A DNA stretch of 64,000 nucleotides from the NCBI GenBank assembly GCA_020829485.1, contig JAIVFU010000006.1, forward strand, positions 62,001 through 126,000, read 5' to 3'. This DNA is from Nostoc sp. CHAB 5834. Its GTDB lineage: Bacteria > Cyanobacteriota > Cyanobacteriia > Cyanobacteriales > Nostocaceae. Of this stretch, positions 1 through 64,000 are shown one piece after another. The position numbers and the translations under genes are program-made. Below the pieces are notes generated by a model that was not told the origin of the DNA, searched no databases, and worked only from the letters and a program-made list of their open reading frames with translations. Every line of letters starts with the position of its first letter. The first letter of the stretch is position 1.

Positions 1-2795
1 GTGTAGTGAAAGTGCGACTTTACCGCCCCTTTGATGTCCAAAGGTTTGTTGCAGTATTACCAACTAGTGTAAAAGCGATCGCAGTTCTCGACCGCACCAA
101 AGAAGCAGGTAGCGCCGGTGAGCCGTTGTATTTAGATGTCGTAGCTGCTATCCATGAGGCGTGGGGAGATAAGAGAGCAGGGGAGGCAGGGGGAGCAGGG
201 GAAGCAGGGGGAGAAAATACTTTCTCATACCCTAAAATTATTGGTGGTCGTTACGGTCTTTCTTCTAAAGAATTTACTCCGGCGATGGTGAAGGGTATCT
301 TCGATAATCTGGCGCAAAGCCAGCCGAAGAAGCATTTTACTATCGGTATTAATGACGATGTTACTTACACTTCTCTAAGCTTTGACCCTAATTTCTCTAC
401 AGAATCGGATGACGTTGTTAGGGCAATGTTCTATGGGTTGGGTGCTGATGGCACTGTTGGGGCTAATAAAAATTCTATCAAGATTATTGGTGAAGAAACC
501 GACAATTACGCCCAAGGCTACTTTGTCTATGATTCCAAGAAATCTGGATCAATAACCGTCTCTCACCTACGCTTCGGGCCAAAACCAATTCGCTCTACCT
601 ACCTAATTGACCAAGCCAACTTTATTGGGTGTCATCACTGGGGATTTCTAGAACGCATAGATATTTTGAAGGCTGCTATTCCTGGGGCGACTTTGTTGAT
701 TAACAGTCCATACAATGCAGATAGCATCTGGGAATATCTGCCGATGAAGGTGCAGCAGCAAATTATCGACAAGCATTTGAAGTTATACGTAATCAATGCT
801 AGCCAGGTTGCCCGTGAAAGTGGCATGGGTGGCAGAATTAACACCATTATGCAAGTATGCTTCTTTGCCTTAGCGGGTGTCTTGCCACAAGAAGAAGCGA
901 TCGCTAAAATCAAACAAGCAATTGACAAAACTTACGGTAAAAAAGGCGTAGAAATTGTCCGCATGAACTTGCAAGCTGTAGACAACACCTTAGACAACTT
1001 GCATAAAGTAGATGTCCCCCAAACAATCCTCACTCCTAACTCCTCACTCCTAACTCCTAACTCCTCAATCCTAACTCCTCACTCCTCACTCCTAACTCCT
1101 CACTCTTCACTTAACTCTGCTCCCGAATTTGTGCGGGAAGTTCTGGGCAAAATCATGATTTGGGAAGGTGATGATTTACCTGTTAGCACCCTACCTGTTG
1201 ATGGCACCTTTCCCGTAGGTACTGCCAAGTGGGAAAAACGTAACGTTGCCGAAGAGATACCTGTATGGGAGCCGGATGTCTGCGTTCAGTGTGGTAAGTG
1301 CGTGATGGTTTGTCCCCATAGCGCCATCCGGGCAAAGGCTTATCAAGCGGATGAATTAGTCAATGCACCAGGAACCTTCAAGTCAACTGGTGCAAAAGAT
1401 AAAGACTTTGCCAATCAAAAATTTACCATTCAAGTTGCCCCAGAAGATTGCACAGGATGCACTATTTGTGTAAATATTTGCCCTGCTAAAGATAAATCTG
1501 AGCCATTGCGGAAAGCGATTAACATGGCACAGCAGTTGCCATTGCGCGAACAAGAGCGGAAAAACTGGGATTTCTTTTTGAGTTTACCTAATCCTGACAG
1601 GCGATCGCTAAAATTAAACCAGATTCGCCAACAACAACTGCAAGAACCTTTATTTGAATTCTCTGGTGCTTGTGCAGGTTGTGGTGAAACACCTTACTTG
1701 AAATTATTAACACAATTGTTTGGCGATCGCGCCGTCATCGCCAATGCTACAGGTTGTTCCTCAATTTATGGCGGTAATCTCCCCACAACACCTTGGACAA
1801 CCAACGCCCAAGGACGCGGCCCCGCGTGGTCTAATAATTTATTTGAAGATAACGCCGAATTCGGTTTTGGCTTCCGCCTCTCCTTAGATAAACAAGCTGA
1901 GTTTGCGGCGGAATTGTTGCAGCAGTTAGGGAGTGGGGAATGGGGAATAGGGAATGGGGAAATAGTTTCTGAGGATTTAGTTCAATCTATTCTCAAAGCT
2001 GAACAAAAATCTGAGGCTGACATTTGGGAACAGCGCGAAAGGATAGAACTGTTGCAGCAGAAGTTAGATGAAATTGTAACTTTTGATCCTAATCTAAAAT
2101 CTAAAATCCAAAATCTCAAATCCCTTGCCGATTACTTGGTGAGAAAAAGCGTCTGGATTGTTGGCGGTGATGGTTGGGCTTATGATATTGACTTTGGCGG
2201 CATCGATCATGTAATTGCTAGTGGTCGAAATGTCAACATCTTGGTGATGGATACAGAAGTGTATTCTAATACAGGCGGTCAATCTTCCAAAGCTACGCCA
2301 CGAGCAGCAGTTGCTAAATATGCCGCCAGTGGTAAGCCTGCACCTAAAAAAGACTTAGGGATGATTGCCATGACCTACGGAAATGTCTACGTAGCGAGTG
2401 TAGCCCTTGGCGCTAGAGATGAACATACCCTGAAAGCATTTCTGGAAGCAGAAGCTTATGATGGGCCATCAATAATTATTGCTTACAGCCATTGCATCGC
2501 CCACGGCATTGACATGACCACAGGGATGAATCATCAAAAAACTTTGGTAGAATCAGGTCGTTGGTTGCTGTATCGGCATAATCCAGAGTTGCTCCTCCAG
2601 GGTAAAAATCCTTTGCAATTAGATATGCGATCGCCTACGCAATCTGTAGAACATTCGATGTATCAAGAAAATCGCTTCAAAATGCTCACCAAAAGTAAAC
2701 CCGACGTTGCCAAACACTTGTTAGAACAAGCGCAAGCTGAGGTAGATGCACGTTGGCAGATGTACCAATATCTGGCAAAACGCGATATTCTCTGA
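1..2795 (+). CDS. nifJ: Pyruvate:ferredoxin (flavodoxin) oxidoreductase NifJ, 5'-truncated by window edge
   Basis: Oxidises pyruvate with CoA to acetyl-CoA and CO2, reducing ferredoxin or flavodoxin, which in diazotrophs can supply nitrogenase. The frame is already open at base 3, so about 930 residues of a family that is usually near 1200 are present and the N-terminal pyrimidine-binding domain lies upstream. Visible in order: end of the second transketolase-like domain (VRLYRPF), the gamma domain, the EKR motif region (KWEKRNVAEE), two [4Fe-4S] motifs (CVQCGKCVMVCP near residue 425 and CTGCTICVNICP near residue 490), and the C-terminal TPP domain (CAGCGETPY, TGCSSIYGG, GDGWAYDIDFGG, EVYSNTGGQSSK). 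Odd: four low-complexity in-frame segments (176-214, 1028-1111, 1929-1964, 2091-2124) resemble intergenic repeats of this genome. The stop is followed after two bases by a MITE-like element. Confidence 0.96.
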   Translation, partial: VVKVRLYRPFDVQRFVAVLPTSVKAIAVLDRTKEAGSAGEPLYLDVVAAIHEAWGDKRAGEAGGAGEAGGENTFSYPKIIGGRYGLSSKEFTPAMVKGIFDNLAQSQPKKHFTIGINDDVTYTSLSFDPNFSTESDDVVRAMFYGLGADGTVGANKNSIKIIGEETDNYAQGYFVYDSKKSGSITVSHLRFGPKPIRSTYLIDQANFIGCHHWGFLERIDILKAAIPGATLLINSPYNADSIWEYLPMKVQQQIIDKHLKLYVINASQVARESGMGGRINTIMQVCFFALAGVLPQEEAIAKIKQAIDKTYGKKGVEIVRMNLQAVDNTLDNLHKVDVPQTILTPNSSLLTPNSSILTPHSSLLTPHSSLNSAPEFVREVLGKIMIWEGDDLPVSTLPVDGTFPVGTAKWEKRNVAEEIPVWEPDVCVQCGKCVMVCPHSAIRAKAYQADELVNAPGTFKSTGAKDKDFANQKFTIQVAPEDCTGCTICVNICPAKDKSEPLRKAINMAQQLPLREQERKNWDFFLSLPNPDRRSLKLNQIRQQQLQEPLFEFSGACAGCGETPYLKLLTQLFGDRAVIANATGCSSIYGGNLPTTPWTTNAQGRGPAWSNNLFEDNAEFGFGFRLSLDKQAEFAAELLQQLGSGEWGIGNGEIVSEDLVQSILKAEQKSEADIWEQRERIELLQQKLDEIVTFDPNLKSKIQNLKSLADYLVRKSVWIVGGDGWAYDIDFGGIDHVIASGRNVNILVMDTEVYSNTGGQSSKATPRAAVAKYAASGKPAPKKDLGMIAMTYGNVYVASVALGARDEHTLKAFLEAEAYDGPSIIIAYSHCIAHGIDMTTGMNHQKTLVESGRWLLYRHNPELLLQGKNPLQLDMRSPTQSVEHSMYQENRFKMLTKSKPDVAKHLLEQAQAEVDARWQMYQYLAKRDIL

Positions 2796-2797
2796 AC

Positions 2798-2894
2798 ATT
2801 AGACATCTCCGAAAATGAATTGTTTTGACGTTGTATTGCAACGTCAAGACAAGGGTTTCAGGTAACGCATAATTAATTTCTGGAGATGTCTAAT
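2798..2894. mobile_element. MITE-like element directly after nifJ (TIR ATTAGACATCTCC)
   Basis: A 97 bp element with terminal inverted repeats ATTAGACATCTCCGAAA at the left and TTTCTGGAGATGTCTAAT at the right. Inside is a perfect hairpin (TTGACGTTG..CAACGTCAA). It starts two bases after the nifJ stop, so the stem could also act in 3'-end formation or mRNA protection. It has no coding capacity. Only one copy was seen in the window. Confidence 0.75.
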
Positions 2895-3062
2895 GACATA
2901 GACCAATACAGTTCAGTTAAGCATTTTTTTCCTCTCTCTGCTCCGCGCCAGTTGCTTCAAGTCGGGGAACCGCAAGGGCGCACTGGCAACTCTTTGCCTC
3001 TGCGGTACCCTGCGGGAAGCCGAAGCGTCTACGTTAAAAAAATTGACTTTGATAAAGAGTTT
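2895..3062. other. Intergenic, repeat-derived; no gene seen
   Basis: Holds short direct/inverted modules of the kind scattered through Nostoc genomes (gccagttgcttcaagtcgg..., ccctgcgggaagc...). The one small open frame here is built from these repeats and has no recognisable protein. Together with the flanking MITE-like elements this fills the space between nifJ and the glycosidase fusion gene. Confidence 0.6.
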
Positions 3063-3175
3063 TGGCGTTGCTGATTGCGGTATGAAAACGATTGTGCGTT
3101 ACGGTGAAAATCCTTGTAGAGACGTAAAATTTTACGTCTCTACATCCAAATTCATACCTCCATTCAGCAACGCCA
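3063..3175. mobile_element. MITE-like element (TIR TGGCGTTGCTGA) with 6 bp TSD
   Basis: A 113 bp element with inverted ends TGGCGTTGCTGAttgcGGTATGAA and TTCATACCtccaTTCAGCAACGCCA. It is flanked by a 6 bp direct repeat GAGTTT (3057-3062 and 3176-3181), consistent with a target-site duplication. At its centre sits a perfect hairpin, GTAGAGACGT..ACGTCTCTAC (3116-3143); the same stem family also occurs free at 6315-6342 and 20929-20957. This suggests a small hairpin repeat nested in the element. Confidence 0.8.
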
Positions 3176-3215
3176 GAGTTTTAGCCTTAACCCAAGCGTA
3201 TTGTGACATAGACTA

Positions 3216-5510
3216 CTAAATTCTTTCTTCTAAGTAGCGAGAAATTGCACTCTCAAGCGAAGGCATAAATTCACCTCGGCTGCTACCAAGAACGCTGTAA
3301 GTTGGGCGGGGAGCAGTTAAGCCAAGCTGTTCTGTAGGCACAGAAATTAGATTGGTGACACTAACTCCAGCTTGTTTAGCCGCTAACCGTGCGAAATCAG
3401 CCCAAGCGATCGCACTTTTATTCGCCAAATGCCACAGCCCACACTCACCGTCAATTAATAAATCTAGGCTGGCATGAACTAAATCTGGTACATAAGTAGG
3501 TGAAACAATTCCATCCTCGGCGGCAATGAAATTATTACCAGCACTAAGCTGACGCAGAGCGATCGTGACGAAATTATACTCATCCCACGGCCCAAAAAAT
3601 GCACTAGTGCGAATCACCAACGATGCAGGATAAGCCTGCAATACCAGCTTTTCTGCCAAAACTTTGCTGCACCCATATACATTAAGAGGGGCAACGGTAT
3701 CAGTTTCGACATAAGGATTAGACACAGCACCATCAAATACCAAATCTGAGGAGAAAGTTAATAGGGGTACGTTATGTTGAGCGCAAGCAGCAGCTAGAAT
3801 CGCTGGGCCTTCGGCGTTCACTTGTATGCAAACATGGGGTTCATGTTCGGCATCGTCTACCCGCACGTATCCGGCAGCGTTCACAACCGCCCACGGCTTC
3901 AACTGGGTAAACATTGCATCCACAGAGGCAGAATCGGTAATATCCATTTCTTGGCGCGTCAGCAGCTGATATGAAATTCCGCGCACTTCGCACAACCGAG
4001 CAAAAGCCTTTCCGAGAGTTCCTCTAGCACCGACGATCGCCAAGGGACTTATTAATTTTGGATTTTGGATTTTGGATTTTGGATTATTTGAGATTGTGGG
4101 ATTTTTTGTACCACAACTGACTGTTGGGTATAATAGGCGCTGTTGTCGATGCCACCAGCCTGGGGTTTCAAGTAGCGGATGATTTAGTTGATGCCCATTT
4201 GCTAGATTCTGCACCATTTTTGCGATCGCTGTTGGTCGAGGATGTGGCAATTCTCCAGAGGAAACGCTACGCGATTCTCCAGAGGAGACGCTGCGCGAAC
4301 GCAAATCAAATACACCTGGCTCGTAGTAGCCGTTAGCTTTTGTAACTAAACTATTCCAATCGTAGCTGCCAAGGAGCGCCCAAACAGTTACAGCGCGAAT
4401 ATCCACACCCTCAGCTTGTAATTCCTTCGCCGCATTCCACACCTCATAAAACCAGCGTAGCTGCTCCTCACGGGTGCAGCTTATATGAGCTTCGGTGACA
4501 GCAAGGGGCAGGTGATAGCGTTCCCATGTTTCTAGTAACAATGTACGTGGGCCTGCCAATCCCTCAGCACAAACTCGCACCGCCTCTACATCTGCATACT
4601 TGTCATGCCCATTACCGCCATGCGTCCAAGCTGGATAATTTTCTGTATGCTCATCCAAAAAGCGTTCGCTGGTTAAATAATGGTTAATTCCAATGATGTC
4701 AGGAGGACAGGTATTTTGCAAAAATGTCTCAAGTTCAGCCTCGCTAATACCACACTTCTTTAAGTAACCCCACATTGAATGAGTTGGGTTAATTCGACCG
4801 CATAATAAATCAAGGCTCAACCAACGGCGATCGTTCTCCAGTTCTGCTTGATATTCTAGTTTAGGTGTACTGTAAGTCTTACCTAAATCCTCGGTTTGCA
4901 CTAGTTGAGCGCTAGGGTTGACTTCCCGGATTGCCTTCATTGCCAAGGCTACTGCGCGACACTCTCCCAACAAAGCACGGGCGAAAGTTAAATCATCCCG
5001 TCCGTGAGGATACCAGTGGCCATACATTCCACTGAATCGCGCCGTTGTCAGTGGCTCGTTTATAGGCGTGTAATGTGTTACCCAAGGATAGCGATCGGCA
5101 ACCGCACGAGCAAACACTGCTAGTTTCTCTGGAAATTCTGCGTCTACCAAACTCGTATCACGCGGGCCGCTACCATGATGCACTAATCCTACAATGGGAA
5201 GGATGCCGAGTTCGCGCAAGCGCCCCAATCGCTCATCCGCCCACGACCAATCAGCATTTTCTAGCCCATTAGGTGCTATCTTCTCCCACAATACAGGGTA
5301 GCGGATAGCTTTTATCCCTAGTTCTGCAAACAAATCTAAATCATTTAAGCGCGTTGCATGACCGTTGCGTTCCAACTGGTCTAAATACTCATCACCCACG
5401 CGATTAACTGTACACTCTACACCAGCCCACACTTCCAAGGGGAGTTGTGAATTATTCTCTCTCAAAACGTTGTTTGTCACGTCTTCACTTGAGTTAAAGA
5501 AAAAAGACAT
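3216..5510 (-). CDS. Fusion protein: family-1-like glycosidase + RmlD-like dTDP-4-dehydrorhamnose reductase
   Basis: A 764-residue two-domain protein. Residues about 25-420 resemble GH1 beta-glucosidases: TPINEP carries the acid/base Glu and LAVTEAH the probable nucleophile Glu, though neither context is the textbook TFNEP/ITENG. Residues about 490-760 are an SDR/RmlD domain with a GxxGxxG nucleotide-binding start (IVGARGTLGKAF), DLVFDG and the YxxxK catalytic pair (VYGCSK). The linker is unusual: it is encoded by short intergenic-type repeats (RSVSSGE twice from the cagaggagacgctgcgcg repeat, and NPKSKIQNPK from aaaatccaaaatcc repeats). It is probably co-functional with the minus-strand glycosyltransferase-mutase gene upstream, in synthesis or remodelling of exported polysaccharide. 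The sugar substrate is unknown. Confidence 0.85.
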   Translation of the reverse strand: MSFFFNSSEDVTNNVLRENNSQLPLEVWAGVECTVNRVGDEYLDQLERNGHATRLNDLDLFAELGIKAIRYPVLWEKIAPNGLENADWSWADERLGRLRELGILPIVGLVHHGSGPRDTSLVDAEFPEKLAVFARAVADRYPWVTHYTPINEPLTTARFSGMYGHWYPHGRDDLTFARALLGECRAVALAMKAIREVNPSAQLVQTEDLGKTYSTPKLEYQAELENDRRWLSLDLLCGRINPTHSMWGYLKKCGISEAELETFLQNTCPPDIIGINHYLTSERFLDEHTENYPAWTHGGNGHDKYADVEAVRVCAEGLAGPRTLLLETWERYHLPLAVTEAHISCTREEQLRWFYEVWNAAKELQAEGVDIRAVTVWALLGSYDWNSLVTKANGYYEPGVFDLRSRSVSSGESRSVSSGELPHPRPTAIAKMVQNLANGHQLNHPLLETPGWWHRQQRLLYPTVSCGTKNPTISNNPKSKIQNPKLISPLAIVGARGTLGKAFARLCEVRGISYQLLTRQEMDITDSASVDAMFTQLKPWAVVNAAGYVRVDDAEHEPHVCIQVNAEGPAILAAACAQHNVPLLTFSSDLVFDGAVSNPYVETDTVAPLNVYGCSKVLAEKLVLQAYPASLVIRTSAFFGPWDEYNFVTIALRQLSAGNNFIAAEDGIVSPTYVPDLVHASLDLLIDGECGLWHLANKSAIAWADFARLAAKQAGVSVTNLISVPTEQLGLTAPRPTYSVLGSSRGEFMPSLESAISRYLEERI

Positions 5511-5583
5511 AATTTACACAACCAAAGCTTTTATTACTTTTATCAAAACTTACGCAAACAATAGCAAAACCTTTTTTTAGGTA

Positions 5584-5824
5584 GGGGCAATTCATGAATC
5601 ATTGGTGTCAATTTAAGCAAAAATACATGTCCTACAGGCGTTTTACCCCCCTTAATCCCCCCGATGCATTGGGGGGAAAAAGAGATGAGATCCAGTTCCC
5701 TCCCCTTAGAAAGGGGAGGGTTAGGGTGGGGTGACGCGGTGAGTGATGGAAAGCTAGAGAACTGAATATCACGTCTCGACAAAGGTTTCACGTTAAGTTG
5801 ACACGCGTGTTCATGAATTGCCCC
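5584..5824. repeat. Perfect 22-nt palindrome split at its apex by a MITE
   Basis: Left arm GGGGCAATTCATGAAT (5584-5599) and right arm TTCATGAATTGCCCC (5810-5824) share TTCATGAAT. Removing the insert and one copy of that 9-mer restores the perfect palindrome GGGGCAATTCATGAATTGCCCC. Outside it, degenerate ends ACTTACGCAAA (about 5549) and TTTTGCCTAAGTCCT (to about 5851) resemble the AGGACTTACGCAA element family, implying three nested layers. Confidence 0.8.
5600..5809. mobile_element. MITE-like element family A, copy 1 (TIR CATTGGTGTCAA), 9 bp TSD
   Basis: A 210 bp non-coding element with ends CATTGGTGTCAATTTAAGC and GTTAAGTTGACACGCGTG, flanked by the 9 bp direct repeat TTCATGAAT (5591-5599, 5810-5818). 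The interior has a hairpin around the gatgcattgg sequence and G/C-run stems. The reverse complement matches the copy at 56943-57148 along its length with some differences. The insertion point is the centre of a pre-existing palindrome. Confidence 0.85.
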
Positions 5825-6121
5825 TGAGCGCGTGTAATTTTGCCTAAGTCCTACTTTAATAGTTCCGCATTTTGATAATGCAGATATAATATCTACTATT
5901 TGCGGATCGTTGACCACAAAAGCATGAAGAAAAATAGACAATTCAAAATCAATTAGTGGAATACTCAGATGTAATAGTTTCTTAGTACAGCTTTGCGTCA
6001 AATTGTAGCGTTGCGTTTTTAATGCAAGGGGATGCATTGGCATTGTTAGCCGATGCATTGGCATTGTCAGTCGATACATTAGCATTGCAGGGTATTGCCA
6101 AATTTAATTTGCTACGAATTA

Positions 6122-6246
6122 AGGGACTTCCAAATAAAAAAATATTTAATTAACTCTTGTGGGGTGGGCATCTTGCCCGCCCAGTCCATAGGGCGCTCAT
6201 GTTGCCCACCCCACAATATTGGATAAATTATTTCTTGGAGTTCCCT
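6122..6246. mobile_element. MITE-like element (TIR AGGGACTTCCAA), copy 1
   Basis: A 125 bp element with ends AGGGACTTCCAAATAAA and TTATTTCTTGGAGTTCCCT. The interior is a hairpin of the gtggggtgggcat..atgcccaccccac type. A second element with the same ends but a different interior lies at 45144-45258. Confidence 0.75.
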
Positions 6247-6314
6247 AATGAAATGCTGTACTTAGTAACCACTAAATCATCTGCCAGTCACATAAAATTG
6301 CCAAGCTGACTTTT

Positions 6315-6342
6315 GTAGAGACGCAATCCATCGCGTCTCTAC
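6315..6342. repeat. GTAGAGACGC hairpin repeat
   Basis: Inverted repeat GTAGAGACGC..GCGTCTCTAC with an 8-base loop. It belongs to the same stem family as 3116-3143 and 20929-20957. It lies downstream of the glycosyltransferase-mutase gene on the minus strand, so it could serve as an mRNA 3' hairpin, but there is no strong T run. Confidence 0.6.
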
Positions 6343-6394
6343 TTTAAAAAATTGTAGGCTGGGCAGCACCTACCCACGATTAACATCAACAAAC

Positions 6395-8872
6395 TTAAGC
6401 CTTAACCGCTATTTGTTTGTATGTTGCTAAAGCCTGCGCCACACAATGATCCATGTTTAGATACTTGTATGTAGCTAGCCGTCCCACAAAATGCACACCT
6501 GATGTTGACTCAGCCAAAGCTTTGTATTGTTTGTAAATTTCCTGATTTTCAGGACGTGGAACTGGATAATAGGGGTCGCCTTCTGCCTTGGGAAACTCGT
6601 AAACAATACTAGTTTTGGAGTGTTCCTGTCCGGTTAGGTACTTAAATTCGGTAATCCGGGTATACAGTTGTTCGTTGGGATAGTTAATTACTGGCGCTGA
6701 CTGAAACACAGGGGTGTGATGCGTTTCGTGTTTGAAATCCAATGAGCGATAGGGTAGTTTACCGTAGCGACAATCAAAAAACTCATCAACCGGCCCAGTG
6801 TAAACCATCTCGCGGCAAGGTATAGCTTTCTCGATTTCGCGGTAATCGGTGTTGAGCATTACCTTAATATTCGGATGATTTAACATATTCTCAAACATCC
6901 GAGTAAAGCCGTGCAGTGGCATTGCTTGGTAACTATCTGTGAAATATCGGCTGTCGCGGTTTGTCCGGGTGGGAATTCGGGCAATTACTGTTTTGTCAAG
7001 TTCTGAAGGATCGAGTCCCCATTGTTTGCGAGTATAGTTTTTGAAGAACTTTTCGTAAAGTTCCTGACCAACTTTACTAATTACTACATCTTCAGAGGTA
7101 CGGATGTGTTCTCTCGGTTCTGCAACTGACTGAAAAAACTCTTCTGCCTGGAATGAGTTGAGGTTCATTCCATAGAGTTTGTTGATGGTGTCAAGGTTAA
7201 TGGGGATGGGAACAAGTTGTCCATCTACGCTGGCTAGAACGTGATGCTCATAAGAACGCCAGGGAGTGAATTGTGAGAGGTAGTCAAATACTTCGCGGGA
7301 ACTGGTATGAAAGATATGAGGGCCATACTTATGTACGAGAATCCCGTGGTCGTCGTAATGGTCGTAAGCATTACCGCCGATGTGGTTGCGCTTGTCTACA
7401 ACCAATACTTTTTTACCAGAATGTCTCGCCAAACGATCAGCGAGAACGCTACCAGAGAAGCCTGCACCAACAACTAAGTAATCAAATATAAAGTCTCTGG
7501 TAATGATGCTTGGTGCTTCTGGGATATTTGTTGAGATGGGAGATTTCCCATTTTTACCATTACCATTAGTTGTGGTATCTGGTGTGGTTGCGAAGCTCTT
7601 AAAGAGCGGCTGCGCCAACGCAGAATCTATCAACTGCATCATCGATCCCCAAGTCCGATCCCAAGAAATTTGCTCTAATAAAGTATCTACCCGACTTAAC
7701 CATCCTGATGCTGAAGTATCTTCTTGCAATGCCTGTTCTGCGGCGGCTACGAAATCTTCAGTTGTGTCTGCAATTCGTACTAGCTTCAAGTCTCCATAAG
7801 GACGCACTACATCTCGAATCGAGGTAGAGACTACAGGTTTACCTGCGGCTAAATACTCTGGTGTTTTAGTCGGGCTAATAAAACGTGTTGACTCGTTTCG
7901 CGCAAACGGCAACATTGCCAAATCCCAACCCCCTAGATATGCAGGTAAGTCTTCATAGTCTTTACTACCGAGATAATGAATATTTTCATGCTGTGGCAGA
8001 ACTGCTGGGTCAATTTTCACAACTGGGCCAATTATCACTAAATGCCAATCAGGGCGAGCCTCGGCAATTCCAGCGAGTAATTCAATATCCATCCGCTCAT
8101 CAATTACACCAAAGAAGCCAAGGCGGGGATGAGGAATATTCGCTTGGTCTGCTGGTTCTTCTTTAACGGTTCTTCCTTGGCCAAAGTGGGCTACATCTAC
8201 ACTACTGGGAAAGGCATAAACGTTTGGATGCTGGTTTACTTTACTTTCATAAAGGCTTTGCCCGCCTGTAAATACTAGATTTGCCCGACGAAATAGTTCT
8301 GCTTCGTAGTTCTTTAAAGTAGGCGATGCTCCTTTAAAAGCAGACAATTCATCCATGCAATCGTAGATAACAGCTTCTGGTTCTAAATGGCTTGCCCATG
8401 CGATCGCCATTGGCGTATAGTACCAACAAATGTACTTAGAGATATTATTTTCTGCAAATAACCCATCAAGCAGTATTTTTATATCTGCGTTTACTGCTTC
8501 TTCAGTTAGACCTTCTGGTAGATATGGAACAACAACTATCACTCCACTTTTATCTTCACTAACGTCCAATCGCCCCAATGGTTCCCGGCTAAAAATTGGC
8601 TCTTCGATAAAGAACACTCTCTTTTTTTGAGCGCAGCGACTTAAAAGATGTTGTGGTCTTTGATATACAAAATTCCAACGCAGATGAGATAAGCAAACTA
8701 TATCAGGTGTATCGGTAAAAGCTTTTGTTGACCGAGAGCTTTTGTTAAATGAGGATAAATTTTTTGATGTCCCTAGCGATTTCGCTGTCTCCGATGATTT
8801 TGCTTCATTTACCGTTGGCGACACACTATGGCTCACACCGTTGTTTTGTACTTGCACTTTATTGCTTGACAT
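6395..8872 (-). CDS. glf: Fusion protein: glycosyltransferase + UDP-galactopyranose mutase
   Basis: An 825-residue protein. An N-terminal low-complexity Ser/Lys stretch (1-50) is followed by a GT-B-like glycosyltransferase (about 55-420; SHLRWNFVYQRPQHLL, PHPRLGFFGVIDERMD, TPEYLAAGKPVVST). Residues about 455-825 are a UDP-galactopyranose mutase: an FAD-binding GAGFSGSVLADRL motif, the family block HKYGPHIFHT, and PYRSLDF. The mutase interconverts UDP-galactopyranose and UDP-galactofuranose, so a fused transferase could use Galf or a related sugar directly. Cytosolic. It is on the same strand as, and upstream of, the glycosidase-reductase fusion, which suggests a shared polysaccharide role. 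Two consecutive multi-domain fusions in one locus are notable. Confidence 0.92.
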   Translation of the reverse strand: MSSNKVQVQNNGVSHSVSPTVNEAKSSETAKSLGTSKNLSSFNKSSRSTKAFTDTPDIVCLSHLRWNFVYQRPQHLLSRCAQKKRVFFIEEPIFSREPLGRLDVSEDKSGVIVVVPYLPEGLTEEAVNADIKILLDGLFAENNISKYICWYYTPMAIAWASHLEPEAVIYDCMDELSAFKGASPTLKNYEAELFRRANLVFTGGQSLYESKVNQHPNVYAFPSSVDVAHFGQGRTVKEEPADQANIPHPRLGFFGVIDERMDIELLAGIAEARPDWHLVIIGPVVKIDPAVLPQHENIHYLGSKDYEDLPAYLGGWDLAMLPFARNESTRFISPTKTPEYLAAGKPVVSTSIRDVVRPYGDLKLVRIADTTEDFVAAAEQALQEDTSASGWLSRVDTLLEQISWDRTWGSMMQLIDSALAQPLFKSFATTPDTTTNGNGKNGKSPISTNIPEAPSIITRDFIFDYLVVGAGFSGSVLADRLARHSGKKVLVVDKRNHIGGNAYDHYDDHGILVHKYGPHIFHTSSREVFDYLSQFTPWRSYEHHVLASVDGQLVPIPINLDTINKLYGMNLNSFQAEEFFQSVAEPREHIRTSEDVVISKVGQELYEKFFKNYTRKQWGLDPSELDKTVIARIPTRTNRDSRYFTDSYQAMPLHGFTRMFENMLNHPNIKVMLNTDYREIEKAIPCREMVYTGPVDEFFDCRYGKLPYRSLDFKHETHHTPVFQSAPVINYPNEQLYTRITEFKYLTGQEHSKTSIVYEFPKAEGDPYYPVPRPENQEIYKQYKALAESTSGVHFVGRLATYKYLNMDHCVAQALATYKQIAVKA

Positions 8873-9110
8873 AAATTATTAACTCAACTTGCAGAATGTT
8901 GGACTAACAAGTTCTCTTTCTCGTAAGAATTAATCTTATTATTTGCTTTTTTTAATTACATATTCATCTATCTAAATATAGTAATTAAAAATTATTGTAT
9001 TATTCTTAAGTATTAAAATCATAACGCTAGCAACACTTGATTATGTGTCAAATTTAGCTAAATATATAATTAGATATACGCCAAAAGGCTTACATCAGCG
9101 TTACTTTTGT

Positions 9111-9258
9111 CAATACCTTCGCCATTTTTTTGTAGGTTGGGTTGAGCGTTCGCGTAGCGTCCCGTAGGGAAGCAAAACCCAACAAATATAATATGTTGGG
9201 TTTCGTGCCTCAACCCAACCTACGAATCGAGGTATTTTTCGATTTGGCGAAGGTATTG
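9111..9258. mobile_element. MITE-like element family B, copy 1 (TIR CAATACCTTCGCCA)
   Basis: A 148 bp element with ends CAATACCTTCGCCA and TGGCGAAGGTATTG, flanked by TTTTGT on both sides (9105-9110 and 9259-9264). The inner arms GTAGGTTGGGTTGAG / CTCAACCCAACCTAC form a long stem. It is nearly identical to 40496-40638, including an internal gcgttcgcgtagcgtcccgt module. Confidence 0.88.
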
Positions 9259-9444
9259 TTTTGTAAGTAAAGATTAAAACAAAGTAAATTAAAAGGATAA
9301 AAAATGTAGTTTACTCAAGTATCTACTACAGATGTTTTATAATTACTGCTCAGAAATATCCGATGATATCCAGTCCAAAAATTATTAATATAATTCTGAT
9401 ATCAAACTAGTTTGGGCAAGGCTTTCACTATATTTATCCTTCAA

Positions 9445-9571
9445 CTAACTAAAACGACGTAAATAATTAAAGGTTTGTAGTAAAAGAAGGACTAAAGTCC
9501 TTACTACAAACTTGATTACAATAATTTTACATTACTTCACATAGTTCGATTTATTCGCACCGACTTACTTA
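9445..9571. mobile_element. MITE-like element family C, copy 1 (TIR TAAGTAAGTCGG), minus orientation
   Basis: Its reverse complement begins TTAAGTAAGTCGGTGCGAATAA and carries the family's central hairpin (ggactaaagtccttactacaaac). Three further copies are seen at 35807-35952, 36570-36753 and 59469-59651. It is the most diverged of the four, especially at its left end (ctaactaaaacgacg). Confidence 0.7.
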
Positions 9572-10138
9572 ATAGGACATTAACAATTCAAAATTAAATA
9601 CATTAAAATTTATATTTATCAAAGCTTTAGACTTTTTGCTGCTTACCTAACTAAAATTGTACAATTTTCCGGCTTTATAGTGTAAATTTTGAGTAATTGC
9701 TCAATAATAAGTAATCGCAGCCCCGAAACCTTTACTGTGGGCAGTTGCCATAATAAATTCATCATTAGTAGGTAAGATTCTACAGGGTTAAATTTTCTAA
9801 CTAGGACTGTACGTACAGTAATTTTCATGTATTAGTTTAATCTTCAATGATTTGTTATCTAAACTTTGAGATATAGTATTAAGCAAATAAAATCTATCTA
9901 AAGATATCAATTATTTATACAAAAAGATAGTTGATGGCAATCTAAATATTGTGAGAAAAGACATATAATCGTATAATTTGGCTAACAAAGAGGAGACAAA
10001 ATTTGTCAGACAGCTATTTGGATTACTATAGACTTTCAAAAGGTAAAGCAGAGAATTAAGTACCATACTCTAGATTAAATCTCCAAATTGAAAGGCGAGA
10101 ATAACTAATGTCAGGTAATAATTTGTTATTCGATATAT

Positions 10139-10343
10139 TAGACCTCTTGCATAAATCCAAAATAAGAACCCCACCCCGCCAAAGCTACGCTTTGTCTCCC
10201 CTCCCCTTTACAAGGGGAGGGAACTAAATCTCTTGTTTCCCCCTTTATAAGGGGGGATTAAGGGGGGTAATTTGACTTGTGTGAACACCCTAGCCTTGAT
10301 AAGGGCAGGGGGTGGGATGTTAGGGACTTTTGCAAGAGGTCTA
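10139..10343. mobile_element. MITE-like element (TIR TAGACCTCTTGCA)
   Basis: A 205 bp element with ends TAGACCTCTTGCATAAATCC and GGGACTTTTGCAAGAGGTCTA. The interior contains paired aaggggagggaac / ccccctttataagggg stems. No coding frame. Only one copy in this window. Confidence 0.75.
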
Positions 10344-10380
10344 TTGCTTGTGACTGGCTGATACAACTCTCAAAATTAGA

Positions 10381-10441
10381 GGCTTTTGACTTTTGACTTT
10401 TGACACTTCGACTCCACTCAGTGTTAACTTTTGACTTCCGC
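10381..10441. repeat. Heptanucleotide tract (TTTTGAC)n
   Basis: Imperfect tandem TTTTGACTTTTGACTTTTGAC, interrupted by a cttcgactccactcagtg module, then continuing with ttaacttttgacttccgccttgcg. It is typical of the short tandemly repeated repetitive sequences of filamentous cyanobacteria. It lies 55 bp upstream of the tamB start. Confidence 0.6.
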
Positions 10442-10496
10442 CTTGCGATTCTAGCCTGTCTCTCGGCTTATTCCAGATAAAAGTATTGTAACGATA

Positions 10497-13400
10497 ATGA
10501 TGCACTCTCCAAATTCAGAAAATAACCAGAAACCACCTAATCGTCGTTTATGGCTCCTCCTCTTAGGACGTAGCAGTTTGGCTCTCGGTGTCGTTTTGCT
10601 GGTTGGAATTGCAGTCGGTGCTTGGTGGGCTAGAAGCTATATATATAAAGATTTAGCGCCATTAGTACAGCAAAATCTCGAACAATTGCTTGGGCGTTCA
10701 GTAAAAGTAGGGAAAGTTGAACGTTTTTCACTAAATAGTCTAAGATTTAGCTCTCTATCAATACCAGCAACTCCCACCGATCCAGATCAGGTAGTAGCAA
10801 AAGCCTTAGATGTGCAGTTCTCGCCCTTACAACTCATCCTGACACGAAAACTAGCATTAAATGTCACGTTAATTCAACCCAATGTCTACATCCAACAGGA
10901 TCAAGATGGTCGCTGGGTTACAGCCCAAGTCAAGGCTGGGGAAGGAAAAGGTGCTATTCAAACTGAGTTAGAAACACTTCAAATTCAAGATGGGAATGTA
11001 GAGTTATCGCCAGCTTCCGGGGCAACTAGACCGAAAGGGTCAGTAATATTAAATCAATTTAGTGGTATTGCCCGATTTTTTGATCAAAATCAACGAATTG
11101 GTTATGACATCAATGGTCAACTCGCTAGGGGAGGCGCAGTTAAAATCTCTGGTGAGACACAAACCAAAGCTCAACAAACAAACCTCAAGCTGCAAGCACA
11201 AAATTTACAAGCATCTGATATAAGTCGATTAATTGAATTGCCAATTGCTTTGCAAGGAGGGCGTTTAGATGCTGATTTAGGGGTTCAGATTCCACCCAAA
11301 CTGTCAGAAATAGCCGTTACAGGAACCGCTACAGCTAATCAAATCGTTGCTAAAATTCCCAAGATTCCTCAGCAAGTTTCTAATTTTAATGGGAGTTTTA
11401 TATTTCAAGGTCAGACAGTTTCTTTAGAAAATCTGAATACGAACTTTGGCAAAGTTCCTATTGTGGCTAATGGAACAATTAATACCCAAACAGGTTTTAA
11501 TCTCTCTGCTCAAATAAAACCAGTTAGTGCGAAAAATATCTTAGACACGCTGAATATAAATTCGTCAGTCCCAGCTAGTGGCGAAATTCAAGCAAATATT
11601 AAGGTAGGCGGCGCACTACAGCAACCAGTCGTTAGCGGTACATTAAACAATACAAAACCTATTCAAGTTGACCGCCTTCTCTTCACAGCCGTCAATACTG
11701 ACTTCCGTTTGAATGTATCTCAAACTACTTCTCAAATTGCTGTCTCCAATCTGACAATAGTCCCCGCAGCAGGTGGTCAAATCACAGGCGGCGGTCAAGC
11801 TAATATCGGAGCCAAAGATAACGTAATATTTAATGCTCAAGTTGATGGTGTATCCGGGGATATACTAGCGCGTAACTACGGTGTTGCTCTACCGATCGCA
11901 GTTGGCAATATTTCAGCAAAAGCAGAAGTTTCTGGTTCACTTGGCAAACAACCATTGAATCTTAATATTACTAGTGTTCAAGTAACGCCGCCAATAGGCG
12001 GAAGAATTACAGCTAGTGGTCAAGTTCAACTGGCTCCCCAAGGTCAAGTAGCTTTAGGTATTCAAGCTCAAAATTTACCAGCAAATGCGATCGCTCAAGG
12101 TTACGGCATCTCAACTCCAATTAATCTTGGTGGTATATCTGCTAACGCAAAAGTTTCTGGTTCTCTAGGTAGCCCATTAAACGTAAATGTTGCTAGCGTT
12201 CAGGCAAATCCAGAGGTGGGAGGGCAAGTCACAGCTAGCGGTCAACTTCAGCTTGCACCCCAAGGTAAGGTGGCGTTGAATGTCCAAGCACAAAATTTAC
12301 CAGGAGATGCGATCGCACGAGCTTATAACACTTCACCTAACATCACCATTGGGAATGTATCGGCGAATGCCAGAATTTCCGGCTCACTTGGCAACCTGCG
12401 GGCAGTAACGCAGGTGCAAGCGCCCACAGCCACCTATCCGATTACGGGTCAAGCTGTTGTAACTCAACAAGGGCAGAATATCCTCTTACCAAATGCTGTG
12501 TTGAACGTGGCAGGCGGTACAATCAGGGCTACGGGTAAAGTTGTACAACAACGCTGGCAGGCTTCTGTGAATGCCCAACAGCTGCAATTGAGCCGTTTTG
12601 AACAGATACCACCCCAGTTCCAGGGAGTTTTAAGCAATGCGGCGTTGAATTTGTCAGGAAGCACTGCTTCTTTCCAACCCTCAACCATTCAAGCTACAGG
12701 GCAAGCAAGGCTGAATGTAGCAGGAGGTGCGGTTAATCTCAGCAATATTAACCTTGATGCTGGTCGCTGGCAACTGCTTGCCAACACTTCCCAAATTCAA
12801 CTAAATCGGTTCTCACCACAACTGCGAGGACGACTTAATAGCAATATTCAGTTAGCAGGTACAACAGAATCTTTCCAGCTTGCAGATATTCGCGCTGGTG
12901 GACAAATCCGCCTTTCCCAAGGGGTAGCACTGCTGGCAAAACCGCTTACCGCTCAATTTCAGTGGAATGGACAGCAGATTATCGTTGAAAACGCAAGTAC
13001 CCCAGGATTGAGTGCTAATGGTGCGATCGCTATTCAAACTCTACCAACTGGCGCACCGGAAATTGCGGGATTTAATTTAAATGTGCTGGCACAGAATTTC
13101 AACTTAAAAAATACTGGTTTTGAAATTCCTGGTGACGTAGCACTAGCGGGGTTACTTGATTTTAAAGGACAAGTTACAGGTACTCCAGATGTTCCGCAAG
13201 CCAACGGCAATATCCGACTGCGGAATTTCCAGGTTAGTGACTTGGCATTTGACCCGCTTTTAACCGGAAACGTGAATTTTCAAGGAGGACAGGGAGCAAG
13301 TCTGCAATTAGCTGGGAAACAAGATAGGATAGCGTTGAACCTGGGTGCAGATTATCGTCCCACTTCATTTTTAGTTCGACGGGATGGAGCAGTTGCGACA

Positions 13401-16079
13401 GGTAGAACAGAGGGAGATAACTTGTTTATCAACGCTCAAGAGTTTCCCATCGCTTTGATTGGAGGCTTTTTACCGAACAATCAATTGCAACCGCTAGCGG
13501 GACAACTATCGGGGGATTTAGTTGTCAATCTTAATAATTATGCCATTGCAGGAGACGTTGCGATCGCCCAGCCACGGATTGGGAGAATTACAGCAGATGA
13601 ATTTCGCGGCACCATTAATTATGCCGATGGTACTGCTAGCTTGGCTAATGGTCAATTGCAAATTGGAGATAGCAACATCGCCCTCAGTGGCAATCTGCAA
13701 CCAGGGAATAACCCGCAATTTCAATTTCAAGCTAATTTTGACCAAGCCAGAATCCAGAGACTTTTACAAACATTTAATATCTTCGACTTTCAAGACTTTG
13801 GTACCGGGTTGCAGCTACCAAATTTAGCTGGAGCAGAAGTACTTCAAACTGAGTCTGTCAGTTTACCAGAGGCAGATTTGCTCACACAGTTAGCATATTT
13901 CTCAAAAGTTGTCGCATTGGTAGCAAAACAACAGCAAGAAGAGAGAAATGAAACTGCATCTTTACCTACCCTTGCAGAATTAACGGGTACTTTGAGCGGA
14001 GCAATTACAGCTAATGGCTCCTTAAAGTCTGGGTTGGATGTCGGCTTTAATTTCCAAGGTGCTAACTGGCAATGGGGTGAATACTCTATTAATCAAGTCG
14101 TTGCTCAAGGCAATTTTGCCGATGGAATCGTCACACTTTCGCCGTTGAGTGTTGGCATAAATCAAGGAGTGGTGGCTTTTTCGGGACAGTTAGGAACTGA
14201 GCAACTATCTGGAAAGTTGAATGTAGCAAGTCTACCTCTATCGCTTTTACAACCTTTTATAGAAAAATACCCGATAGATATCACTGGTAATGTAAATGCT
14301 GATGCCACCTTGGGAGGTAGTTTACAAGATCCCACAGTTCAAGGAGAAGTGACACTGGCTAATGCGACTCTCAACAAGCAACCTGTGCAAACAGGACAAG
14401 TGAACTTTGATTACAACAATGCTCGCTTAAATTTTGACAGTACTTTGTTAGTGACAGGAACGCAACCAGTTACCATTACAGGTAGCGTACCTGCTGCTTT
14501 GCCTTTTGCCGAAGTGCAACCAGATAGCAATCAAATCAGCATCAACGCCAATGTGAACAATGAAGGATTGGCATTATTAAACCTGTTTACTAACAATCAA
14601 GTCGCTTGGGTAGACGGTCAAGGACAAGTAGATTTAAATGTTCAAGGTACTTTAAACGAACCAATTATTAACGGCAATGTCACACTTAATGATGCAACTT
14701 TTAGCGCTGAAGCCTTATCTGAACCCCTAACGAATGTCACAGGGACAGCGCAATTTAATGGCGATACAGTGAATGTCCAAGGTATCCAAGGCACTTACAA
14801 TGAAGGGCAAGTAAGTGCATCAGGCATCCTCCCAATTCTTCAGTCTCAGCAAGCAACATCAAACCCTCTCACAGTATCAATAGCAGACAAACTCAATTTT
14901 GAAATTGCAGGACTGTATGAAGGTGGTGTTGGCGGCGATGTCGTGATTCGCGGAACAGCGCTAAAACCTGTAATTGGTGGAGAAATTGAACTGAGTGATG
15001 GTCAGGTGATTATTGGAAACTCGGCTACTGCTGAGAAAAAATCAGCAGCGACAGCAGCGGCTAACGCTAACGCTAACGTCATAAATAGAGAAGAGTCTAA
15101 CATTAATGTCACACCTACAGCAGAGAGTAATCCTAGCCCAGTGATTACACCAGAAAGTAGCACTAGCGCAGCAACTCCACCGAATTTACCTATAGAGTTT
15201 GCAGATTTAAGGTTAATTCTAGACGACGATGTTCGTGTTACCAGTCAATCCTTTCTCGACTTTATACCAGGAGCAGCCGTCTTTAGTCAGCCCCTATTGA
15301 GCTTTGAAGCAAAAGGCGACTTGACCATTAATGGCACATTAGCTAAACCACTTCCTGAAGGAGTGATTCGTTTGACAGGAGGACGAGTAAGTTTATTTTC
15401 CACTGAGTTCGCCTTGGAACGGGGCTATGAACAAACCGCACGGTTTACTCCAAGTCAAGGATTAGACCCGATTCTGGATGTCCGACTGCTCGCAATTGTA
15501 CCTGAAGCATCAGCAACGAACAGTCGAATTTTGGAATCACCATTGTCTGCTGAAATCAGCAATGTTTCTGCTACCAACTTTGGGACTTTACGTACAGTTC
15601 GCGTTCAAGCCAGGGTTAATGGGCCAGCTAGTGAATTGGGCGAAAATCTGGAACTGACGAGTGAACCTAACCGTAGTAGCGGAGAAATAGTTGCTTTACT
15701 GGGTGGCTCGATTCTTGGTTCTTTTGGTCAAACAGATGCAGGACAAGGGCTGACTAATTTCGCTAGCTCTACCATTTTAGGTGGTTTGCAAGGAACTATT
15801 ACTGCGATCGGGCAGGCTGTTGGTTTCAGTGAATTTCGGATATTTCCCACCCCTATCACTAATAATGAAACAACGATAGCTTCAGTTCTGAATTTATCAG
15901 CAGAAGGTGTGTTTGACATCAATAGAAATTTTTCTGCTTCTTTATCACGCCCTCTTTCTAGCGATGAGTCTTTCCGTTATAACGTGCTTTATCGACTCAA
16001 TGATGAAATTTTGATGCGAGGCTCAACTAATTTAGGGGATGAAAATCTATTCCAAGTTCAGTATGAAACTAGATTTTAG
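10497..16079 (+). CDS. tamB: TamB/Tic236-family inner-membrane-anchored envelope protein (DUF490)
   Basis: An 1860-residue protein. After a short cytosolic tail there is a single membrane anchor (about 20-45, LLLLGRSS...WWARSYIY). A very long region of repetitive beta structure follows, in which variants of QAQNLPANAIAQGYGI, GGQVTASGQLQL and NISANAKVSGSLG recur (about 450-650). The C-terminal DUF490/TamB domain (about 1560-1860) ends in an outer-membrane-like terminal Phe (VQYETRF). Family members span the periplasm as a hydrophobic-groove bridge and are linked to outer-membrane biogenesis, lipid transport or, in chloroplasts, protein import with Omp85. A Ser/Thr/Asn/Ala-rich segment around 1500-1570 interrupts the fold. 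No Omp85 gene is adjacent in this window. Confidence 0.9.
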   Translation: MMHSPNSENNQKPPNRRLWLLLLGRSSLALGVVLLVGIAVGAWWARSYIYKDLAPLVQQNLEQLLGRSVKVGKVERFSLNSLRFSSLSIPATPTDPDQVVAKALDVQFSPLQLILTRKLALNVTLIQPNVYIQQDQDGRWVTAQVKAGEGKGAIQTELETLQIQDGNVELSPASGATRPKGSVILNQFSGIARFFDQNQRIGYDINGQLARGGAVKISGETQTKAQQTNLKLQAQNLQASDISRLIELPIALQGGRLDADLGVQIPPKLSEIAVTGTATANQIVAKIPKIPQQVSNFNGSFIFQGQTVSLENLNTNFGKVPIVANGTINTQTGFNLSAQIKPVSAKNILDTLNINSSVPASGEIQANIKVGGALQQPVVSGTLNNTKPIQVDRLLFTAVNTDFRLNVSQTTSQIAVSNLTIVPAAGGQITGGGQANIGAKDNVIFNAQVDGVSGDILARNYGVALPIAVGNISAKAEVSGSLGKQPLNLNITSVQVTPPIGGRITASGQVQLAPQGQVALGIQAQNLPANAIAQGYGISTPINLGGISANAKVSGSLGSPLNVNVASVQANPEVGGQVTASGQLQLAPQGKVALNVQAQNLPGDAIARAYNTSPNITIGNVSANARISGSLGNLRAVTQVQAPTATYPITGQAVVTQQGQNILLPNAVLNVAGGTIRATGKVVQQRWQASVNAQQLQLSRFEQIPPQFQGVLSNAALNLSGSTASFQPSTIQATGQARLNVAGGAVNLSNINLDAGRWQLLANTSQIQLNRFSPQLRGRLNSNIQLAGTTESFQLADIRAGGQIRLSQGVALLAKPLTAQFQWNGQQIIVENASTPGLSANGAIAIQTLPTGAPEIAGFNLNVLAQNFNLKNTGFEIPGDVALAGLLDFKGQVTGTPDVPQANGNIRLRNFQVSDLAFDPLLTGNVNFQGGQGASLQLAGKQDRIALNLGADYRPTSFLVRRDGAVATGRTEGDNLFINAQEFPIALIGGFLPNNQLQPLAGQLSGDLVVNLNNYAIAGDVAIAQPRIGRITADEFRGTINYADGTASLANGQLQIGDSNIALSGNLQPGNNPQFQFQANFDQARIQRLLQTFNIFDFQDFGTGLQLPNLAGAEVLQTESVSLPEADLLTQLAYFSKVVALVAKQQQEERNETASLPTLAELTGTLSGAITANGSLKSGLDVGFNFQGANWQWGEYSINQVVAQGNFADGIVTLSPLSVGINQGVVAFSGQLGTEQLSGKLNVASLPLSLLQPFIEKYPIDITGNVNADATLGGSLQDPTVQGEVTLANATLNKQPVQTGQVNFDYNNARLNFDSTLLVTGTQPVTITGSVPAALPFAEVQPDSNQISINANVNNEGLALLNLFTNNQVAWVDGQGQVDLNVQGTLNEPIINGNVTLNDATFSAEALSEPLTNVTGTAQFNGDTVNVQGIQGTYNEGQVSASGILPILQSQQATSNPLTVSIADKLNFEIAGLYEGGVGGDVVIRGTALKPVIGGEIELSDGQVIIGNSATAEKKSAATAAANANANVINREESNINVTPTAESNPSPVITPESSTSAATPPNLPIEFADLRLILDDDVRVTSQSFLDFIPGAAVFSQPLLSFEAKGDLTINGTLAKPLPEGVIRLTGGRVSLFSTEFALERGYEQTARFTPSQGLDPILDVRLLAIVPEASATNSRILESPLSAEISNVSATNFGTLRTVRVQARVNGPASELGENLELTSEPNRSSGEIVALLGGSILGSFGQTDAGQGLTNFASSTILGGLQGTITAIGQAVGFSEFRIFPTPITNNETTIASVLNLSAEGVFDINRNFSASLSRPLSSDESFRYNVLYRLNDEILMRGSTNLGDENLFQVQYETRF

Positions 16080-16299
16080 ATAACAATATCTCTGCCAAAT
16101 TAAGAGGGTTCAACGCCTGTAGAAACGTTATGAATACGTCCTAAAGAAGTAAGCTTGGCAAAAATCTGGGTTAATAAAATAGGCTCAGGGATTTCAAATA
16201 CCTTCGCTAAAAAACGGTTGACGGTTGACGGTCATCAGTCATCAGTCAACGGTCAACAGTCATCAGGTAAATGTACAATTTTATTTGCGTAACAGCTTA
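16080..16299. repeat. Intergenic gap with a (GTCATCA)-type heptad tract
   Basis: 220 bp between convergent tamB and the small minus-strand gene. Positions 16216-16266 hold an imperfect tract of ggttgacggtcatcagtcatcagtcaacggtcaacagtcatcag. No gene or clear terminator recognised. Confidence 0.6.
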
Positions 16300-16590
16300 T
16301 TAATCTTGAGACTCTTCAGAGGTAGGTTCCGATTCGGTTTCAAGTTCTTCTGTTTGGACTTTGGCTGGAGGTTTAACGGGTTTGGGGCCACGCGCTAGGG
16401 CAGGATTCCGCTGCTGCCTGTTTTCTTCCCCATAGGATGCTTTTTTCCCTTTCTCAGACGAGCGATTATGGGTCGGTTTTGAGCTTTTGGGGTTGGATTC
16501 AATAGGAGGTATAGAATCCGTATTTTCGGAATTGTTGTCAGTGCTTCCTTGGGACTGACGTTCCGATTTCTTAATTGGGCGTTCTACCAT
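16300..16590 (-). CDS. Small disordered, charged protein of unknown function
   Basis: 96 residues, extremely rich in Ser, Lys, Glu, Pro and Asn, with no hydrophobic core. It ends in an acidic tail (ELETESEPTSEESQD) and has a central NPALARGPKPVKPP segment that looks like a conserved short motif of a cyanobacterial family. The start ATG gives MVERPIKKSERQ. It lies just downstream of tyrA on the same strand, separated by a hairpin. Probably an intrinsically disordered cytosolic protein; I cannot assign a function. Confidence 0.6.
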   Translation of the reverse strand: MVERPIKKSERQSQGSTDNNSENTDSIPPIESNPKSSKPTHNRSSEKGKKASYGEENRQQRNPALARGPKPVKPPAKVQTEELETESEPTSEESQD

Positions 16591-16673
16591 TGTTGATTTT
16601 TGTAAATTTATCTGTATAGTACACCGGTTTGGTGACTATAAAACGTGCTTTTTTAGGCAAAACCTACGCAGTA

Positions 16674-16707
16674 TTAGGTGCGTTATAGATAATGTAACGC
16701 ACCCTAA
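16674..16707 (-). terminator. Hairpin at the 3' end of tyrA
   Basis: Inverted repeat TTAGGTGCGTTA (16674-16685) / TAACGCACCCTAA (16695-16707), sitting three bases beyond the tyrA stop on the minus strand. It lacks a T run, so it may be a repetitive 3' hairpin rather than a canonical intrinsic terminator. Confidence 0.45.
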
Positions 16708-16709
16708 AA

Positions 16710-17549
16710 CTAATCAACAAAATCAGGTCGTGCCTTTCCCGTTGATTTCAATTTTTGCTCTAAAGCTGCCCAATTTTCTTGCTCAATTAAGTTAGTCAAC
16801 TCATCGAGATTGTGACGATACTGTTGCAGCGATCGCAGCAATGCCTGACGATTATACCGGGCCATCATCACACCCAACTCTGGATTCCCACCACCCACAC
16901 GGCTGGTATCCCGAAAACCTGAACTCGCTAAGTTTTGGGCTAATTCCAAAACATCGGGGTCAGTTTCACTCAAACAAGCAGCAATCAATGAGGAACTGAC
17001 CATTACAGGTAAATGAGAAATCCAACTAACAGCGCGGTCATGTTGCTCAGGTTGACAATAGTAGATTTTAGCGCCAAGCGATCGCACAATTTCCTCCACA
17101 ACCGTAATTGCACTAGTTGGCGTTGTAGTTATCGGTGTTAGTACATAAGGCTTATCAACAAATAAATCTCGCTGTGCAGCTTCTATGCCACTATCTGTCC
17201 TTCCCGCCATTGGATGACCACCGATAAAATTATCCCAAAGGGGAGAAATCGCCTTGACTATCTGTGCTTTCGCTGAACCCACATCAGTTACGACGGTAGC
17301 GGCAGACAAATGAGCGATCATTTCCTTAAATTGGGGCACAATAAGCCCTAGAGGTGTACAAATAAATACAACCTCTGCGGCTGCCAATAGGCTCAGATCA
17401 ACAGATGCTTGATCAACACTGCCGAGAGCAACTGCTTTTTGACAAGTGGATTCACGGCGACTGACTCCTAAGATATGATGTCCAAGCGATCGCAAATCAA
17501 AACCCAAAGATCCGCCTATTAGTCCCAATCCTAAAATCCCAATATTCAT
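16710..17549 (-). CDS. tyrA: Prephenate/arogenate dehydrogenase
   Basis: NAD(P)-dependent oxidative decarboxylation in tyrosine synthesis; cyanobacterial enzymes generally act on arogenate. About 279 residues. The Rossmann motif GLGLIGGSLG lies at the very N-terminus, then SRRESTCQKA, the conserved GGHPMAGRTDSG block and SWISHLPVMVSSSL. I start at MNIGILG (17549), though MSKSIM (17564) is equally possible. The frame stays open another 100 codons upstream only because it runs antisense through the pentapeptide repeats, so that extension is not real. It is divergent from the pentapeptide-repeat gene with start codons about 68 bp apart, so the promoters overlap. Confidence 0.92.
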   Translation of the reverse strand: MNIGILGLGLIGGSLGFDLRSLGHHILGVSRRESTCQKAVALGSVDQASVDLSLLAAAEVVFICTPLGLIVPQFKEMIAHLSAATVVTDVGSAKAQIVKAISPLWDNFIGGHPMAGRTDSGIEAAQRDLFVDKPYVLTPITTTPTSAITVVEEIVRSLGAKIYYCQPEQHDRAVSWISHLPVMVSSSLIAACLSETDPDVLELAQNLASSGFRDTSRVGGGNPELGVMMARYNRQALLRSLQQYRHNLDELTNLIEQENWAALEQKLKSTGKARPDFVD

Positions 17550-17616
17550 TATTGATTTTGACATTCCGTTTTTTATGATACCAACAATTAAAGTTGGCAT
17601 CCAAGGGGTAGCATCG

Positions 17617-19191
17617 ATGACTGTAGAGGAATTACTGGAACAATACGCGGCAGGAGTCTTAAACTTTAATGGTGTTGACCTCGCGGAAGCTAACCTGAGT
17701 GGGGCGAAACTCAGTGGCGTGAATCTTAGCGACGCTAATTTGAGTATAGTCAACCTGAGCGGTGCAAATCTGAGTGAAGCTAACTTGAGCAATGCCAAGC
17801 TGAATGTAGCAAGACTGAGTGGTGCAAATTTATGTAGCGCCATCTTAAATAATGCCAGTCTCAACGTCGCTAATTTGATTCGAGCCGATCTAGCCCGCGC
17901 TCAACTTAGAGGAACCTCATTGATCCGCGCCGAATTAGTTCGTGCTGATCTAAGTCGCGCCGATTTGTTGGAGGCTAACCTTACCAGTGCCGATCTGCGA
18001 GAGGCGACACTCCGCCAAGCGAATCTTCGTCAGGCTAACTTGAGTGAGGCCGTATTAAAAGGCGCTTCCTTGACAGGAGCTAACTTAGAAATGGCTAACT
18101 TAAATGCCAGTGATCTGAGTCGTTGTGACATTAGCGGCGCAAATTTGCGAGATGCTGAACTCAGACAAGCAAATCTCAGACATGCTAACTTGAGCGGAGC
18201 AGATTTGAGCGGCGCGAACCTCCGGTGGGCAGATTTAAGCGGTGCAAATCTCCGGTGGGCAGATTTGAGCGGTGCAAAATTGAGCGGGGCTACTTTAATT
18301 GGCGCAGATTTAAGCAATGCCAATTTAACGAATACAATTTTCATCCACGCCGATTTAACTCAGGCAAAATTAATCAGGGCGGAATGGATTGGTGCTGACT
18401 TAACAGGAGCAACTTTAACTGGGGCAAAACTTTATGCCACCTCCAGATTTGGTTTAAAAACCGAAGGCATGATTTGTGAATGGGTTGATCTTAGCCCGGT
18501 AGGCGATCGCTCTATTATCCAGAAGTTCCATTCTCAAGATTCAGGAGATTTTTTTAACGAAACACCCCCAACAATCCGAATTATTGTTGATGCGCCTATA
18601 GAACACGAAGCTAATTTTGCTCTTGCTGGTGCTTATTATCAAATTGCTCAGGAATACCGGGGGCTGAAACAACCCCCAAGCATGGAAAGTGGGGGCCGTC
18701 GAACTGTTTTTACATTTCATGTAGATAGCGACGAAGCATTATTTCCCACTGCTTATATTGTGATTCTTCCCTTTTTAGATGCGGTATCTACCCAAAAGAA
18801 TATTTCCAGAATGGTGGAAATGATTAACAATGAAGTTGTTGAGAACCAAAATTTAAAATCGCTAAAATCACCCCAGATCATGGAAAAATTAAATATTCTT
18901 ATAGAAGAAGCAATGAGTCAGGCTACAACAATTAAACAGATGAAAAAAAATCTCGAAGTAGCTGCAAAGTTAAATTTTTGTAAAGCACCAACCCAAATAA
19001 TTTTAACGAATTCCAGCGCTCACACTTTGATTGCTCATGACAATCCCCAGTTTGGAAAAAGATTTATTAATCGCTCTGCTCTCAATGCTTCAACTTATGA
19101 TGATATATCCAGTGAAGCAACAAAATATATATTGCCTTCGTTAAATATGGTTATAGATTTTGTCAAAGGATTTCACTATATTAGTCATTAG
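17617..19191 (+). CDS. Pentapeptide-repeat protein with unique C-terminal domain
   Basis: About 524 residues. A short N-terminal segment (MTVEELLEQYAAGVLNF) precedes roughly 270 residues of A(D/N)LxX pentapeptides (ANLSGA, ADLSRA, ANLRWADLSG duplicated back to back), forming a right-handed quadrilateral beta-helix. The C-terminal about 230 residues are non-repetitive (FHSQDSGDFF, GRRTVFTFHVDSDE, FVKGFHYISH) and not recognised. No signal peptide, so likely cytosolic. I chose the ATG at 17617 because the longer frame starting at 17575 reaches into the tyrA promoter and start region, and the sequence aaggggta precedes this ATG. The two identical ggtgcaaatctccggtgggcagattt-like units near 18220-18260 indicate recent repeat duplication. 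Confidence 0.9.
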   Translation: MTVEELLEQYAAGVLNFNGVDLAEANLSGAKLSGVNLSDANLSIVNLSGANLSEANLSNAKLNVARLSGANLCSAILNNASLNVANLIRADLARAQLRGTSLIRAELVRADLSRADLLEANLTSADLREATLRQANLRQANLSEAVLKGASLTGANLEMANLNASDLSRCDISGANLRDAELRQANLRHANLSGADLSGANLRWADLSGANLRWADLSGAKLSGATLIGADLSNANLTNTIFIHADLTQAKLIRAEWIGADLTGATLTGAKLYATSRFGLKTEGMICEWVDLSPVGDRSIIQKFHSQDSGDFFNETPPTIRIIVDAPIEHEANFALAGAYYQIAQEYRGLKQPPSMESGGRRTVFTFHVDSDEALFPTAYIVILPFLDAVSTQKNISRMVEMINNEVVENQNLKSLKSPQIMEKLNILIEEAMSQATTIKQMKKNLEVAAKLNFCKAPTQIILTNSSAHTLIAHDNPQFGKRFINRSALNASTYDDISSEATKYILPSLNMVIDFVKGFHYISH

Positions 19192-19261
19192 TCACTTGTA
19201 CTGAGCTTTGCCGTAAAGCCTGCGGCATAGCTACGCTTAGGGCGCAGCCTCTCGTAGAGAA

Positions 19262-19300
19262 GTATTGGGCAAATGACTAATGACTAATGACTAATGACAA
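19262..19300. repeat. Heptanucleotide tract (ATGACTA)n
   Basis: Tandem aatgactaatgactaatgactaatgaca between the pentapeptide-repeat gene and the DUF1517 gene. It is immediately followed by a ribosome-binding site (GGAGG, 19310-19314) for the next gene. Confidence 0.7.
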
Positions 19301-19319
19301 AAGAATTTTGGAGGAATGA

Positions 19320-19910
19320 ATGCGCGATACCTTTAATAAAATGATCGGTCGAACTCGCTATGTAGTCTTGCGCCTATTTCTGCACTTAGGAGGAGGCGAA
19401 GTAGCACCAATTTTGGGAGTATTAAATAGTGCTGGACGAGATGCGATCGATGCCGATGGCGATTTAGAAGTTTTGGGAGAAGGATTGGTAGAAATTAGCC
19501 AAACCCTACTGCAATACGATGAATATTGGCTTTCTGCTGCTAACGAAGGTGACGTATTTTTTGATGAAGGCGAGGCAGGAGATTACGTCAATGAATTATT
19601 TACTGACTCTGCCCAAAGATATCTCAGTGAACCAAGTTACAATTCTGATAGATCGAATGAACCTTTATCTATACCTGTAACCCAGAATGTCATTGTGATG
19701 ATTACAGCAGCCTATGAAGGAGAAGTACCAGAGTTAGAAACTGATCTTTCTAACGTTCAAGCACTTAAGGAAGGCTTGAAAGCATTGATAAATTTGCATT
19801 ATAAACATAGATTCAAAGCAATCCAAGTACATTTCTCGCCAGCACAGTTAGGCGATGAACTCACTAGTGACCAACTGTTGCAATATTACCCAGAATTAAT
19901 TCCTTTGTAA
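19320..19910 (+). CDS. DUF1517-family protein (short form)
   Basis: 196 residues. The C-terminal half matches my recollection of the DUF1517 pattern: VTQNVIVMITAAYEGEVPEL, a helix with LKEGLKALINL, and an ending close to the family's LTSDELL..YPEL (here LTSDQLLQYYPELIPL). The N-terminal part (RTRYVVLRLFLHLGGGEVAPIL) lacks the Gly-rich membrane segment of longer members. A strong Shine-Dalgarno (GGAGG) lies 6 bases before the ATG. Function unknown; probably cytosolic or peripheral. It is on the same strand as the following lipoprotein gene, 70 bp away, so the two may be co-transcribed. Confidence 0.65.
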   Translation: MRDTFNKMIGRTRYVVLRLFLHLGGGEVAPILGVLNSAGRDAIDADGDLEVLGEGLVEISQTLLQYDEYWLSAANEGDVFFDEGEAGDYVNELFTDSAQRYLSEPSYNSDRSNEPLSIPVTQNVIVMITAAYEGEVPELETDLSNVQALKEGLKALINLHYKHRFKAIQVHFSPAQLGDELTSDQLLQYYPELIPL

Positions 19911-19980
19911 TATGTTGGGTAGTCCCTACTTACTACTCACATCGAGAAATTGTTAAGCTTGGAGATAGGACAATAATCCA

Positions 19981-20871
19981 ATGATCATGACCATAGTGCG
20001 TAAATTTACAGCCGTTTTTTTAGCTATGAGTTTGTGCCTGACAACTGTAGCCTGTGGGGGAGGAGAGCAAAATACCACTACCCCTCCGGCTAAAAATGTT
20101 AGTCAAACTTCTACTAACACCAAGTTGAGCGACGGAGAGTATCAAATACAACAAGCTACTTATGACGATGCAACTGGTGAATACAGCTTGTTTTTACTTA
20201 AAAATAATCCCCCAACCTTTGCAACCGAAAATTTGCAAATGGCACGATTAACTGATGATGAAATCAAGCAAGGTAAAAAGACCTATCTAAAGGTAGATAA
20301 AGGGCAACCGATTTTATATCTGACGGAAGACTTTAAAATCGAGTACGTCCACAACGTTACCGAGAATAAAACCAATCCTCAAACAGGACAACAAGAGACA
20401 GTTGTAGTCCGTCAAGAAAATAGCTTCTGGGCACCATTTGCTGGGTCTGTGGCTGGTAGCTTGGCCGGTCAGGCAATTGGTAGTATGTTGTTTAGACCCC
20501 AGTATTATGTACCTCCTGTCTATCAATCAGGCCAAGGATTAACTGGCTTCGGTGGATATGGCGGAAGTTATGGCCAAGCAGTTGAAAGATACCAAACTCG
20601 CTATAATACGGCACCCGCAGCTGTGAGAAATCGCACTGCATTCCGCAATACAGGGACAATTAGAAGGTCGTATCCGGGAAATTCAACTATACGCAATACA
20701 CCGCGTAGCACTACAGGTAATAACCGTCCTTCGGGTTCTGGTTTTGGTGGTAGTACGTTGCGACCTTCTGGCAGAGCCACTTCACCCAGACGCGATTCTG
20801 GTAGTAGTTTTGGTAGTGGGCGTAGTTCAGCACCTCGCCGCTCAACTGGTTTCGGCAGCAGACGCCGTTAG
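19981..20871 (+). CDS. Putative lipoprotein with Gly/Ser/Arg-rich C-terminus
   Basis: 296 residues. A type II signal peptide with lipobox (SLCLTTVAC|GGG, Cys near residue 25) predicts acylation. The central region (60-145) is a small mixed fold with no domain I recognise. A short glycine-zipper-like segment (FAGSVAGSLAGQAIGSMLF) may contact the membrane. Residues 190-296 are low-complexity (Gly, Ser, Arg, Thr, Asn; ends in RSTGFGSRRR), giving a strongly basic tail. Hypothetical; the architecture suggests an envelope protein. Confidence 0.75.
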   Translation: MIMTIVRKFTAVFLAMSLCLTTVACGGGEQNTTTPPAKNVSQTSTNTKLSDGEYQIQQATYDDATGEYSLFLLKNNPPTFATENLQMARLTDDEIKQGKKTYLKVDKGQPILYLTEDFKIEYVHNVTENKTNPQTGQQETVVVRQENSFWAPFAGSVAGSLAGQAIGSMLFRPQYYVPPVYQSGQGLTGFGGYGGSYGQAVERYQTRYNTAPAAVRNRTAFRNTGTIRRSYPGNSTIRNTPRSTTGNNRPSGSGFGGSTLRPSGRATSPRRDSGSSFGSGRSSAPRRSTGFGSRRR

Positions 20872-20928
20872 GAAGTTCCAAATTAAATAGACTGCCTAAG
20901 AAGTAAAGGTAGTTTGGTGTATAAAGAA

Positions 20929-20957
20929 GTAGAGACGTAGCAATGCTACGTCTCTAC
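20929..20957. repeat. Perfect GTAGAGACGTAGC hairpin
   Basis: Inverted repeat GTAGAGACGTAGC..GCTACGTCTCTAC with loop AAT, between the convergent lipoprotein gene and the small membrane-protein gene. It could work as a bidirectional 3' hairpin; T-rich sequence follows on the plus strand. Confidence 0.6.
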
Positions 20958-20991
20958 ATTTATATGCAATTTGTGAGGAATTAATTAGGAA

Positions 20992-21270
20992 TTATTCGGT
21001 CAAATAATATGAAATACTAAATACAAATATTGCTAAGAGAACAGGAACCATTTTATAAAAGTCTATTTGCTTTTTTTGAAGCATTTCTAAACAAGACATC
21101 GGAATCATGAGAGGCCAGAAGATAGTTGTTACCAAAAACATCACACCTGATAAAAATTTATCTTCTGGAGTGGAAGTAGGATGACGTAGGGAAAATATTA
21201 ACCAATTGCCTAGAAAATAGCATGTCATGAACAGGTAAACAATACTTAAAGTCAGTTGTATCTGATTCAT
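20992..21270 (-). CDS. Small integral membrane protein of unknown function
   Basis: About 92 residues with three hydrophobic segments (LSIVYLFMTCYFLGNWLIF, FLSGVMFLVTTIFWPLMIP, VPVLLAIFVFSISYYL) separated by short charged loops. I start at MNQIQLT (21270) because an AGGAG ribosome-binding site lies 8 bases upstream; the longer frame to 21342 has no such signal. Unknown family. It lies on the same strand and downstream of the APC permease, about 170 bp away. Confidence 0.65.
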   Translation of the reverse strand: MNQIQLTLSIVYLFMTCYFLGNWLIFSLRHPTSTPEDKFLSGVMFLVTTIFWPLMIPMSCLEMLQKKQIDFYKMVPVLLAIFVFSISYYLTE

Positions 21271-21397
21271 TGTGAGTACTCCTGAAGTTATGTAAACTTC
21301 ACTATAGCCCAATCCAGATAACACAGATACTCGTAGGTACACGGTAATGGCGTGTCCCTACCCAGTACCTATTCAATTGAGAATCCCTATAAATTCT

Positions 21398-21430
21398 CTC
21401 TCCCCCTGCCTCCCCTGCTCCCCCTGCTCC
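21398..21430. repeat. CCCCTGCTCC / CCTCCCCTGC low-complexity tract
   Basis: Pyrimidine-rich tandem tract tccccctgcctcccctgctccccctgctcc. Its reverse complement is essentially the same sequence as the in-frame insert in nifJ at 176-214, which identifies that insert as a member of an intergenic repeat family. Confidence 0.7.
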
Positions 21431-21440
21431 TTTTTCTTCC

Positions 21441-23387
21441 TCACCCCCCGACATGAACACCAGGACGTATCTGGGGATTCTTTTCAGCCCGACGGAGTAC
21501 TTCACGCGTGACTACAGCAATATCACCTTCCCCAAACAAGATAAAACGCAGTAAATATTGTATGGGGTTGCCCTCAGCCCAGCCGAAGTAGGCATGGGGA
21601 ATCTTACCTGTTTGGTCACGAATATAGAGCAGTAAAGCCGCGATCGCATTAGGTACTGCTGCACTCTCAGCCCGTAAGATGCGATAATCACCAACTTGCA
21701 CCCCTTTTACATTGATGACATCCGCAAACTCCGAAGCATCTAATACCTGAATCTCTAGAAAAAGAATTGGATCGTTGGGTGGAATATGGTTGTCCTCGCG
21801 TACCTCTTTCTCCTTCATAAAATACTCTAGGACATCGCCCTTATTTAACCGATTTGCAATCAGTCGTATTGCTCCTTGACTCTCTTCGGCAAGAAATTGG
21901 CTAGCAAGTTCGTCAACTTCAATCCGCTCTGCTCGCAGTTCTGTTGAACGCCAAACACGAGAAACCAGCGAGGTAAAAATGATCGCACCGATGAAAAAAC
22001 CAGCAATCCTAATCCCTTCTGGTCTTTCGATGATATTAACAATAGTGGTATATAGAAATAACAGTGTGATAATGGCAAATACCAGTCTTGCCCGCTTCTG
22101 TCTGTGACGGTGGGCTGATAAGGTTACGGCAAAGGCGGCTGAGGTAATTAACACAAGCACGCCAGTTGCATAAGCCCCACCTTGGGCTTCCACATTTGCT
22201 CTAAAGATAATTGTGACAACAAAGGCGATCGCTGTGTAGACTAACACTAAAGGTCGCGTTGCTCGTGCCCAATTAGGTGCCATGCCATAGCGTGGTAGGT
22301 AGCGAGGCACAATATTCAGCAACCCTGCCATTGCAGATGCACCTGCAAACCACAAAATAGAAATAGTACTTAAATCGTAAACTGTGCCAAAGCCATCGCC
22401 TAGATACAGATGTGCCAGGTAAGCAAGGGCGCGTCCATTAGCTTTGCCCCCAGATACAAATTCTGCGGTTGGAATCAGTAGGGTGGTTATAAAGCTGGTG
22501 GTGAGCAAAAAGAAGCTCATAATTAGAGCAGCAGTGGTGAGCAACTTGCGTGTATTCCGAATCCGCCCTTTTGGAAGATGCGGGGTGTCGTTGCTGCTAC
22601 CTTTGACGAGGGGCATAACGGTTACGCCAGTCTCAAAGCCTGATAATCCCAGCGCTAGCTTGGGGAATATGAGGAGAGCTATGCCGATTAGTATTAAAGG
22701 GTTGGAATGGCGGGCAAAAAGTGCAGTCTGCCAGTTAGCGATCGCATCTGGGTTAGTTAAAATTTGATAGAGGCCAAGACCAACGATAATGAAGTTTAAC
22801 AGCAGATAAACTCCCACTAAAAAGACTGCAATACCTATCGCTTCTCGGAAACCTCTCAAGAAAACTGCGCCTAGTAATGCAACTAATATTATGGTAATTG
22901 CGATCGTCTGATCGTGAATCCAATGTGGTGTAAGCGGATTTTCGATAATATGGGCTGTGGCATCAGCAGCTGACAAGGTAATGGTAATAATAAAGTCAGT
23001 TGCCACAAAGCCCAGTAAGCATAGCACAAGTAATTTGCCTTGCCACCAAGGGAGCAAACGCTCTAACATTGCGATCGACCCTTCACCATGAGGGCTTTCG
23101 GCAGCAATGCGCCGATAAATTGGTAATGCTCCAAAGAGCGTCAGCAAAACTAAAATTAGGGTAGCTACAGGAGAAAGAGCGCCAGCAGCCAGTGCTGCAA
23201 TCCCAGGTTGATAACCAAGGGTTGAGAAATAATCTACACCAGTTAAGCACATTACCTGCCACCAAGAATGCTGGCGATGTGGTTCTTCCTTGTGGTAAGG
23301 CCCTTCTTTCTCTGGTCGATGTTCTTCAAGCAACCAGTGGATTAACTGGCTACCGAGCCGTTTTGTTGAAACAATTGATTTAGCCAT
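21441..23387 (-). CDS. APC-superfamily permease with C-terminal cytosolic domain
   Basis: About 648 residues from [12 protein letters not shown] (23387); the upstream in-frame ATG at 23453 adds an unconvincing leader. An N-terminal hydrophilic segment ([18 protein letters not shown]) is followed by about 12 membrane helices: [20 protein letters not shown] carries the APC helix-1 unwinding region, and [14 protein letters not shown] the helix-6 region. A soluble domain of about 170 residues follows ([21 protein letters not shown]...[13 protein letters not shown]). This layout occurs in amino-acid permeases and in KimA-like K+ importers; the sequence alone does not tell me the substrate. It ends against a repeat tract. 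Confidence 0.8.
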
Positions 23388-24397
23388 CAAATACGGTTGT
23401 GTTGCAATCGGCTTGGTGATTTTTAAGCCTTTGTAGTTTATTAAAATTTTCAACTACAAAGGTATAGCACTATTATTGTATGTTAAGCATCCTGTCCGAT
23501 TTGCAAAATATATCGTAGCTGTTCATAGCCGTTTAGCTTATTAAGTTAAATTGCAGACTTAAGTATATAAATACCATTACGATATACGTATATTTTCGAG
23601 TTAACCCTTTGCACCTTCAAGCTGCATCAGTTCTAAAAAAGGGCGCTGCTAAATAAGGCAGCTACGCAATTAGCAAATTTGTCCTAAGAGGTTGTTCTAA
23701 AAGAATGTTTTAAAAGTATTTTTGGTAACATCTAAGCCTCGTAACCCTGACCCACAAAGCAAGCTTTCCCTATAAGGGAATGGGAATTTCAAAGCCTTAT
23801 AACCTTTCGGGGAAAAGAATAGAAGTGAGATTTCTAGTATATTTTGTGACTTTTCAGACATCCTCTAAAAGTATTCGGCTGTGATTTTAGGCACATATTG
23901 ATCCCTCCAAGCGCGTGTTTTCAAGCTACTCATTTAGCTTCCATATACCGCTCATTGCAATTTTCTCAAAAAATCATAACTTTTGGTCGTAGATGAGTGC
24001 GGAAATTGTTTTGATTCTCTTGTAGTGATAGTTGTTGTTATACAGGAGGCTAATCATATTTTTTAAAAGAATAATCATCTATCTTTAGATAGGTTTTTAA
24101 TGTATACTCTTGTTGTAGATATTTTTGAAACCTAGATTATACAAGGAAAAATTTAAGCTAGATAATTCAGAAGGGAAACAGTCTTGATGTCTGCCTACCA
24201 GACCTGATATGTGCAATTCAAAAAATTGAAATCTGCTATATATGCTATGCAGAGAAGTATTAACAGAGCAGTAAAGACGCTGGTATAAAATTAACTGAAA
24301 GCAAATATAAATACTAGAAAGTTATTGTTTAAAAACCCATAGTTTCCCAGGACAAGAAACAGAAATAACAATATTAGTTAACCGGAAGTAAGCATTT
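23388..24397. other. 1 kb AT-rich intergenic region upstream of two divergent genes
   Basis: Lies between the divergent permease and response-regulator genes. It contains one MITE-like element (23687-23867). I looked for a ydaO/c-di-AMP-type leader before the permease and saw no convincing conserved core. No open frame of substance. Confidence 0.55.
23687..23867. mobile_element. MITE-like element (TIR AGAGGTTGTTCTAAAAG)
   Basis: A 181 bp element with ends AGAGGTTGTTCTAAAAG and CTTTTCAGACATCCTCT (13 of 17 positions complementary). The interior contains a cttataagggaa-type stem. Non-coding. Confidence 0.6.
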
Positions 24398-25027
24398 ATG
24401 AGCAAGTCCAATGTCATTCGCATTATGATTGCAGACGATCAGCCTATCCTGAGACGAGCTTTAACAATGTTTCTCGAATGTGAGCCAGACCTCACTGTAG
24501 TCGGTTATGCTTGCAATGGGCAAGAGGCCTTAGAACTTTTCCGCAAACATCAACCAGATGTGGCGCTGATGGATTTGCGAATGTCTAAGATGGAAGGTGT
24601 AGATGCGATCGCTACTATCTGTGATAAATTTAAACATGCCCGGATCGTTGTGTTGACCGCCTACGACGGCGATGAAGATATCTATCGGGGATTGCGCGCT
24701 GGTGCAAAAGCCTATATTCTCAAGGGATCTGAACCAAACGAACTTTTAGATGCGATTCGCACTGTTTATAAAGGTCAAAGGTACATTCCGCCCAGTATAG
24801 CAGCCAAGCTAGCGGAGCGAATGGGTAGTGAGGAATTGAGCGATCGCGAGTTGGAAGTGCTGCGCCTGATCGCCAAGGGCAAGAATAACCAGCAAATTAG
24901 CACTGACTTAAATATCGCTGAAAGTACCGTCAGGTTCCATATCAATAATATTATCGGTAAGCTGAACGTTAGCGATCGGACTCAAGCGCTAGTCACCGCG
25001 CTGAATCGGGGGATTGTTAGGCTGTAG
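24398..25027 (+). CDS. NarL/FixJ-type response regulator
   Basis: 209 residues. The receiver domain (1-125) has the acidic pair D13/D14, phospho-acceptor D59 (ALMDLRM), conserved Thr (VVLTAYDG) and Lys (YILKGSE). The C-terminal LuxR/GerE helix-turn-helix (about 145-205) has SDRELEVLRLIAKGKNNQQI and AESTVRFHINNIIGKLNVSDRTQA. This is a DNA-binding transcription factor activated by phosphorylation. There is no histidine kinase next to it; the only one in the window is 28 kb away (52448), so it is an orphan here. A purine-rich GGAAG precedes the ATG by 10 bases. Confidence 0.93.
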   Translation: MSKSNVIRIMIADDQPILRRALTMFLECEPDLTVVGYACNGQEALELFRKHQPDVALMDLRMSKMEGVDAIATICDKFKHARIVVLTAYDGDEDIYRGLRAGAKAYILKGSEPNELLDAIRTVYKGQRYIPPSIAAKLAERMGSEELSDRELEVLRLIAKGKNNQQISTDLNIAESTVRFHINNIIGKLNVSDRTQALVTALNRGIVRL

Positions 25028-25595
25028 TTTACGTGTTATAGACCTCACATTTTGATAGGTTAAAAACCCAACATTCAGCTAGTGACAAAATTGAGTCTAT
25101 AAAATAAGCTACAATTTATTCCATAAAATACACTTAATATGAAACAGCGTTCAGTTAAGCTCAAAATCCTTGGTAAAGACACGAAATTTTACTTCGTCCC
25201 GCTACGCTAACGCGTCTTACTAGGTTTAAAATTAGTACCAAAAGCCTTAACTGAAACCTATTGACTTAATTTATATTTATATATAAGTTGAATAAATTTA
25301 TAATTATTAATAAACTTTGGTAATTAGTTCAATCAAACTTATAAAGAAGCGCATTAACTCTAAAAGTAATGCTAACTTCTATCAAATATGCCTCATAAAA
25401 ATTTTATTAATTAAATTAAATAATAGCCATGAACAGAGACGAAATAACTATCAATAAATTTTGTTTAGTTAATTAATGTGGATTTTGGCAGTTTTCACTA
25501 CCAAATTTTTTCAAACCTGATGAAGTGGATTCTCTAGCTTGTATTAAGTGTGAAAAATCAATGATAAACAAGTTATGAAAATAAGTATAAGATAA
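25028..25595. other. AT-rich intergenic region before the GTPase cluster
   Basis: 568 bp. Contains one probable inverted-repeat element (25150-25255) and otherwise very AT-rich sequence without frames. The promoter of the GTPase cluster presumably lies in 25300-25590, but no clear -10/-35 pair could be assigned. Confidence 0.55.
25150..25255. mobile_element. Short inverted-repeat element (ends TTCAGTTAAG)
   Basis: Ends TTCAGTTAAGCTCAAAAT and its approximate complement ATTAGTACCAAAAGCCTTAACTGAA, enclosing a short acgaaattttacttcgt stem. The TIRs match over about 10 bases with one gap, so this is a weaker call than the other elements. Confidence 0.45.
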
Positions 25596-26738
25596 ATGAA
25601 AACTTACAAAATTATTACTTTGGGTGCATCAGGCTCAGGAAAAACTGTATTCCTAGCAAGTATGTTTAAGGCACTAGGAATCCAAGCAGATCATGGTTTC
25701 TACCTTCATGTTAAGAATCCTAAACAGCAAAAACTACTCAATGCTATTTATACAGAGGTAATTGCTGGAGATATTTGGCCTAAAGGAACAAGATACAGTG
25801 AGATATCTGAGTGGACTTATATATGTCGTGTTAAGAACCCCGATCTTGAGCACTATGATGCTTGTGAATTTGTCTATTTTGACTATGCTGGAGGAAGACT
25901 CACTGATGTAAATGAAGAAGATACAGAGTTACAAAATATAATCAAACAATCTGATGCACTTCTGGGTCTTATAGATGGACAAAAAGTTTATGCTTTAATG
26001 AATAATACTAACCAATCAGATATTGATTTATTTCTCAATAAAGATTTACCAAGCATTATCAAATGGATGTCAAATTGTAAAGTTCCAATTCAGTTTGTGC
26101 TTAGTAAATGGGACTTAATCGAAAAACAATTCTCCTTAAAACAGGTACGCGATCGCCTTCTCGAAATTCCTGATTTACAAGTGTTAGTTCAGAGACATAA
26201 TCAAGCAAATTCTCCAGTTCGACTTATTCCAGTGAGTTCTGTTGGTTCAGATTTTGCACATCTTGAACCTGATGGAAGCATGACAAAAACACCAGGTGCA
26301 ATTCCCAAACCTTTTCAAGTTGAAATACCTATTTCTTGTGTTTTTCCAGATTCAATGAGAGTTCACTTTAACGAACTTTCACAGAAAAGAGAAAAACTTG
26401 AAAATCAGAAAATAGGTCAAACAAATGCATTATTACAAGTTATAAAAACTGCTGGTGGTTTTGTTATTGATGTACTTTTAGAAGAAATGTTAGACAAATA
26501 TTTACCTGGCGAACTTAAAATTGCTAAACCTTTATTGAATAAATTAGATGATTTTTTGTTTTCTGAAGCAAGAGCAAGGGGTCAAGAAAATCTTAATAAA
26601 TTGCGTACCGAAAGAGACAATTCACTCAAACAAGTCCAAGATGAAGCAACAGCTATAACTCACGCAATTGACAGCTTTTTGTATGTTCAAAATAAGCTAG
26701 AATTAGACTTTCCTGAATCTGAACTTATTCTCCAATAA
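25596..26738 (+). CDS. TRAFAC-like GTPase (possible double-GTPase/conflict-system family), first paralogue
   Basis: 380 residues. Residues 1-260 form a P-loop GTPase domain: GASGSGKT (10-17), an Asp-containing switch-II-like DYAGG (96-100), G4-like SKWD (170-173) and G5-like PVSSVG. The unusual features are the TVFLASMF helix after the P-loop and DYAGG in place of DxxG. I recall similar domains among bacterial TRAFAC GTPases predicted to act in NTP-dependent conflict systems, but could not check this. Residues about 270-380 are helical, charged, partly coiled coil (LNKLRTERDNSLKQVQDEA). No signal peptide. It is followed after 17 bp by a clear paralogue on the same strand, indicating tandem duplication and an operon. 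Confidence 0.75.
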   Translation: MKTYKIITLGASGSGKTVFLASMFKALGIQADHGFYLHVKNPKQQKLLNAIYTEVIAGDIWPKGTRYSEISEWTYICRVKNPDLEHYDACEFVYFDYAGGRLTDVNEEDTELQNIIKQSDALLGLIDGQKVYALMNNTNQSDIDLFLNKDLPSIIKWMSNCKVPIQFVLSKWDLIEKQFSLKQVRDRLLEIPDLQVLVQRHNQANSPVRLIPVSSVGSDFAHLEPDGSMTKTPGAIPKPFQVEIPISCVFPDSMRVHFNELSQKREKLENQKIGQTNALLQVIKTAGGFVIDVLLEEMLDKYLPGELKIAKPLLNKLDDFLFSEARARGQENLNKLRTERDNSLKQVQDEATAITHAIDSFLYVQNKLELDFPESELILQ

Positions 26739-26755
26739 TTAAATATCTAATTATC

Positions 26756-28726
26756 ATGAATAACTATAAGATTATTACTTTAGGAACATCGGGTGCCGGT
26801 AAAACTGTATTTTTAGGAAGTCTGTTTAAACAGTTATCAATCCAAGGTGAAAAAGGATTCTTTATAGAAGTAGCAGATGATAAAAAGAGAAAAGAACTTA
26901 ATACAATCTATGCGGAAATTATTACTGGAGAAAAATGGCCGGCAGGAACCAGAAAAGTTACTGATTGGACTTTTAATTGTTGTGTAAAAAATACTGATTT
27001 AGATAAATATCCAGTTTGTCAGTTTACTTATATTGACTATGCAGGAGGACTCCTCACAGATATAAGTGAAGATGAAACCATCTCTTATGATTTTGAAAAG
27101 AATGTTGAAGAAGGTGATGCAGTTTTAGCAATTATAGATGGTCTAAAACTGTATAAATTGATGGAAGATCAGAGTTTAAGTAATACAGATGTATTGGTGT
27201 GGTTAAATAGGGATTTGCCTAGCATAATGCAACTGGTAGATAAGTGTAAAAAAAATACTCCAGTTCACTTTATTATTACTAAATGGGATTTGCTTGAAAA
27301 TCGCTATAGTCTATCAGAAGTGCGAAATCGCCTATTAGATAAAGTTCCTCAGTTTAATGATGTGGTTTCTAGTAGAAAAAAAGCAGGCTGTCCACTACGT
27401 CTAATTCCCGTAAGTTCTGTCGGTAATGAATTTGGAACCCTCCAGCTTGATGGTTCAATGAAAAAGAATCCTGGTGCTACTCCAAAACCTTTCCAGGTAG
27501 AAGTGCCTCTTTTCTGTGTCTTGATTGATAGAGTAAAACCTTATATGGAGACTTTATTACAAGATAAAGAAGAGAGTCAGGAATCAGTCCAAGCTAAAAC
27601 TAATTTTGTTTTTTTAGCTAGGCTAATTCAGTCTTTTTTAAATAAAGAAGCTGAAATGCTACTTCGAGATAAAAAAGAACGTTTAAAAGAAGTCAAAAAT
27701 TCTCAAACTGCACTAAATTACTTGGTTGAGATTTTTTTATATCATCTTCATCAATTTGAGGAATACTTTCCTGAAGCTACTTTATCTGGAGAAATTGTTT
27801 CTTATCCAAATCCATCTATAACGCCTGCTCCGGCTCATTCATGGAATACAACGCTAACTCTGACTGGACACCAAAAGGTCGTGCGTTCCGTTGGCTTCAC
27901 ATCTGATAGTCAAATTATCTTCAGTTCCAGTCACGATAAAAGTATCAGATTTTGGCGGATTTCATCAGGAAAATTGCAAGGAATTGTTTATGAAACATCA
28001 GGGTTTGTACTAGCAAATCTTAGTAAAGATAATCAATTATTATTTACCACCAGTGAAGATAAAAGTATTAAGGTATGGAACGCAAATACAGGAAAATGCC
28101 TGTATAAATGGAAGGGACATTTTGATCTGATTAATGCGTTGGTTGTTAGTCCCGATGGGTGCAAGCTCATTAGTGGCAGTCGAGATAAAACTGTAAAGGT
28201 CTGGCAATTGGGAAGTGATAAGGGTCAGCTAATTCACACATTAATTGGACATCAGGGTTTTATTTATACACTCGCTGTTTCTCCTGATTGGTCTATTGCA
28301 GCTAGTGGCAGTAGTGACAAGACAGTATTCCTGTGGGATCTTGAGAAGGGCAAATTACTCTATACTCTAGACAAGCATCTCGGTTTTGTCCGGGCACTAG
28401 CCTTTAGCTCCGATGGAAATAAGTTGGTTAGTGGAGGTTATGACAAAGCTGTGTATGTGTGGGACTGGAAATCTAGCAACTTATGCTATGAGTTAAAAGG
28501 ACACACGAGGGCAATTATGTCTCTTGCTATTAGCTCAGACAACCACATCCTTGCTAGTGGAAGTGAGGATTGCACAATCAAACTGTGGGATTTATCAACC
28601 GGAACTTTAGTTACTACATTGACTGGGCATACTGGTACAGTTACTACTCTTGCCTTCAGTCCAGATAATCAAATATTAGCCAGTGGCTCTGAAGATAACA
28701 CAATCAAAACGTGGCGATTTGTATAA
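26756..28726 (+). CDS. TRAFAC-like GTPase fused to seven-repeat WD40 propeller, second paralogue
   Basis: 656 residues. The GTPase part (1-350) parallels the preceding protein: identical N-terminal KIITLG, P-loop GTSGAGKT (10-17), DYAGG (94-98), TKWD (175-178), PVSSVG and KNPGATPKPFQVE. The helical stalk is shorter, then from about residue 363 come seven WD40 units with GH..D..W signatures (IRFW, IKVW, VKVW, VFLW, VYVW, IKLW, IKTW), enough for one closed propeller. The propeller is a likely protein-interaction or sensing surface regulated by GTP state. The gene end overlaps the upstream, GTG-initiated extension of the next frame; the next ATG is 21 bp downstream of its stop. Confidence 0.85.
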   Translation: MNNYKIITLGTSGAGKTVFLGSLFKQLSIQGEKGFFIEVADDKKRKELNTIYAEIITGEKWPAGTRKVTDWTFNCCVKNTDLDKYPVCQFTYIDYAGGLLTDISEDETISYDFEKNVEEGDAVLAIIDGLKLYKLMEDQSLSNTDVLVWLNRDLPSIMQLVDKCKKNTPVHFIITKWDLLENRYSLSEVRNRLLDKVPQFNDVVSSRKKAGCPLRLIPVSSVGNEFGTLQLDGSMKKNPGATPKPFQVEVPLFCVLIDRVKPYMETLLQDKEESQESVQAKTNFVFLARLIQSFLNKEAEMLLRDKKERLKEVKNSQTALNYLVEIFLYHLHQFEEYFPEATLSGEIVSYPNPSITPAPAHSWNTTLTLTGHQKVVRSVGFTSDSQIIFSSSHDKSIRFWRISSGKLQGIVYETSGFVLANLSKDNQLLFTTSEDKSIKVWNANTGKCLYKWKGHFDLINALVVSPDGCKLISGSRDKTVKVWQLGSDKGQLIHTLIGHQGFIYTLAVSPDWSIAASGSSDKTVFLWDLEKGKLLYTLDKHLGFVRALAFSSDGNKLVSGGYDKAVYVWDWKSSNLCYELKGHTRAIMSLAISSDNHILASGSEDCTIKLWDLSTGTLVTTLTGHTGTVTTLAFSPDNQILASGSEDNTIKTWRFV

Positions 28727-28746
28727 ATTTTAGCTCAAGTAAACCC

Positions 28747-28989
28747 ATGCAGTCCAACAAAGTCCCTAACTATTTACCTCAAGCGATTTTATTAGCTATA
28801 TTTTGCTGTCAGCCATTTGGTATTGTAGCAATTATCTACGCTGCTCAAGTTAATACAAAATTACAAGCAGGAGATTACGAAGGCGCAGTTACAGCATCAG
28901 ATAATGCTAAAAAATGGTGCTGGATTTCTTTTGCAGCCGGAATTTCGGTCATCGTATTGTATGTGTTGGTTATGGCAAGTCAATCATAA
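28747..28989 (+). CDS. CD225/dispanin-family small membrane protein
   Basis: 80 residues from the ATG at 28747; a GTG 12 codons earlier overlaps the GTPase-WD40 gene and is less likely. Two hydrophobic segments (YLPQAILLAIFCCQPFGIVAII, WCWISFAAGISVIVLYVLVM) enclose a conserved loop (YAAQVNTKLQAGDYEGAVTASDNAKKW), which is the CD225/dispanin signature. Eukaryotic members include the IFITM antiviral proteins; bacterial members are of unknown function and often neighbour DUF2752 proteins, as here. Two membrane-proximal Cys (FCCQ) recall the palmitoylated Cys of IFITMs, but in bacteria this is only a resemblance. Part of the GTPase cluster by spacing and strand. Confidence 0.8.
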   Translation: MQSNKVPNYLPQAILLAIFCCQPFGIVAIIYAAQVNTKLQAGDYEGAVTASDNAKKWCWISFAAGISVIVLYVLVMASQS

Positions 28990-29044
28990 TTACAAAACGA
29001 ACTACCACTGTTATTTACCATTATCCGTCATTCATGAGATTTAT

Positions 29045-29488
29045 ATGTTAGCAAGAAATCTTACCTCCTATTCCTTGTCTCCTATTGACAAAAGACGATT
29101 CAAAGTAGCTATTTTGTCAGGAATTATTCTGGTTATAGCTATTATTCTATACTTCTTGAATCCTGCTATACCGGGGCGACTTTATCCACCTAGCCCATTT
29201 CGCTATTTAACAGGTTTATATTGTCCAGGCTGTGGAACACTACGGGGACTTCATCAGTTACTTCATGGTCATCTATGGACAGCCTTTGGACTAAACCCTC
29301 TGATGGTATTGTCATTGCCCTATCTGTTATACTCCTATATTTGCTACAGTTTGCCTGCATTTACCAGACGTAAAGTTACCACAATTTTCATCAAGCCCAC
29401 TTGGATTTGGTGGACGCTGAAAATCATTTTGGGCTATTGGATTTTGCGGAACATCCCCTTCCCCCCGTTTTCTTGGCTTGCTCCGTAA
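29045..29488 (+). CDS. DUF2752 membrane protein
   Basis: 147 residues from the ATG at 29045. The frame is open further upstream but overlaps the CD225 gene there. Contains the DUF2752 hallmark LYCPGCGTLRGLHQLLHG preceded by an N-terminal membrane helix (AILSGIILVIAIILYFL). Two further hydrophobic segments follow (NPLMVLSLPYLLYSYICYSL; WIWWTLKIILGYWIL). The CPGCGTxR motif could bind a metal or be redox active, but no function is established to my knowledge. It starts 55 bp after the CD225 gene. Confidence 0.8.
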   Translation: MLARNLTSYSLSPIDKRRFKVAILSGIILVIAIILYFLNPAIPGRLYPPSPFRYLTGLYCPGCGTLRGLHQLLHGHLWTAFGLNPLMVLSLPYLLYSYICYSLPAFTRRKVTTIFIKPTWIWWTLKIILGYWILRNIPFPPFSWLAP

Positions 29489-29651
29489 TTAGAGAAGCCA
29501 ACCAAAATAATTTTTGATAATTCAAAAGAAAGGATATGTAGAATCTGAACGGCTACAAAACTCTACATATTAGAAAAATTTAAATTCTTTGTTGATAGAG
29601 TTTTTAGCAGTTTAAAAATCTTTTATCTCTACCTATGCGGAGTATAGCATC

Positions 29652-30662
29652 ATGAATGTTGAAGCTTGGCATTTTTTAGTGAGTCGAAATCGCCATCTTG
29701 ATTACAGAACAGTGGTAGCTCCTGATTTTATCTGTAAAGCTAATATTTCTAACTTATTAGCTAGAGTAGCTGATGGAGGTTTAACAGAATCAAATCATGG
29801 ATTTATTAGGCAAATTACTGGTTCTAAAGTTGGAGACTTTACTATAGTTTTTCGAGTTATTAATGAAACAGAAAAATATTTAAATTCTGAAGGTAGAAAT
29901 GAAACATTAAAAGATTCATTTGGTAGAGAAATTTATATAATTGAGGGAATTGTTGTTAAAGGAATTCGGAGGAAAAGAGATTTTCATATTACCAATCAAT
30001 ATATTGAAGAAGCTCATAACTTCTTAATGGAAGGTTATAGGCAATTTTGGGAGTACAGAGAACCACATCCAGCCATTCCTTCACATAAATTTTCCTTAAA
30101 TATAGATAGTTCTAGTAACCCTTTACAACTGGAAGAATTAGAAGCCTTTCAGGTTAGCTCTAAAGATCGGATACCAAGTAAATCAAAACTTAATTTAGTT
30201 GCTTTTATAGTTCCGATTATTGTGGTACTGATGGTTGCTATCTGGCTTACCACTATAAGCTATCCATTTGGGAAAAGCATGGTAGATGGATGTACTACTA
30301 CCGAAGAGATAGATATACCATTTAAGAACAAAGATAAAGTTGATTCTATTCTCAATGATCAGCAAAAAAAGTGGCAAAAAGACTATCCAAAAGCAGAAAT
30401 ATTTCTCAACGGTTCATTGAAAGTAGAATCGCCAGATAAATTGAAGTTTCTAAGGGAAAGAGAAGAACTAACTAACTCTACCAAATATACTATTGATCTA
30501 GATACAGATAATAATAGCTTGCAAATGCAAGATCACCCCCTTGACTTAGCGATCGCTCAATTTCACAACCATAAAGTCGCTGATAAACGTACTATTAAAC
30601 TTACAGCAAAAATTATTAATAAAAAGGAATGTATAAAAAGTGCTAACCCTAAACAGGTCTAG
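29652..30662 (+). CDS. Single-pass membrane protein of unknown function at the end of the GTPase cluster
   Basis: 336 residues. The N-terminal domain (1-145) starts AWHFLVSRNRHLDYRTVVAPDF and has a compact mixed fold that I do not recognise. One membrane helix (about 182-203, VAFIVPIIVVLMVAIWLTTI) separates it from a C-terminal, presumably periplasmic, domain (205-336) rich in Lys and Asp. There is no signal peptide, so the N-terminal domain should be cytosolic. It is on the same strand, 163 bp after the DUF2752 gene, with AT-rich sequence between. The tyrosine-rich RTVVAPDF motif reminds me of proteins found beside GTPase-centred systems, but I cannot support a family name. Confidence 0.55.
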   Translation: MNVEAWHFLVSRNRHLDYRTVVAPDFICKANISNLLARVADGGLTESNHGFIRQITGSKVGDFTIVFRVINETEKYLNSEGRNETLKDSFGREIYIIEGIVVKGIRRKRDFHITNQYIEEAHNFLMEGYRQFWEYREPHPAIPSHKFSLNIDSSSNPLQLEELEAFQVSSKDRIPSKSKLNLVAFIVPIIVVLMVAIWLTTISYPFGKSMVDGCTTTEEIDIPFKNKDKVDSILNDQQKKWQKDYPKAEIFLNGSLKVESPDKLKFLREREELTNSTKYTIDLDTDNNSLQMQDHPLDLAIAQFHNHKVADKRTIKLTAKIINKKECIKSANPKQV

Positions 30663-31490
<828 letters not shown>

Positions 31491-31831
31491 TAAAACCATA
31501 AAACCGGATGAATTGTGTCTCTAGACGCGATTCATCACTAAAAAAATCACTGTAATAATCAATACCTGTATAATATTTTTCAGGACTTACGCAAAATAAT
31601 GGAAAAACGAACCGCAAAGGCGCATAGACACGAAGTGGCTTCCCGCAGGGTAGGACACAAAGGAATGAGAGTTTCAGAGAGTTATTGCGTAAGTCCTAAT
31701 TTTTTTTAAAATCTCAATTTTGCTTCTCGCTACCAGGATTCCCATTTTAGCTGTGATCAATTAAATGACTACTCCAAAATTCTGTAGGAATGTCATCATA
31801 GTTAAGGTAAAAACATTCTGGAGATAAGACA
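31491..31831. other. Intergenic region between the HIT gene and recR
   Basis: 341 bp. Holds the AGGACTTACGCAA element (31582-31698). A ribosome-binding-site-like CTGGAGATAAG at 31818-31828 precedes the conserved recR reading frame. Confidence 0.6.
31582..31698. mobile_element. MITE-like element (TIR AGGACTTACGCAA)
   Basis: A 117 bp element with ends AGGACTTACGCAA and TTGCGTAAGTCCT. Its interior includes a ctttgcg/agtggcttcccgcaggg module. Related ends frame the nested structures at about 5549-5851 and 56862-57289. Confidence 0.8.
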
Positions 31832-32428
31832 ACGGTTTACGCACGCCCTTTAGCACGGTTAATTGAGCAATTGCAACGCCTACCGGGAGTTGGCCCCAAA
31901 TCTGCCCAACGACTGGCTTTGCATATTTTGAAGCGACCAGAAGCAGAAGTGGAAGCTTTGGCACAAGCGCTGATTGAGGCAAAAAAACAGATAGGCTTGT
32001 GTTCTGTTTGCTTTCACTTATCTGCTGAACCTGTTTGTGAAATTTGCCGCAATGCCAACCGTGACAACAATACTATCTGTGTCGTAGCAGATCCCCGCGA
32101 TGTGATTGCACTGGAAAAAACCCGCGAATACAAAGGTAAATATCATGTTTTGGGTGGGGTGATTTCGCCAATTGATGGAATTGGCCCAGAACAGTTGACT
32201 ATACTGGCTTTGCAGCGCCGGGTGAATCAGCAAAAACCTCAAGAAGTGATTCTGGCAATTAGTCCCAGTGTAGAAGGGGAGACAACAACACTGTATATCG
32301 GTCAGCTACTGAAACCATTTACCAAGGTGACGCGGATTGCCTTTGGTTTGCCTGTAGGTGGTGATTTGGAGTACGCCGACGAAGTGACCCTGGCAAGGGC
32401 ATTGGAAGGACGCAGGGAGTTAGATTAG
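31832..32428 (+). CDS. recR: Recombination protein RecR (start codon irregular)
   Basis: Works with RecF/RecO to load RecA at gaps. Visible domains: N-terminal helix-hairpin-helix ([14 protein letters not shown]), Cys4 zinc finger ([16 protein letters not shown]), Toprim ([16 protein letters not shown]) and the C-terminal [21 protein letters not shown]. The conserved N-terminus [14 protein letters not shown] is in frame from 31835, but no ATG, GTG or TTG precedes it before the stop at 31808. The best position has GGAG then ataag then ACA-ACG. The first standard start is TTG 31871, which would delete about 14 conserved residues. I annotate from the ACG, while noting that the true start is unresolved. 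recF is elsewhere in the window (45272-46393). Confidence 0.85.
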
Positions 32429-32511
32429 GCTTAATTAAGGTTATAAATTTTAGATTTAAGCCTTCTCCACTTTCATGCACTGTCAGCATCCCCTACTTCC
32501 CACTCGCCAGC

Positions 32512-34347
32512 TTATTGACAATGATAAAGTTTATATTCGTAGCCATCTATGCTAGGCATTGATTGAGTATTAGACATAACGCATGTTTTGACGGCTTCTG
32601 CTACGGGTGCGTGAAAGTTTACTAGCCACAAGTCAAAAGGTCGTGGTAATTTCTTTAAAGTATTTTCCAGAGCAATGGTGGAAGTATTCGGGTTTTTGTC
32701 TTGATGGGCAAGGAGAAATAGAGGTTTTTGGAGTGAATTTGCAAGTTTAATCTCCCTAGCGACTCCCATCATTTCCCCAGTGTGTACATAAGTTTTGTGG
32801 GTGGTGGCAATCAGTACTGGTACTGGGGATGTTTGTTGAATTAGTTGCACAAACAGGTCAGGGCGATAATATTTTTGATAGCCGAGATTGCAGATTACTG
32901 TAACTGCACTGAAAAATCCCATTAGCCAAATTAACATCACGGCTTTTTTACCGTTTATTCCCCATTTACCTATGCTTTTTATTTCCTTGGGGGGATGCCA
33001 ACAAACTGCGAGACTTGCGCCTAGTAAAACAACGATCGCGGGAAAATAAACAAAGTTATATCTAGCACCCCTGGTCAGGTCAATACTCAAAAAGTACGTA
33101 AAGATAAAGAATAAAGCGATCGCACTGCTCACTACTCCAGCAAACACCTGAATCATAATCCGGTTTTCTGGGTGCTGTAGTTGAATCTTAATCCCGCGCA
33201 GCAAAATTGGTACTGCCCAAATAAAGAAAGTCAGCATCACCACTCCAGAAGGAATCACAACCAATAGCTGTGAAGATTCAACTGGTAACAGAGAAATCAT
33301 TGCAATCAATGTTCCTAAAGCCTGAAAAATTGGGCTTAACAAATCTAGTCCAATGCGCGAACCTCGAATCCACTCGGTCAAAACACCACGATTTTTATTC
33401 TCTAGTAAGATTGGTATCCAAATTAAACCCGCTACAAAAGTACCTACAGCAACGGCATAGATGCGCCGCCAGCCAAGAGAGAAGAAAAGAGCAAATTTGC
33501 TGCTAGTTTGCAATTGAACCCAAGCAAGAAAAATCAAAACTACGGCTTCTGTGCAGAGGGTGAGGCTGAAGAAATAATGAGTAGCAATACCTAAAGCATT
33601 AATTACTACCCATAAAAGTGCTACCCATATAGGTAAAGGTGTGCGGTTTTGAATATGACCTGTGGCAATTACTAAGCAAGTGAGGGAACCAATTACCCAT
33701 AACATTGCCAAAGTGTAATGACGCGCTTCTTGTGCTAAAAATACGCCGTAGGGTGATACTGCCATCATGGCAGCAGTTAAGTGCCCCACTAATTTTGAGC
33801 GAAACGCTACCCTACCTAATACGTAAGAACACGGAATGGAGGCAGCACCGACGATCGCTGGTAGCGATCGCGCCGCAAACAGCGATACTAATCCTCCGTC
33901 GCTAGAAAATAATTTCATCCACAGGTAAGCCAGCACAAAATACAGTGGTGGATGGTTATCTTGTGTAGCTAAGTTATGAACCACATCACCAATACTAGCG
34001 GCTGGGTTTAGTTGCAGTGGTTGCAATAGGATATCAGGTGCGATCGCTTGATCTAGGGGTACTGATAAAAAAGTATTCCCTAAGCTAAACACCAAGGTGG
34101 CAAACTCATCAGTCCAAGGAGGCTTTGCAGTCAAGTTGGCAAAGCGCAAACTGATGCCAATGATTAACCACATTAAGTTCAGCAAGGGGTGAAGCCAGAA
34201 ATCCGGGAGGCGATGCCAATTATGCCACTGCTTGCGTTGTAAGGTAGAATTTGCATCTACTATGGGCACGAAACGGGAAGCATAGACAGGTAGCAACGAG
34301 ATAATTTTTCTGTAAAAATAAAATGCACCTTGGAAAAAAACTCTCAT
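32512..34347 (-). CDS. GT39/ArnT-like integral membrane glycosyltransferase
   Basis: 611 residues with about 11 hydrophobic segments. The first external loop carries PPWTDEFATL (conserved Asp-Glu of GT-C enzymes), followed by the family motif HPPLYFVLAYLWMKLF. The C-terminal hydrophilic domain (from about 510, IATTHKTYVHTGEMM) faces outside. Such enzymes transfer sugars from polyprenyl-phosphate donors to lipid or protein acceptors on the outer face of the inner membrane. The neighbouring upstream gene encodes a DPM1-type polyprenyl-phosphate glycosyltransferase that could make its donor, so the two probably form a pathway. Confidence 0.85.
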   Translation of the reverse strand: MRVFFQGAFYFYRKIISLLPVYASRFVPIVDANSTLQRKQWHNWHRLPDFWLHPLLNLMWLIIGISLRFANLTAKPPWTDEFATLVFSLGNTFLSVPLDQAIAPDILLQPLQLNPAASIGDVVHNLATQDNHPPLYFVLAYLWMKLFSSDGGLVSLFAARSLPAIVGAASIPCSYVLGRVAFRSKLVGHLTAAMMAVSPYGVFLAQEARHYTLAMLWVIGSLTCLVIATGHIQNRTPLPIWVALLWVVINALGIATHYFFSLTLCTEAVVLIFLAWVQLQTSSKFALFFSLGWRRIYAVAVGTFVAGLIWIPILLENKNRGVLTEWIRGSRIGLDLLSPIFQALGTLIAMISLLPVESSQLLVVIPSGVVMLTFFIWAVPILLRGIKIQLQHPENRIMIQVFAGVVSSAIALFFIFTYFLSIDLTRGARYNFVYFPAIVVLLGASLAVCWHPPKEIKSIGKWGINGKKAVMLIWLMGFFSAVTVICNLGYQKYYRPDLFVQLIQQTSPVPVLIATTHKTYVHTGEMMGVAREIKLANSLQKPLFLLAHQDKNPNTSTIALENTLKKLPRPFDLWLVNFHAPVAEAVKTCVMSNTQSMPSIDGYEYKLYHCQ

Positions 34348-34449
34348 TGCCTGGCCTCACACGAATGGATTTGTAGATTTGACGTTTTAGATTTCAGTTC
34401 GTTCTAAAGTCTAAGAACAAAAATCAAAATCTCAAATCCCTCGTTGTGA

Positions 34450-35691
34450 TTATTTCACATCAGTGACGCGCCAACTAAGTTTCAAGTTAATCCAGAAATT
34501 CCAGATGGTAACGACTGCGATCGCTATAAAGTTAGCAATATAACGGTTAGGAATAATAAAATTTAATACCAAATTTAATATCAGTACATTCAATACCAGT
34601 CCAGCAAGACAAATGGCATTGAATTTCACAAACCGCTTCAGGCGTTGCTGCCATTGTTGCTGTCTGGCGCTGACATCCACAAATGTCCAAGCGTCATTCC
34701 AGAAGAAATTATTTAAAATTGCAATCTCACCAGCAATAATTTTGCTGGGCGTTACTGGCCAACCCAAGGTAGTCGGATCACTGAGCAAGTAAAGCACTGC
34801 CATATCTACAAATACCCCACTAAAGCCAACCAACCCAAAGCGCAGGAATCGACGAACTGGGAAATTTTTTCTAGTCAATTGTCCTACCTGTCCTGTGGAG
34901 AGCCGCAACCGTACCAAGTGGTGGATGTAATCTATATATTGCTTCCATGTAACTTTACTCTCACCCTCTTTGCGTTCGCAGAACACATATCCAACTTCGG
35001 CAACTTGCCCTACCTTTCCCCGCCCGATTACTTCGAGGAGAATTTTGTATCCTACTGGATTAAGTGTTGCATTTGCGATCGCACTCCGGCGCACCATAAA
35101 ATAACCACTCATGGGGTCGGAAACTCTGCCTAGCACCCCCGGCAAAATCACCAAGCCTAACATCTGAGCGCCACGAGACAAGACACGCCTGACAATACTC
35201 CAGCTACTGACACCGCCTCCGTCCACATGGCGACTGGCTACTGCCAAATCTGCCCCCTCATCAACACTACGCAACAGTTGCGTCAGCACCTCTGGTGGAT
35301 GCTGCAAATCTCCATCAATCACCCCCAACACACTCCCGGTAGCTGCTTGCCACCCACGAATCACTGCTGAGGATAACCCCCGTTCCTGTTCGCGTCGCAT
35401 CACCCGCAACTGGGGATATTCTGTGAGCAAGGATTGTGCTATTTCCCAAGTTCGGTCTGGGCTATCATCGTCTACTACAATCAATTCATATTTTCCTGGA
35501 ATAGATTCATCCAGTAACTGACTCAATATGCTGACCACTTTCTTGATGTTGTCACGTTCTTTATAAGTAGGAATTACTAGGGAAAGATGGATAGATTCAC
35601 TACTTATACCCACACTGTTAGGGGGCAACTCTAAAATTTTTAGTGGCCCAGTTGGTACTGTTAACAGCGAGTGGGATGAGTTTGTCTTCAT
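34450..35691 (-). CDS. DPM1-like polyprenyl-phosphate glycosyltransferase fused to GtrA domain
   Basis: 413 residues. The GT2 domain (about 30-270) has LSLVIPTYKERDNI, the nucleotide/metal motifs VVDDDSPDRT and VIDGDLQHPPE, and RKEGESKVTWKQY, close to dolichol-phosphate mannosyltransferases. Residues 280-413 are a four-helix GtrA domain (FLRFGLVGFSGVFVDMAVLYLL, NNFFWNDAWTFVD), often used to flip or retain the lipid-linked sugar. Predicted product: polyprenyl-phosphate-hexose at the inner membrane for the adjacent GT-C enzyme (102 bp downstream, same strand). Confidence 0.92.
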   Translation of the reverse strand: MKTNSSHSLLTVPTGPLKILELPPNSVGISSESIHLSLVIPTYKERDNIKKVVSILSQLLDESIPGKYELIVVDDDSPDRTWEIAQSLLTEYPQLRVMRREQERGLSSAVIRGWQAATGSVLGVIDGDLQHPPEVLTQLLRSVDEGADLAVASRHVDGGGVSSWSIVRRVLSRGAQMLGLVILPGVLGRVSDPMSGYFMVRRSAIANATLNPVGYKILLEVIGRGKVGQVAEVGYVFCERKEGESKVTWKQYIDYIHHLVRLRLSTGQVGQLTRKNFPVRRFLRFGLVGFSGVFVDMAVLYLLSDPTTLGWPVTPSKIIAGEIAILNNFFWNDAWTFVDVSARQQQWQQRLKRFVKFNAICLAGLVLNVLILNLVLNFIIPNRYIANFIAIAVVTIWNFWINLKLSWRVTDVK

Positions 35692-35806
35692 AATTTCACA
35701 TTACAGAACAAGGATGTGTAAAAATCGAGAGAAACAAAGCCGAACATCTGCTGGCTTGATTGACTGAACCTGGTTAGTCAAAATTTGATGAATACTTTTA
35801 TTAGAG

Positions 35807-35952
35807 TTAAGTAAGTCGGTGTGAATAATTAAAACTATGTGTTTTGTAATGCAAAATTATTGTAGTCCAGTTCGTAGTAAGGATTTTAGTCCTTCTTTTA
35901 GGACTAAAGTCCTTACTACAAACATGCAAATTATTTCCGCCGTCCTACTTAG
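35807..35952. mobile_element. MITE-like element family C, copy 2
   Basis: A 146 bp element with ends TTAAGTAAGTCGGTGTGAATAA and TTATTTCCGCCGTCCTACTTA. It has a central palindrome (aaggattttagtccttcttttaggactaaagtcctt). Same family as 9445-9571, 36570-36753 and 59469-59651. Confidence 0.85.
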
Positions 35953-36329
35953 CTGTTTTGAAAAGTTTAGTAATTTACGCCCCTCAATTCAAAATATTTT
36001 CCTCAATTTAATCTAAACTTTACATTTAGCCACTTAAATTCATGGTAAAATTTTTGTAATATTTATTTTTATACAAAACAATCAATACTGTCCGATTAAG
36101 TTATCTAAGTCAGCAAACATACACTTTATCCAGACTAAGTGAAGACTTTTTAATATTAGTAGGTCTAATTTACCAATCCGAAATCATTCGTGAGAAAATA
36201 GTAGCTGTAGGGTGGGTTACGGAGACTATAACGCAGCATTTAAGGTTTTCGGTGGGTTAGGCTAACTACACGAGCTTCTAATTATTTCCACTTACTTACT
36301 AAGTACTGGTTCACAAAATTTTAAAATCG

Positions 36330-36402
36330 GTGGTCAACAAGAAAGTGGTGAATCCGAATCAATTAGTGGGCTATTTAGACCTACCACTGTCTTGTTGACC
36401 AC
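36330..36402. mobile_element. Small inverted-repeat element (TIR GTGGTCAACAAG)
   Basis: 73 bp with ends GTGGTCAACAAGAAAGTGG and CCACTGTCTTGTTGACCAC, 18-19 bp arms with one mismatch. It could fold into a single long hairpin. No second copy in the window. Confidence 0.7.
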
Positions 36403-36569
36403 TAAATCTTATCTTTGAAAGACGCTGCGCTTTCCTATTTAGTGGGGGTCTTTGACCTCTCTCCAAACCTCTCTCCTTTTAGGAGAGAGGCTTTGAATTT
36501 TACTCCCCAACGCTAGAAAGGAAGGGCCTGGGGGTTAGGGTCTGTATTCTATGCAACTGAGAACCGCTA

Positions 36570-36753
36570 TAAGTAAGTCGGTGAGAATAAATCAAACTAG
36601 ATTAAGTAATGTAAAAAATATTGAGATTAGTTCGTAGTGAGGGCTTCAGCCCTCATAAGAGGACTAAAGTCCTCTCTACGAGACGCTGCGCGTAGCTTGC
36701 TTCCCCGCAGGGGTACACTACAAACCTTGAATTATTCACGCCGCTCTACTTAG
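36570..36753. mobile_element. MITE-like element family C, copy 3
   Basis: 184 bp, nearly identical to 59469-59651. Ends TAAGTAAGTCGGTGAGAATAA and TTATTCACGCCGCTCTACTTA. The inner part (gagggcttcagccctc, ggactaaagtcc) is extended by a gagacgctgcgcgtagcttgcttccccgcagggg module that copies 1 and 2 lack. Confidence 0.88.
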
Positions 36754-37106
36754 GGTGTTGACTATGAACACTTTAGAGCAATCCGATTTGATTTCTGAAT
36801 CACTCGTAGAGGTAAGGGACTGGGAACTGGGGACTGGGGACTGGGAAGAAGGAATAAAGGTGTACTGAGTTTGGTTCAAAAATCAAATATGAGTCCTATA
36901 TAAAAATAAAGTTAACAAAAATTAATAAAATAGGAAATAATTATACTATTTAGCAGCCATTGGATAGTAAATATCTCGAGAGTAACAGCATAAAATCCCC
37001 CAAGAGGGCATTGCAAAAAAGGTGAGAATTTTGTTTGTTATTAATTTAATGCCTTTGTTTTATTGCTTGTATTGAGTAAATAAACGTCTATTGTACAGGG
37101 TAGATC

Positions 37107-38030
37107 ATGCATATTCCTGATGGATTTGTTTCTCTTCCAGTGGCAGGGGCTACTGGTTTAGCGAGTGTAGCAGCACTCTTTATTGCCTTCGAGCGATCGC
37201 AAGAGGCTTTTGGTATCCGTCGTGCGCCCATACTGGGGCTAACTACCGCCTTTATTTTTGCCGCCCAGATGATCAATTTTCCGGTAGCAGGGGGTACTAG
37301 TGGTCACTTGTTGGGGGGAACCTTAGCTGCGATCGTTTTGGGCAGTCCTTGGGCAGGAACGTTGTGTATCGCCACAGTTTTAATTATTCAAGCTGTGCTG
37401 TTTGCTGATGGTGGTATTACAGCATTAGGAGCGAATATTTTGAACATGGGAGTAGTTGGTGTTTGGGTTGGCTGGGTTTTAACCCAAACCTTGCAGCGCC
37501 TGTTTGGGGGATCTAAAGGACGCTTACCTTTGGCTGCTGGCATTGCAGGTGGGGTAAGTGTAGTGGTAGCTGCTATTGCTTGTGCCATTGAGTTAGCCCT
37601 TTCAGGAACTGCACCCGCAGCCATAGTTTTACCAGCTATGACTGGTGTGCATATTCTGATTGGCATTGGCGAAGGGATAATTACTGGGGGTGTGCTGACT
37701 TATTTAGCCACAGCCAGACCAGATTTGTTACCAGGGGAACAGCAGGAGTTTCGCGGTTGGTCTGTACCCATTGTCACCATCTTTTTGATTGCGGGAGTGC
37801 TGTCACTCTTTGCCTCAGCATGGCCTGATGGTTTGGAGAAAGTTGCCGAAAACACGGGCTTCATCGATTTAGCCAGTAAAGTACGGGTAATTGTGCCGAC
37901 TCCCTTAGCTGACTATGGTATTGAGGGTTTAGGGCCAATTGGCACAAGTATCGCTGGGCTTTTGGGAGCTACGGTTTGCTTTGCTGTTGCCTTTGGAATT
38001 GCCAAGGTAGTGAAAGCGAAGAATGCTTAA
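37107..38030 (+). CDS. cbiM: ECF transporter substrate-specific component CbiM/NikM with fused PDGLE domain
   Basis: 307 residues. N-terminus MHIPDGFVS is the metal-binding N-terminal motif (Met1-His2) of CbiM/NikM. About six helices (1-205) include FPVAGGTSGHLLGGTLAAIVLGSPWAGT. From about 215 a second unit with WPDGLEKVAE is the PDGLE (NikN/CbiN-like) domain, ending in a membrane helix. It imports Co2+ or Ni2+ with CbiQ and CbiO, whose genes follow; the cbiQ start overlaps this gene by 8 bp. The PDGLE fusion is common in nickel-type systems, so Ni2+ for hydrogenase or urease is at least as likely as Co2+ for B12. Confidence 0.92.
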   Translation: MHIPDGFVSLPVAGATGLASVAALFIAFERSQEAFGIRRAPILGLTTAFIFAAQMINFPVAGGTSGHLLGGTLAAIVLGSPWAGTLCIATVLIIQAVLFADGGITALGANILNMGVVGVWVGWVLTQTLQRLFGGSKGRLPLAAGIAGGVSVVVAAIACAIELALSGTAPAAIVLPAMTGVHILIGIGEGIITGGVLTYLATARPDLLPGEQQEFRGWSVPIVTIFLIAGVLSLFASAWPDGLEKVAENTGFIDLASKVRVIVPTPLADYGIEGLGPIGTSIAGLLGATVCFAVAFGIAKVVKAKNA

Positions 38031-38676
38031 ACTTTCCTTACCGTTACGTTTGCAGTTGTCACTGGTGATTGTAGTGGGAGCAGCTTTATTAAAGCATTAT
38101 GCTTGGTATTGCTTAGGTGTATATGGCGCGATCGCACTTTTGTGGGCTTGGCTGTTGCGCGTACCCATTCGCCGCTTGGGAGGATTACTCGGTACAGAAT
38201 TGATTTTTTTGTCATTGTTGGCATTGCCTTTGGGATGGGAACGAGCTAGTTTTTTGCTAGTTCGTTCTCTGATTTGTTTGGTTACTATGAATAGTTTTTT
38301 GTTAACCTTACCGCCCCACAGTTTTGGCATCGCCCTCAAAGGCTTACCCGTACCAGCACCTTTAAAAGAAAACTTGTTGTTAGCAGGGCAATATATGGAA
38401 ATTTTGCTCTCAGAAGTGACGCGGATGCAGCGCAGCGCTCAATTACGCGGTTTGAATGGAACTGCGGCATGGCTGCGCTACGCCAGTGCTTCCATGATTG
38501 GAGCCTTGTATCTCCGTAGTCTAGACAGGGCAGAGCGAGTCTATGCAGCAATGGTAACTCGTGGTTACAACGGGCAATTGCCCATAGATTCTACCCTTAG
38601 ACCAAAAGAGCGTTTTGCCATACTAGCAGCTTGGGCGATCGCTGCTTGTGTAACTCTTACTTCTTACAGAATTTAG
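38023..38676 (+). CDS. cbiQ: ECF transporter transmembrane component CbiQ
   Basis: 217 residues with hydrophobic segments (LSLVIVVGAALLKHYAWYC, LLGTELIFLSLLALPL) and the two coupling-helix motifs of EcfT proteins, seen as QRSAQLRGLNG and RAERVYAAMVTRGYNG (the A-R-G signatures that contact the ATPase). It overlaps cbiM by 8 bp and precedes cbiO by 29 bp, so it is one operon. Confidence 0.92.
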   Translation: MLKLSLPLRLQLSLVIVVGAALLKHYAWYCLGVYGAIALLWAWLLRVPIRRLGGLLGTELIFLSLLALPLGWERASFLLVRSLICLVTMNSFLLTLPPHSFGIALKGLPVPAPLKENLLLAGQYMEILLSEVTRMQRSAQLRGLNGTAAWLRYASASMIGALYLRSLDRAERVYAAMVTRGYNGQLPIDSTLRPKERFAILAAWAIAACVTLTSYRI

Positions 38677-38705
38677 TGCAGTTGTGAATATTGAGTTTGT
38701 GAATC

Positions 38706-39470
38706 TTGAAATCTTTAACCTCTAATCCCCAATCACCAACCCATAACCCCCACGCAGCCGTGGTTGAGGTTGAAAACCTGGTGTATGCCTATTCCTGCCA
38801 GGAGCCAGTATTACAAGAAATTTCTTTTACCTTAAATCCGGGCGATCGCGTGGCGTTGATGGGAGCAACTGGTTCTGGAAAAAGCACCTTGCTAGAGAAC
38901 CTGATCGGCTTAAAACAACCGCAAGCTGGGAAAATTACGATTAATGGCATCCCGGTAGAACCGAAAAATCTACCCCAAGTCCATCGTCAAATCGGCTTTA
39001 GCTTCCAAGATGCCAACGACCAACTATTTATGCCCACAATCTTAGAAGATATCACCTTTGGGCCACGCAACTATGGAATGTCGCAAGCCAAAGCAAGCGA
39101 TCGCGCCCAGCAGTTATTAGCTGATTTTGGCCTCGAAGCCTACGCCAATCGTTCCGCCCACGAACTCTCTGGTGGACAAAGACGGCTGGCCGCCCTAGCC
39201 TCAATTTTAGCCCTAGACCCGACAATTTTAATTTTGGATGAGCCGACTAACGGTCTTGATCCAGCATGGCGGCGACATTTAGCGCAAGTGTTGTTAAATT
39301 TACCCGTACAGGTAATATTAATTGCTTCTCATGACCTACATTGGTTAGGCAGAGTTACTCAACGCGCTTTAGTACTATCTAATGGTCGCATTCAAATAGA
39401 CAGCAATATTCAGCCACTTTTGCAAGATGGTGCTACTTTAGACCAGTTGGGTTTGCCAGTAGATTGGTAA
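38706..39470 (+). CDS. cbiO: ECF transporter ATPase CbiO
   Basis: 254 residues. Walker A GATGSGKST, Q-loop IGFSFQDANDQLFMPT, ABC signature LSGGQRRLAA, Walker B ILILDEPTNGLD and a switch His (IASHDLHW). The FQDANDQLF Q-loop is typical of ECF ATPases. It energises metal import through CbiM-CbiQ. The N-terminal 18 residues (SNPQSPTHNPHAAV) are low-complexity and derive from a repeat-like cctctaatccccaatcaccaacccataaccc stretch; the conserved domain starts at VVEVENLVYAY. Confidence 0.94.
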   Translation: MKSLTSNPQSPTHNPHAAVVEVENLVYAYSCQEPVLQEISFTLNPGDRVALMGATGSGKSTLLENLIGLKQPQAGKITINGIPVEPKNLPQVHRQIGFSFQDANDQLFMPTILEDITFGPRNYGMSQAKASDRAQQLLADFGLEAYANRSAHELSGGQRRLAALASILALDPTILILDEPTNGLDPAWRRHLAQVLLNLPVQVILIASHDLHWLGRVTQRALVLSNGRIQIDSNIQPLLQDGATLDQLGLPVDW

Positions 39471-39737
39471 TTCCAGATGAGGGGAGTGAAGAAGGGAATA
39501 GGTTATAGGTTACAGGGTACAGATTATTCCCTATCACCTGTTAAGCTGTTGCGCCTTTAATTTGCACTAATATTTTTTCAAGATGATTGTGGGGTGGGCA
39601 TCCTGCCCGCCCTGATAATGCAAGTTGTATATGTAACAGCTTACCTGTCACCTCTCTCTTCTCCCCTAATCCTAAATACCTCTTTTATTCGTAATATTGG
39701 ATACTATATTATCGGTTTTATTGTTGTTGGGGTATTA

Positions 39738-40214
39738 ATGTCTGTTTCACATAAATATACTGTTCTTGCTTCTGTTAGCTTAACCATTGCTTTATTCATT
39801 ACTAGTTGCAGCGAAAATAAAGTCTCTCAGTGCCAGCGACTGATTGGAGTTGTGAATGCCGGAACTTCTCTGATTGATAAAAATAAAGGAACGCAAGTGA
39901 TCACCAGCATACAGTTATCTAAAGATTTAGAATTTGTGACTAAATCGATTAAAGAACTGAATTTAAAAGATCCGAAGCTGAAAGAATTTCAAAGCGGTTT
40001 TGTCAAGATTTTTCAAAATCTTAGTCAAGCGATCGCTATTGCGGGTAGGGCGCTTGGTGTAACTAAAACAGCAGATACCTCGCCATCTGGTAGAGAAAAA
40101 ATCCAAAAGGCGAGAGCCGAAATTGACTCAGCACTGACAACAGCTACAACACTTGGCAAGCAGTCGGATACGTTAGTCAATCAGATGAATAAATACTGTA
40201 GCGAACCAGAATAA
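39738..40214 (+). CDS. Putative lipoprotein, helical
   Basis: 158 residues from the ATG at 39738. The frame is open further upstream but that part is repeat-derived (gtggggtgggcatcctgcccgccc). It has a type II signal peptide with lipobox LFITSC|S (Cys near residue 24). The mature part is mainly amphipathic helix (VITSIQLSKDLEFVTKSIKELN, KARAEIDSALTTATTLGKQSDTLVNQMNKYC) with two further Cys that could form a disulphide. It is a cyanobacterial hypothetical type; no function assigned. An unrelated strand-mate of the cbi operon, 267 bp downstream. Confidence 0.7.
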   Translation: MSVSHKYTVLASVSLTIALFITSCSENKVSQCQRLIGVVNAGTSLIDKNKGTQVITSIQLSKDLEFVTKSIKELNLKDPKLKEFQSGFVKIFQNLSQAIAIAGRALGVTKTADTSPSGREKIQKARAEIDSALTTATTLGKQSDTLVNQMNKYCSEPE

Positions 40215-40801
40215 TCTATCTGATGGGGCACAAGTATTTTATATTGGCAAAAACTTTAGGATGCTTCTGGAACTCTAGCAGGGCAAAATGAAATCAATAT
40301 AATAGCTAGGACAGGGGCAACATTCCCATAAAAAAAGTTTACAGGAAGGTATTCAGCAGCGTTTTTGCCGCTCACCTTTCTTTCTGTGGTAAATTTTACC
40401 CTGATGATTTTCTGGCTATACTAGTGATTTCATCTGATTGATAAATTTCATCCCCCAGTATGAAAGACATAAAAACTCTAAATTTCAGACATATACAATA
40501 CCTTCGCCATTTTTTTGTAGGTTGGGTTGAGCGTTCGCGTAGCGTCCCGTAGGGAAGCAAAACCCAACGTATTTGTTGGGTTTCGTGCCTCAACCCAACC
40601 TACGAATCGAGGTATTTTTCGATTTGGCGAAGGTATTGATATAAGTGTGCATTTCCTTACAAGTGACACAAAAGCCTTGTCTGGTCTTGGAGTAAATAAA
40701 TTTCTTGGGGAGTAAAAATATTTTATCAATCAATCACTTAGGTTAACACTAACACTACAGAGTAAATTTAGATCAATCAAACGTCTTCTAAATTAGCACC
40801 T
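40215..40801. other. Intergenic region containing a family B element
   Basis: 587 bp. Apart from the MITE-like element (40496-40638) the sequence is AT-rich with no supported frames; three small frames overlapping the element on both strands are artefacts of its palindromic structure. Confidence 0.6.
40496..40638. mobile_element. MITE-like element family B, copy 2, with 5 bp TSD
   Basis: 143 bp with ends CAATACCTTCGCCA / TGGCGAAGGTATTG, flanked by ATATA on both sides (40491-40495, 40639-40643). Nearly identical to 9111-9258; the copies differ mainly in the loop (cgtatttg versus aaatataatatg). Confidence 0.9.
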
Positions 40802-41458
40802 ATGAAAGAAGAATTGATAGCCAGAATTGTGCAGGTCTTGCGAATTAATATGAGTTGGATGACTTGGAATTTATTTCTGGCTTTTATACCTTTAGCTTTG
40901 AGTGTGTGGCTATTTCGCTTTAGGCGTGGTGGCTCTTGGCTTTGGTGGCTAGGATTCTTAGTATTCTATGCTTTCTTACCTAATGCACCATATTTATTGA
41001 CCGATGTAATTCACCTGATAGATGATATCCGCACAATTCAATCAGTTTGGATGATTACTTTAGTACTCATTCCTTTGTATTTGTTAGTAATTATCGGTGG
41101 ATTTGAAGCTTATGTAATATCGTTAATTAATTGGGGTTACTACTTACATCGCATCGGTAAGAGCCAATGGATTTGGCGCGTTGAGTTGATTACCCATTTT
41201 CTGTGCGCTATTGGTGTCTATTGGGGACGATTTTTGCGTTTCAACAGTTGGGATTTGATTACTCAACCCGATGCCTTGCTTACCAAAGGGGTAGAAGAAA
41301 TTCTAGGGAAACAACCCCTAGTAATTATTGCTATCACCTTTGTGGTACTTGCAGGTTTGTACTGGATTATGAAACGAGTAACTTTAGGTCTTAGCCAACG
41401 GGATAGTAAAATAGGCGTAAACTCAGGACGCACAAACTCTAACGAACAAAAAATCTAA
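40802..41458 (+). CDS. DUF1361 membrane protein
   Basis: 218 residues with about six membrane helices. The DUF1361 core is recognisable as FYAFLPNAPYLLTDVIHL, followed by GFEAYVISLINWG and GVYWGRFLRFNSWD. Function unknown. The C-terminal tail (SKIGVNSGRTNSNEQKI) is hydrophilic and merges into an intergenic aaaatccaaaatcc tract (41455-41476). Single gene; convergent with the PEP-synthase-like gene, 31 bp apart. Confidence 0.85.
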   Translation: MKEELIARIVQVLRINMSWMTWNLFLAFIPLALSVWLFRFRRGGSWLWWLGFLVFYAFLPNAPYLLTDVIHLIDDIRTIQSVWMITLVLIPLYLLVIIGGFEAYVISLINWGYYLHRIGKSQWIWRVELITHFLCAIGVYWGRFLRFNSWDLITQPDALLTKGVEEILGKQPLVIIAITFVVLAGLYWIMKRVTLGLSQRDSKIGVNSGRTNSNEQKI

Positions 41459-41489
41459 AATCCAAAATCCAAAATTGAATGACTTTTAA

Positions 41490-43829
41490 CTAATGCACTT
41501 CACGTCGTGCTGCTGCTAAAATTATCCGTTGTTCAGCACGAGCGATCGCCTGATAGGTTCGCTCGACTGCTTCCGGTTCAACGGAAATGGATGTTATACC
41601 CCATTCCACTAACTTATCGATGATTTCTGGATAGATGGCTGGTGCTTGACCGCAGATTGAACAAGGGATACCGGCACTTTTAGCCATTTGGATCAGTTGA
41701 GCGATCGCACTCATAACTGCCGGATGACGTTCATTAAATACTTTTCCTAGCTGTCCTTGCTCTCGATCCACTCCGAGCAATAATTGGGTCAAATCATTTG
41801 TACCAATAGAAATTCCGGCTGCACCTGCTTTAACATATTCTGGCAGTAAAAATAGGACGCTTGGCACTTCTGCCATCATCCACAATTGAAACTGTGACAC
41901 CTCAGTTAAAAGAGCTTGCTCAACTTTACGACGGCAAAAGACAAATTCTTCCACAGTCCGCACAAAAGGCACTAGTAGATTTACATTGCTGTAACCAGCT
42001 TGCTGGACACTCGCTAAAGCTTGTAGTTCTAACTCAAAGACTGCGGGATTTCGTAAGTAGCTGAAAGTACCACGTTCACCCAACATCGATTGTGTTGAAG
42101 ATTGTAAATTATCACTCAATGATGGTAAATCTTGCGGCCAATCTAAAGAACGATAAAAAACTGGTCTTGGTGCAAAGGCACGGGCAAACTGGATAATTTG
42201 CTCAGACCATAGCTCTAACAATTCTGCTTGCCGCCCGCCTAAAATCCAACTATTAGGATGTTGCCCAGACAATATATTTAGTACCATCAATTCTGAGCGC
42301 AACAATCCCACTCCATCCACAGGAAAGCTTTGCACTTGTTCTATTAAACTGGACTGACTCAAGTTAACCAGCAGTTGGGTAGCAATCATAGGTAGATGAG
42401 AAGCAACAGGATGGGATGGGGAAATAGAGGGATGGAGAAGATTTTCTGCCACTTTCCTCTTCTCCATCTCTCCCGTCCCACTTTCCCCTTCTTCTTTAAT
42501 CCGATAAACTTCTCCTCTGTCGCCATCGAGTAGCAGTCGTTCGCCAGTTTGGATTAAGGTTGTAGCAGATGTTGCATTAACTACTGCTGCGATACCTAAT
42601 TCTCTGGCAAGAATTGCAGCGTGGCTGGTTAATCCGCCTTGTTCAGTAATAATACCACCAACTTGGTGCAGTAATGGCAACCAATCAGGTGCGATCGCTG
42701 CTATTACTAAAATCACTCCTTTGGGTAATTGTTCGGGTTTGTGTTGCGGATTAATTACTAGGGCAGTCGCCACAACACGTCCTCCTGCCGCCCCTATTCC
42801 CCTAATGAAGTGTCTGTGGTTAATTACAGATTGGGGAGAACTAACTTGTGTTATGTAGAGCTTGCCAGATGTATTTTGCTCGGCGATAGTCCATTTAATC
42901 GTAAAGTTTTGACCCAGTTCACTCAGCAGTTGAGTTCCTAGAGCAATTATTTGTTGTATGTATTCTTCTTGTAAAGCATACTGTTTTTGTTGGGCTTCCT
43001 GAATTAAGTAGATATTTAGACAAGTGTGATCTGGTGTTAGGGCTGACTTGGGCACGGGTTGCGAAAAAGCTTCCGGTGCTGTATGCACACCATAAGCGAG
43101 CATTTTATTGCCCAACTGCTGCTCAAGCACAACCCCGCTTGCCTGTTGAATGTAGTAAACATCTGGCTGGACTTCGCCAAGAGCGATCGCAATTCCTAAT
43201 CCCCAAGTAGCTTCAATTTCCCAGCCAGAGGAGTTGGCACTCAGCAAGCCACTAGCGATCGCATTCTCAACAGGTTGAACCAAAACGGCTAAACTGATTT
43301 GTTGCAGGTTAATTCCTGCCCGTTGCCAATATAGTAGACTTCTGGCACGAAATATCTGGCTCCAGGTACGCTTGAGGGCATAAGCGATCGCTTCGGGTTC
43401 GCACTGGCAAAACACCGACTCCAGCAAACCAGATATATTCTTCATCCCTAAAGTAGCATTTGATACTGCTAAAGTAGGTCGAAGAATCAAACAGCCAGTT
43501 TGCCATTCTCTAGCTGCTTGGAAAATTGTATTCACCCAATCCTTTGGCACAGTCGCAGTGAGGATTTCTTGGCGCAAGCGACCAGCTACCTGCTGAAGTT
43601 GACGCCAATTAGCTACATCTAGGTGTAACGAAGAATGGGGTAAGTCAGCCACTAATGACTCTGAACTATTGAGATTTTCGAGAAATGCTCGCAAAATTTC
43701 TGCCGAAACAACAAAACCAGGCACCACCGGATAGCCACGCTGCATGATTCTGCTCAAGTAAAATGCTTTGTCACCTACTTTGGCGCGGTCTTGTAGTTTA
43801 ATTTGGTCTAGCCAGTAGAGTTTGTCCAC
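41490..43829 (-). CDS. Phosphoenolpyruvate synthase-like PEP-utilising enzyme
   Basis: 779 residues. The N-terminal ATP-grasp/PPDK domain (DRAKVGDKAFYLSRIMQRGYPVVPGFVV) runs to about 330. The swivelling phosphohistidine domain has GGLTSHAAILARELGIAAVV (about 400-420). The C-terminal PEP-binding barrel (from about 500) has SIGTNDLTQLLLGVDRE and SICGQAPA (catalytic Cys). Consistent with pyruvate + ATP to PEP, although it diverges from classical PpsA and could use another substrate. Between the swivelling domain and barrel an extra hydrophilic segment (EEGESGTGEMEKRKVAENLLHP..., about 42395-42500) is encoded by repetitive gatggagaag/gggatgggg sequence, another in-frame repeat insertion. Confidence 0.82.
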   Translation of the reverse strand: MDKLYWLDQIKLQDRAKVGDKAFYLSRIMQRGYPVVPGFVVSAEILRAFLENLNSSESLVADLPHSSLHLDVANWRQLQQVAGRLRQEILTATVPKDWVNTIFQAAREWQTGCLILRPTLAVSNATLGMKNISGLLESVFCQCEPEAIAYALKRTWSQIFRARSLLYWQRAGINLQQISLAVLVQPVENAIASGLLSANSSGWEIEATWGLGIAIALGEVQPDVYYIQQASGVVLEQQLGNKMLAYGVHTAPEAFSQPVPKSALTPDHTCLNIYLIQEAQQKQYALQEEYIQQIIALGTQLLSELGQNFTIKWTIAEQNTSGKLYITQVSSPQSVINHRHFIRGIGAAGGRVVATALVINPQHKPEQLPKGVILVIAAIAPDWLPLLHQVGGIITEQGGLTSHAAILARELGIAAVVNATSATTLIQTGERLLLDGDRGEVYRIKEEGESGTGEMEKRKVAENLLHPSISPSHPVASHLPMIATQLLVNLSQSSLIEQVQSFPVDGVGLLRSELMVLNILSGQHPNSWILGGRQAELLELWSEQIIQFARAFAPRPVFYRSLDWPQDLPSLSDNLQSSTQSMLGERGTFSYLRNPAVFELELQALASVQQAGYSNVNLLVPFVRTVEEFVFCRRKVEQALLTEVSQFQLWMMAEVPSVLFLLPEYVKAGAAGISIGTNDLTQLLLGVDREQGQLGKVFNERHPAVMSAIAQLIQMAKSAGIPCSICGQAPAIYPEIIDKLVEWGITSISVEPEAVERTYQAIARAEQRIILAAARREVH

Positions 43830-44686
43830 TCAATTTGTTAGTTGTCAGTTATCTATTTGTAGCCATAGCTATGTCCTTTTAGTACGTTATCAGCCGGAAA
43901 TCCACTGACTCACTACTAAAATAGGATTTTCCAGCATTTACGTTTAATTTGCCGACCTTATTAATGGTTAATCGTCAGTTACACGATGTATTGCTGTAAT
44001 TCAACTCCTTTGTAATTCAAATATTTTCCTTCATTTAGCCTCTCTTCCTTAAAATCGGGGGTTTAGTTGTTTGAGCGAGTTGTAGATGGCGGTATCATAT
44101 TTAATTATTGAGTGTATGGGTTAAATCTAGCAATTTAAAGTAGAATTTTATAGTTCAGTCATTTTAAATAGTTAAAAACTCTATTTAATAAACTTAAAAT
44201 TTATTTTTTATCAAAATAATATCTTATTAGTAAATAATCTTAACAAGGTAAGAGATTAAGTCTTACCAAAAAAGTATTCCTTAATTAATAGAATCCAAAT
44301 ATGATATAGGCTATTAAATTGCACTCATTTAATTAGACTCCATCAATAAAAGATTAAAATATTTTTGCACTATTGTTGTAAAAATATTACTAATTAACCT
44401 AGTGTCTGTCCCATTAATTTTGCAGGGCTGTAGAGACGCGTTAGCCTAGCGGGGCGTTCGCTTTTAGCGTCTCCAAGAGTTGCCCAGTACAATTTCGCGT
44501 CTCTACAGGGTTTTGGTAACAAACTAATCAATCAGAACTTATGGGACAGACTACTAGTAGCTGTGGCGAAAGTTTGCCTACCTTTAAAAATGGGATTTTG
44601 CCCCAAGTCTTGTTAATTTATATACATATTATCTAGATTTATGCCATGTTGTATTAGCATATAAAATTCTCTACCCAGACTAAGCA
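43830..44686. other. 857 bp AT-rich intergenic region
   Basis: Between divergent PEP-synthase-like and mgtC genes. Contains one inverted-repeat element (44405-44550). The remainder, especially 44150-44400, is extremely AT-rich without frames. Confidence 0.6.
44405..44550. mobile_element. MITE-like element (TIR TCTGTCCCAT), copy 1
   Basis: 146 bp with ends TCTGTCCCATTAATTTTG and ATGGGACAGA. Inside, gtagagacgcgttag..gcgtctctac belongs to the GTAGAGACG hairpin family, here split by a gcggggcgttcgctttta module. A second element with these ends lies at 46888-46984. Confidence 0.75.
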
Positions 44687-45145
44687 TTGTCAAACACTTA
44701 CTATCTTGCAACTAATGATTGGCTAAATATCAGTTTCCGGCTGTGCCTTGCATTGCTTATTGGAGCAATTATCGGCTTAGAACGGCAAGTTAGGCATAAA
44801 CCAGCCGGTTTAAGAACTCACATGCTGGTGAGTTTAGGTTCAGCCGTGTTTATTCTCATAATTATGCAAACAGATGGGTCACAGTCGAGCCGTGATGCAC
44901 TTAGCCGGGTGATTCAGGGAATTGCAGCCGGTGTAGGATTTCTCGGTGCTGGAGAAATTGTGCGCCAATCTTCTCAAGAAGCACAGCGACTTGAAATTCA
45001 CGGACTGACATCAGCAGCAGCTATTTGGGTTTCGGCTGCTTTGGGAATTGCTGCTGGCTGTGGTTTGTGGCAGTTAGGATTAATCGGTGGTTTCCTGACT
45101 TTTTTGGTTCTCACTATTTTTAAAAGGTTAGAAAAACGTGATTAG
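44687..45145 (+). CDS. MgtC/SapB-family membrane protein
   Basis: 152 residues, four hydrophobic segments. MgtC hallmarks: LCLALLIGAIIGLERQ, KPAGLRTHMLVSLGSAVF, GIAAGVGFLGAGEI and IHGLTSAAAIWVSAALGIAAG. The only available start is TTG at 44687, with an in-frame stop just before it and the next ATG inside the conserved core. Family members are linked to Mg2+ and membrane-potential homeostasis. The stop is immediately followed by a MITE-like element. Confidence 0.93.
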   Translation: MSNTYYLATNDWLNISFRLCLALLIGAIIGLERQVRHKPAGLRTHMLVSLGSAVFILIIMQTDGSQSSRDALSRVIQGIAAGVGFLGAGEIVRQSSQEAQRLEIHGLTSAAAIWVSAALGIAAGCGLWQLGLIGGFLTFLVLTIFKRLEKRD

Positions 45146-45258
45146 GGAACTCCAAGAAATAAAAACAACCGCTTGAAGTTGTTGACTGTTGAGTGTTGAC
45201 TGTTGAGTGTTGACTGTTGACTGTGAAGAGTGAGATATTGTTTTATTTGGAAGTCCCT
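45144..45258. mobile_element. MITE-like element (TIR AGGGAACTCCAA), copy 2
   Basis: 115 bp with ends AGGGAACTCCAAGAAATAA and TTTATTTGGAAGTCCCT, overlapping the last bases of the mgtC stop. The interior is a tandem ttgactgttgagtg tract (45178-45224), different from the hairpin carried by the copy at 6122-6246. So the two copies share termini but not cargo. Confidence 0.75.
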
Positions 45259-45271
45259 TAGTCACAAATGA

Positions 45272-46393
45272 CTAATTTGGGATTATCTCTCCTGCTTTCA
45301 CAAAAAGAATTTGGGAGGACTTTAGCCACTGAGAATCAAAAGAACCCAAGTGAGTAGTAGTAATTAAAGTCTGAAAGCGGTCTTGAATGGCATCGAGCAA
45401 TTGATTTTGGCGGGATAAATCTAGTTCGGCTAGAACATCATCAAGCAATAGCAATGGTGACTCTTTAACAACTTCTTCAATTAATTGTAATTCTGCTAAT
45501 TTTAAGGCTAGAACCAGGGTTCGTTGTTGACCTTGAGAACCGTATTGACGAGCGGGTGTCTGGTTAATAGTTAATTCTATTTCGTCTCGATGGGGGCCGA
45601 CAAGAGTAGTGCCTTGGTGCATTTCGGCGATCGCTCGTTGCTGGATTTTGACTAAAAAAGCTTGCTGCACTTCTTCTGGATGGTTATCCTCTAAAGGAAT
45701 ATTCGGCAGGTACTTGATTTGGAGAGCTTCTGTACTGCCGCTAATACTGGCGTGCCAAGCAGTAGCAATGGGAGCTAATCTTTGGATGGCGCGATCGCGT
45801 CGTCTAATTACCCTGGTTCCTGTAGTAGCTAACTGTGCATCCCACACCGCCAATTCTGACTGTAGAGAGGTTGCATCTAACGTTTCTACATGGCGTTTTA
45901 AAAAGGCATTGCGCTGGCGTAACACATGGTTATACTGCTGCAAAATGTGAGCGTAAACTGGTTCGAGTTGAATTAAGAGTGTATCTAACCAGTTGCGGCG
46001 ACCTTCCGGGCCGCCGCGTACTAGTTCTAAATCGAGACTGGAAAATTGGACTGCATTGAGAACGCCGAGAAAATCCATTTGACGGCGGATAGATTCACCA
46101 TTGAGAGCAACGCTACGCCGACCATTGCGGCGGAGGGTTAAAGTCAGGTCACTAATGCCTGTTTGTCGCTCAAGGGTGGCATTAATTTGGGCTACGGCTG
46201 ACCCTTCTTGAACCAAATCGCGATCGCGGGTCATTCGGTGCGATCGCAATGTCGCCAGCAACTCCACCGCCTCCAACAAATTCGACTTTCCCTGAGCGTT
46301 ATTACCTACCAAAATTGTTTTGGCAGCATTAAACTCAACCTTTTGATCTTGATAATTGCGAAATTGTCGGAGGCTTAGAGTTTTAAGATACAT
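45272..46393 (-). CDS. recF: DNA replication and repair protein RecF
   Basis: 373 residues. N-terminal LKTLSLRQFRNYQ, Walker A GNNAQGKS (30-37), the RecF block LRRNGRRSVALNGESIRR, signature GSQGQQRTLVLALKLAEL, and Walker B LLLLDDVLAELD. An SMC-like ATPase that with RecR/RecO loads RecA at ssDNA gaps. As usual in cyanobacteria it is not next to dnaN or gyrB. It is divergent from the small coiled-coil gene with an 81 bp gap. Confidence 0.95.
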   Translation of the reverse strand: MYLKTLSLRQFRNYQDQKVEFNAAKTILVGNNAQGKSNLLEAVELLATLRSHRMTRDRDLVQEGSAVAQINATLERQTGISDLTLTLRRNGRRSVALNGESIRRQMDFLGVLNAVQFSSLDLELVRGGPEGRRNWLDTLLIQLEPVYAHILQQYNHVLRQRNAFLKRHVETLDATSLQSELAVWDAQLATTGTRVIRRRDRAIQRLAPIATAWHASISGSTEALQIKYLPNIPLEDNHPEEVQQAFLVKIQQRAIAEMHQGTTLVGPHRDEIELTINQTPARQYGSQGQQRTLVLALKLAELQLIEEVVKESPLLLLDDVLAELDLSRQNQLLDAIQDRFQTLITTTHLGSFDSQWLKSSQILFVKAGEIIPN

Positions 46394-46474
46394 AGGGAAC
46401 AGAAGGAAAGGAGAACGCTACGAAGGTTAGACACGGTTATAGAAGTAAAATTGTAGAAGTTCAACACAAGGAAA

Positions 46475-46843
46475 ATGACTGACACATCTGAATACTTCCC
46501 TAACCGAATAGACCGTATTGAACAAATAATCTTGGGGTTGGCTGAAAGACAAACTAGTACACAACAACAATTAGATAATTTAACTATTAGACAAGCTAAC
46601 ACTCAAGCACAACTAGGTGAACTAAGCAAGGATTTGAGAGAGCTTACCAGTAACGTTGACCGTGTTCTGGGTCGTAGTGCGATTTTGGACGATGTGTTAC
46701 TTGAGTTACGTGATAGCCATGAAGAACATCAGCGTAATTTTGAAGAACATCAGCGTAATTTTGAAGAACATCAGCGCACTACAAATGCTGCATTACAAAG
46801 TCTTGAGTCTATCTTGTTGCAGTTGATTAGAAATAATTCTTGA
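46475..46843 (+). CDS. Small coiled-coil protein with 21-bp tandem repeat
   Basis: 122 residues, almost entirely heptad-like helix (RIDRIEQIILGLAERQTSTQ, LGELSKDLRELTSNVDRVLG), so probably an oligomeric coiled coil. Near the C-terminus the 7-residue unit EEHQRNF occurs twice plus a degenerate third copy, encoded by 21-bp tandem repeats at 46721-46783; identical codons imply recent expansion. Similar small coiled-coil proteins are common in Nostoc. Function unknown; soluble. Confidence 0.7.
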   Translation: MTDTSEYFPNRIDRIEQIILGLAERQTSTQQQLDNLTIRQANTQAQLGELSKDLRELTSNVDRVLGRSAILDDVLLELRDSHEEHQRNFEEHQRNFEEHQRTTNAALQSLESILLQLIRNNS

Positions 46844-47115
46844 AATGCGATCGCTGGAGTTAACCACCGCATCTTAAAGACTACTGGTCTGTCCCATTGA
46901 TTTTGCGGGGCTGCTAGATCCCCGACAACTTCCGCGAAGTCGGGGATCTGAACACCACTAACCTCTCAAAACTTTTGGGACAGAACACTACTCTAATAAT
47001 AGAAATGGTTGAACCTGTATTTAAAGCTTGCCGGAAAGCTTGTGTAGCCGCAAGGATGCTCCGAAGTTCGGCGTTGCTGGGCATTGCAACGCCTCAATCT
47101 CCATCATCCCTGCTC
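46844..47115. other. Intergenic gap with a TCTGTCCCA element
   Basis: 272 bp between the coiled-coil gene and the end of the ATPase gene. Contains the element at 46888-46984; positions 47024-47075 carry an agcttgccggaaagcttgtgtagccgcaagg repeat module. The frame that begins at 46975 is repeat-derived and antisense to the ATPase end, so I do not call it. Confidence 0.6.
46888..46984. mobile_element. MITE-like element (TIR TCTGTCCCA), copy 2
   Basis: 97 bp with ends TCTGTCCCATTGATTTTG and CAAAACTTTTGGGACAGA. The interior stem is agatccccgacaacttc..gaagtcggggatct, a different hairpin from that in the copy at 44405-44550. Confidence 0.75.
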
Positions 47116-49974
47116 TTACACAGCTTTTTTGCCCATAATCCGCAGAAATATCTTCTCCGCTTCAATCCACACAAACATTAAGGCACTGAAGCCAATACAA
47201 ACCCCCAACTCTTGCAGATTCAGGTAGTGAGTACCAAAGAAATCTCGCAGGGGTGGGACGTAAACTAGCATCAACTGCAAAATCGTGGTGACGACAACAG
47301 CTGCCAGGACAAATATATTGGAGAAGGGATTCATCTCGATGGCCAGTCGGTTATTGGAACGAATAGCGATCGCATGACCCATTTGGGCGAGACACAAGGT
47401 AGTAAATACCATCGTCTTCCAAGCATCCCGATTTCCCTGATACTCAGGGGCATGGGTATGTTGATAAGCCCACCACATTAAGGCAATGCTGATAATGGCA
47501 AAAATGATCCCAATGCGAATCATGTAAGAACCCAATCCCCTAGCGAAAATACTTTCGCGGGGACTAAAAGGCGGACGTTGCATCACATCCGGTTCTGGAG
47601 GTTCCACAGCTAATGCTAAAGCTGGTAAACCGTCTGTTACCAAATTCATCCAGAGAATTTGCAAGGGAGTAAGGGGAACGCCTCCTAAACCAATTAGGGG
47701 TGCTGCTGCAATTGTCAGAACTTCGCCAATGTTGCTGCCCAGAATGTATTTAATAAAGCGGCGAATATTGGTGTAAACAACTCTACCTTCCTTGGTGGCG
47801 CTGACAATGGTAGCGAAGTTGTCATCAAGTAATACCATATCGCTGGCTTCTTTACTTACATCAGTCCCAGTAATGCCCATTGCAATACCGATGTCAGCTT
47901 GTTTGAGGGCTGGGGCATCGTTAACACCATCGCCTGTCATCGCCACAAATCGACCCCGGCGTTGCAGTGCTTGGACAATTCGCAGTTTGTGTTCTGGGGA
48001 AACCCTAGCATAAATGCTCACCAGATCAACGTTTTGCTCTAGTTCCTCGTCAGTCATCCGTTGCAATTCTTGACCTGTGAGAACACGATCGCCTTCTTGG
48101 GCAATTCCCAAATCAGTAGCGATCGCTCGTGCTGTTAATTGGTGGTCGCCAGTAATCATTACTGGGCGAATGCCAGCATCTCGACACTCTTGCACAGCTG
48201 CCCTTACCTCTGGGCGTGGCGCATCCAGCATTCCCACCAATCCCAACCATACCAAGCCTTGCTCGGATGTTTCGTCTGAACCTTCTGGTGGGATTTCGGC
48301 GAGGGGTTTGTAGGCAAAACCTAGCACCCGCAAACCTTTACTCGCCATTTGGTCATTTTCTGCCAGAATTTTCTGGCGTTGTTCTTCAGTTAAGGGGGCT
48401 GAGTGATTGCCCAAATGAATCTGAGCCGAACGTGCCAAGGTTAACTCTGGAGAACCTTTGGTAAACATTAAGTAAGGTTCAGATTGGATAAAACTAGCGA
48501 TCGCAGGGTCAATGCCTCTCGAAGATGCGTCACCCGTAGCGACTCCCTCCACCTGAGAAATGACGCTCATCCGCTTCCGTTCTGAGGAAAAGGGAAACTC
48601 CCTAACTCTGGGTAATTTACTATTCCACTGGTCTTTTTCGATTCCAGCTTTTCCCGCCAGTGTTAACAATGCTCCCTCTGTGGGATCTCCCAAAATCGCC
48701 CATTCACCTTGTTCTTTTTGCAACACTGAATCATTACAAATAGCACAGGCGACTGACAACGCTGAGATTTCTGGAGAGTCCTCTAGAGAAATTTTTTGAC
48801 CATCTAGCTGAAAGTCTCCTGTGGGAGTGTAACCTTCACCGATGACGCGAAAAGTTTTGTTATTGGTGAAAACCGATTGCACCACCATTTTATTTTGCGT
48901 CAGCGTACCGGTTTTATCAGAACAGATGGTAGTTACAGAACCCAATGTTTCCACTGCTGGGAGTTTGCGAATCAAGGCATTTTGGCGCACCATTCGCTGG
49001 GTTCCCAGCGCTAGAGTCACGGTAATTACAGCAGGTAAACCTTCTGGCACTACAGCAACCGCCATACTCAAGGAAACTTCCAAGAGTTCTTGGATGTTAC
49101 TAAAGCCTCTTGCTTGGATCACACCGCCGCCGACAACGATCGCTACAAGAATCAAAGAACCCGTAACCAGGACATTACCTAGTTGAGTCATCCGTTGCTG
49201 TAACGGTGTCGGTTCACTTTCCACCGACTGCAACATGGTGGCAATTTTGCCGAGTTCTGTAGTCATGCCGGTGTTAGTCACCAGAACCTTGCCGCGTCCT
49301 TGGACTACTTCAGTTCCTTGAAACACGACATTGAGGCGATCGCCTAATGATGTTTCCTCCGGCAATTTTAATGATGCCTGTTTATTCACGGCTTCGGCTT
49401 CACCAGTCAATGCCGATTCACGCACTTGTAAATTAGACTGTTCTATCAAGCGTCCATCTGCGGCTATCTGCATCCCAGCTTCCAGCAGCATTACATCGCC
49501 TGGAACTAGTTCCTTGGCTGCTATCTCCACCAGTCTTGCGTCGCGGATAACGCGCACTAAGGGAGAGGTCATTTTTTTCAAGGCTGCCAAGGCTTTTTCG
49601 GCACGGCTTTCTTGGACGTAGCCGAGTATGCCATTGAGGATGACAATTGCTAAGATAGCGATCGTATCTTTAAATGGCACTTCACCAGGCTTTAAGCTGC
49701 CCGATCGCAAAGCCACCAGGTCTAAAATCCCAGAAATCAAAGCTACGCCAATCAGCATCAACAACATAATGTTCTTGAACTGATCCAGCAGGATTTCCCA
49801 AGTACTACGGCCAGCAGTTTCTTCAAGTTCGTTGGGGCCGTACTTTTGCAACCTCTGTTGAATTTCTTGGGGTGTTAAGCCACTGTCTGCATTACTATCG
49901 AGCAGGTCTAACGCTTTATCAATTTCTAAACTATGCCAAACGGCGGCACCTTCAGGCAGAGAATTAGCAGACAT
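47116..49974 (-). CDS. P-type Ca2+-transporting ATPase (PacL/SERCA-like)
   Basis: About 952 residues from MSANSLPEG (49974); a GTG four codons earlier is the alternative. An N-terminal cation-ATPase domain ([13 protein letters not shown]) and A-domain with LTGEA are followed by [16 protein letters not shown] in M4 (PEGL is typical of Ca2+ pumps). Phosphorylation motif [10 protein letters not shown] lies near residue 355, then [15 protein letters not shown], and the hinge [23 protein letters not shown]5-M6 have [12 protein letters not shown] and [15 protein letters not shown]. Inner-membrane Ca2+ export is the likely role. It stands alone; no partner genes nearby. Confidence 0.94.
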
Positions 49975-49986
49975 CGTGTACGTCAC

Positions 49987-50577
49987 AGGAAATGTTTACA
50001 AAATTCGATCATAATTTAGTGATGGCAGGAATTCCATCTTCTAAAGTTACATTCAGGCGATCGCCCAGTTGCATGAGTGTATCTGTAATTCTTAACATTT
50101 GTAAATTTATTTTTTTTCAGATAGTGTTATCTCTCACGAAAGAGTTTTTCGGAACAGATTGTACCGATAATTATGAGTACTGACAATTCAGGTTATGTGG
50201 AAAAGTCCACCAAAAACCTAACCCCCTAACCCCTAACTCGTCGCGGGAAGGGGGAAAGTTCAAAGTCTCTCTCCTTAAAGGATGAGAGAAATAGAAGTGA
50301 GGTTTTCCAGATGACCTGAATTGTCAGAATTATGAGTAATAGAGCTTTGAAGCTTAGTTACAGAGCATCTGCGACAATTAATTTACATCTAGTCACCAGC
50401 CGAAATGCATGGCACGAGTGCATTTTATTTTGAATTTTGTCCAAAGTTGAGCCAGTCGCTTGCGTATTTCCCCGCTAAAGTGAACTGGTGTGCCAGTAGG
50501 ATTACCCGAACTAGGAAACTTTTCAAGGCAAATTCTGAATTTTGAATTGCTTAAGCGTGCTAAACCATTCAATAAAT
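49987..50577. other. Intergenic region with a MITE bearing an 11 bp TSD
   Basis: Upstream of both the P-type ATPase (minus) and the transglutaminase-like gene (plus). The short frame at 49992-50183 is not supported. The element at 50180-50327 is described separately. 50390-50540 contains no recognisable feature. Confidence 0.6.
50180..50327. mobile_element. MITE-like element (TIR CTGACAATTCAGGT) with 11 bp TSD
   Basis: 148 bp with ends CTGACAATTCAGGTTATGTG and ACCTGAATTGTCAG, flanked by a perfect 11 bp direct repeat AATTATGAGTA (50169-50179 and 50328-50338). The interior is a cctaaccccctaacccctaac tract plus a ctctctcc..gatgagag stem. The long perfect TSD makes recent mobility likely. Confidence 0.88.
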
Positions 50578-52257
50578 ATGCTTAATATGAGTTTTGCACT
50601 CCCTACTTTGACCGTTAGCCAGATGTTTGGGCAAAAGACAATTCGACCGCTTACTGCTGCTACCCTGTGTGGCATTACTTTCATTAAAGATAGATTGATT
50701 GCCATTGACAGTATTAAAGGGCATCTACTAGAAATTGATCCTACCTCTGACAACAGCAAAATTCTTAATCCCCATCAAGTTAAAGAATTTACTGATGTCA
50801 CTGGTCTAGCTGCGTGGGAAGATACCCTGTGGGTGAGCCGAGAAAATAGTGTTTACTTGTGCAATCTCAATGCTTTGGCTCTGGAACATTTTGTAACATT
50901 GCCTTATCCGGCTGACGGCGTTGCTGTTTGGGAAACAACAGTTTATGTCAGCTGCCAAAGGCTAGGCTACATTCTGATTTATGACCGTGAAACGCGAAAA
51001 GAGATTACCAGGTTTTATGCCCCAGGCGTTGGGATAGAGAATTTAGCAGTCACCCAGGAAATGCTGTGGATTTGCGATCGCACCGAGCAATCAGTTTACG
51101 CGATGGATAGGGCTACAGGAGAACTTCTATTTAGTGTCCTGACACCCTTTGAATGCCCCACAGGCATAGCAATCCATAAAAATGCCGAAACAGACAAAGA
51201 AAGTATTTACATCGCCTACGCCTCAGAGGAGGCTTATATTCGGGATAATCCCAATGCTGATCCGAGTCATGAGCTAACATTCCGCGATCGCACTTTTATT
51301 CACCCTCTGTATTATCATTACGATCCAGATAAGCGCTACGCCCTCTCTAATGGCTATCTGATTGAAATGTCTTATGCTGAGGAAATTGCTCCCTTAGACG
51401 AGGTTTCTTTACCTGATCTGGAATGGCGCATCGCCTTACCATCGGAAACTGAGCGGCAAAAGGTGAAACACGTTGAACCCATTGGTATACCTTTTACCGA
51501 AGAAGTGGTACAAGGGCAACGTGTAGCAGTCTTTAAATTTGATTCTCTTGCCCCAGGTGAACGACATATATTTGGCTGGAAAGCACTTTTGGAAGTTCGC
51601 GGTATTAAGTATCGCATCACACCCAGAGATGTGGAAGATATACCTGAACTATCCCCAGAACTAGAAACACGCTACCTAGTGGATGACGACGATTTAGCAA
51701 TGGATACTACCATTGTTCGCCGTGCCGCCAGAGAAGCGATTGGTTCTGAAACCAATGTGCTGCGGAAAATGCACAGCATCCGTAACTACGTCTATGATCA
51801 GTTATCCTACGGTATTAAACCTTACATTGACACGCCAGATACAGTTTTAGAACGGGGCGTTGGTTCTTGTGGCGAATATGTCGGCGTTTTACTTGCCCTA
51901 TCCCGTTTAAATGGCATCCCCTGCCGCACCGTAGGTAGGTATAAATGCCCTGCCCATAGTGACTTACTAGGAGTGCCGCTACAACCCGACTTTAATCATG
52001 TTTGGTTGGAGTTCTATGTCCCGAATTTTGGTTGGTTGCCAATGGAATCAAATCCTGATGATATAGGTGAAGGTGGCCCTTATCCGACGCGCTTTTTTAT
52101 GGGCTTGTGCTGGTATCACATTGAAATTGGTAAAGGTATCACCTTTGAAACCGTGACAAGTCAAGGTGAGCGGCTAACTAAAGAAGATATCCCCATTGGC
52201 GATTTGGCGATAAATCATATCAGGTTCACAATTCTTAAAGAATTGCCGCCTTTTTAA
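50578..52257 (+). CDS. Transglutaminase-like cysteine protease-fold protein with N-terminal propeller-like domain
   Basis: About 559 residues (start at ATG 50578 or 50587; the longer frame from TTG 50542 is less likely). Residues 30-240 have repeated beta units (TFIKDRLIAIDSIKGHLLEI, AAWEDTLWVSRENSVYLCN, VYAMDRATGELLF), suggesting a beta-propeller. The C-terminal transglutaminase core has Cys in GVGSCGEYVGVLLAL, His in DFNHVWLEF, and Asp in ESNPDD: a complete Cys-His-Asp triad. No signal peptide, so probably a cytosolic peptidase, amidase or cross-linking enzyme; substrate unknown. A strong terminator follows. Confidence 0.88.
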   Translation: MLNMSFALPTLTVSQMFGQKTIRPLTAATLCGITFIKDRLIAIDSIKGHLLEIDPTSDNSKILNPHQVKEFTDVTGLAAWEDTLWVSRENSVYLCNLNALALEHFVTLPYPADGVAVWETTVYVSCQRLGYILIYDRETRKEITRFYAPGVGIENLAVTQEMLWICDRTEQSVYAMDRATGELLFSVLTPFECPTGIAIHKNAETDKESIYIAYASEEAYIRDNPNADPSHELTFRDRTFIHPLYYHYDPDKRYALSNGYLIEMSYAEEIAPLDEVSLPDLEWRIALPSETERQKVKHVEPIGIPFTEEVVQGQRVAVFKFDSLAPGERHIFGWKALLEVRGIKYRITPRDVEDIPELSPELETRYLVDDDDLAMDTTIVRRAAREAIGSETNVLRKMHSIRNYVYDQLSYGIKPYIDTPDTVLERGVGSCGEYVGVLLALSRLNGIPCRTVGRYKCPAHSDLLGVPLQPDFNHVWLEFYVPNFGWLPMESNPDDIGEGGPYPTRFFMGLCWYHIEIGKGITFETVTSQGERLTKEDIPIGDLAINHIRFTILKELPPF

Positions 52258-52336
52258 ATTTCTTCGATTTATTTACCCAAATTATGCTTTTTAATTAGCT
52301 CCTGTTTCTCAGGATTATTGAGTCAGTCTTCTAGAG

Positions 52337-52365
52337 CCTCAGCGATATAATCGCTGAGGTTTTTA
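52337..52365 (+). terminator. Intrinsic terminator after the transglutaminase-like gene
   Basis: Perfect 10-bp stem CCTCAGCGAT / ATCGCTGAGG with loop ATA, followed directly by TTTTTATC. Located 80 bp after the stop and 83 bp before the histidine-kinase start, it separates the two transcription units. Confidence 0.85.
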
Positions 52366-52447
52366 TCTGCTTTTTAGGCTATGTTGATTTAGTGGTTTTT
52401 CTTATTCATCAACCATGAAGACAACATTTTAGATTCAGACTAAGGGT

Positions 52448-53836
52448 ATGAATGATTGCAAATTTCTCAATGGCTCCTCTAACAAACAATATACGCAGCA
52501 GCAAAACTTCTCGCTAGCTTTTCTGCTGCGGATGATCAACGGTATATCTGACCCAATTTTTCTCAAAAACGACCAACATCAGTGGATACTACTTAACGAT
52601 GCCTTTTGTAATTTCATTGGGCATAACCGAGAAGAACTAATTGGCAAGTCTGACTATGATGTTTTTTCCAAAGCGGAAGCTGATGTGTTTTGGGAAAAAG
52701 ATGAACTGGTTTTCACTACAGGGATAACTCATGAAAACGAGGAATTATTTACAGATTCCGATGGCGCAACACACTGTATCCTGACCAAAAAATATTTGTT
52801 TAAGGATGATTTAGGTAATCGTTTCTTAGTTGGGATTATTCGTGATTTAACAGAGCAAAAGCAGGTAGAAGCTGCCCTGCGCCGTAGTAATGGTGTGCTT
52901 AAACAAGCGGAAGCAGACCTACGACAGCAAACACAAGAATTAGAAACAGCATTATCTAAACTACAAAATACCCAAATTCAGTTAATTCAAAGCGAAAAAA
53001 TGTCCAGTTTGGGTCAACTAGTTGCAGGTGTGGCACATGAAATCAACAACCCAGTTAGCTTTATTTACGGCAATATTAGCCCAGCTGATGAATACACCAA
53101 AAGTTTATTTTCACTGTTAGAACTCTACCAAAAATATTATCCCCAACCAGTCAAGGCAATTCACGAGTTTGCAAATCTGATTGAACTAGACTTCTTAAGG
53201 TCAGACTTACCCAAATTATTCCAATCGATGATGATAGGAGCAGAGCGGATTCGAGAGATTGTGCTTTCCCTGCGGACTTTCTCGCGCTTAGATGAAGCTG
53301 AAATGAAACGGGTTGATATCCATGAGGGAATTGATAGTACGATGATGATTATCCAAAGCCGCCTCAAGGCTACTAACCAGCGCCCGAAAATTGAGGTGAT
53401 CAAAGAATATGGCAACCTCCCCTTGATTGAATGTTATGCTGGGCAGTTAAACCAAGTATTTATGAATATTTTAGTGAATGCGATCGATGCTTTAGAAGAT
53501 TCATCGGTTACAGGTCGGTGGTCAGCAAAAAAACGACTAATAACAGATAATCCCCGAATTTATATTCGCACCAAATTACTAACACCAAATCAAGTCACAA
53601 TTGGCATTGCTGACAACGGACTCGGAATACCAGAAAATGTTAAAAAGCAACTATTTAATCCCTTTTTTACGACCAAGCCCGTTGGAAAAGGTACGGGTAT
53701 GGGGCTAGCTATTAGTCACCAAATTATCACAGAAAAACATGGCGGCTCTTTAGAATGCATTTCGCAACCAGGAGTTGGTGCTGAGTTTATCATTCGCATT
53801 CCCCTCATTCAACAACGTCAAATTTCTAACCCCTGA
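52448..53836 (+). CDS. PAS-domain sensor histidine kinase (soluble)
   Basis: 462 residues, no membrane segment. PAS domain at about 25-140 (NGISDPIFLKNDQHQWILLN, HNREELIGKSDYDVF, IRDLTEQKQ), a coiled-coil linker (140-185), then the HisKA dimerisation helix with phospho-acceptor His197 (VAGVAHEINNP). The HATPase_c domain has an N box (NQVFMNILVNAIDALED), G1 (IADNGLGIPENV), F box (FNPFFTTKPVGKGTG) and G2 (GMGLAIS). A cytosolic sensor; no cognate regulator nearby. Its 3' end overlaps the convergent nuclease gene by 11 bp. Confidence 0.95.
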   Translation: MNDCKFLNGSSNKQYTQQQNFSLAFLLRMINGISDPIFLKNDQHQWILLNDAFCNFIGHNREELIGKSDYDVFSKAEADVFWEKDELVFTTGITHENEELFTDSDGATHCILTKKYLFKDDLGNRFLVGIIRDLTEQKQVEAALRRSNGVLKQAEADLRQQTQELETALSKLQNTQIQLIQSEKMSSLGQLVAGVAHEINNPVSFIYGNISPADEYTKSLFSLLELYQKYYPQPVKAIHEFANLIELDFLRSDLPKLFQSMMIGAERIREIVLSLRTFSRLDEAEMKRVDIHEGIDSTMMIIQSRLKATNQRPKIEVIKEYGNLPLIECYAGQLNQVFMNILVNAIDALEDSSVTGRWSAKKRLITDNPRIYIRTKLLTPNQVTIGIADNGLGIPENVKKQLFNPFFTTKPVGKGTGMGLAISHQIITEKHGGSLECISQPGVGAEFIIRIPLIQQRQISNP

Positions 53837-54686
53837 TATTAACTCTTAAACTTGGCAGTGGATATGATTGATGCTGCTTAAAATTGGCAAACTCACAGAT
53901 GGAGTTAAATGGACAAAAGCGACAGTGAGAGCCAGGATTAGGAGGGAAAATTTTACTGAAATTAGTAGTTTCTTCCTGATATTTTTGCAAATCGTGCTGG
54001 TGCTTGTGGGCAATATTAGCTAACTCAAATTTTAAGTATTCTAATTCACTATTATTGATGCTAATTAACTCAGATTTTTTACATATTTCCAAATTATAAA
54101 ATGATGCAACAGCTTCTCGTCCAGGGTAAAGATAACGAGCAGCTACTAAGTAAACTAATGCCTGTCGTCTGTCAAAAGCCGATTTACCAGTTTTAAAATC
54201 TAAAATATGTAATGTGCGATCGCTCTCAATGAAAACGCAGTCCATAGCCGCATATAAGCGAAAGCAATAATCTTCTTGTTCAACTACTATCGGTTTAGGA
54301 AAGCCTTCATCACCCGGAGTTAATTGGATAATATCTTTATCCAAAAGCAACGGCGCATCATGATATTTTTTCAGAATTTGCAGCACGCGTTGCTGGACTT
54401 GATCGCTTGAGTTGCCTAATTTAAGTAGCTGTGCAACTCTTTCTACACCATCGGCTTGCTTTAACAGATGCCTGTGATGATGAAACTCATAAATGCCTTT
54501 TTGGGCGAGTATGCCAATGCGCTGGGGTGCGGTGGCTTGCCCTAAAAGCGCTTTGACTTGTGGTTCGTGTTGCCGTGCTTTGATAAACCCCCGTCTCATC
54601 TGGCAATGCCAGCGTTCTTGCCCGGTTGCTGGGGCAACTAGAGACCAAAGGTGATAACTGGCAAAAGGTCGATCGGGGGTTGACAT
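53826..54686 (-). CDS. PD-(D/E)XK nuclease-family protein (RecB/Cas4-like)
   Basis: 286 residues. Catalytic pattern: Asp149 (YAAMDCVF), then LDFKTGK (Asp163, Lys165) and a helix motif (RRQALVYLVAARYL). A C-terminal GSHCRFCPFNSICEF cluster, with a possible fourth Cys at residue 28 (RWHCQMRRGF), resembles the iron-sulphur arrangement of Cas4/AddB-type nucleases, with one N-terminal and three C-terminal Cys. Likely a DNA exonuclease domain protein acting in repair. There are no cas genes or CRISPR array in the window, so a CRISPR role is not supported. It is convergent with, and overlapping, the histidine kinase. Confidence 0.85.
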   Translation of the reverse strand: MSTPDRPFASYHLWSLVAPATGQERWHCQMRRGFIKARQHEPQVKALLGQATAPQRIGILAQKGIYEFHHHRHLLKQADGVERVAQLLKLGNSSDQVQQRVLQILKKYHDAPLLLDKDIIQLTPGDEGFPKPIVVEQEDYCFRLYAAMDCVFIESDRTLHILDFKTGKSAFDRRQALVYLVAARYLYPGREAVASFYNLEICKKSELISINNSELEYLKFELANIAHKHQHDLQKYQEETTNFSKIFPPNPGSHCRFCPFNSICEFANFKQHQSYPLPSLRVNIRG

Positions 54687-54832
54687 TGCTCAGAAACAGT
54701 GAGAGAAAATACGGTGGAGAGAAGTTTAAGCTAAGGCTTCCTTAGAAAAGAACTTCGGAGAATACTTGCTGCTACACACGCTTTGCGGGAAGCTTGAATA
54801 GTACTGATAATGTACGGGAGCAAGTGGCAAAA

Positions 54833-56248
54833 ATGTCCAGCAAGATAAAATTTGGCACCGATGGATGGCGAGGAATTATTGCCGATGACTTTACTTTTCC
54901 CAATGTGCGGAAAGTAACAAGGGCAATCGCCACTTATTTAGAAACAGCCTACACAAAAGATAGACCAGTACTTATTGCCTACGATACTCGTTTTTTAGCT
55001 GACCAGTTTGCTCAGACAGCGGCGCAAGTACTTGCAGACTTAGGTTGGACTGTAAAAGTTACTGATCGGGATTGCCCCACACCAGTAATTGCCTACAACG
55101 CCCGTCACCTAAATTCCGCTGGGGCGTTAATGTTTACTGCTAGTCATAATCCAGCACCCTACTGTGGAATTAAATATATACCCGATTATGCTGGGCCTGC
55201 CACTCCAGAGATTACTGATACTATTGTGGCAAATATAGAAAGTGCATCTGATGAGTTGCCTGGAAGCAACCCGTCAGGTTCAATTTCAATTTTCGATCCG
55301 AAACCTGATTACCTGCAATTTATCTACACCCTACTTGATGTAGAAAAGATTAAAAGCGCTAATTTAAAGGTAAAGTACGATGCTCTGTATTCTACCTCTC
55401 GCGGCTATTTAGATGAAGTTTTGCTTCATTGTGGCGTTCAGCTAGAAAGTTTCCACGATTGGCGGGATGTTTTATTTGGGGGTGGAATGCCAGAACCCAA
55501 AGGAGAACAATTAGTTGAGTTAGTGGAAGCAGTAGTTCGCGATCAAGCCGATTTGGGCTTGGCGACGGATGGAGATAGCGATCGCTTTGGTATCGTTGAT
55601 GAACAAGGAACTGTCCTGACTCCGAATACTGTGCTGTTGGTTCTAGCACGTCATTTAATCAAAAACAAAGGTAAAACAGGCGCTATAGTCCGCACTGTGG
55701 CGACAACCCACCTGCTGGATAATTTTGCTGCTAAAAATGGGCTGCAAATTTACGAAACACCAGTCGGTTTTAAATACATCGGCGAAAAAATGCGCGAAAC
55801 TGCCGTGTTAATCGGTGGAGAAGAATCAGGTGGTTTGAGTATTATTGGGCATATTCCCGAAAAAGACGGGGTATTAGCCGATATGCTGGTGGCAGAAGCG
55901 ATCGCTTATGAAGGCAAACCCTTAAGCCAACTTGTTAAAGAAGCGATCGCCGAAGCCGATGGCCCACTTTACAACAAGCGCTTAGATTTGCACCTCACAG
56001 AGGCGCACAAAATCGCCGTCATCGACTCTTTTACTAAAAATCCACCTACAGAGGTAGCAGGAATTAAAGTCAAGGAAGTCGGGCGTAAAGACGGTATTAA
56101 GCTGTATTTAGAAGAAGGTAGCTGGGTTTTACTGCGTCCTTCTGGTACAGAACCACTGGTGCGCGTCTACCTAGAAACTCACACTCCCGAAAAACTCACC
56201 CAAATCGCCCAAGAGTTAGAGAGTGTCATTGCTAAACTAGAGGGATAA
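54833..56248 (+). CDS. Phosphohexomutase (phosphoglucomutase/phosphomannomutase family)
   Basis: About 471 residues from MSSKIKFGTDGWRG (54833); the frame extends to TTG 54794, but conserved sequence starts here and GGGAG lies upstream. Active-site Ser104 in FTASHNP, Mg2+ loop DGDSDRFG, sugar-binding GEESGG and phosphate-binding RPSGTEP are all present. Interconverts hexose 1- and 6-phosphates, feeding glycogen, sucrose or nucleotide-sugar synthesis. The exact sugar cannot be fixed from motifs. It is followed by a long heptad-like repeat tract. Confidence 0.93.
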   Translation: MSSKIKFGTDGWRGIIADDFTFPNVRKVTRAIATYLETAYTKDRPVLIAYDTRFLADQFAQTAAQVLADLGWTVKVTDRDCPTPVIAYNARHLNSAGALMFTASHNPAPYCGIKYIPDYAGPATPEITDTIVANIESASDELPGSNPSGSISIFDPKPDYLQFIYTLLDVEKIKSANLKVKYDALYSTSRGYLDEVLLHCGVQLESFHDWRDVLFGGGMPEPKGEQLVELVEAVVRDQADLGLATDGDSDRFGIVDEQGTVLTPNTVLLVLARHLIKNKGKTGAIVRTVATTHLLDNFAAKNGLQIYETPVGFKYIGEKMRETAVLIGGEESGGLSIIGHIPEKDGVLADMLVAEAIAYEGKPLSQLVKEAIAEADGPLYNKRLDLHLTEAHKIAVIDSFTKNPPTEVAGIKVKEVGRKDGIKLYLEEGSWVLLRPSGTEPLVRVYLETHTPEKLTQIAQELESVIAKLEG

Positions 56249-56256
56249 GAATTAGG

Positions 56257-56404
56257 AGTTAGGAGTTAAGAGTTAGGAGCTAGGAGTTAAGAGTTAAGAG
56301 TTGTAAATTAACAATTTTTAACTTCTAACTCCTATTCACAGTTATGAGTTATGAGTTCTAAATTAATAACTCCTAACTTCTCACTCCTAACTCCTAACCT
56401 TTAG
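56257..56404. repeat. (GAGTTAG)n / (CTAACTC)n low-complexity inverted tract
   Basis: Left half is tandem ttaggagttaggagttaagagttagg. Right half is its complement (taactcctaacttctcactcctaactcctaacc), so the whole can form a long imperfect hairpin. The CTCCTAA units are the same as those inserted in frame in nifJ at 1028-1111. Confidence 0.7.
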
Positions 56405-56424
56405 CTTTTAACTTCGCTCAAAAT

Positions 56425-56700
56425 ATGAAAATCGCTCCTTTTTTGACATCTTTAGTTTTAGCGGTTTGGGTAATAGCGATCGCAATTATTTCAGTCCAAA
56501 ATGCCACACCCGTATCGTTAAAATTCTTAACATTCCAATCCATTCAGATACCAATGGGTTTAGTGCTAGCTTTTAGTGCCTGTGTAGGGTTAATTGGCAT
56601 GGCGCTGCTGCAACCTCTCTGGGGACTTGCTGGCATTGGGCAGCGTAATTCTCGACTAGAAGAGGATGCCGAATTTTTTGTTGATGATGAAGATTTTTGA
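56425..56700 (+). CDS. LapA-like (DUF1049) small membrane protein
   Basis: 91 residues. Two membrane helices (FLTSLVLAVWVIAIAIISVQN and MGLVLAFSACVGLIGMALL) around the conserved QNATPVSLKFLTFQSIQIPMG block, then an acidic tail (RLEEDAEFFVDDEDF). LapA/DUF1049 proteins are inner-membrane proteins linked to LPS assembly in E. coli; the role in cyanobacteria is unknown. Stands alone between repeats. Confidence 0.85.
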   Translation: MKIAPFLTSLVLAVWVIAIAIISVQNATPVSLKFLTFQSIQIPMGLVLAFSACVGLIGMALLQPLWGLAGIGQRNSRLEEDAEFFVDDEDF

Positions 56701-56861
56701 GGTTTGAATAGCTGTGCAGTTTGAACCTCACACCACTAAAAGTAGCGTGATTCCTGCTTCACAGACAATTGCTTGAGTTGCCTCAAGTCTTACACCATCT
56801 CCACAGGCGTTTTAAAAGTCTCTGGCGCACCGACAGCGACTTTTAAACAATTACCTAAATA

Positions 56862-57289
56862 GTAGGACTTACGCATTGACAAGAAATACCAAATATATAT
56901 TAAGGTTAAAAACCATATCTTTTGTAAGGGCACAGCAATGCTCATACGTGTCAACTTAACGTGAAAGCCATGTCGAGACGTGATATTCAGTTCTCTGGCT
57001 TCCCATCACTCACCGCGTCACCCCACCCTAACCCTCCCCGATGCATTGGGGAGGGAACTGGATTTCTTTTTCCCCCCAATGCATCGGGGGGATTAAGGGG
57101 GGTAAAACGCCTGTGGGACATGCATTTTTGCTTAAGTTGACACCAATGAGCAATGCTGTGCCTCTACAGCATGGTCTATTTGCGTAGTTTACCGCCGTAG
57201 GCATCGCAGGATAATTAAGAAAAGCCTGAAAACTTCCTATTTTAAGTAATGTACATCACGATGTATTTGTACAGTGCGTAAATCCTACA
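56862..57289. mobile_element. Outer element (TIR GTAGGACTTACGCA) containing nested repeats
   Basis: Ends GTAGGACTTACGCATTG and CAGTGCGTAAATCCTAC. Subtracting the nested family A element leaves about 215 bp, including the hairpin AAGGGCACAGCAATGCTGTGCCTCT. The same TIR family appears at 31582-31698. Confidence 0.7.
56943..57148. mobile_element. MITE-like element family A, copy 2, 9 bp TSD at hairpin apex
   Basis: 206 bp with ends CATACGTGTCAACTTAAC and GCTTAAGTTGACACCAATG, flanked by the 9 bp direct repeat AGCAATGCT (56934-56942, 57149-57157). Removing element and one TSD copy restores the hairpin GGCACAGCAATGCTGTGCC. The reverse complement matches 5600-5809, including the aacgtgaaa..cgtctcgaca, gcggtgagtgatgg and gatgcattgggg blocks. 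Confidence 0.88.
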
Positions 57290-57325
57290 GTCATCAGTCA
57301 TCAGTCATCAGTCATCAGTCATCAA
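57286..57325. repeat. Heptanucleotide tract (TCATCAG)n
   Basis: Five tandem cagtcat units, then atcaag. A typical short tandem repeat of this genome; the same unit in another arrangement is at 16216-16266. Confidence 0.8.
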
Positions 57326-57442
57326 GTGTATTATTTAACCCCGTTGAAATCCCTACCAATCAACGGTTTTTTTAATTAACTTGCTCATCAGGGCGCGATC
57401 GCGTCAAAATAAGAGTTAAAGACGCTGTAACCTAACTTAACA

Positions 57443-58693
57443 ATGGCACTGCTTGAGCAAATCTCCCCTCAACCTACACCGCCAGACTTGCGGGGATATG
57501 AATATGATTTGGTAATTGTCGGCGGTGGGATTATTGGGTTAACTCTAGCCTCTGCTTTAAAAGATTCTGGCTTGAGTGTCTTGCTGATTGAAGCGAAAGT
57601 CGCATCAGCAGCCATAGCTAAAGGGCAAGCTTATGCAGTTCATCAGCTTTCGGCGCTAATTTACCAAGGAATTGGAGTTTGGGACAAAATGTTGCCTCAA
57701 ATCGCCAAATATTGCCGAGTTCGTCTTTCTGATGCCGATTATCCCAATGTGGTTGAATTTACCACAAATGATATAGATACAGCAGAATTGGGTTATGTGG
57801 CGGAACACCAAGCGCTATTGCAGCCTTTGCAAGAGTTTGTCCAAGATTGTGCAAATGTGACTTATCTGTGTCCGGCTGAAGTGGTAAATACGCAATACCA
57901 GCAGGATATAGTAGCGATAGATATTAAAGTTGCCGATCAGTTATACTCAGTTCGCAGCAAATTACTGATAGCAGCAGATGGGGCGCGATCGCCAATTCGG
58001 CAAGCTGCTGGGATCAAAACCTCTGGCTGGAAATATTGGCAGTCTTGCATCGTGGCATTTGTCAAACCAGAAAAGCCCCACAATAACACCGCTTACGAAA
58101 GATTTTGGTCTAGCGGCCCCTTTGCGATTTTACCTTTACCGGGGAACCGTTGCCGCATTGTATGGACAGCCCCCCATGAAGAAGCAAAAGCTTTATGTGA
58201 CTTAGATGATGAGCAATTTTTAAGAGAACTTACCCGTCGCTACGGCGATCAGATGGGGAAATTGGAATTACTAGGCGATCGCTTTGTATTCCAGGTACAA
58301 CTCATGCAAAGCGATCGCTATGTTCTCCCCCGACTGGCATTAATTGGTGATGCGGCGCACAATTGCCATCCTGTGGGCGGACAAGGTTTAAATCTGGGGA
58401 TTCGGGATGCAGCAGCTTTGGCGCAAGTAATCCAAACAGCGCACCAAGCAGGTAAAGATATTGGCGACATTCAAATTTTGAAAAGTTATGAACACTGGCG
58501 CAAGCTGGAAAACCTGACGATTTTAGGTTTCACCGATTTGTTAGATCGGATGTTTTCTAATAACTTTTTACCTGTGGTAGTGGTGCGTCGCCTGGGTTTA
58601 TGGTTTTTACAGCGAGTCCCTGTATTAAAGGTGTTTATGCTGAAGTTGATGATTGGGTTGAAGGGGCGGACTCCAGAATTGGCAAAACGATAA
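57443..58693 (+). CDS. FAD-dependent hydroxylase, UbiH/Coq6 family
   Basis: 416 residues. FAD-binding GGGIIG at residues 26-31 (DLVIVGGGIIGLTLASAL), the DG motif (LLIAADGARSPIRQAAGI) and the GD motif (LALIGDAAHNCHPVGGQGLNLGIRDAAALA). A flavoprotein monooxygenase of the type used for ring hydroxylation of quinone precursors; in cyanobacteria it may act on plastoquinone or another aromatic. A C-terminal hydrophobic segment (FLPVVVVRRLGLWFLQRVPVLKVFMLKLMIG) suggests membrane association. Monocistronic. Confidence 0.92.
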   Translation: MALLEQISPQPTPPDLRGYEYDLVIVGGGIIGLTLASALKDSGLSVLLIEAKVASAAIAKGQAYAVHQLSALIYQGIGVWDKMLPQIAKYCRVRLSDADYPNVVEFTTNDIDTAELGYVAEHQALLQPLQEFVQDCANVTYLCPAEVVNTQYQQDIVAIDIKVADQLYSVRSKLLIAADGARSPIRQAAGIKTSGWKYWQSCIVAFVKPEKPHNNTAYERFWSSGPFAILPLPGNRCRIVWTAPHEEAKALCDLDDEQFLRELTRRYGDQMGKLELLGDRFVFQVQLMQSDRYVLPRLALIGDAAHNCHPVGGQGLNLGIRDAAALAQVIQTAHQAGKDIGDIQILKSYEHWRKLENLTILGFTDLLDRMFSNNFLPVVVVRRLGLWFLQRVPVLKVFMLKLMIGLKGRTPELAKR

Positions 58694-58703
58694 GGTTTAA
58701 AGG

Positions 58704-59324
58704 CTACACCACAGCAGCTTGAAAAATCTGATTTGGGGTAAGATTCAATTCGGGAAAAGTTTGGGAAATAATGCGATCGCTATCTCGAAACTTACTTATC
58801 TGATATTCTCCGTCAACCAAGTTACAAACGGAGATTGTCGGCTGTTTGGGATTGCCGATAAAATTACGCCCACCCAAGGCAGCATAATCGACAATCCAGT
58901 ATTCTGGGATACCCATCTCTTCATAGTCAGCATACTTCAAGTAATAATCGTCTCGCCAGTTAGTTGATACAACCTCAATTGCCAAAGGGATCGATGCACC
59001 CAAACTAACGGTAGATTGTTTTTGCCATAATTTTTCATTTGCCAGATTTGCACGATTTAGCACTAACACATCTGGTAAGTAACCAGAATCTTTTTCAGGA
59101 GGTCTAACTATAGCTTGGTTGGGGATACTGTAAGGCAGGTTTAATCGGTCAATTGAAGCACTAAGCTTTATCGTCAAAAATCCTTTAACATCTTCGTGTT
59201 CCCCTACCGGTTGCGCCATTTCAACAATTTCTCCTTTATGTAGTTCGTAGCGGACTCTTCGATTTTCGGGTAGCCAATCGACAAATTCCTCAAAGGTTAC
59301 TAGCTTGGGTATGGCTTGAGTCAT
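58704..59324 (-). CDS. Uma2-family (DUF820) putative restriction-like endonuclease
   Basis: 206 residues. N-terminal VTFEEFVDWLP..RRVRYELHKGEIVEM, then DSGYLPDVLVLN (catalytic Asp), IPLAIEVVSTNWRDDYYLKYADYEEMGIPEYWIVDY (Glu-x-Val and Lys), ending LNLTPNQIFQAAVV. A PD-(D/E)XK fold that is hugely expanded in cyanobacteria; cellular role uncertain. Convergent with the FAD hydroxylase, 10 bp apart. Confidence 0.92.
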   Translation of the reverse strand: MTQAIPKLVTFEEFVDWLPENRRVRYELHKGEIVEMAQPVGEHEDVKGFLTIKLSASIDRLNLPYSIPNQAIVRPPEKDSGYLPDVLVLNRANLANEKLWQKQSTVSLGASIPLAIEVVSTNWRDDYYLKYADYEEMGIPEYWIVDYAALGGRNFIGNPKQPTISVCNLVDGEYQISKFRDSDRIISQTFPELNLTPNQIFQAAVV

Positions 59325-59764
59325 GGCTTTTGAGAGTTACTGCTTTGAAAATATTATCTCTAATCTAGGGGACTTCGGACAGCTTTTTCACCACGAAAAA
59401 CGCGCTTATATTGGGAGTGCCGCATTTGCTATATCGGCGACTCCATTTGTTATTTCGCAGCGATCGCATAAGTAAGTCGGTAAGAATAAATCAAACTAGA
59501 TTAAGTAATGTAAAAAATCTTGAGATTAGTTTGTAGTGAGGGCTTCAGCCCTCAAAATAGGACTAAAGTCCTCTCTACGAGACGCTGCGCGTAGCTTGCT
59601 TCCCGCAGGGGTACACTACAAACCTTGAATTATTCACGCCGTTCTACTTAGTAGTATTTTGGAAGCAATGCCTATGGCGGGCTACGCCTACGCTAGTTAT
59701 TCGGCCAAATTTTATTCAATATAATCTTTGATTTGCTTGAAATTGAAAGACAGAGGAAAAAACA
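59325..59764. other. Intergenic region with a family C element
   Basis: Contains the family C element 59469-59651 and a gcctatggcgggctacgcctacgct module (59670-59694). Promoter of the Uma2 gene presumably at 59325-59400. No gene. Confidence 0.6.
59469..59651. mobile_element. MITE-like element family C, copy 4
   Basis: 183 bp, differing from 36570-36753 at only a few positions (for example gtaagaataa for gtgagaataa, tcaaaatagg for tcataagagg). Ends TAAGTAAGTCGG / CCGTTCTACTTA. Confidence 0.9.
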
Positions 59765-59833
59765 ATGTCTCCCAAGTTAGCTCAACTAATTCAACAAGCA
59801 GAAAATCTTTCAGCAGAGGAACTGCTAGGATAA
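59765..59833 (+). pseudogene. Truncated 22-residue ORF, probable remnant of an addiction-module-type protein
   Basis: Reads MSPKLAQLIQQAENLSAEEL followed by LG and a stop. The start resembles the N-terminus of short cyanobacterial antitoxin-like proteins (AKLAQLIEQAQQLSPEEQ...), but the frame stops at once. AGAGGA lies 7 bp upstream of the ATG. Either a remnant or a leader peptide of the following DUF433 gene. Confidence 0.45.
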
Positions 59834-59863
59834 TATACAATCAATTTTCAAGGATCTGAGGGT

Positions 59864-60238
59864 ATGACTCTAGGATCAACTGAACAAACAGCCATAATCC
59901 GTACAGAGCGCGGATTGACGATCGCAGGCACTCGCATTACCATTTATGACGTGATGGATCATCTCGTAGCAGGACGACCACCAGAATTAGTCTTGAATTG
60001 GCTTCCATTGACAAAAAAGCAACTGGAGTCGGCTCTATCCTACGTTGAGACGAATCGGACTGAGGTTGAAGCTGAGTATCAAGAAGTTTTGAAAACAGCA
60101 GAAGAAATCCGGCAGTATTGGGAAGAACAGAACCGAGATCGCCTTACTCAGATTGCTGCGATACCGCCTAAGCCCGGTCAAGAAGCTCTATGGAAAAAAC
60201 TCCAAGCGCAGAAAGCTAAACATGCAGTGGAGTCATGA
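59864..60238 (+). CDS. DUF433-family protein, probable antitoxin
   Basis: 124 residues. The N-terminal 70 residues match DUF433 (IIRTERGLTIAGTRITIYDVMDHLVAGRPPELVLNWLPLTKKQLESALSYV), a winged-helix-like fold common in antitoxins. A Glu-rich helical tail (EAEYQEVLKTAEEIRQYWEEQ) may bind the toxin. The next gene overlaps by 4 bp (ATGA), the coupling expected of a toxin-antitoxin pair. Confidence 0.88.
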   Translation: MTLGSTEQTAIIRTERGLTIAGTRITIYDVMDHLVAGRPPELVLNWLPLTKKQLESALSYVETNRTEVEAEYQEVLKTAEEIRQYWEEQNRDRLTQIAAIPPKPGQEALWKKLQAQKAKHAVES

Positions 60239-60630
60239 ATTTTCTGATTGATTACAACCTTCAGAAATACGCTGCTATTCTTCTAGGAAAAATTGCAAAT
60301 GATGGTTGGCTTGATTTAATCCCTCTGTCTTTTATCTTTTTTCAAGACATTGAGTTGCCAACGGATAGCAATGATCGAGTTGTATGGCAACTCGCTCAAC
60401 AAAACCGAGTGATTTTGCTGACTGCAAATCGCAACATGAAAGGAGAGGATTCATTAGAGCAAGTTATTCGCCAAGACAATACACCTGATTCATTGCCAGT
60501 CATCACAATTGGAAATCTTGACCGTTTCAGTAAAGAAGCTAGCTACCGCAGCCGATGTGCTGACCGTATTATTGAGATCGTGCTTGATATTGAGAACTAC
60601 ATGGGAGTTGGACGCATTTTCATCCCATAA
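60235..60630 (+). CDS. PIN-like (DUF5615-type) putative toxin nuclease
   Basis: 131 residues. N-terminal FLIDYNLQKYAAILLG carries the first acidic residue (Asp6) of a PIN-like fold. SNDRVVWQLAQQNRVILLTAN fits the DUF5615 core, where a second Asp is often TND-like but is TAN here. It is translationally coupled to the DUF433 gene. Predicted ribonuclease toxin or orphan PIN-like nuclease; the family assignment is from pattern only. Immediately downstream (frame open from 60635) is a truncated NACHT gene. Confidence 0.7.
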   Translation: MNFLIDYNLQKYAAILLGKIANDGWLDLIPLSFIFFQDIELPTDSNDRVVWQLAQQNRVILLTANRNMKGEDSLEQVIRQDNTPDSLPVITIGNLDRFSKEASYRSRCADRIIEIVLDIENYMGVGRIFIP

Positions 60631-60634
60631 GTAA

Positions 60635-61561
60635 GCTGTTCCACTACGGCACCTCAAATTTGGGTCAAGCGCGATCGCCATTTGCATTGATGGTTTAAAT
60701 GAAGTGAGTGCTGACACACGGGCAAAAATTGTCGAATTCACGGAAAATTACTTCAAGGGCGACATTATTCTGGCAACGCAGCCAATGGAATGGACACCCC
60801 CTTCAACTGCAAAACGGTATGTCATGCAACCGTTGGGGCGATCGCACATTCAAGCATTCCTGCTCTCTCGCAAACCTCTGATCCCTGACTATGCTCCGGT
60901 TCGAGAGGAAGCCTATGAACAGTCTTGCTCTCGTTATCTTGAACAAGTGCTAAACGATCGGCAAGCTTTAGAAGAACTGGAAGCAAATCAACAGATTCTC
61001 TCTAATCCGATGGATTTGACCGTGATTGCTGCGATGCTTGCCGCAGGCAAACAGCCTGATTTGTTTCGCTTGCAAGAGCAACAGTATACGGTGATGACCG
61101 AGGAATACCAGGAAAAGCATTTGAGGCAAGAATTCCCTCTGGATAGTTTCTCGGAAGCAGTCTACCAAATGCGGCTCAAGGATGAGACAGAGTTGCCAGA
61201 AGAACAGTTTTTACAGGAACTATTGGGCATGGAACGGCACAAAATGGTGGTCAGCCGTCAGTCCAAAGATAGCGAAGGTAAACCTGCTAAAGAATGGCAC
61301 TTTCGCCATGACAAAATCGCGGAGTTTTTCATTCTTCAGACCTTTCTGGAACACCCAGAGCGACAGGAGCAACACTTAGGCGATCCGCGCTTTCGAGGTG
61401 TATATTTTATGTTGGCGAATTTTCTCAAGTTAGAGGATGCGATCGCTCTCCGCGAAATGTTGATTCAGTATGCTGCTGACACGAAAGATCACACCGTTAG
61501 CGATATGTTTGTCCAGTTGGTGCGATCGCGTAAAGCAGCGTTAATCCAAACGGCAGCATAA
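60635..61561 (+). pseudogene. 5'-truncated NACHT/STAND ATPase gene (C-terminal fragment)
   Basis: The frame is open from 60635. The part read before the first possible start (GTG 60704) encodes AIAICIDGLNEV, a NACHT Walker B, then SADTRAKIVEFTENYFKGD. The Walker A half is missing, with an in-frame stop at 60632. Downstream are typical NACHT-associated helical segments (MQPLGRSHIQAFLL, SNPMDLTVIAAMLAAG, WHFRHDKIAEFFILQTFL). An intact homologue would be an STAND sensor ATPase of the type used in signalling or antiphage defence. The GTG at 60704 could in principle make a 285-residue product, but it would lack ATPase motifs. Truncation abuts the toxin-antitoxin pair. Confidence 0.75.
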
Positions 61562-62133
61562 GGTTAGAAATGGGCAATCGCGGTCGAACAAATTGCTTGC
61601 ACCCCACCATATTAAGGTTGTCTGTTGTAACCGAGAGGTTACTAGCGGCGGGTGAAGCAGAACATTCTACTGGTTCACTTATTGGTGAGGCAGTTATTGA
61701 AAGTCATTTCTTAGTAGCAAGCGGTTGAGATGCTTTGAAGTTATCACCCACCACTCCAGCGATGGCATAGCAGCATTTTTGGAGCGATGCCTACGGCAGG
61801 CTACGCCTATACTAATTCTTCAGCTAAATTTTCTGCAATAGAGTCCCATCTGTCTATGACTATACTGTAGCAATCAATATCTTGTACTCTTGTATCTCTG
61901 AAAATGCGAGCGCTTGTGCTTGCCTGCAAATCATCAAGCTAATGTAATTATATACCGAAATATAGATGTAATAGTATCTAATATGTGCTATTTACTCATT
62001 ACCATCAACCATAGGATTGAAAATTAGTATTTTTCTACATAAAATTAAAAATCTAAAATTAAAAATTGGTAACACTGATGGTTAAGAGTGTTAAAGTTTC
62101 AAGAAATTCATCGGAACTTTTCAGCGGGTATTC
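61562..62133. other. Intergenic region with decayed coding-like fragments
   Basis: 572 bp. Contains the gcgatgcctacggcaggctacgcct module (61785-61809). Two short open stretches without starts (plus strand about 61630-61727, ending ...IGEAVIESHFLVASG; minus strand about 61810-61935, ending ...DRWDSIAENLAEELV) look like gene fragments but match nothing I recognise. Confidence 0.45.
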
Positions 62134-64000
62134 ATGCTGAAGAAACTACAAAAAAAGCAAATTTCGATAATTGCGGGTGCGGCACTGTTTGCCTTTTTAG
62201 CTGGGGCAATGGTATCAGCACCTCAGATTGGCAAGTCTCTGGGAAAATGGCTCAAACTGAGTCAAAATCAAACAGAGCAAACATCAGAGGGTAGCATTGC
62301 TCAATCAGCCGTCTTTCCACTGATATCACAATCGCTACCAGAACGGGCGGCAAAACTAGCAGAAATTGCTGGACAGTCACGATCGCTAGACCGAAATCGC
62401 GCTCGTTATCTTTTGGCGAGTGATTACATTGAAAGAACCCAAGCGCAAAAAGCGCTGGCTTTACTAGACGGGCTAGATAAAGATTATCCTATCCTCGCGC
62501 CCTATATTTTACTGAAACAGGCGCAGGCACAGGCTATTCTGGGCGAAGACGGCAAAGCCTCGGATCTCAGGCAAAGTGTGCTGAAACTGTATCCCAAAGA
62601 AGCGGCCACAGTGAAAGCACTATATCTGATTGCCCAACCGAAGCAACAAGAAATAGCGATCGCTCAATTTCCTTCCAACCCTCTGACTTGGGAAATCATT
62701 CGTAAACGCTTGCAAGCAAATCCCAATCAGCCACAATTACAATTGATTTTGGCTAAATATGCTTATGACCAACCTGGCATAGTGGGCGTTTTGGATCAGC
62801 TAGTAAAACAGCCTACCCTCAAACCCGAAGACTGGGAACTCATTGGTACAAGCTATTGGGAAAATAGTCAATTTCTCAAAGCCGCGAATGCTTATGCCAA
62901 AGCACCCAAAACATCGCGTAACCTCTACCGTACGGCGCGGGGCTTACAGGTAGGGGGCAAAGATAAAGAAAAAGCGATGCCTGCGGCGGGCTACGCCTAC
63001 GCTATCTATAAACAACTAGTCCAGCAATTTCCCAATACCGAAGAAACTGGGACTGCACTACTACGATTAGCAGAAACCGCAAAAACACCTAAAGACGGCT
63101 TACCTTATCTTGAGCAGGTAATTAGTAAATTTCCCAAACAAGCTAGTGTTGCACTAGTACAAAAAGCCAAAACTCTCCAAGCGCTCAATAATCAAAAGTC
63201 AGCTAGTGAGGCGTGGCAATTACTCATAGCCAAATACGGCAATTCTGACGAAGCGGCAGAGTATCGTTGGAAAATTGCCCAAGGTAAAGCCAATGCTAAA
63301 GATTACGTCGGTGCTTGGCAATGGGCAGAACCAATAGTCAACAACAACCCCAACAGTATTTTGGCTCCAAGAGCAGGCTTTTGGGTAGGGAAATGGGCAG
63401 CTTCACTAGGCAAACAGCAGGAATCTCAAACTGCTTATGAGTATGTGATTAGCCAGTTTCCCTACTCATACTATGCATGGAGAGCCGCAACGATGCTGGG
63501 GCTGGATGTTGGCAACTTTGATAACGTGCGCGTCATGAACCCAGAAGTAATCACACCCCAGCGTCCAGTACCGCCTGCTGGTTCTGAGACTTTCAAAGAA
63601 TTATATCTGCTGGATCAAAACCGCGATGCCTGGTTACAATGGCAGACAGAATTTCAGAATAAACTTCAGCCAACTGTAGCAGAGCAATTTACTGAAGGGT
63701 TAATGCGACTGGCAAGGGGAGAAAATCTCATAGGAATTGATAAAATTTCTAAATTGGAAGATCGGGAAATACCAGATGAAGTTGCCCAATATGAGACTCT
63801 GAGCAAACAAATCACTTACTGGCAAGCGCGTTATCCATTTCCCTATCTGCGGGAGATTGAAAAGTGGTCTATTGAGCGTAAACTTAATCCTCTGCTAGTA
63901 ACTGCTCTGATGCGTCAAGAGTCACGCTTTGAACCAAAAATCAAATCCGTCGCTGATGCTACTGGTTTAATGCAGGTGTTGCCGAGTACGGCTAAATGGA
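62134..64000 (+). CDS. slt: Soluble lytic murein transglycosylase Slt, 3'-truncated by window edge
   Basis: 622 residues visible from the ATG at 62134. An N-terminal signal anchor (QISIIAGAALFAFLAGAMVSA) is followed by a long superhelical TPR-like domain (AKLAEIAGQSRSLDRNRARYLLASDY, SAYEYVISQFPYSYYAWRAA-like hairpins). The start of the catalytic SLT domain lies near the end: LLVTALMRQESRFEP (catalytic Glu), then ATGLMQVLPSTAKW. It cleaves peptidoglycan in the periplasm. Odd: at about residues 281-289 a 27 bp module (62974-63003, gcgatgcctgcggcgggctacgcctacgct) inserts MPAAGYAYA in frame. The same module occurs in intergenic sequence at 30786, 59670 and 61785. Confidence 0.92.
   Translation, partial: MLKKLQKKQISIIAGAALFAFLAGAMVSAPQIGKSLGKWLKLSQNQTEQTSEGSIAQSAVFPLISQSLPERAAKLAEIAGQSRSLDRNRARYLLASDYIERTQAQKALALLDGLDKDYPILAPYILLKQAQAQAILGEDGKASDLRQSVLKLYPKEAATVKALYLIAQPKQQEIAIAQFPSNPLTWEIIRKRLQANPNQPQLQLILAKYAYDQPGIVGVLDQLVKQPTLKPEDWELIGTSYWENSQFLKAANAYAKAPKTSRNLYRTARGLQVGGKDKEKAMPAAGYAYAIYKQLVQQFPNTEETGTALLRLAETAKTPKDGLPYLEQVISKFPKQASVALVQKAKTLQALNNQKSASEAWQLLIAKYGNSDEAAEYRWKIAQGKANAKDYVGAWQWAEPIVNNNPNSILAPRAGFWVGKWAASLGKQQESQTAYEYVISQFPYSYYAWRAATMLGLDVGNFDNVRVMNPEVITPQRPVPPAGSETFKELYLLDQNRDAWLQWQTEFQNKLQPTVAEQFTEGLMRLARGENLIGIDKISKLEDREIPDEVAQYETLSKQITYWQARYPFPYLREIEKWSIERKLNPLLVTALMRQESRFEPKIKSVADATGLMQVLPSTAKW

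Follow-up and report, generated by a model that had tools for sequence, protein, structure and literature searches.

A Nostoc MITE With IS4-Type Ends and Its Preference for the Axes of Dispersed Palindromes

Introduction

A palindrome in the genome of Nostoc sp. CHAB 5834 is split at its center by a small mobile element, and the central 9 bp of the palindrome stand on both sides of that element. The question raised by this locus is what the element selects when it inserts, a DNA fold or a sequence that is symmetric in itself. The window analyzed here is a stretch of 64,000 nucleotides that carries two copies of the element. An earlier note on this DNA had described copy 1 as a MITE that inserts precisely at the apex of hairpins, and had attributed target choice to secondary structure or symmetry rather than to a fixed sequence. 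Here, we describe the two copies and their relatives in other genomes, the candidate parent insertion sequence (IS), and the sites that are occupied or left empty.

Two Copies of the Element in the Window

The features of both copies are listed below. The left half of the copy 1 target is assigned from the reading of the junction and from element-free orthologues.

5584..5599, + strand: left half of the target palindrome, reading GGGGCAATTCATGAAT; its last 9 bp are the duplication TTCATGAAT (5591-5599)
5600..5809, + strand: MITE copy 1, 210 bp, with terminal inverted repeats CATTGGTGTCAATTTAAG / CACGCGTGTCAACTTAAC
5643..5732, + strand: internal module of MITE copy 1, also a dispersed repeat on its own
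5810..5824, + strand: second 9-bp duplication (5810-5818) and the right remainder of the palindrome, TGCCCC
56928..56942, + strand: left half of the copy 2 target palindrome, GGGCACAGCAATGCT, ending in the target-site duplication (TSD) AGCAATGCT (56934-56942)
56943..57148, - strand: MITE copy 2, 206 bp, in the orientation opposite to copy 1
57149..57162, + strand: second copy of the TSD AGCAATGCT (57149-57157) and the right remainder of the palindrome, GTGCC

The junctions of copy 1 read as the earlier note had claimed. GGGGCAA (5584-5590) is followed by TTCATGAAT (5591-5599), by the element, which runs CATTGGTGTCAATTTAAG...CGTTAAGTTGACACGCGTG (5600-5809), by a second TTCATGAAT (5810-5818) and by TGCCCC (5819-5824). 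At 210 bp, the element is too small for a transposase gene. Deletion of the element together with one 9-mer restores, again as claimed, a perfect 22-bp palindrome, GGGGCAATTCATGAATTGCCCC, whose central 9 bp are the ones duplicated. The axis of this palindrome falls between two bases, and hence the middle base of the 9-mer lies 0.5 bp off the axis. The observation of a MITE that splits a palindrome and duplicates its central 9 bp is thus confirmed.

The earlier note had proposed a search for empty sites, and these were found for copy 1 in four related genomes. In G026, G027, and G024, the flanks of copy 1 are contiguous and their alignments overlap by exactly 9 bp. The empty site reads GTAGGAGCAATTCTTGAAT followed by TGCCTC in G026, GTAGGGGCAATTCATGAAT followed by TGCCCC in G027, and GTAGGGACAATTCAAGAAT followed by TGCCTC in G024, and the 9-mers are TTCTTGAAT, TTCATGAAT, and TTCAAGAAT, respectively. 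The fourth genome, G001, holds an element-free GGGGCAATTCATGAATTGCCCC (GTAGGGGCAATTCATGAAT followed by TGCCCC), and its right flank diverges just past the site. All four relatives have one copy of the 9-mer or of a one-letter variant. The palindrome of copy 1 therefore predates the insertion.

The internal module of copy 1 (5643-5732) on its own matches many places in related genomes, with about 85-92% identity among the many matches listed, and is thus a separate dispersed repeat nested in the MITE. Copy 1 lies 89 bp upstream of the start of a single long frame (3216-5510) in which beta-glucosidase-like and dTDP-4-dehydrorhamnose-reductase-like parts were recognized by eye. Another single long frame of the window, at 6395-8872, has glycosyltransferase-like and UDP-galactopyranose-mutase-like parts, also by eye.

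The TSD of copy 2 sits inside the palindrome GGGCACAGCAATGCTGTGCC. The flanks of copy 2 (56863-56967 and 57149-57287) recur at many places in related genomes, so that its palindrome lies within a larger repeat. With up to three mismatches allowed, the terminal repeat has five matches in the window compared with 0.28 expected in shuffles; four of them are the ends of the two MITE copies, and the fifth, at 43594, stands without a nearby partner end and is probably a chance match. At 56246-56413, the window has closely packed TTAGGAGTTA-type repeats whose arms are inverted.

Copy Number, Lengths, and Target-Site Duplications

The element is abundant in related genomes. In G001, the nearest genome, the end core GTGTCAAYTTAA gives 98 + 95 matches and a reversed control 5 + 2. 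The 18-mer CATTGGTGTCAACTTAAG is present in 27 of 39 relatives, among them each of the 23 congeneric ones; its reversed control is present in none of the 39. Several genomes together yielded 179 anchored element units, comprising 93 complete copies, a few of which are tandem or share ends in overlapping pairs (e.g., L028, L046, L102), and 86 single ends without a partner, which were used in half-site counts only. Lengths cluster near 107, 190-210, and 300-500 bp, and four copies measure 1410-1418 bp. Alignment of 13 copies shows common ends and strongly different interiors. In a search of plasmid DNA with the MITE, 11 records, mostly Nostoc, gave matches, but no single place in any of them covered 80% of the MITE. 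A two-part pattern scan of a sequence collection gave no match.

The 9-bp TSD proposed in the earlier note is the rule among exact duplications, where other lengths are rare. Exact duplications of at least 8 bp flank 47 of the 93 complete copies, and 45 of these are 9 bp long, with one of 8 and one of 10 bp; the choice of partner ends favored pairs giving a TSD with at most one mismatch, which biases this count towards 9 bp and not towards palindromes. The remaining 46 copies have a shorter exact match or none. Compared at 9 bp, the flanks have no mismatch in 45 copies, one in 21, and two in 8. In the other 19 they disagree by more than two mismatches, likely through recombination between copies and, for some, possibly through wrong pairing of ends. 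The site statistics exclude these 19 and use the other 74.

Two arrangements among the loci depart from simple insertion. At L022 (1495-1900) and L031 (about 10745-10960), MITE ends or copies stand as tandem pairs only 9 bp apart, which suggests repeated insertion at one site or recombination. At L015 and L020 the element is flanked by inverted rather than direct copies of the 9-mer, as expected if flanks were swapped via inversion between two copies.

Insertion at Palindrome Axes

The empty site was rebuilt for the 74 copies with at most two mismatches at 9 bp, and complementary pairs were counted over 12 positions on each side of the TSD center (±0.5 bp). At least 9 of the 12 pairs are present at 42 of the 74 sites, compared with 135 of 50,000 random positions of G001 (binomial p ~1e-87); 11 of 12 central pairs occur at nine of these random positions and 12 of 12 at none. 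A search for the best axis within 6 bp gave 46 qualifying sites. Their axis lies within 0.5 bp of the TSD center in 42 cases, at 1 bp in one, and at 2.5 bp in three, and the axis offsets of random positions near palindromes have a flat distribution. These offsets bear on the reading that insertion is random and that copies survive only in expendable intergenic repeats. Such palindromes are indeed described as extragenic repeats (excerpt of PMC3733652), but selection would not put the TSD center so close to the axis in 42 of 46 sites when offsets are flat elsewhere, and we find this reading scarcely credible.

Kinship among copies is a real concern for these statistics. Flank matching groups the 74 copies into 33 clusters, the largest with 27 members. 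When one copy per cluster is taken, the threshold of 9 of 12 pairs is still reached by 16 of 33 (p ~1e-32), and among unique contexts by 13 of 29 (p ~3e-26). The clusters, the recurrence of the copy 2 flanks elsewhere, and the many hairpins found in larger dispersed repeats would also fit a composite mobile unit made of palindrome and element, with the palindrome halves as outer ends, whose axis coincidence is copied along with it. However, element-free palindromes are frequent: G001 has 96 sites of the GGGN5CANTGN5CCC class, palindromic in 49 of the 50 listed. Further arguments against a composite unit are that copy 1 has element-free orthologues, that elements with these ends are found in more than one stem and also, with 9-bp TSDs, at sites that are not palindromic, and that a TSD within the palindrome is unexpected for a composite end. 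A composite unit is largely refuted for copy 1 and, for the element as a whole, very improbable.

The palindromes themselves are likely of a known class. The target repeats GTAGGGGC...GCCCCTAC are palindromes of 20-40 bp with GTAG at an end and a high copy number, properties of GTAG-type REPs. The tag of such REPs is unpaired at one end only; here, a CTAC frequently faces the GTAG from the opposite end. The families are related to each other, and many lie within larger repeats. GTAG- and CGTC-tagged palindromes are reported in Nostoc and Anabaena (excerpt of PMC3733652), and the GTAG-tagged repeats reported there are likely the class of targets seen here.

Axis insertion is strongly preferred but not universal. 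Eight of the 74 sites are non-palindromic by eye (L039, L062, L104, L145, L148, L206, L216, L219), and of the 17 complete copies in an 800-kb part of G001, 8 lie outside palindromes of at least 9 pairs. Low scorers include imperfect or recombined hairpins and the tandem copies L022, L031, and L102. As palindromes are missing around some copies, the best intact IS among them, "precisely at the apex" describes a strong tendency of insertion and not a rule. Among the 74 sites, those outside palindromes are nevertheless not the majority, as 42 reach 9 of 12 pairs.

A Candidate Parent Insertion Sequence

An IS4-family transposase was first recognized in a decayed copy in L087, and a fragment search then gave an intact IS. 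This IS, at locus L104 in G026, measures 1413 bp and has perfect 18-bp ends CATTGGTGTCAACTTAAG, a 9-bp TSD, and an uninterrupted frame for a transposase of 439 aa. An IS with the same ends as the MITE, which the earlier note had suggested looking for, thus exists; one of its ends agrees with one end of the MITEs in the window over 24 bp, except for one base in copy 1. The transposase matches NF033592 IS4 with 194.4 bits (cut-off 115) and DDE_Tnp_1 (PF01609) above its cut-off. In its single frame it has the YREK motif YRRRWRVEDAFLLTK at 317 and the DDE triad D155-68-D224-99-E324, where the D-E spacer of 99 compares with about 100-150 given for IS4 (part of PMC2266710). The ends have the pattern CA------T, with T at position 9, the length falls within the 1150-1750 bp of IS4Sa, and the TSD is 9 bp; IS4Sa is described with ends CA------T and direct repeats of 8-10 bp (part of PMC2266710). 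The putative parent is an IS4-family IS that, by end pattern, length, and TSD, appears most like IS4Sa. The element of the window is rightly called a MITE, being short, with inverted ends, a TSD, no transposase, many copies, and a related autonomous element.

Copies of IS size occur both within and outside hairpins. L102, L106, L118, and L284 (1151 bp, on a Nostoc sp. UHCC 0926 plasmid) lie in hairpins, and L104, L105 and L286 (both with flanks as at L104), and L285 (on a Nostoc sp. C057 plasmid) lie outside them. The TSDs are non-palindromic at L104 (AATTAAGGG) and at L285 (GACTTACTT). In G001 itself, homologues at E ≤1e-40 have only 40% and 31% identity, and hence the MITEs of G001 may rely on a distant transposase or be immobile.

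The ISAs1 family, a guess from TSD length, was rejected as the parent: in an NF033564 search of 19 genomes, the ends flank the gene at 0 of 31 loci examined, some of which are fragments. G003 has 60 ISAs1-family matches, many of the listed ones with internal stops, apparently a large and decaying IS expansion.

Sequence and Structure of the Target

The two palindromes of the window share GTARGGGC at -14 to -7 and CA at -2/-1 in the same register, and TG follows CA at 0/+1 in copy 1 and at +1/+2 in copy 2. The palindromes of the two copies do differ, as the earlier note stated, but they share these letters in a common register. The same letters recur across the 74 sites. At the center, C is found at -2 in 55, A at -1 in 51, T at +1 in 50, and G at +2 in 54. 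The left arm has G at -10 in 61, at -9 in 55, and at -8 in 61, and the right arm has C at +8 in 60, at +9 in 61, and at +10 in 56. Positions 3 to 7 carry little fixed letter information. Pairing there exceeds the prediction from column composition at ±3 (40 vs. 23) and ±4 (36 vs. 24), and pairing beyond the fixed letters may matter for targeting. This excess is one of four points in favor of recognition of an extruded hairpin or cruciform, with a secondary preference for some loop or stem letters. The others are the position of the TSD center, no more than 0.5 bp from the axis at 42 of the 46 palindromic sites, the use of several stems (the 16 sites in unique contexts that reach 8 of 12 pairs have 15 different 23-bp cores), and the absence of GGG/CCC arms from 3 of 42 occupied palindromes, the arms being present in the other 39 over all loci.

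Hairpins that are left empty argue the other way. In 800 kb of G001 (L031-L070, of which 680 kb were picked for containing element ends), palindromes with at least 9 of 12 pairs and GGG/CCC arms were occupied in 9 cases and empty in 48, and armless ones, many of them weak, were occupied in 0 and empty in 1396 (p ~1e-13). G001 also has 45 GAGACG-N10-CGTCTC sites, mostly perfect hairpins with A+T-rich centers. Up to 3.11 Mb, GGGN5CANTGN5CCC sites were occupied in 20 of 70 cases (50 empty) and GAGACG-N10-CGTCTC sites in 0 of 22 (p = 0.003), with the empty-subclass counts and the 22 of 45 sites tallied by hand and the element positions taken from the first 100 of 193 end matches listed (to 3.7 Mb). 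A loose GAGACG half-pattern matches one of 272 element ends (L134), whose rebuilt core is outside that family. The symmetric motif is enriched as a whole: full sites were occupied in 8 cases and empty in 13, and the half-site alone in 2 and 50 (p = 0.0005), where a 1-bp register shift was permitted for occupied sites and not for empty ones. Neither strict half of the GGGN5CANTGN5CCC motif is matched by 40 of the 74 sites.

Comparisons between stem subclasses gave mixed results. GGGCACAGCA, with an ACAGCA stem, was occupied in 8 cases and empty in 5, compared with 2 and 15 for GGGCATGGCA, with an ATGGCA stem (p = 0.007). Other stem tests were non-significant (ACGGCA vs. ATGGCA, p = 0.18; ACAGCA vs. 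ACGGCA, p = 0.09; pooled, p = 0.065), and hairpin age could confound the comparison of subclasses.

The proposal of secondary structure or symmetry rather than fixed sequence is not borne out as worded, as the 74 sites share letters and hairpins lacking these letters are abundant and rarely or never occupied. The earlier interpretation of target choice is thus partly supported. We conclude from these comparisons that hairpin geometry alone appears insufficient and that a symmetric sequence is probably read, possibly with a contribution from pairing. Recognition of the extruded structure is rather unlikely. A transposase that reads both letters and fold, capturing extruded hairpins and checking their GGG/CCC arms and CANTG apex, is unlikely; if that were so, the DDE enzyme would truly read hairpin apices and accept a range of stems.

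Proposed Mechanism and Significance

Taken together, we consider it probable that the element is a MITE of an IS4-family IS and that its target is a long two-fold symmetric sequence supplied mainly by GTAG-type palindromes. From the shared ends, an IS4-family DDE transposase would act on the MITE in trans. It would recognize the ends of about 18 bp and excise the element, presumably by cut-and-paste. Insertion would follow with a 9-bp stagger, and the 9 bp between the staggered cuts would become duplicated. The preferred target is modeled as approximately GGG-N5-CA-N-TG-N5-CCC, and its two-fold symmetry would be contacted by a transposase dimer whose axis is that of the site. The enzyme would read the duplex sequence and not an extruded hairpin. 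Symmetric sites are supplied mainly by the dispersed GTAGGGGC...GCCCCTAC palindromes, and therefore insertion looks like apex targeting. If a symmetric sequence is what is read, insertion is predicted at GTAGGGGCACGGCACTGCCGTGCCCCTAC and none at the GTAGAGACG hairpin; if structure is read, both should be used.

The filled and empty sites form a large natural set for telling structure from sequence models of transposase targeting. The two kinds of model are separable because one genome holds targeted hairpin families and equally good untargeted ones. The sites also reveal a layering of repeats, in which dispersed palindromes are landing sites for IS4-type MITEs that themselves carry other repeats. 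Additionally, the REP-targeting elements, few in number so far, gain an IS4 member here, one whose TSD axis matches the axis of the target.

Comparison With Known Systems

The IS231A target is GGG-N5-CCC, and the spacing of its G and C blocks is unlike that of the site described here. IS231A and its relatives are likewise IS4-family elements whose ends begin with CAT and which have some insertion specificity, but TSDs in the IS231 subgroup are 10-12 bp long and not 9 bp (part of PMC2266710). REPs or palindromic units are also targeted by IS1397 and ISKpn1 (IS3 family), ISPsy8, ISPpu9/10, ISPa11, and IS621, and ISPsy8 inserts at the symmetry axis (excerpt of PMC1525189). Unlike the element described here, none of these belongs to the IS4 family. 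The IS110 family, including IS621, is reported to use a bridge RNA. Nezha and other cyanobacterial elements named in parts of PMC3733652 and PMC10969869 are likewise MITEs, and the present element may be identical to Nezha. Open-licence literature gave no paper with the end sequence and no title or abstract start describing the element, which may already be published elsewhere.

The closest precedent is ISRm22 of Sinorhizobium meliloti, which resembles the element described here in its IS4 family, its REP target, and its insertion at the axis. Nine copies of ISRm22 are in REPs, its reconstructed target is highly palindromic with insertion at the axis of palindromy, and some copies have imperfect repeats, attributed to recombination (excerpt of PMC1525189). 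ISRm22 has been placed in IS4Sa, and the arms of its target are conserved (part of PMC2266710). As far as those excerpts describe it, ISRm22 differs in its repeats of 6 bp, compared with 9 bp here, and in having one target consensus in one genome, compared with several palindrome families and mostly MITE copies here. Insertion at REP axes by an IS4-type element is thus already known, and here it is seen mostly in MITEs, with a 9-bp TSD and in several palindrome families.
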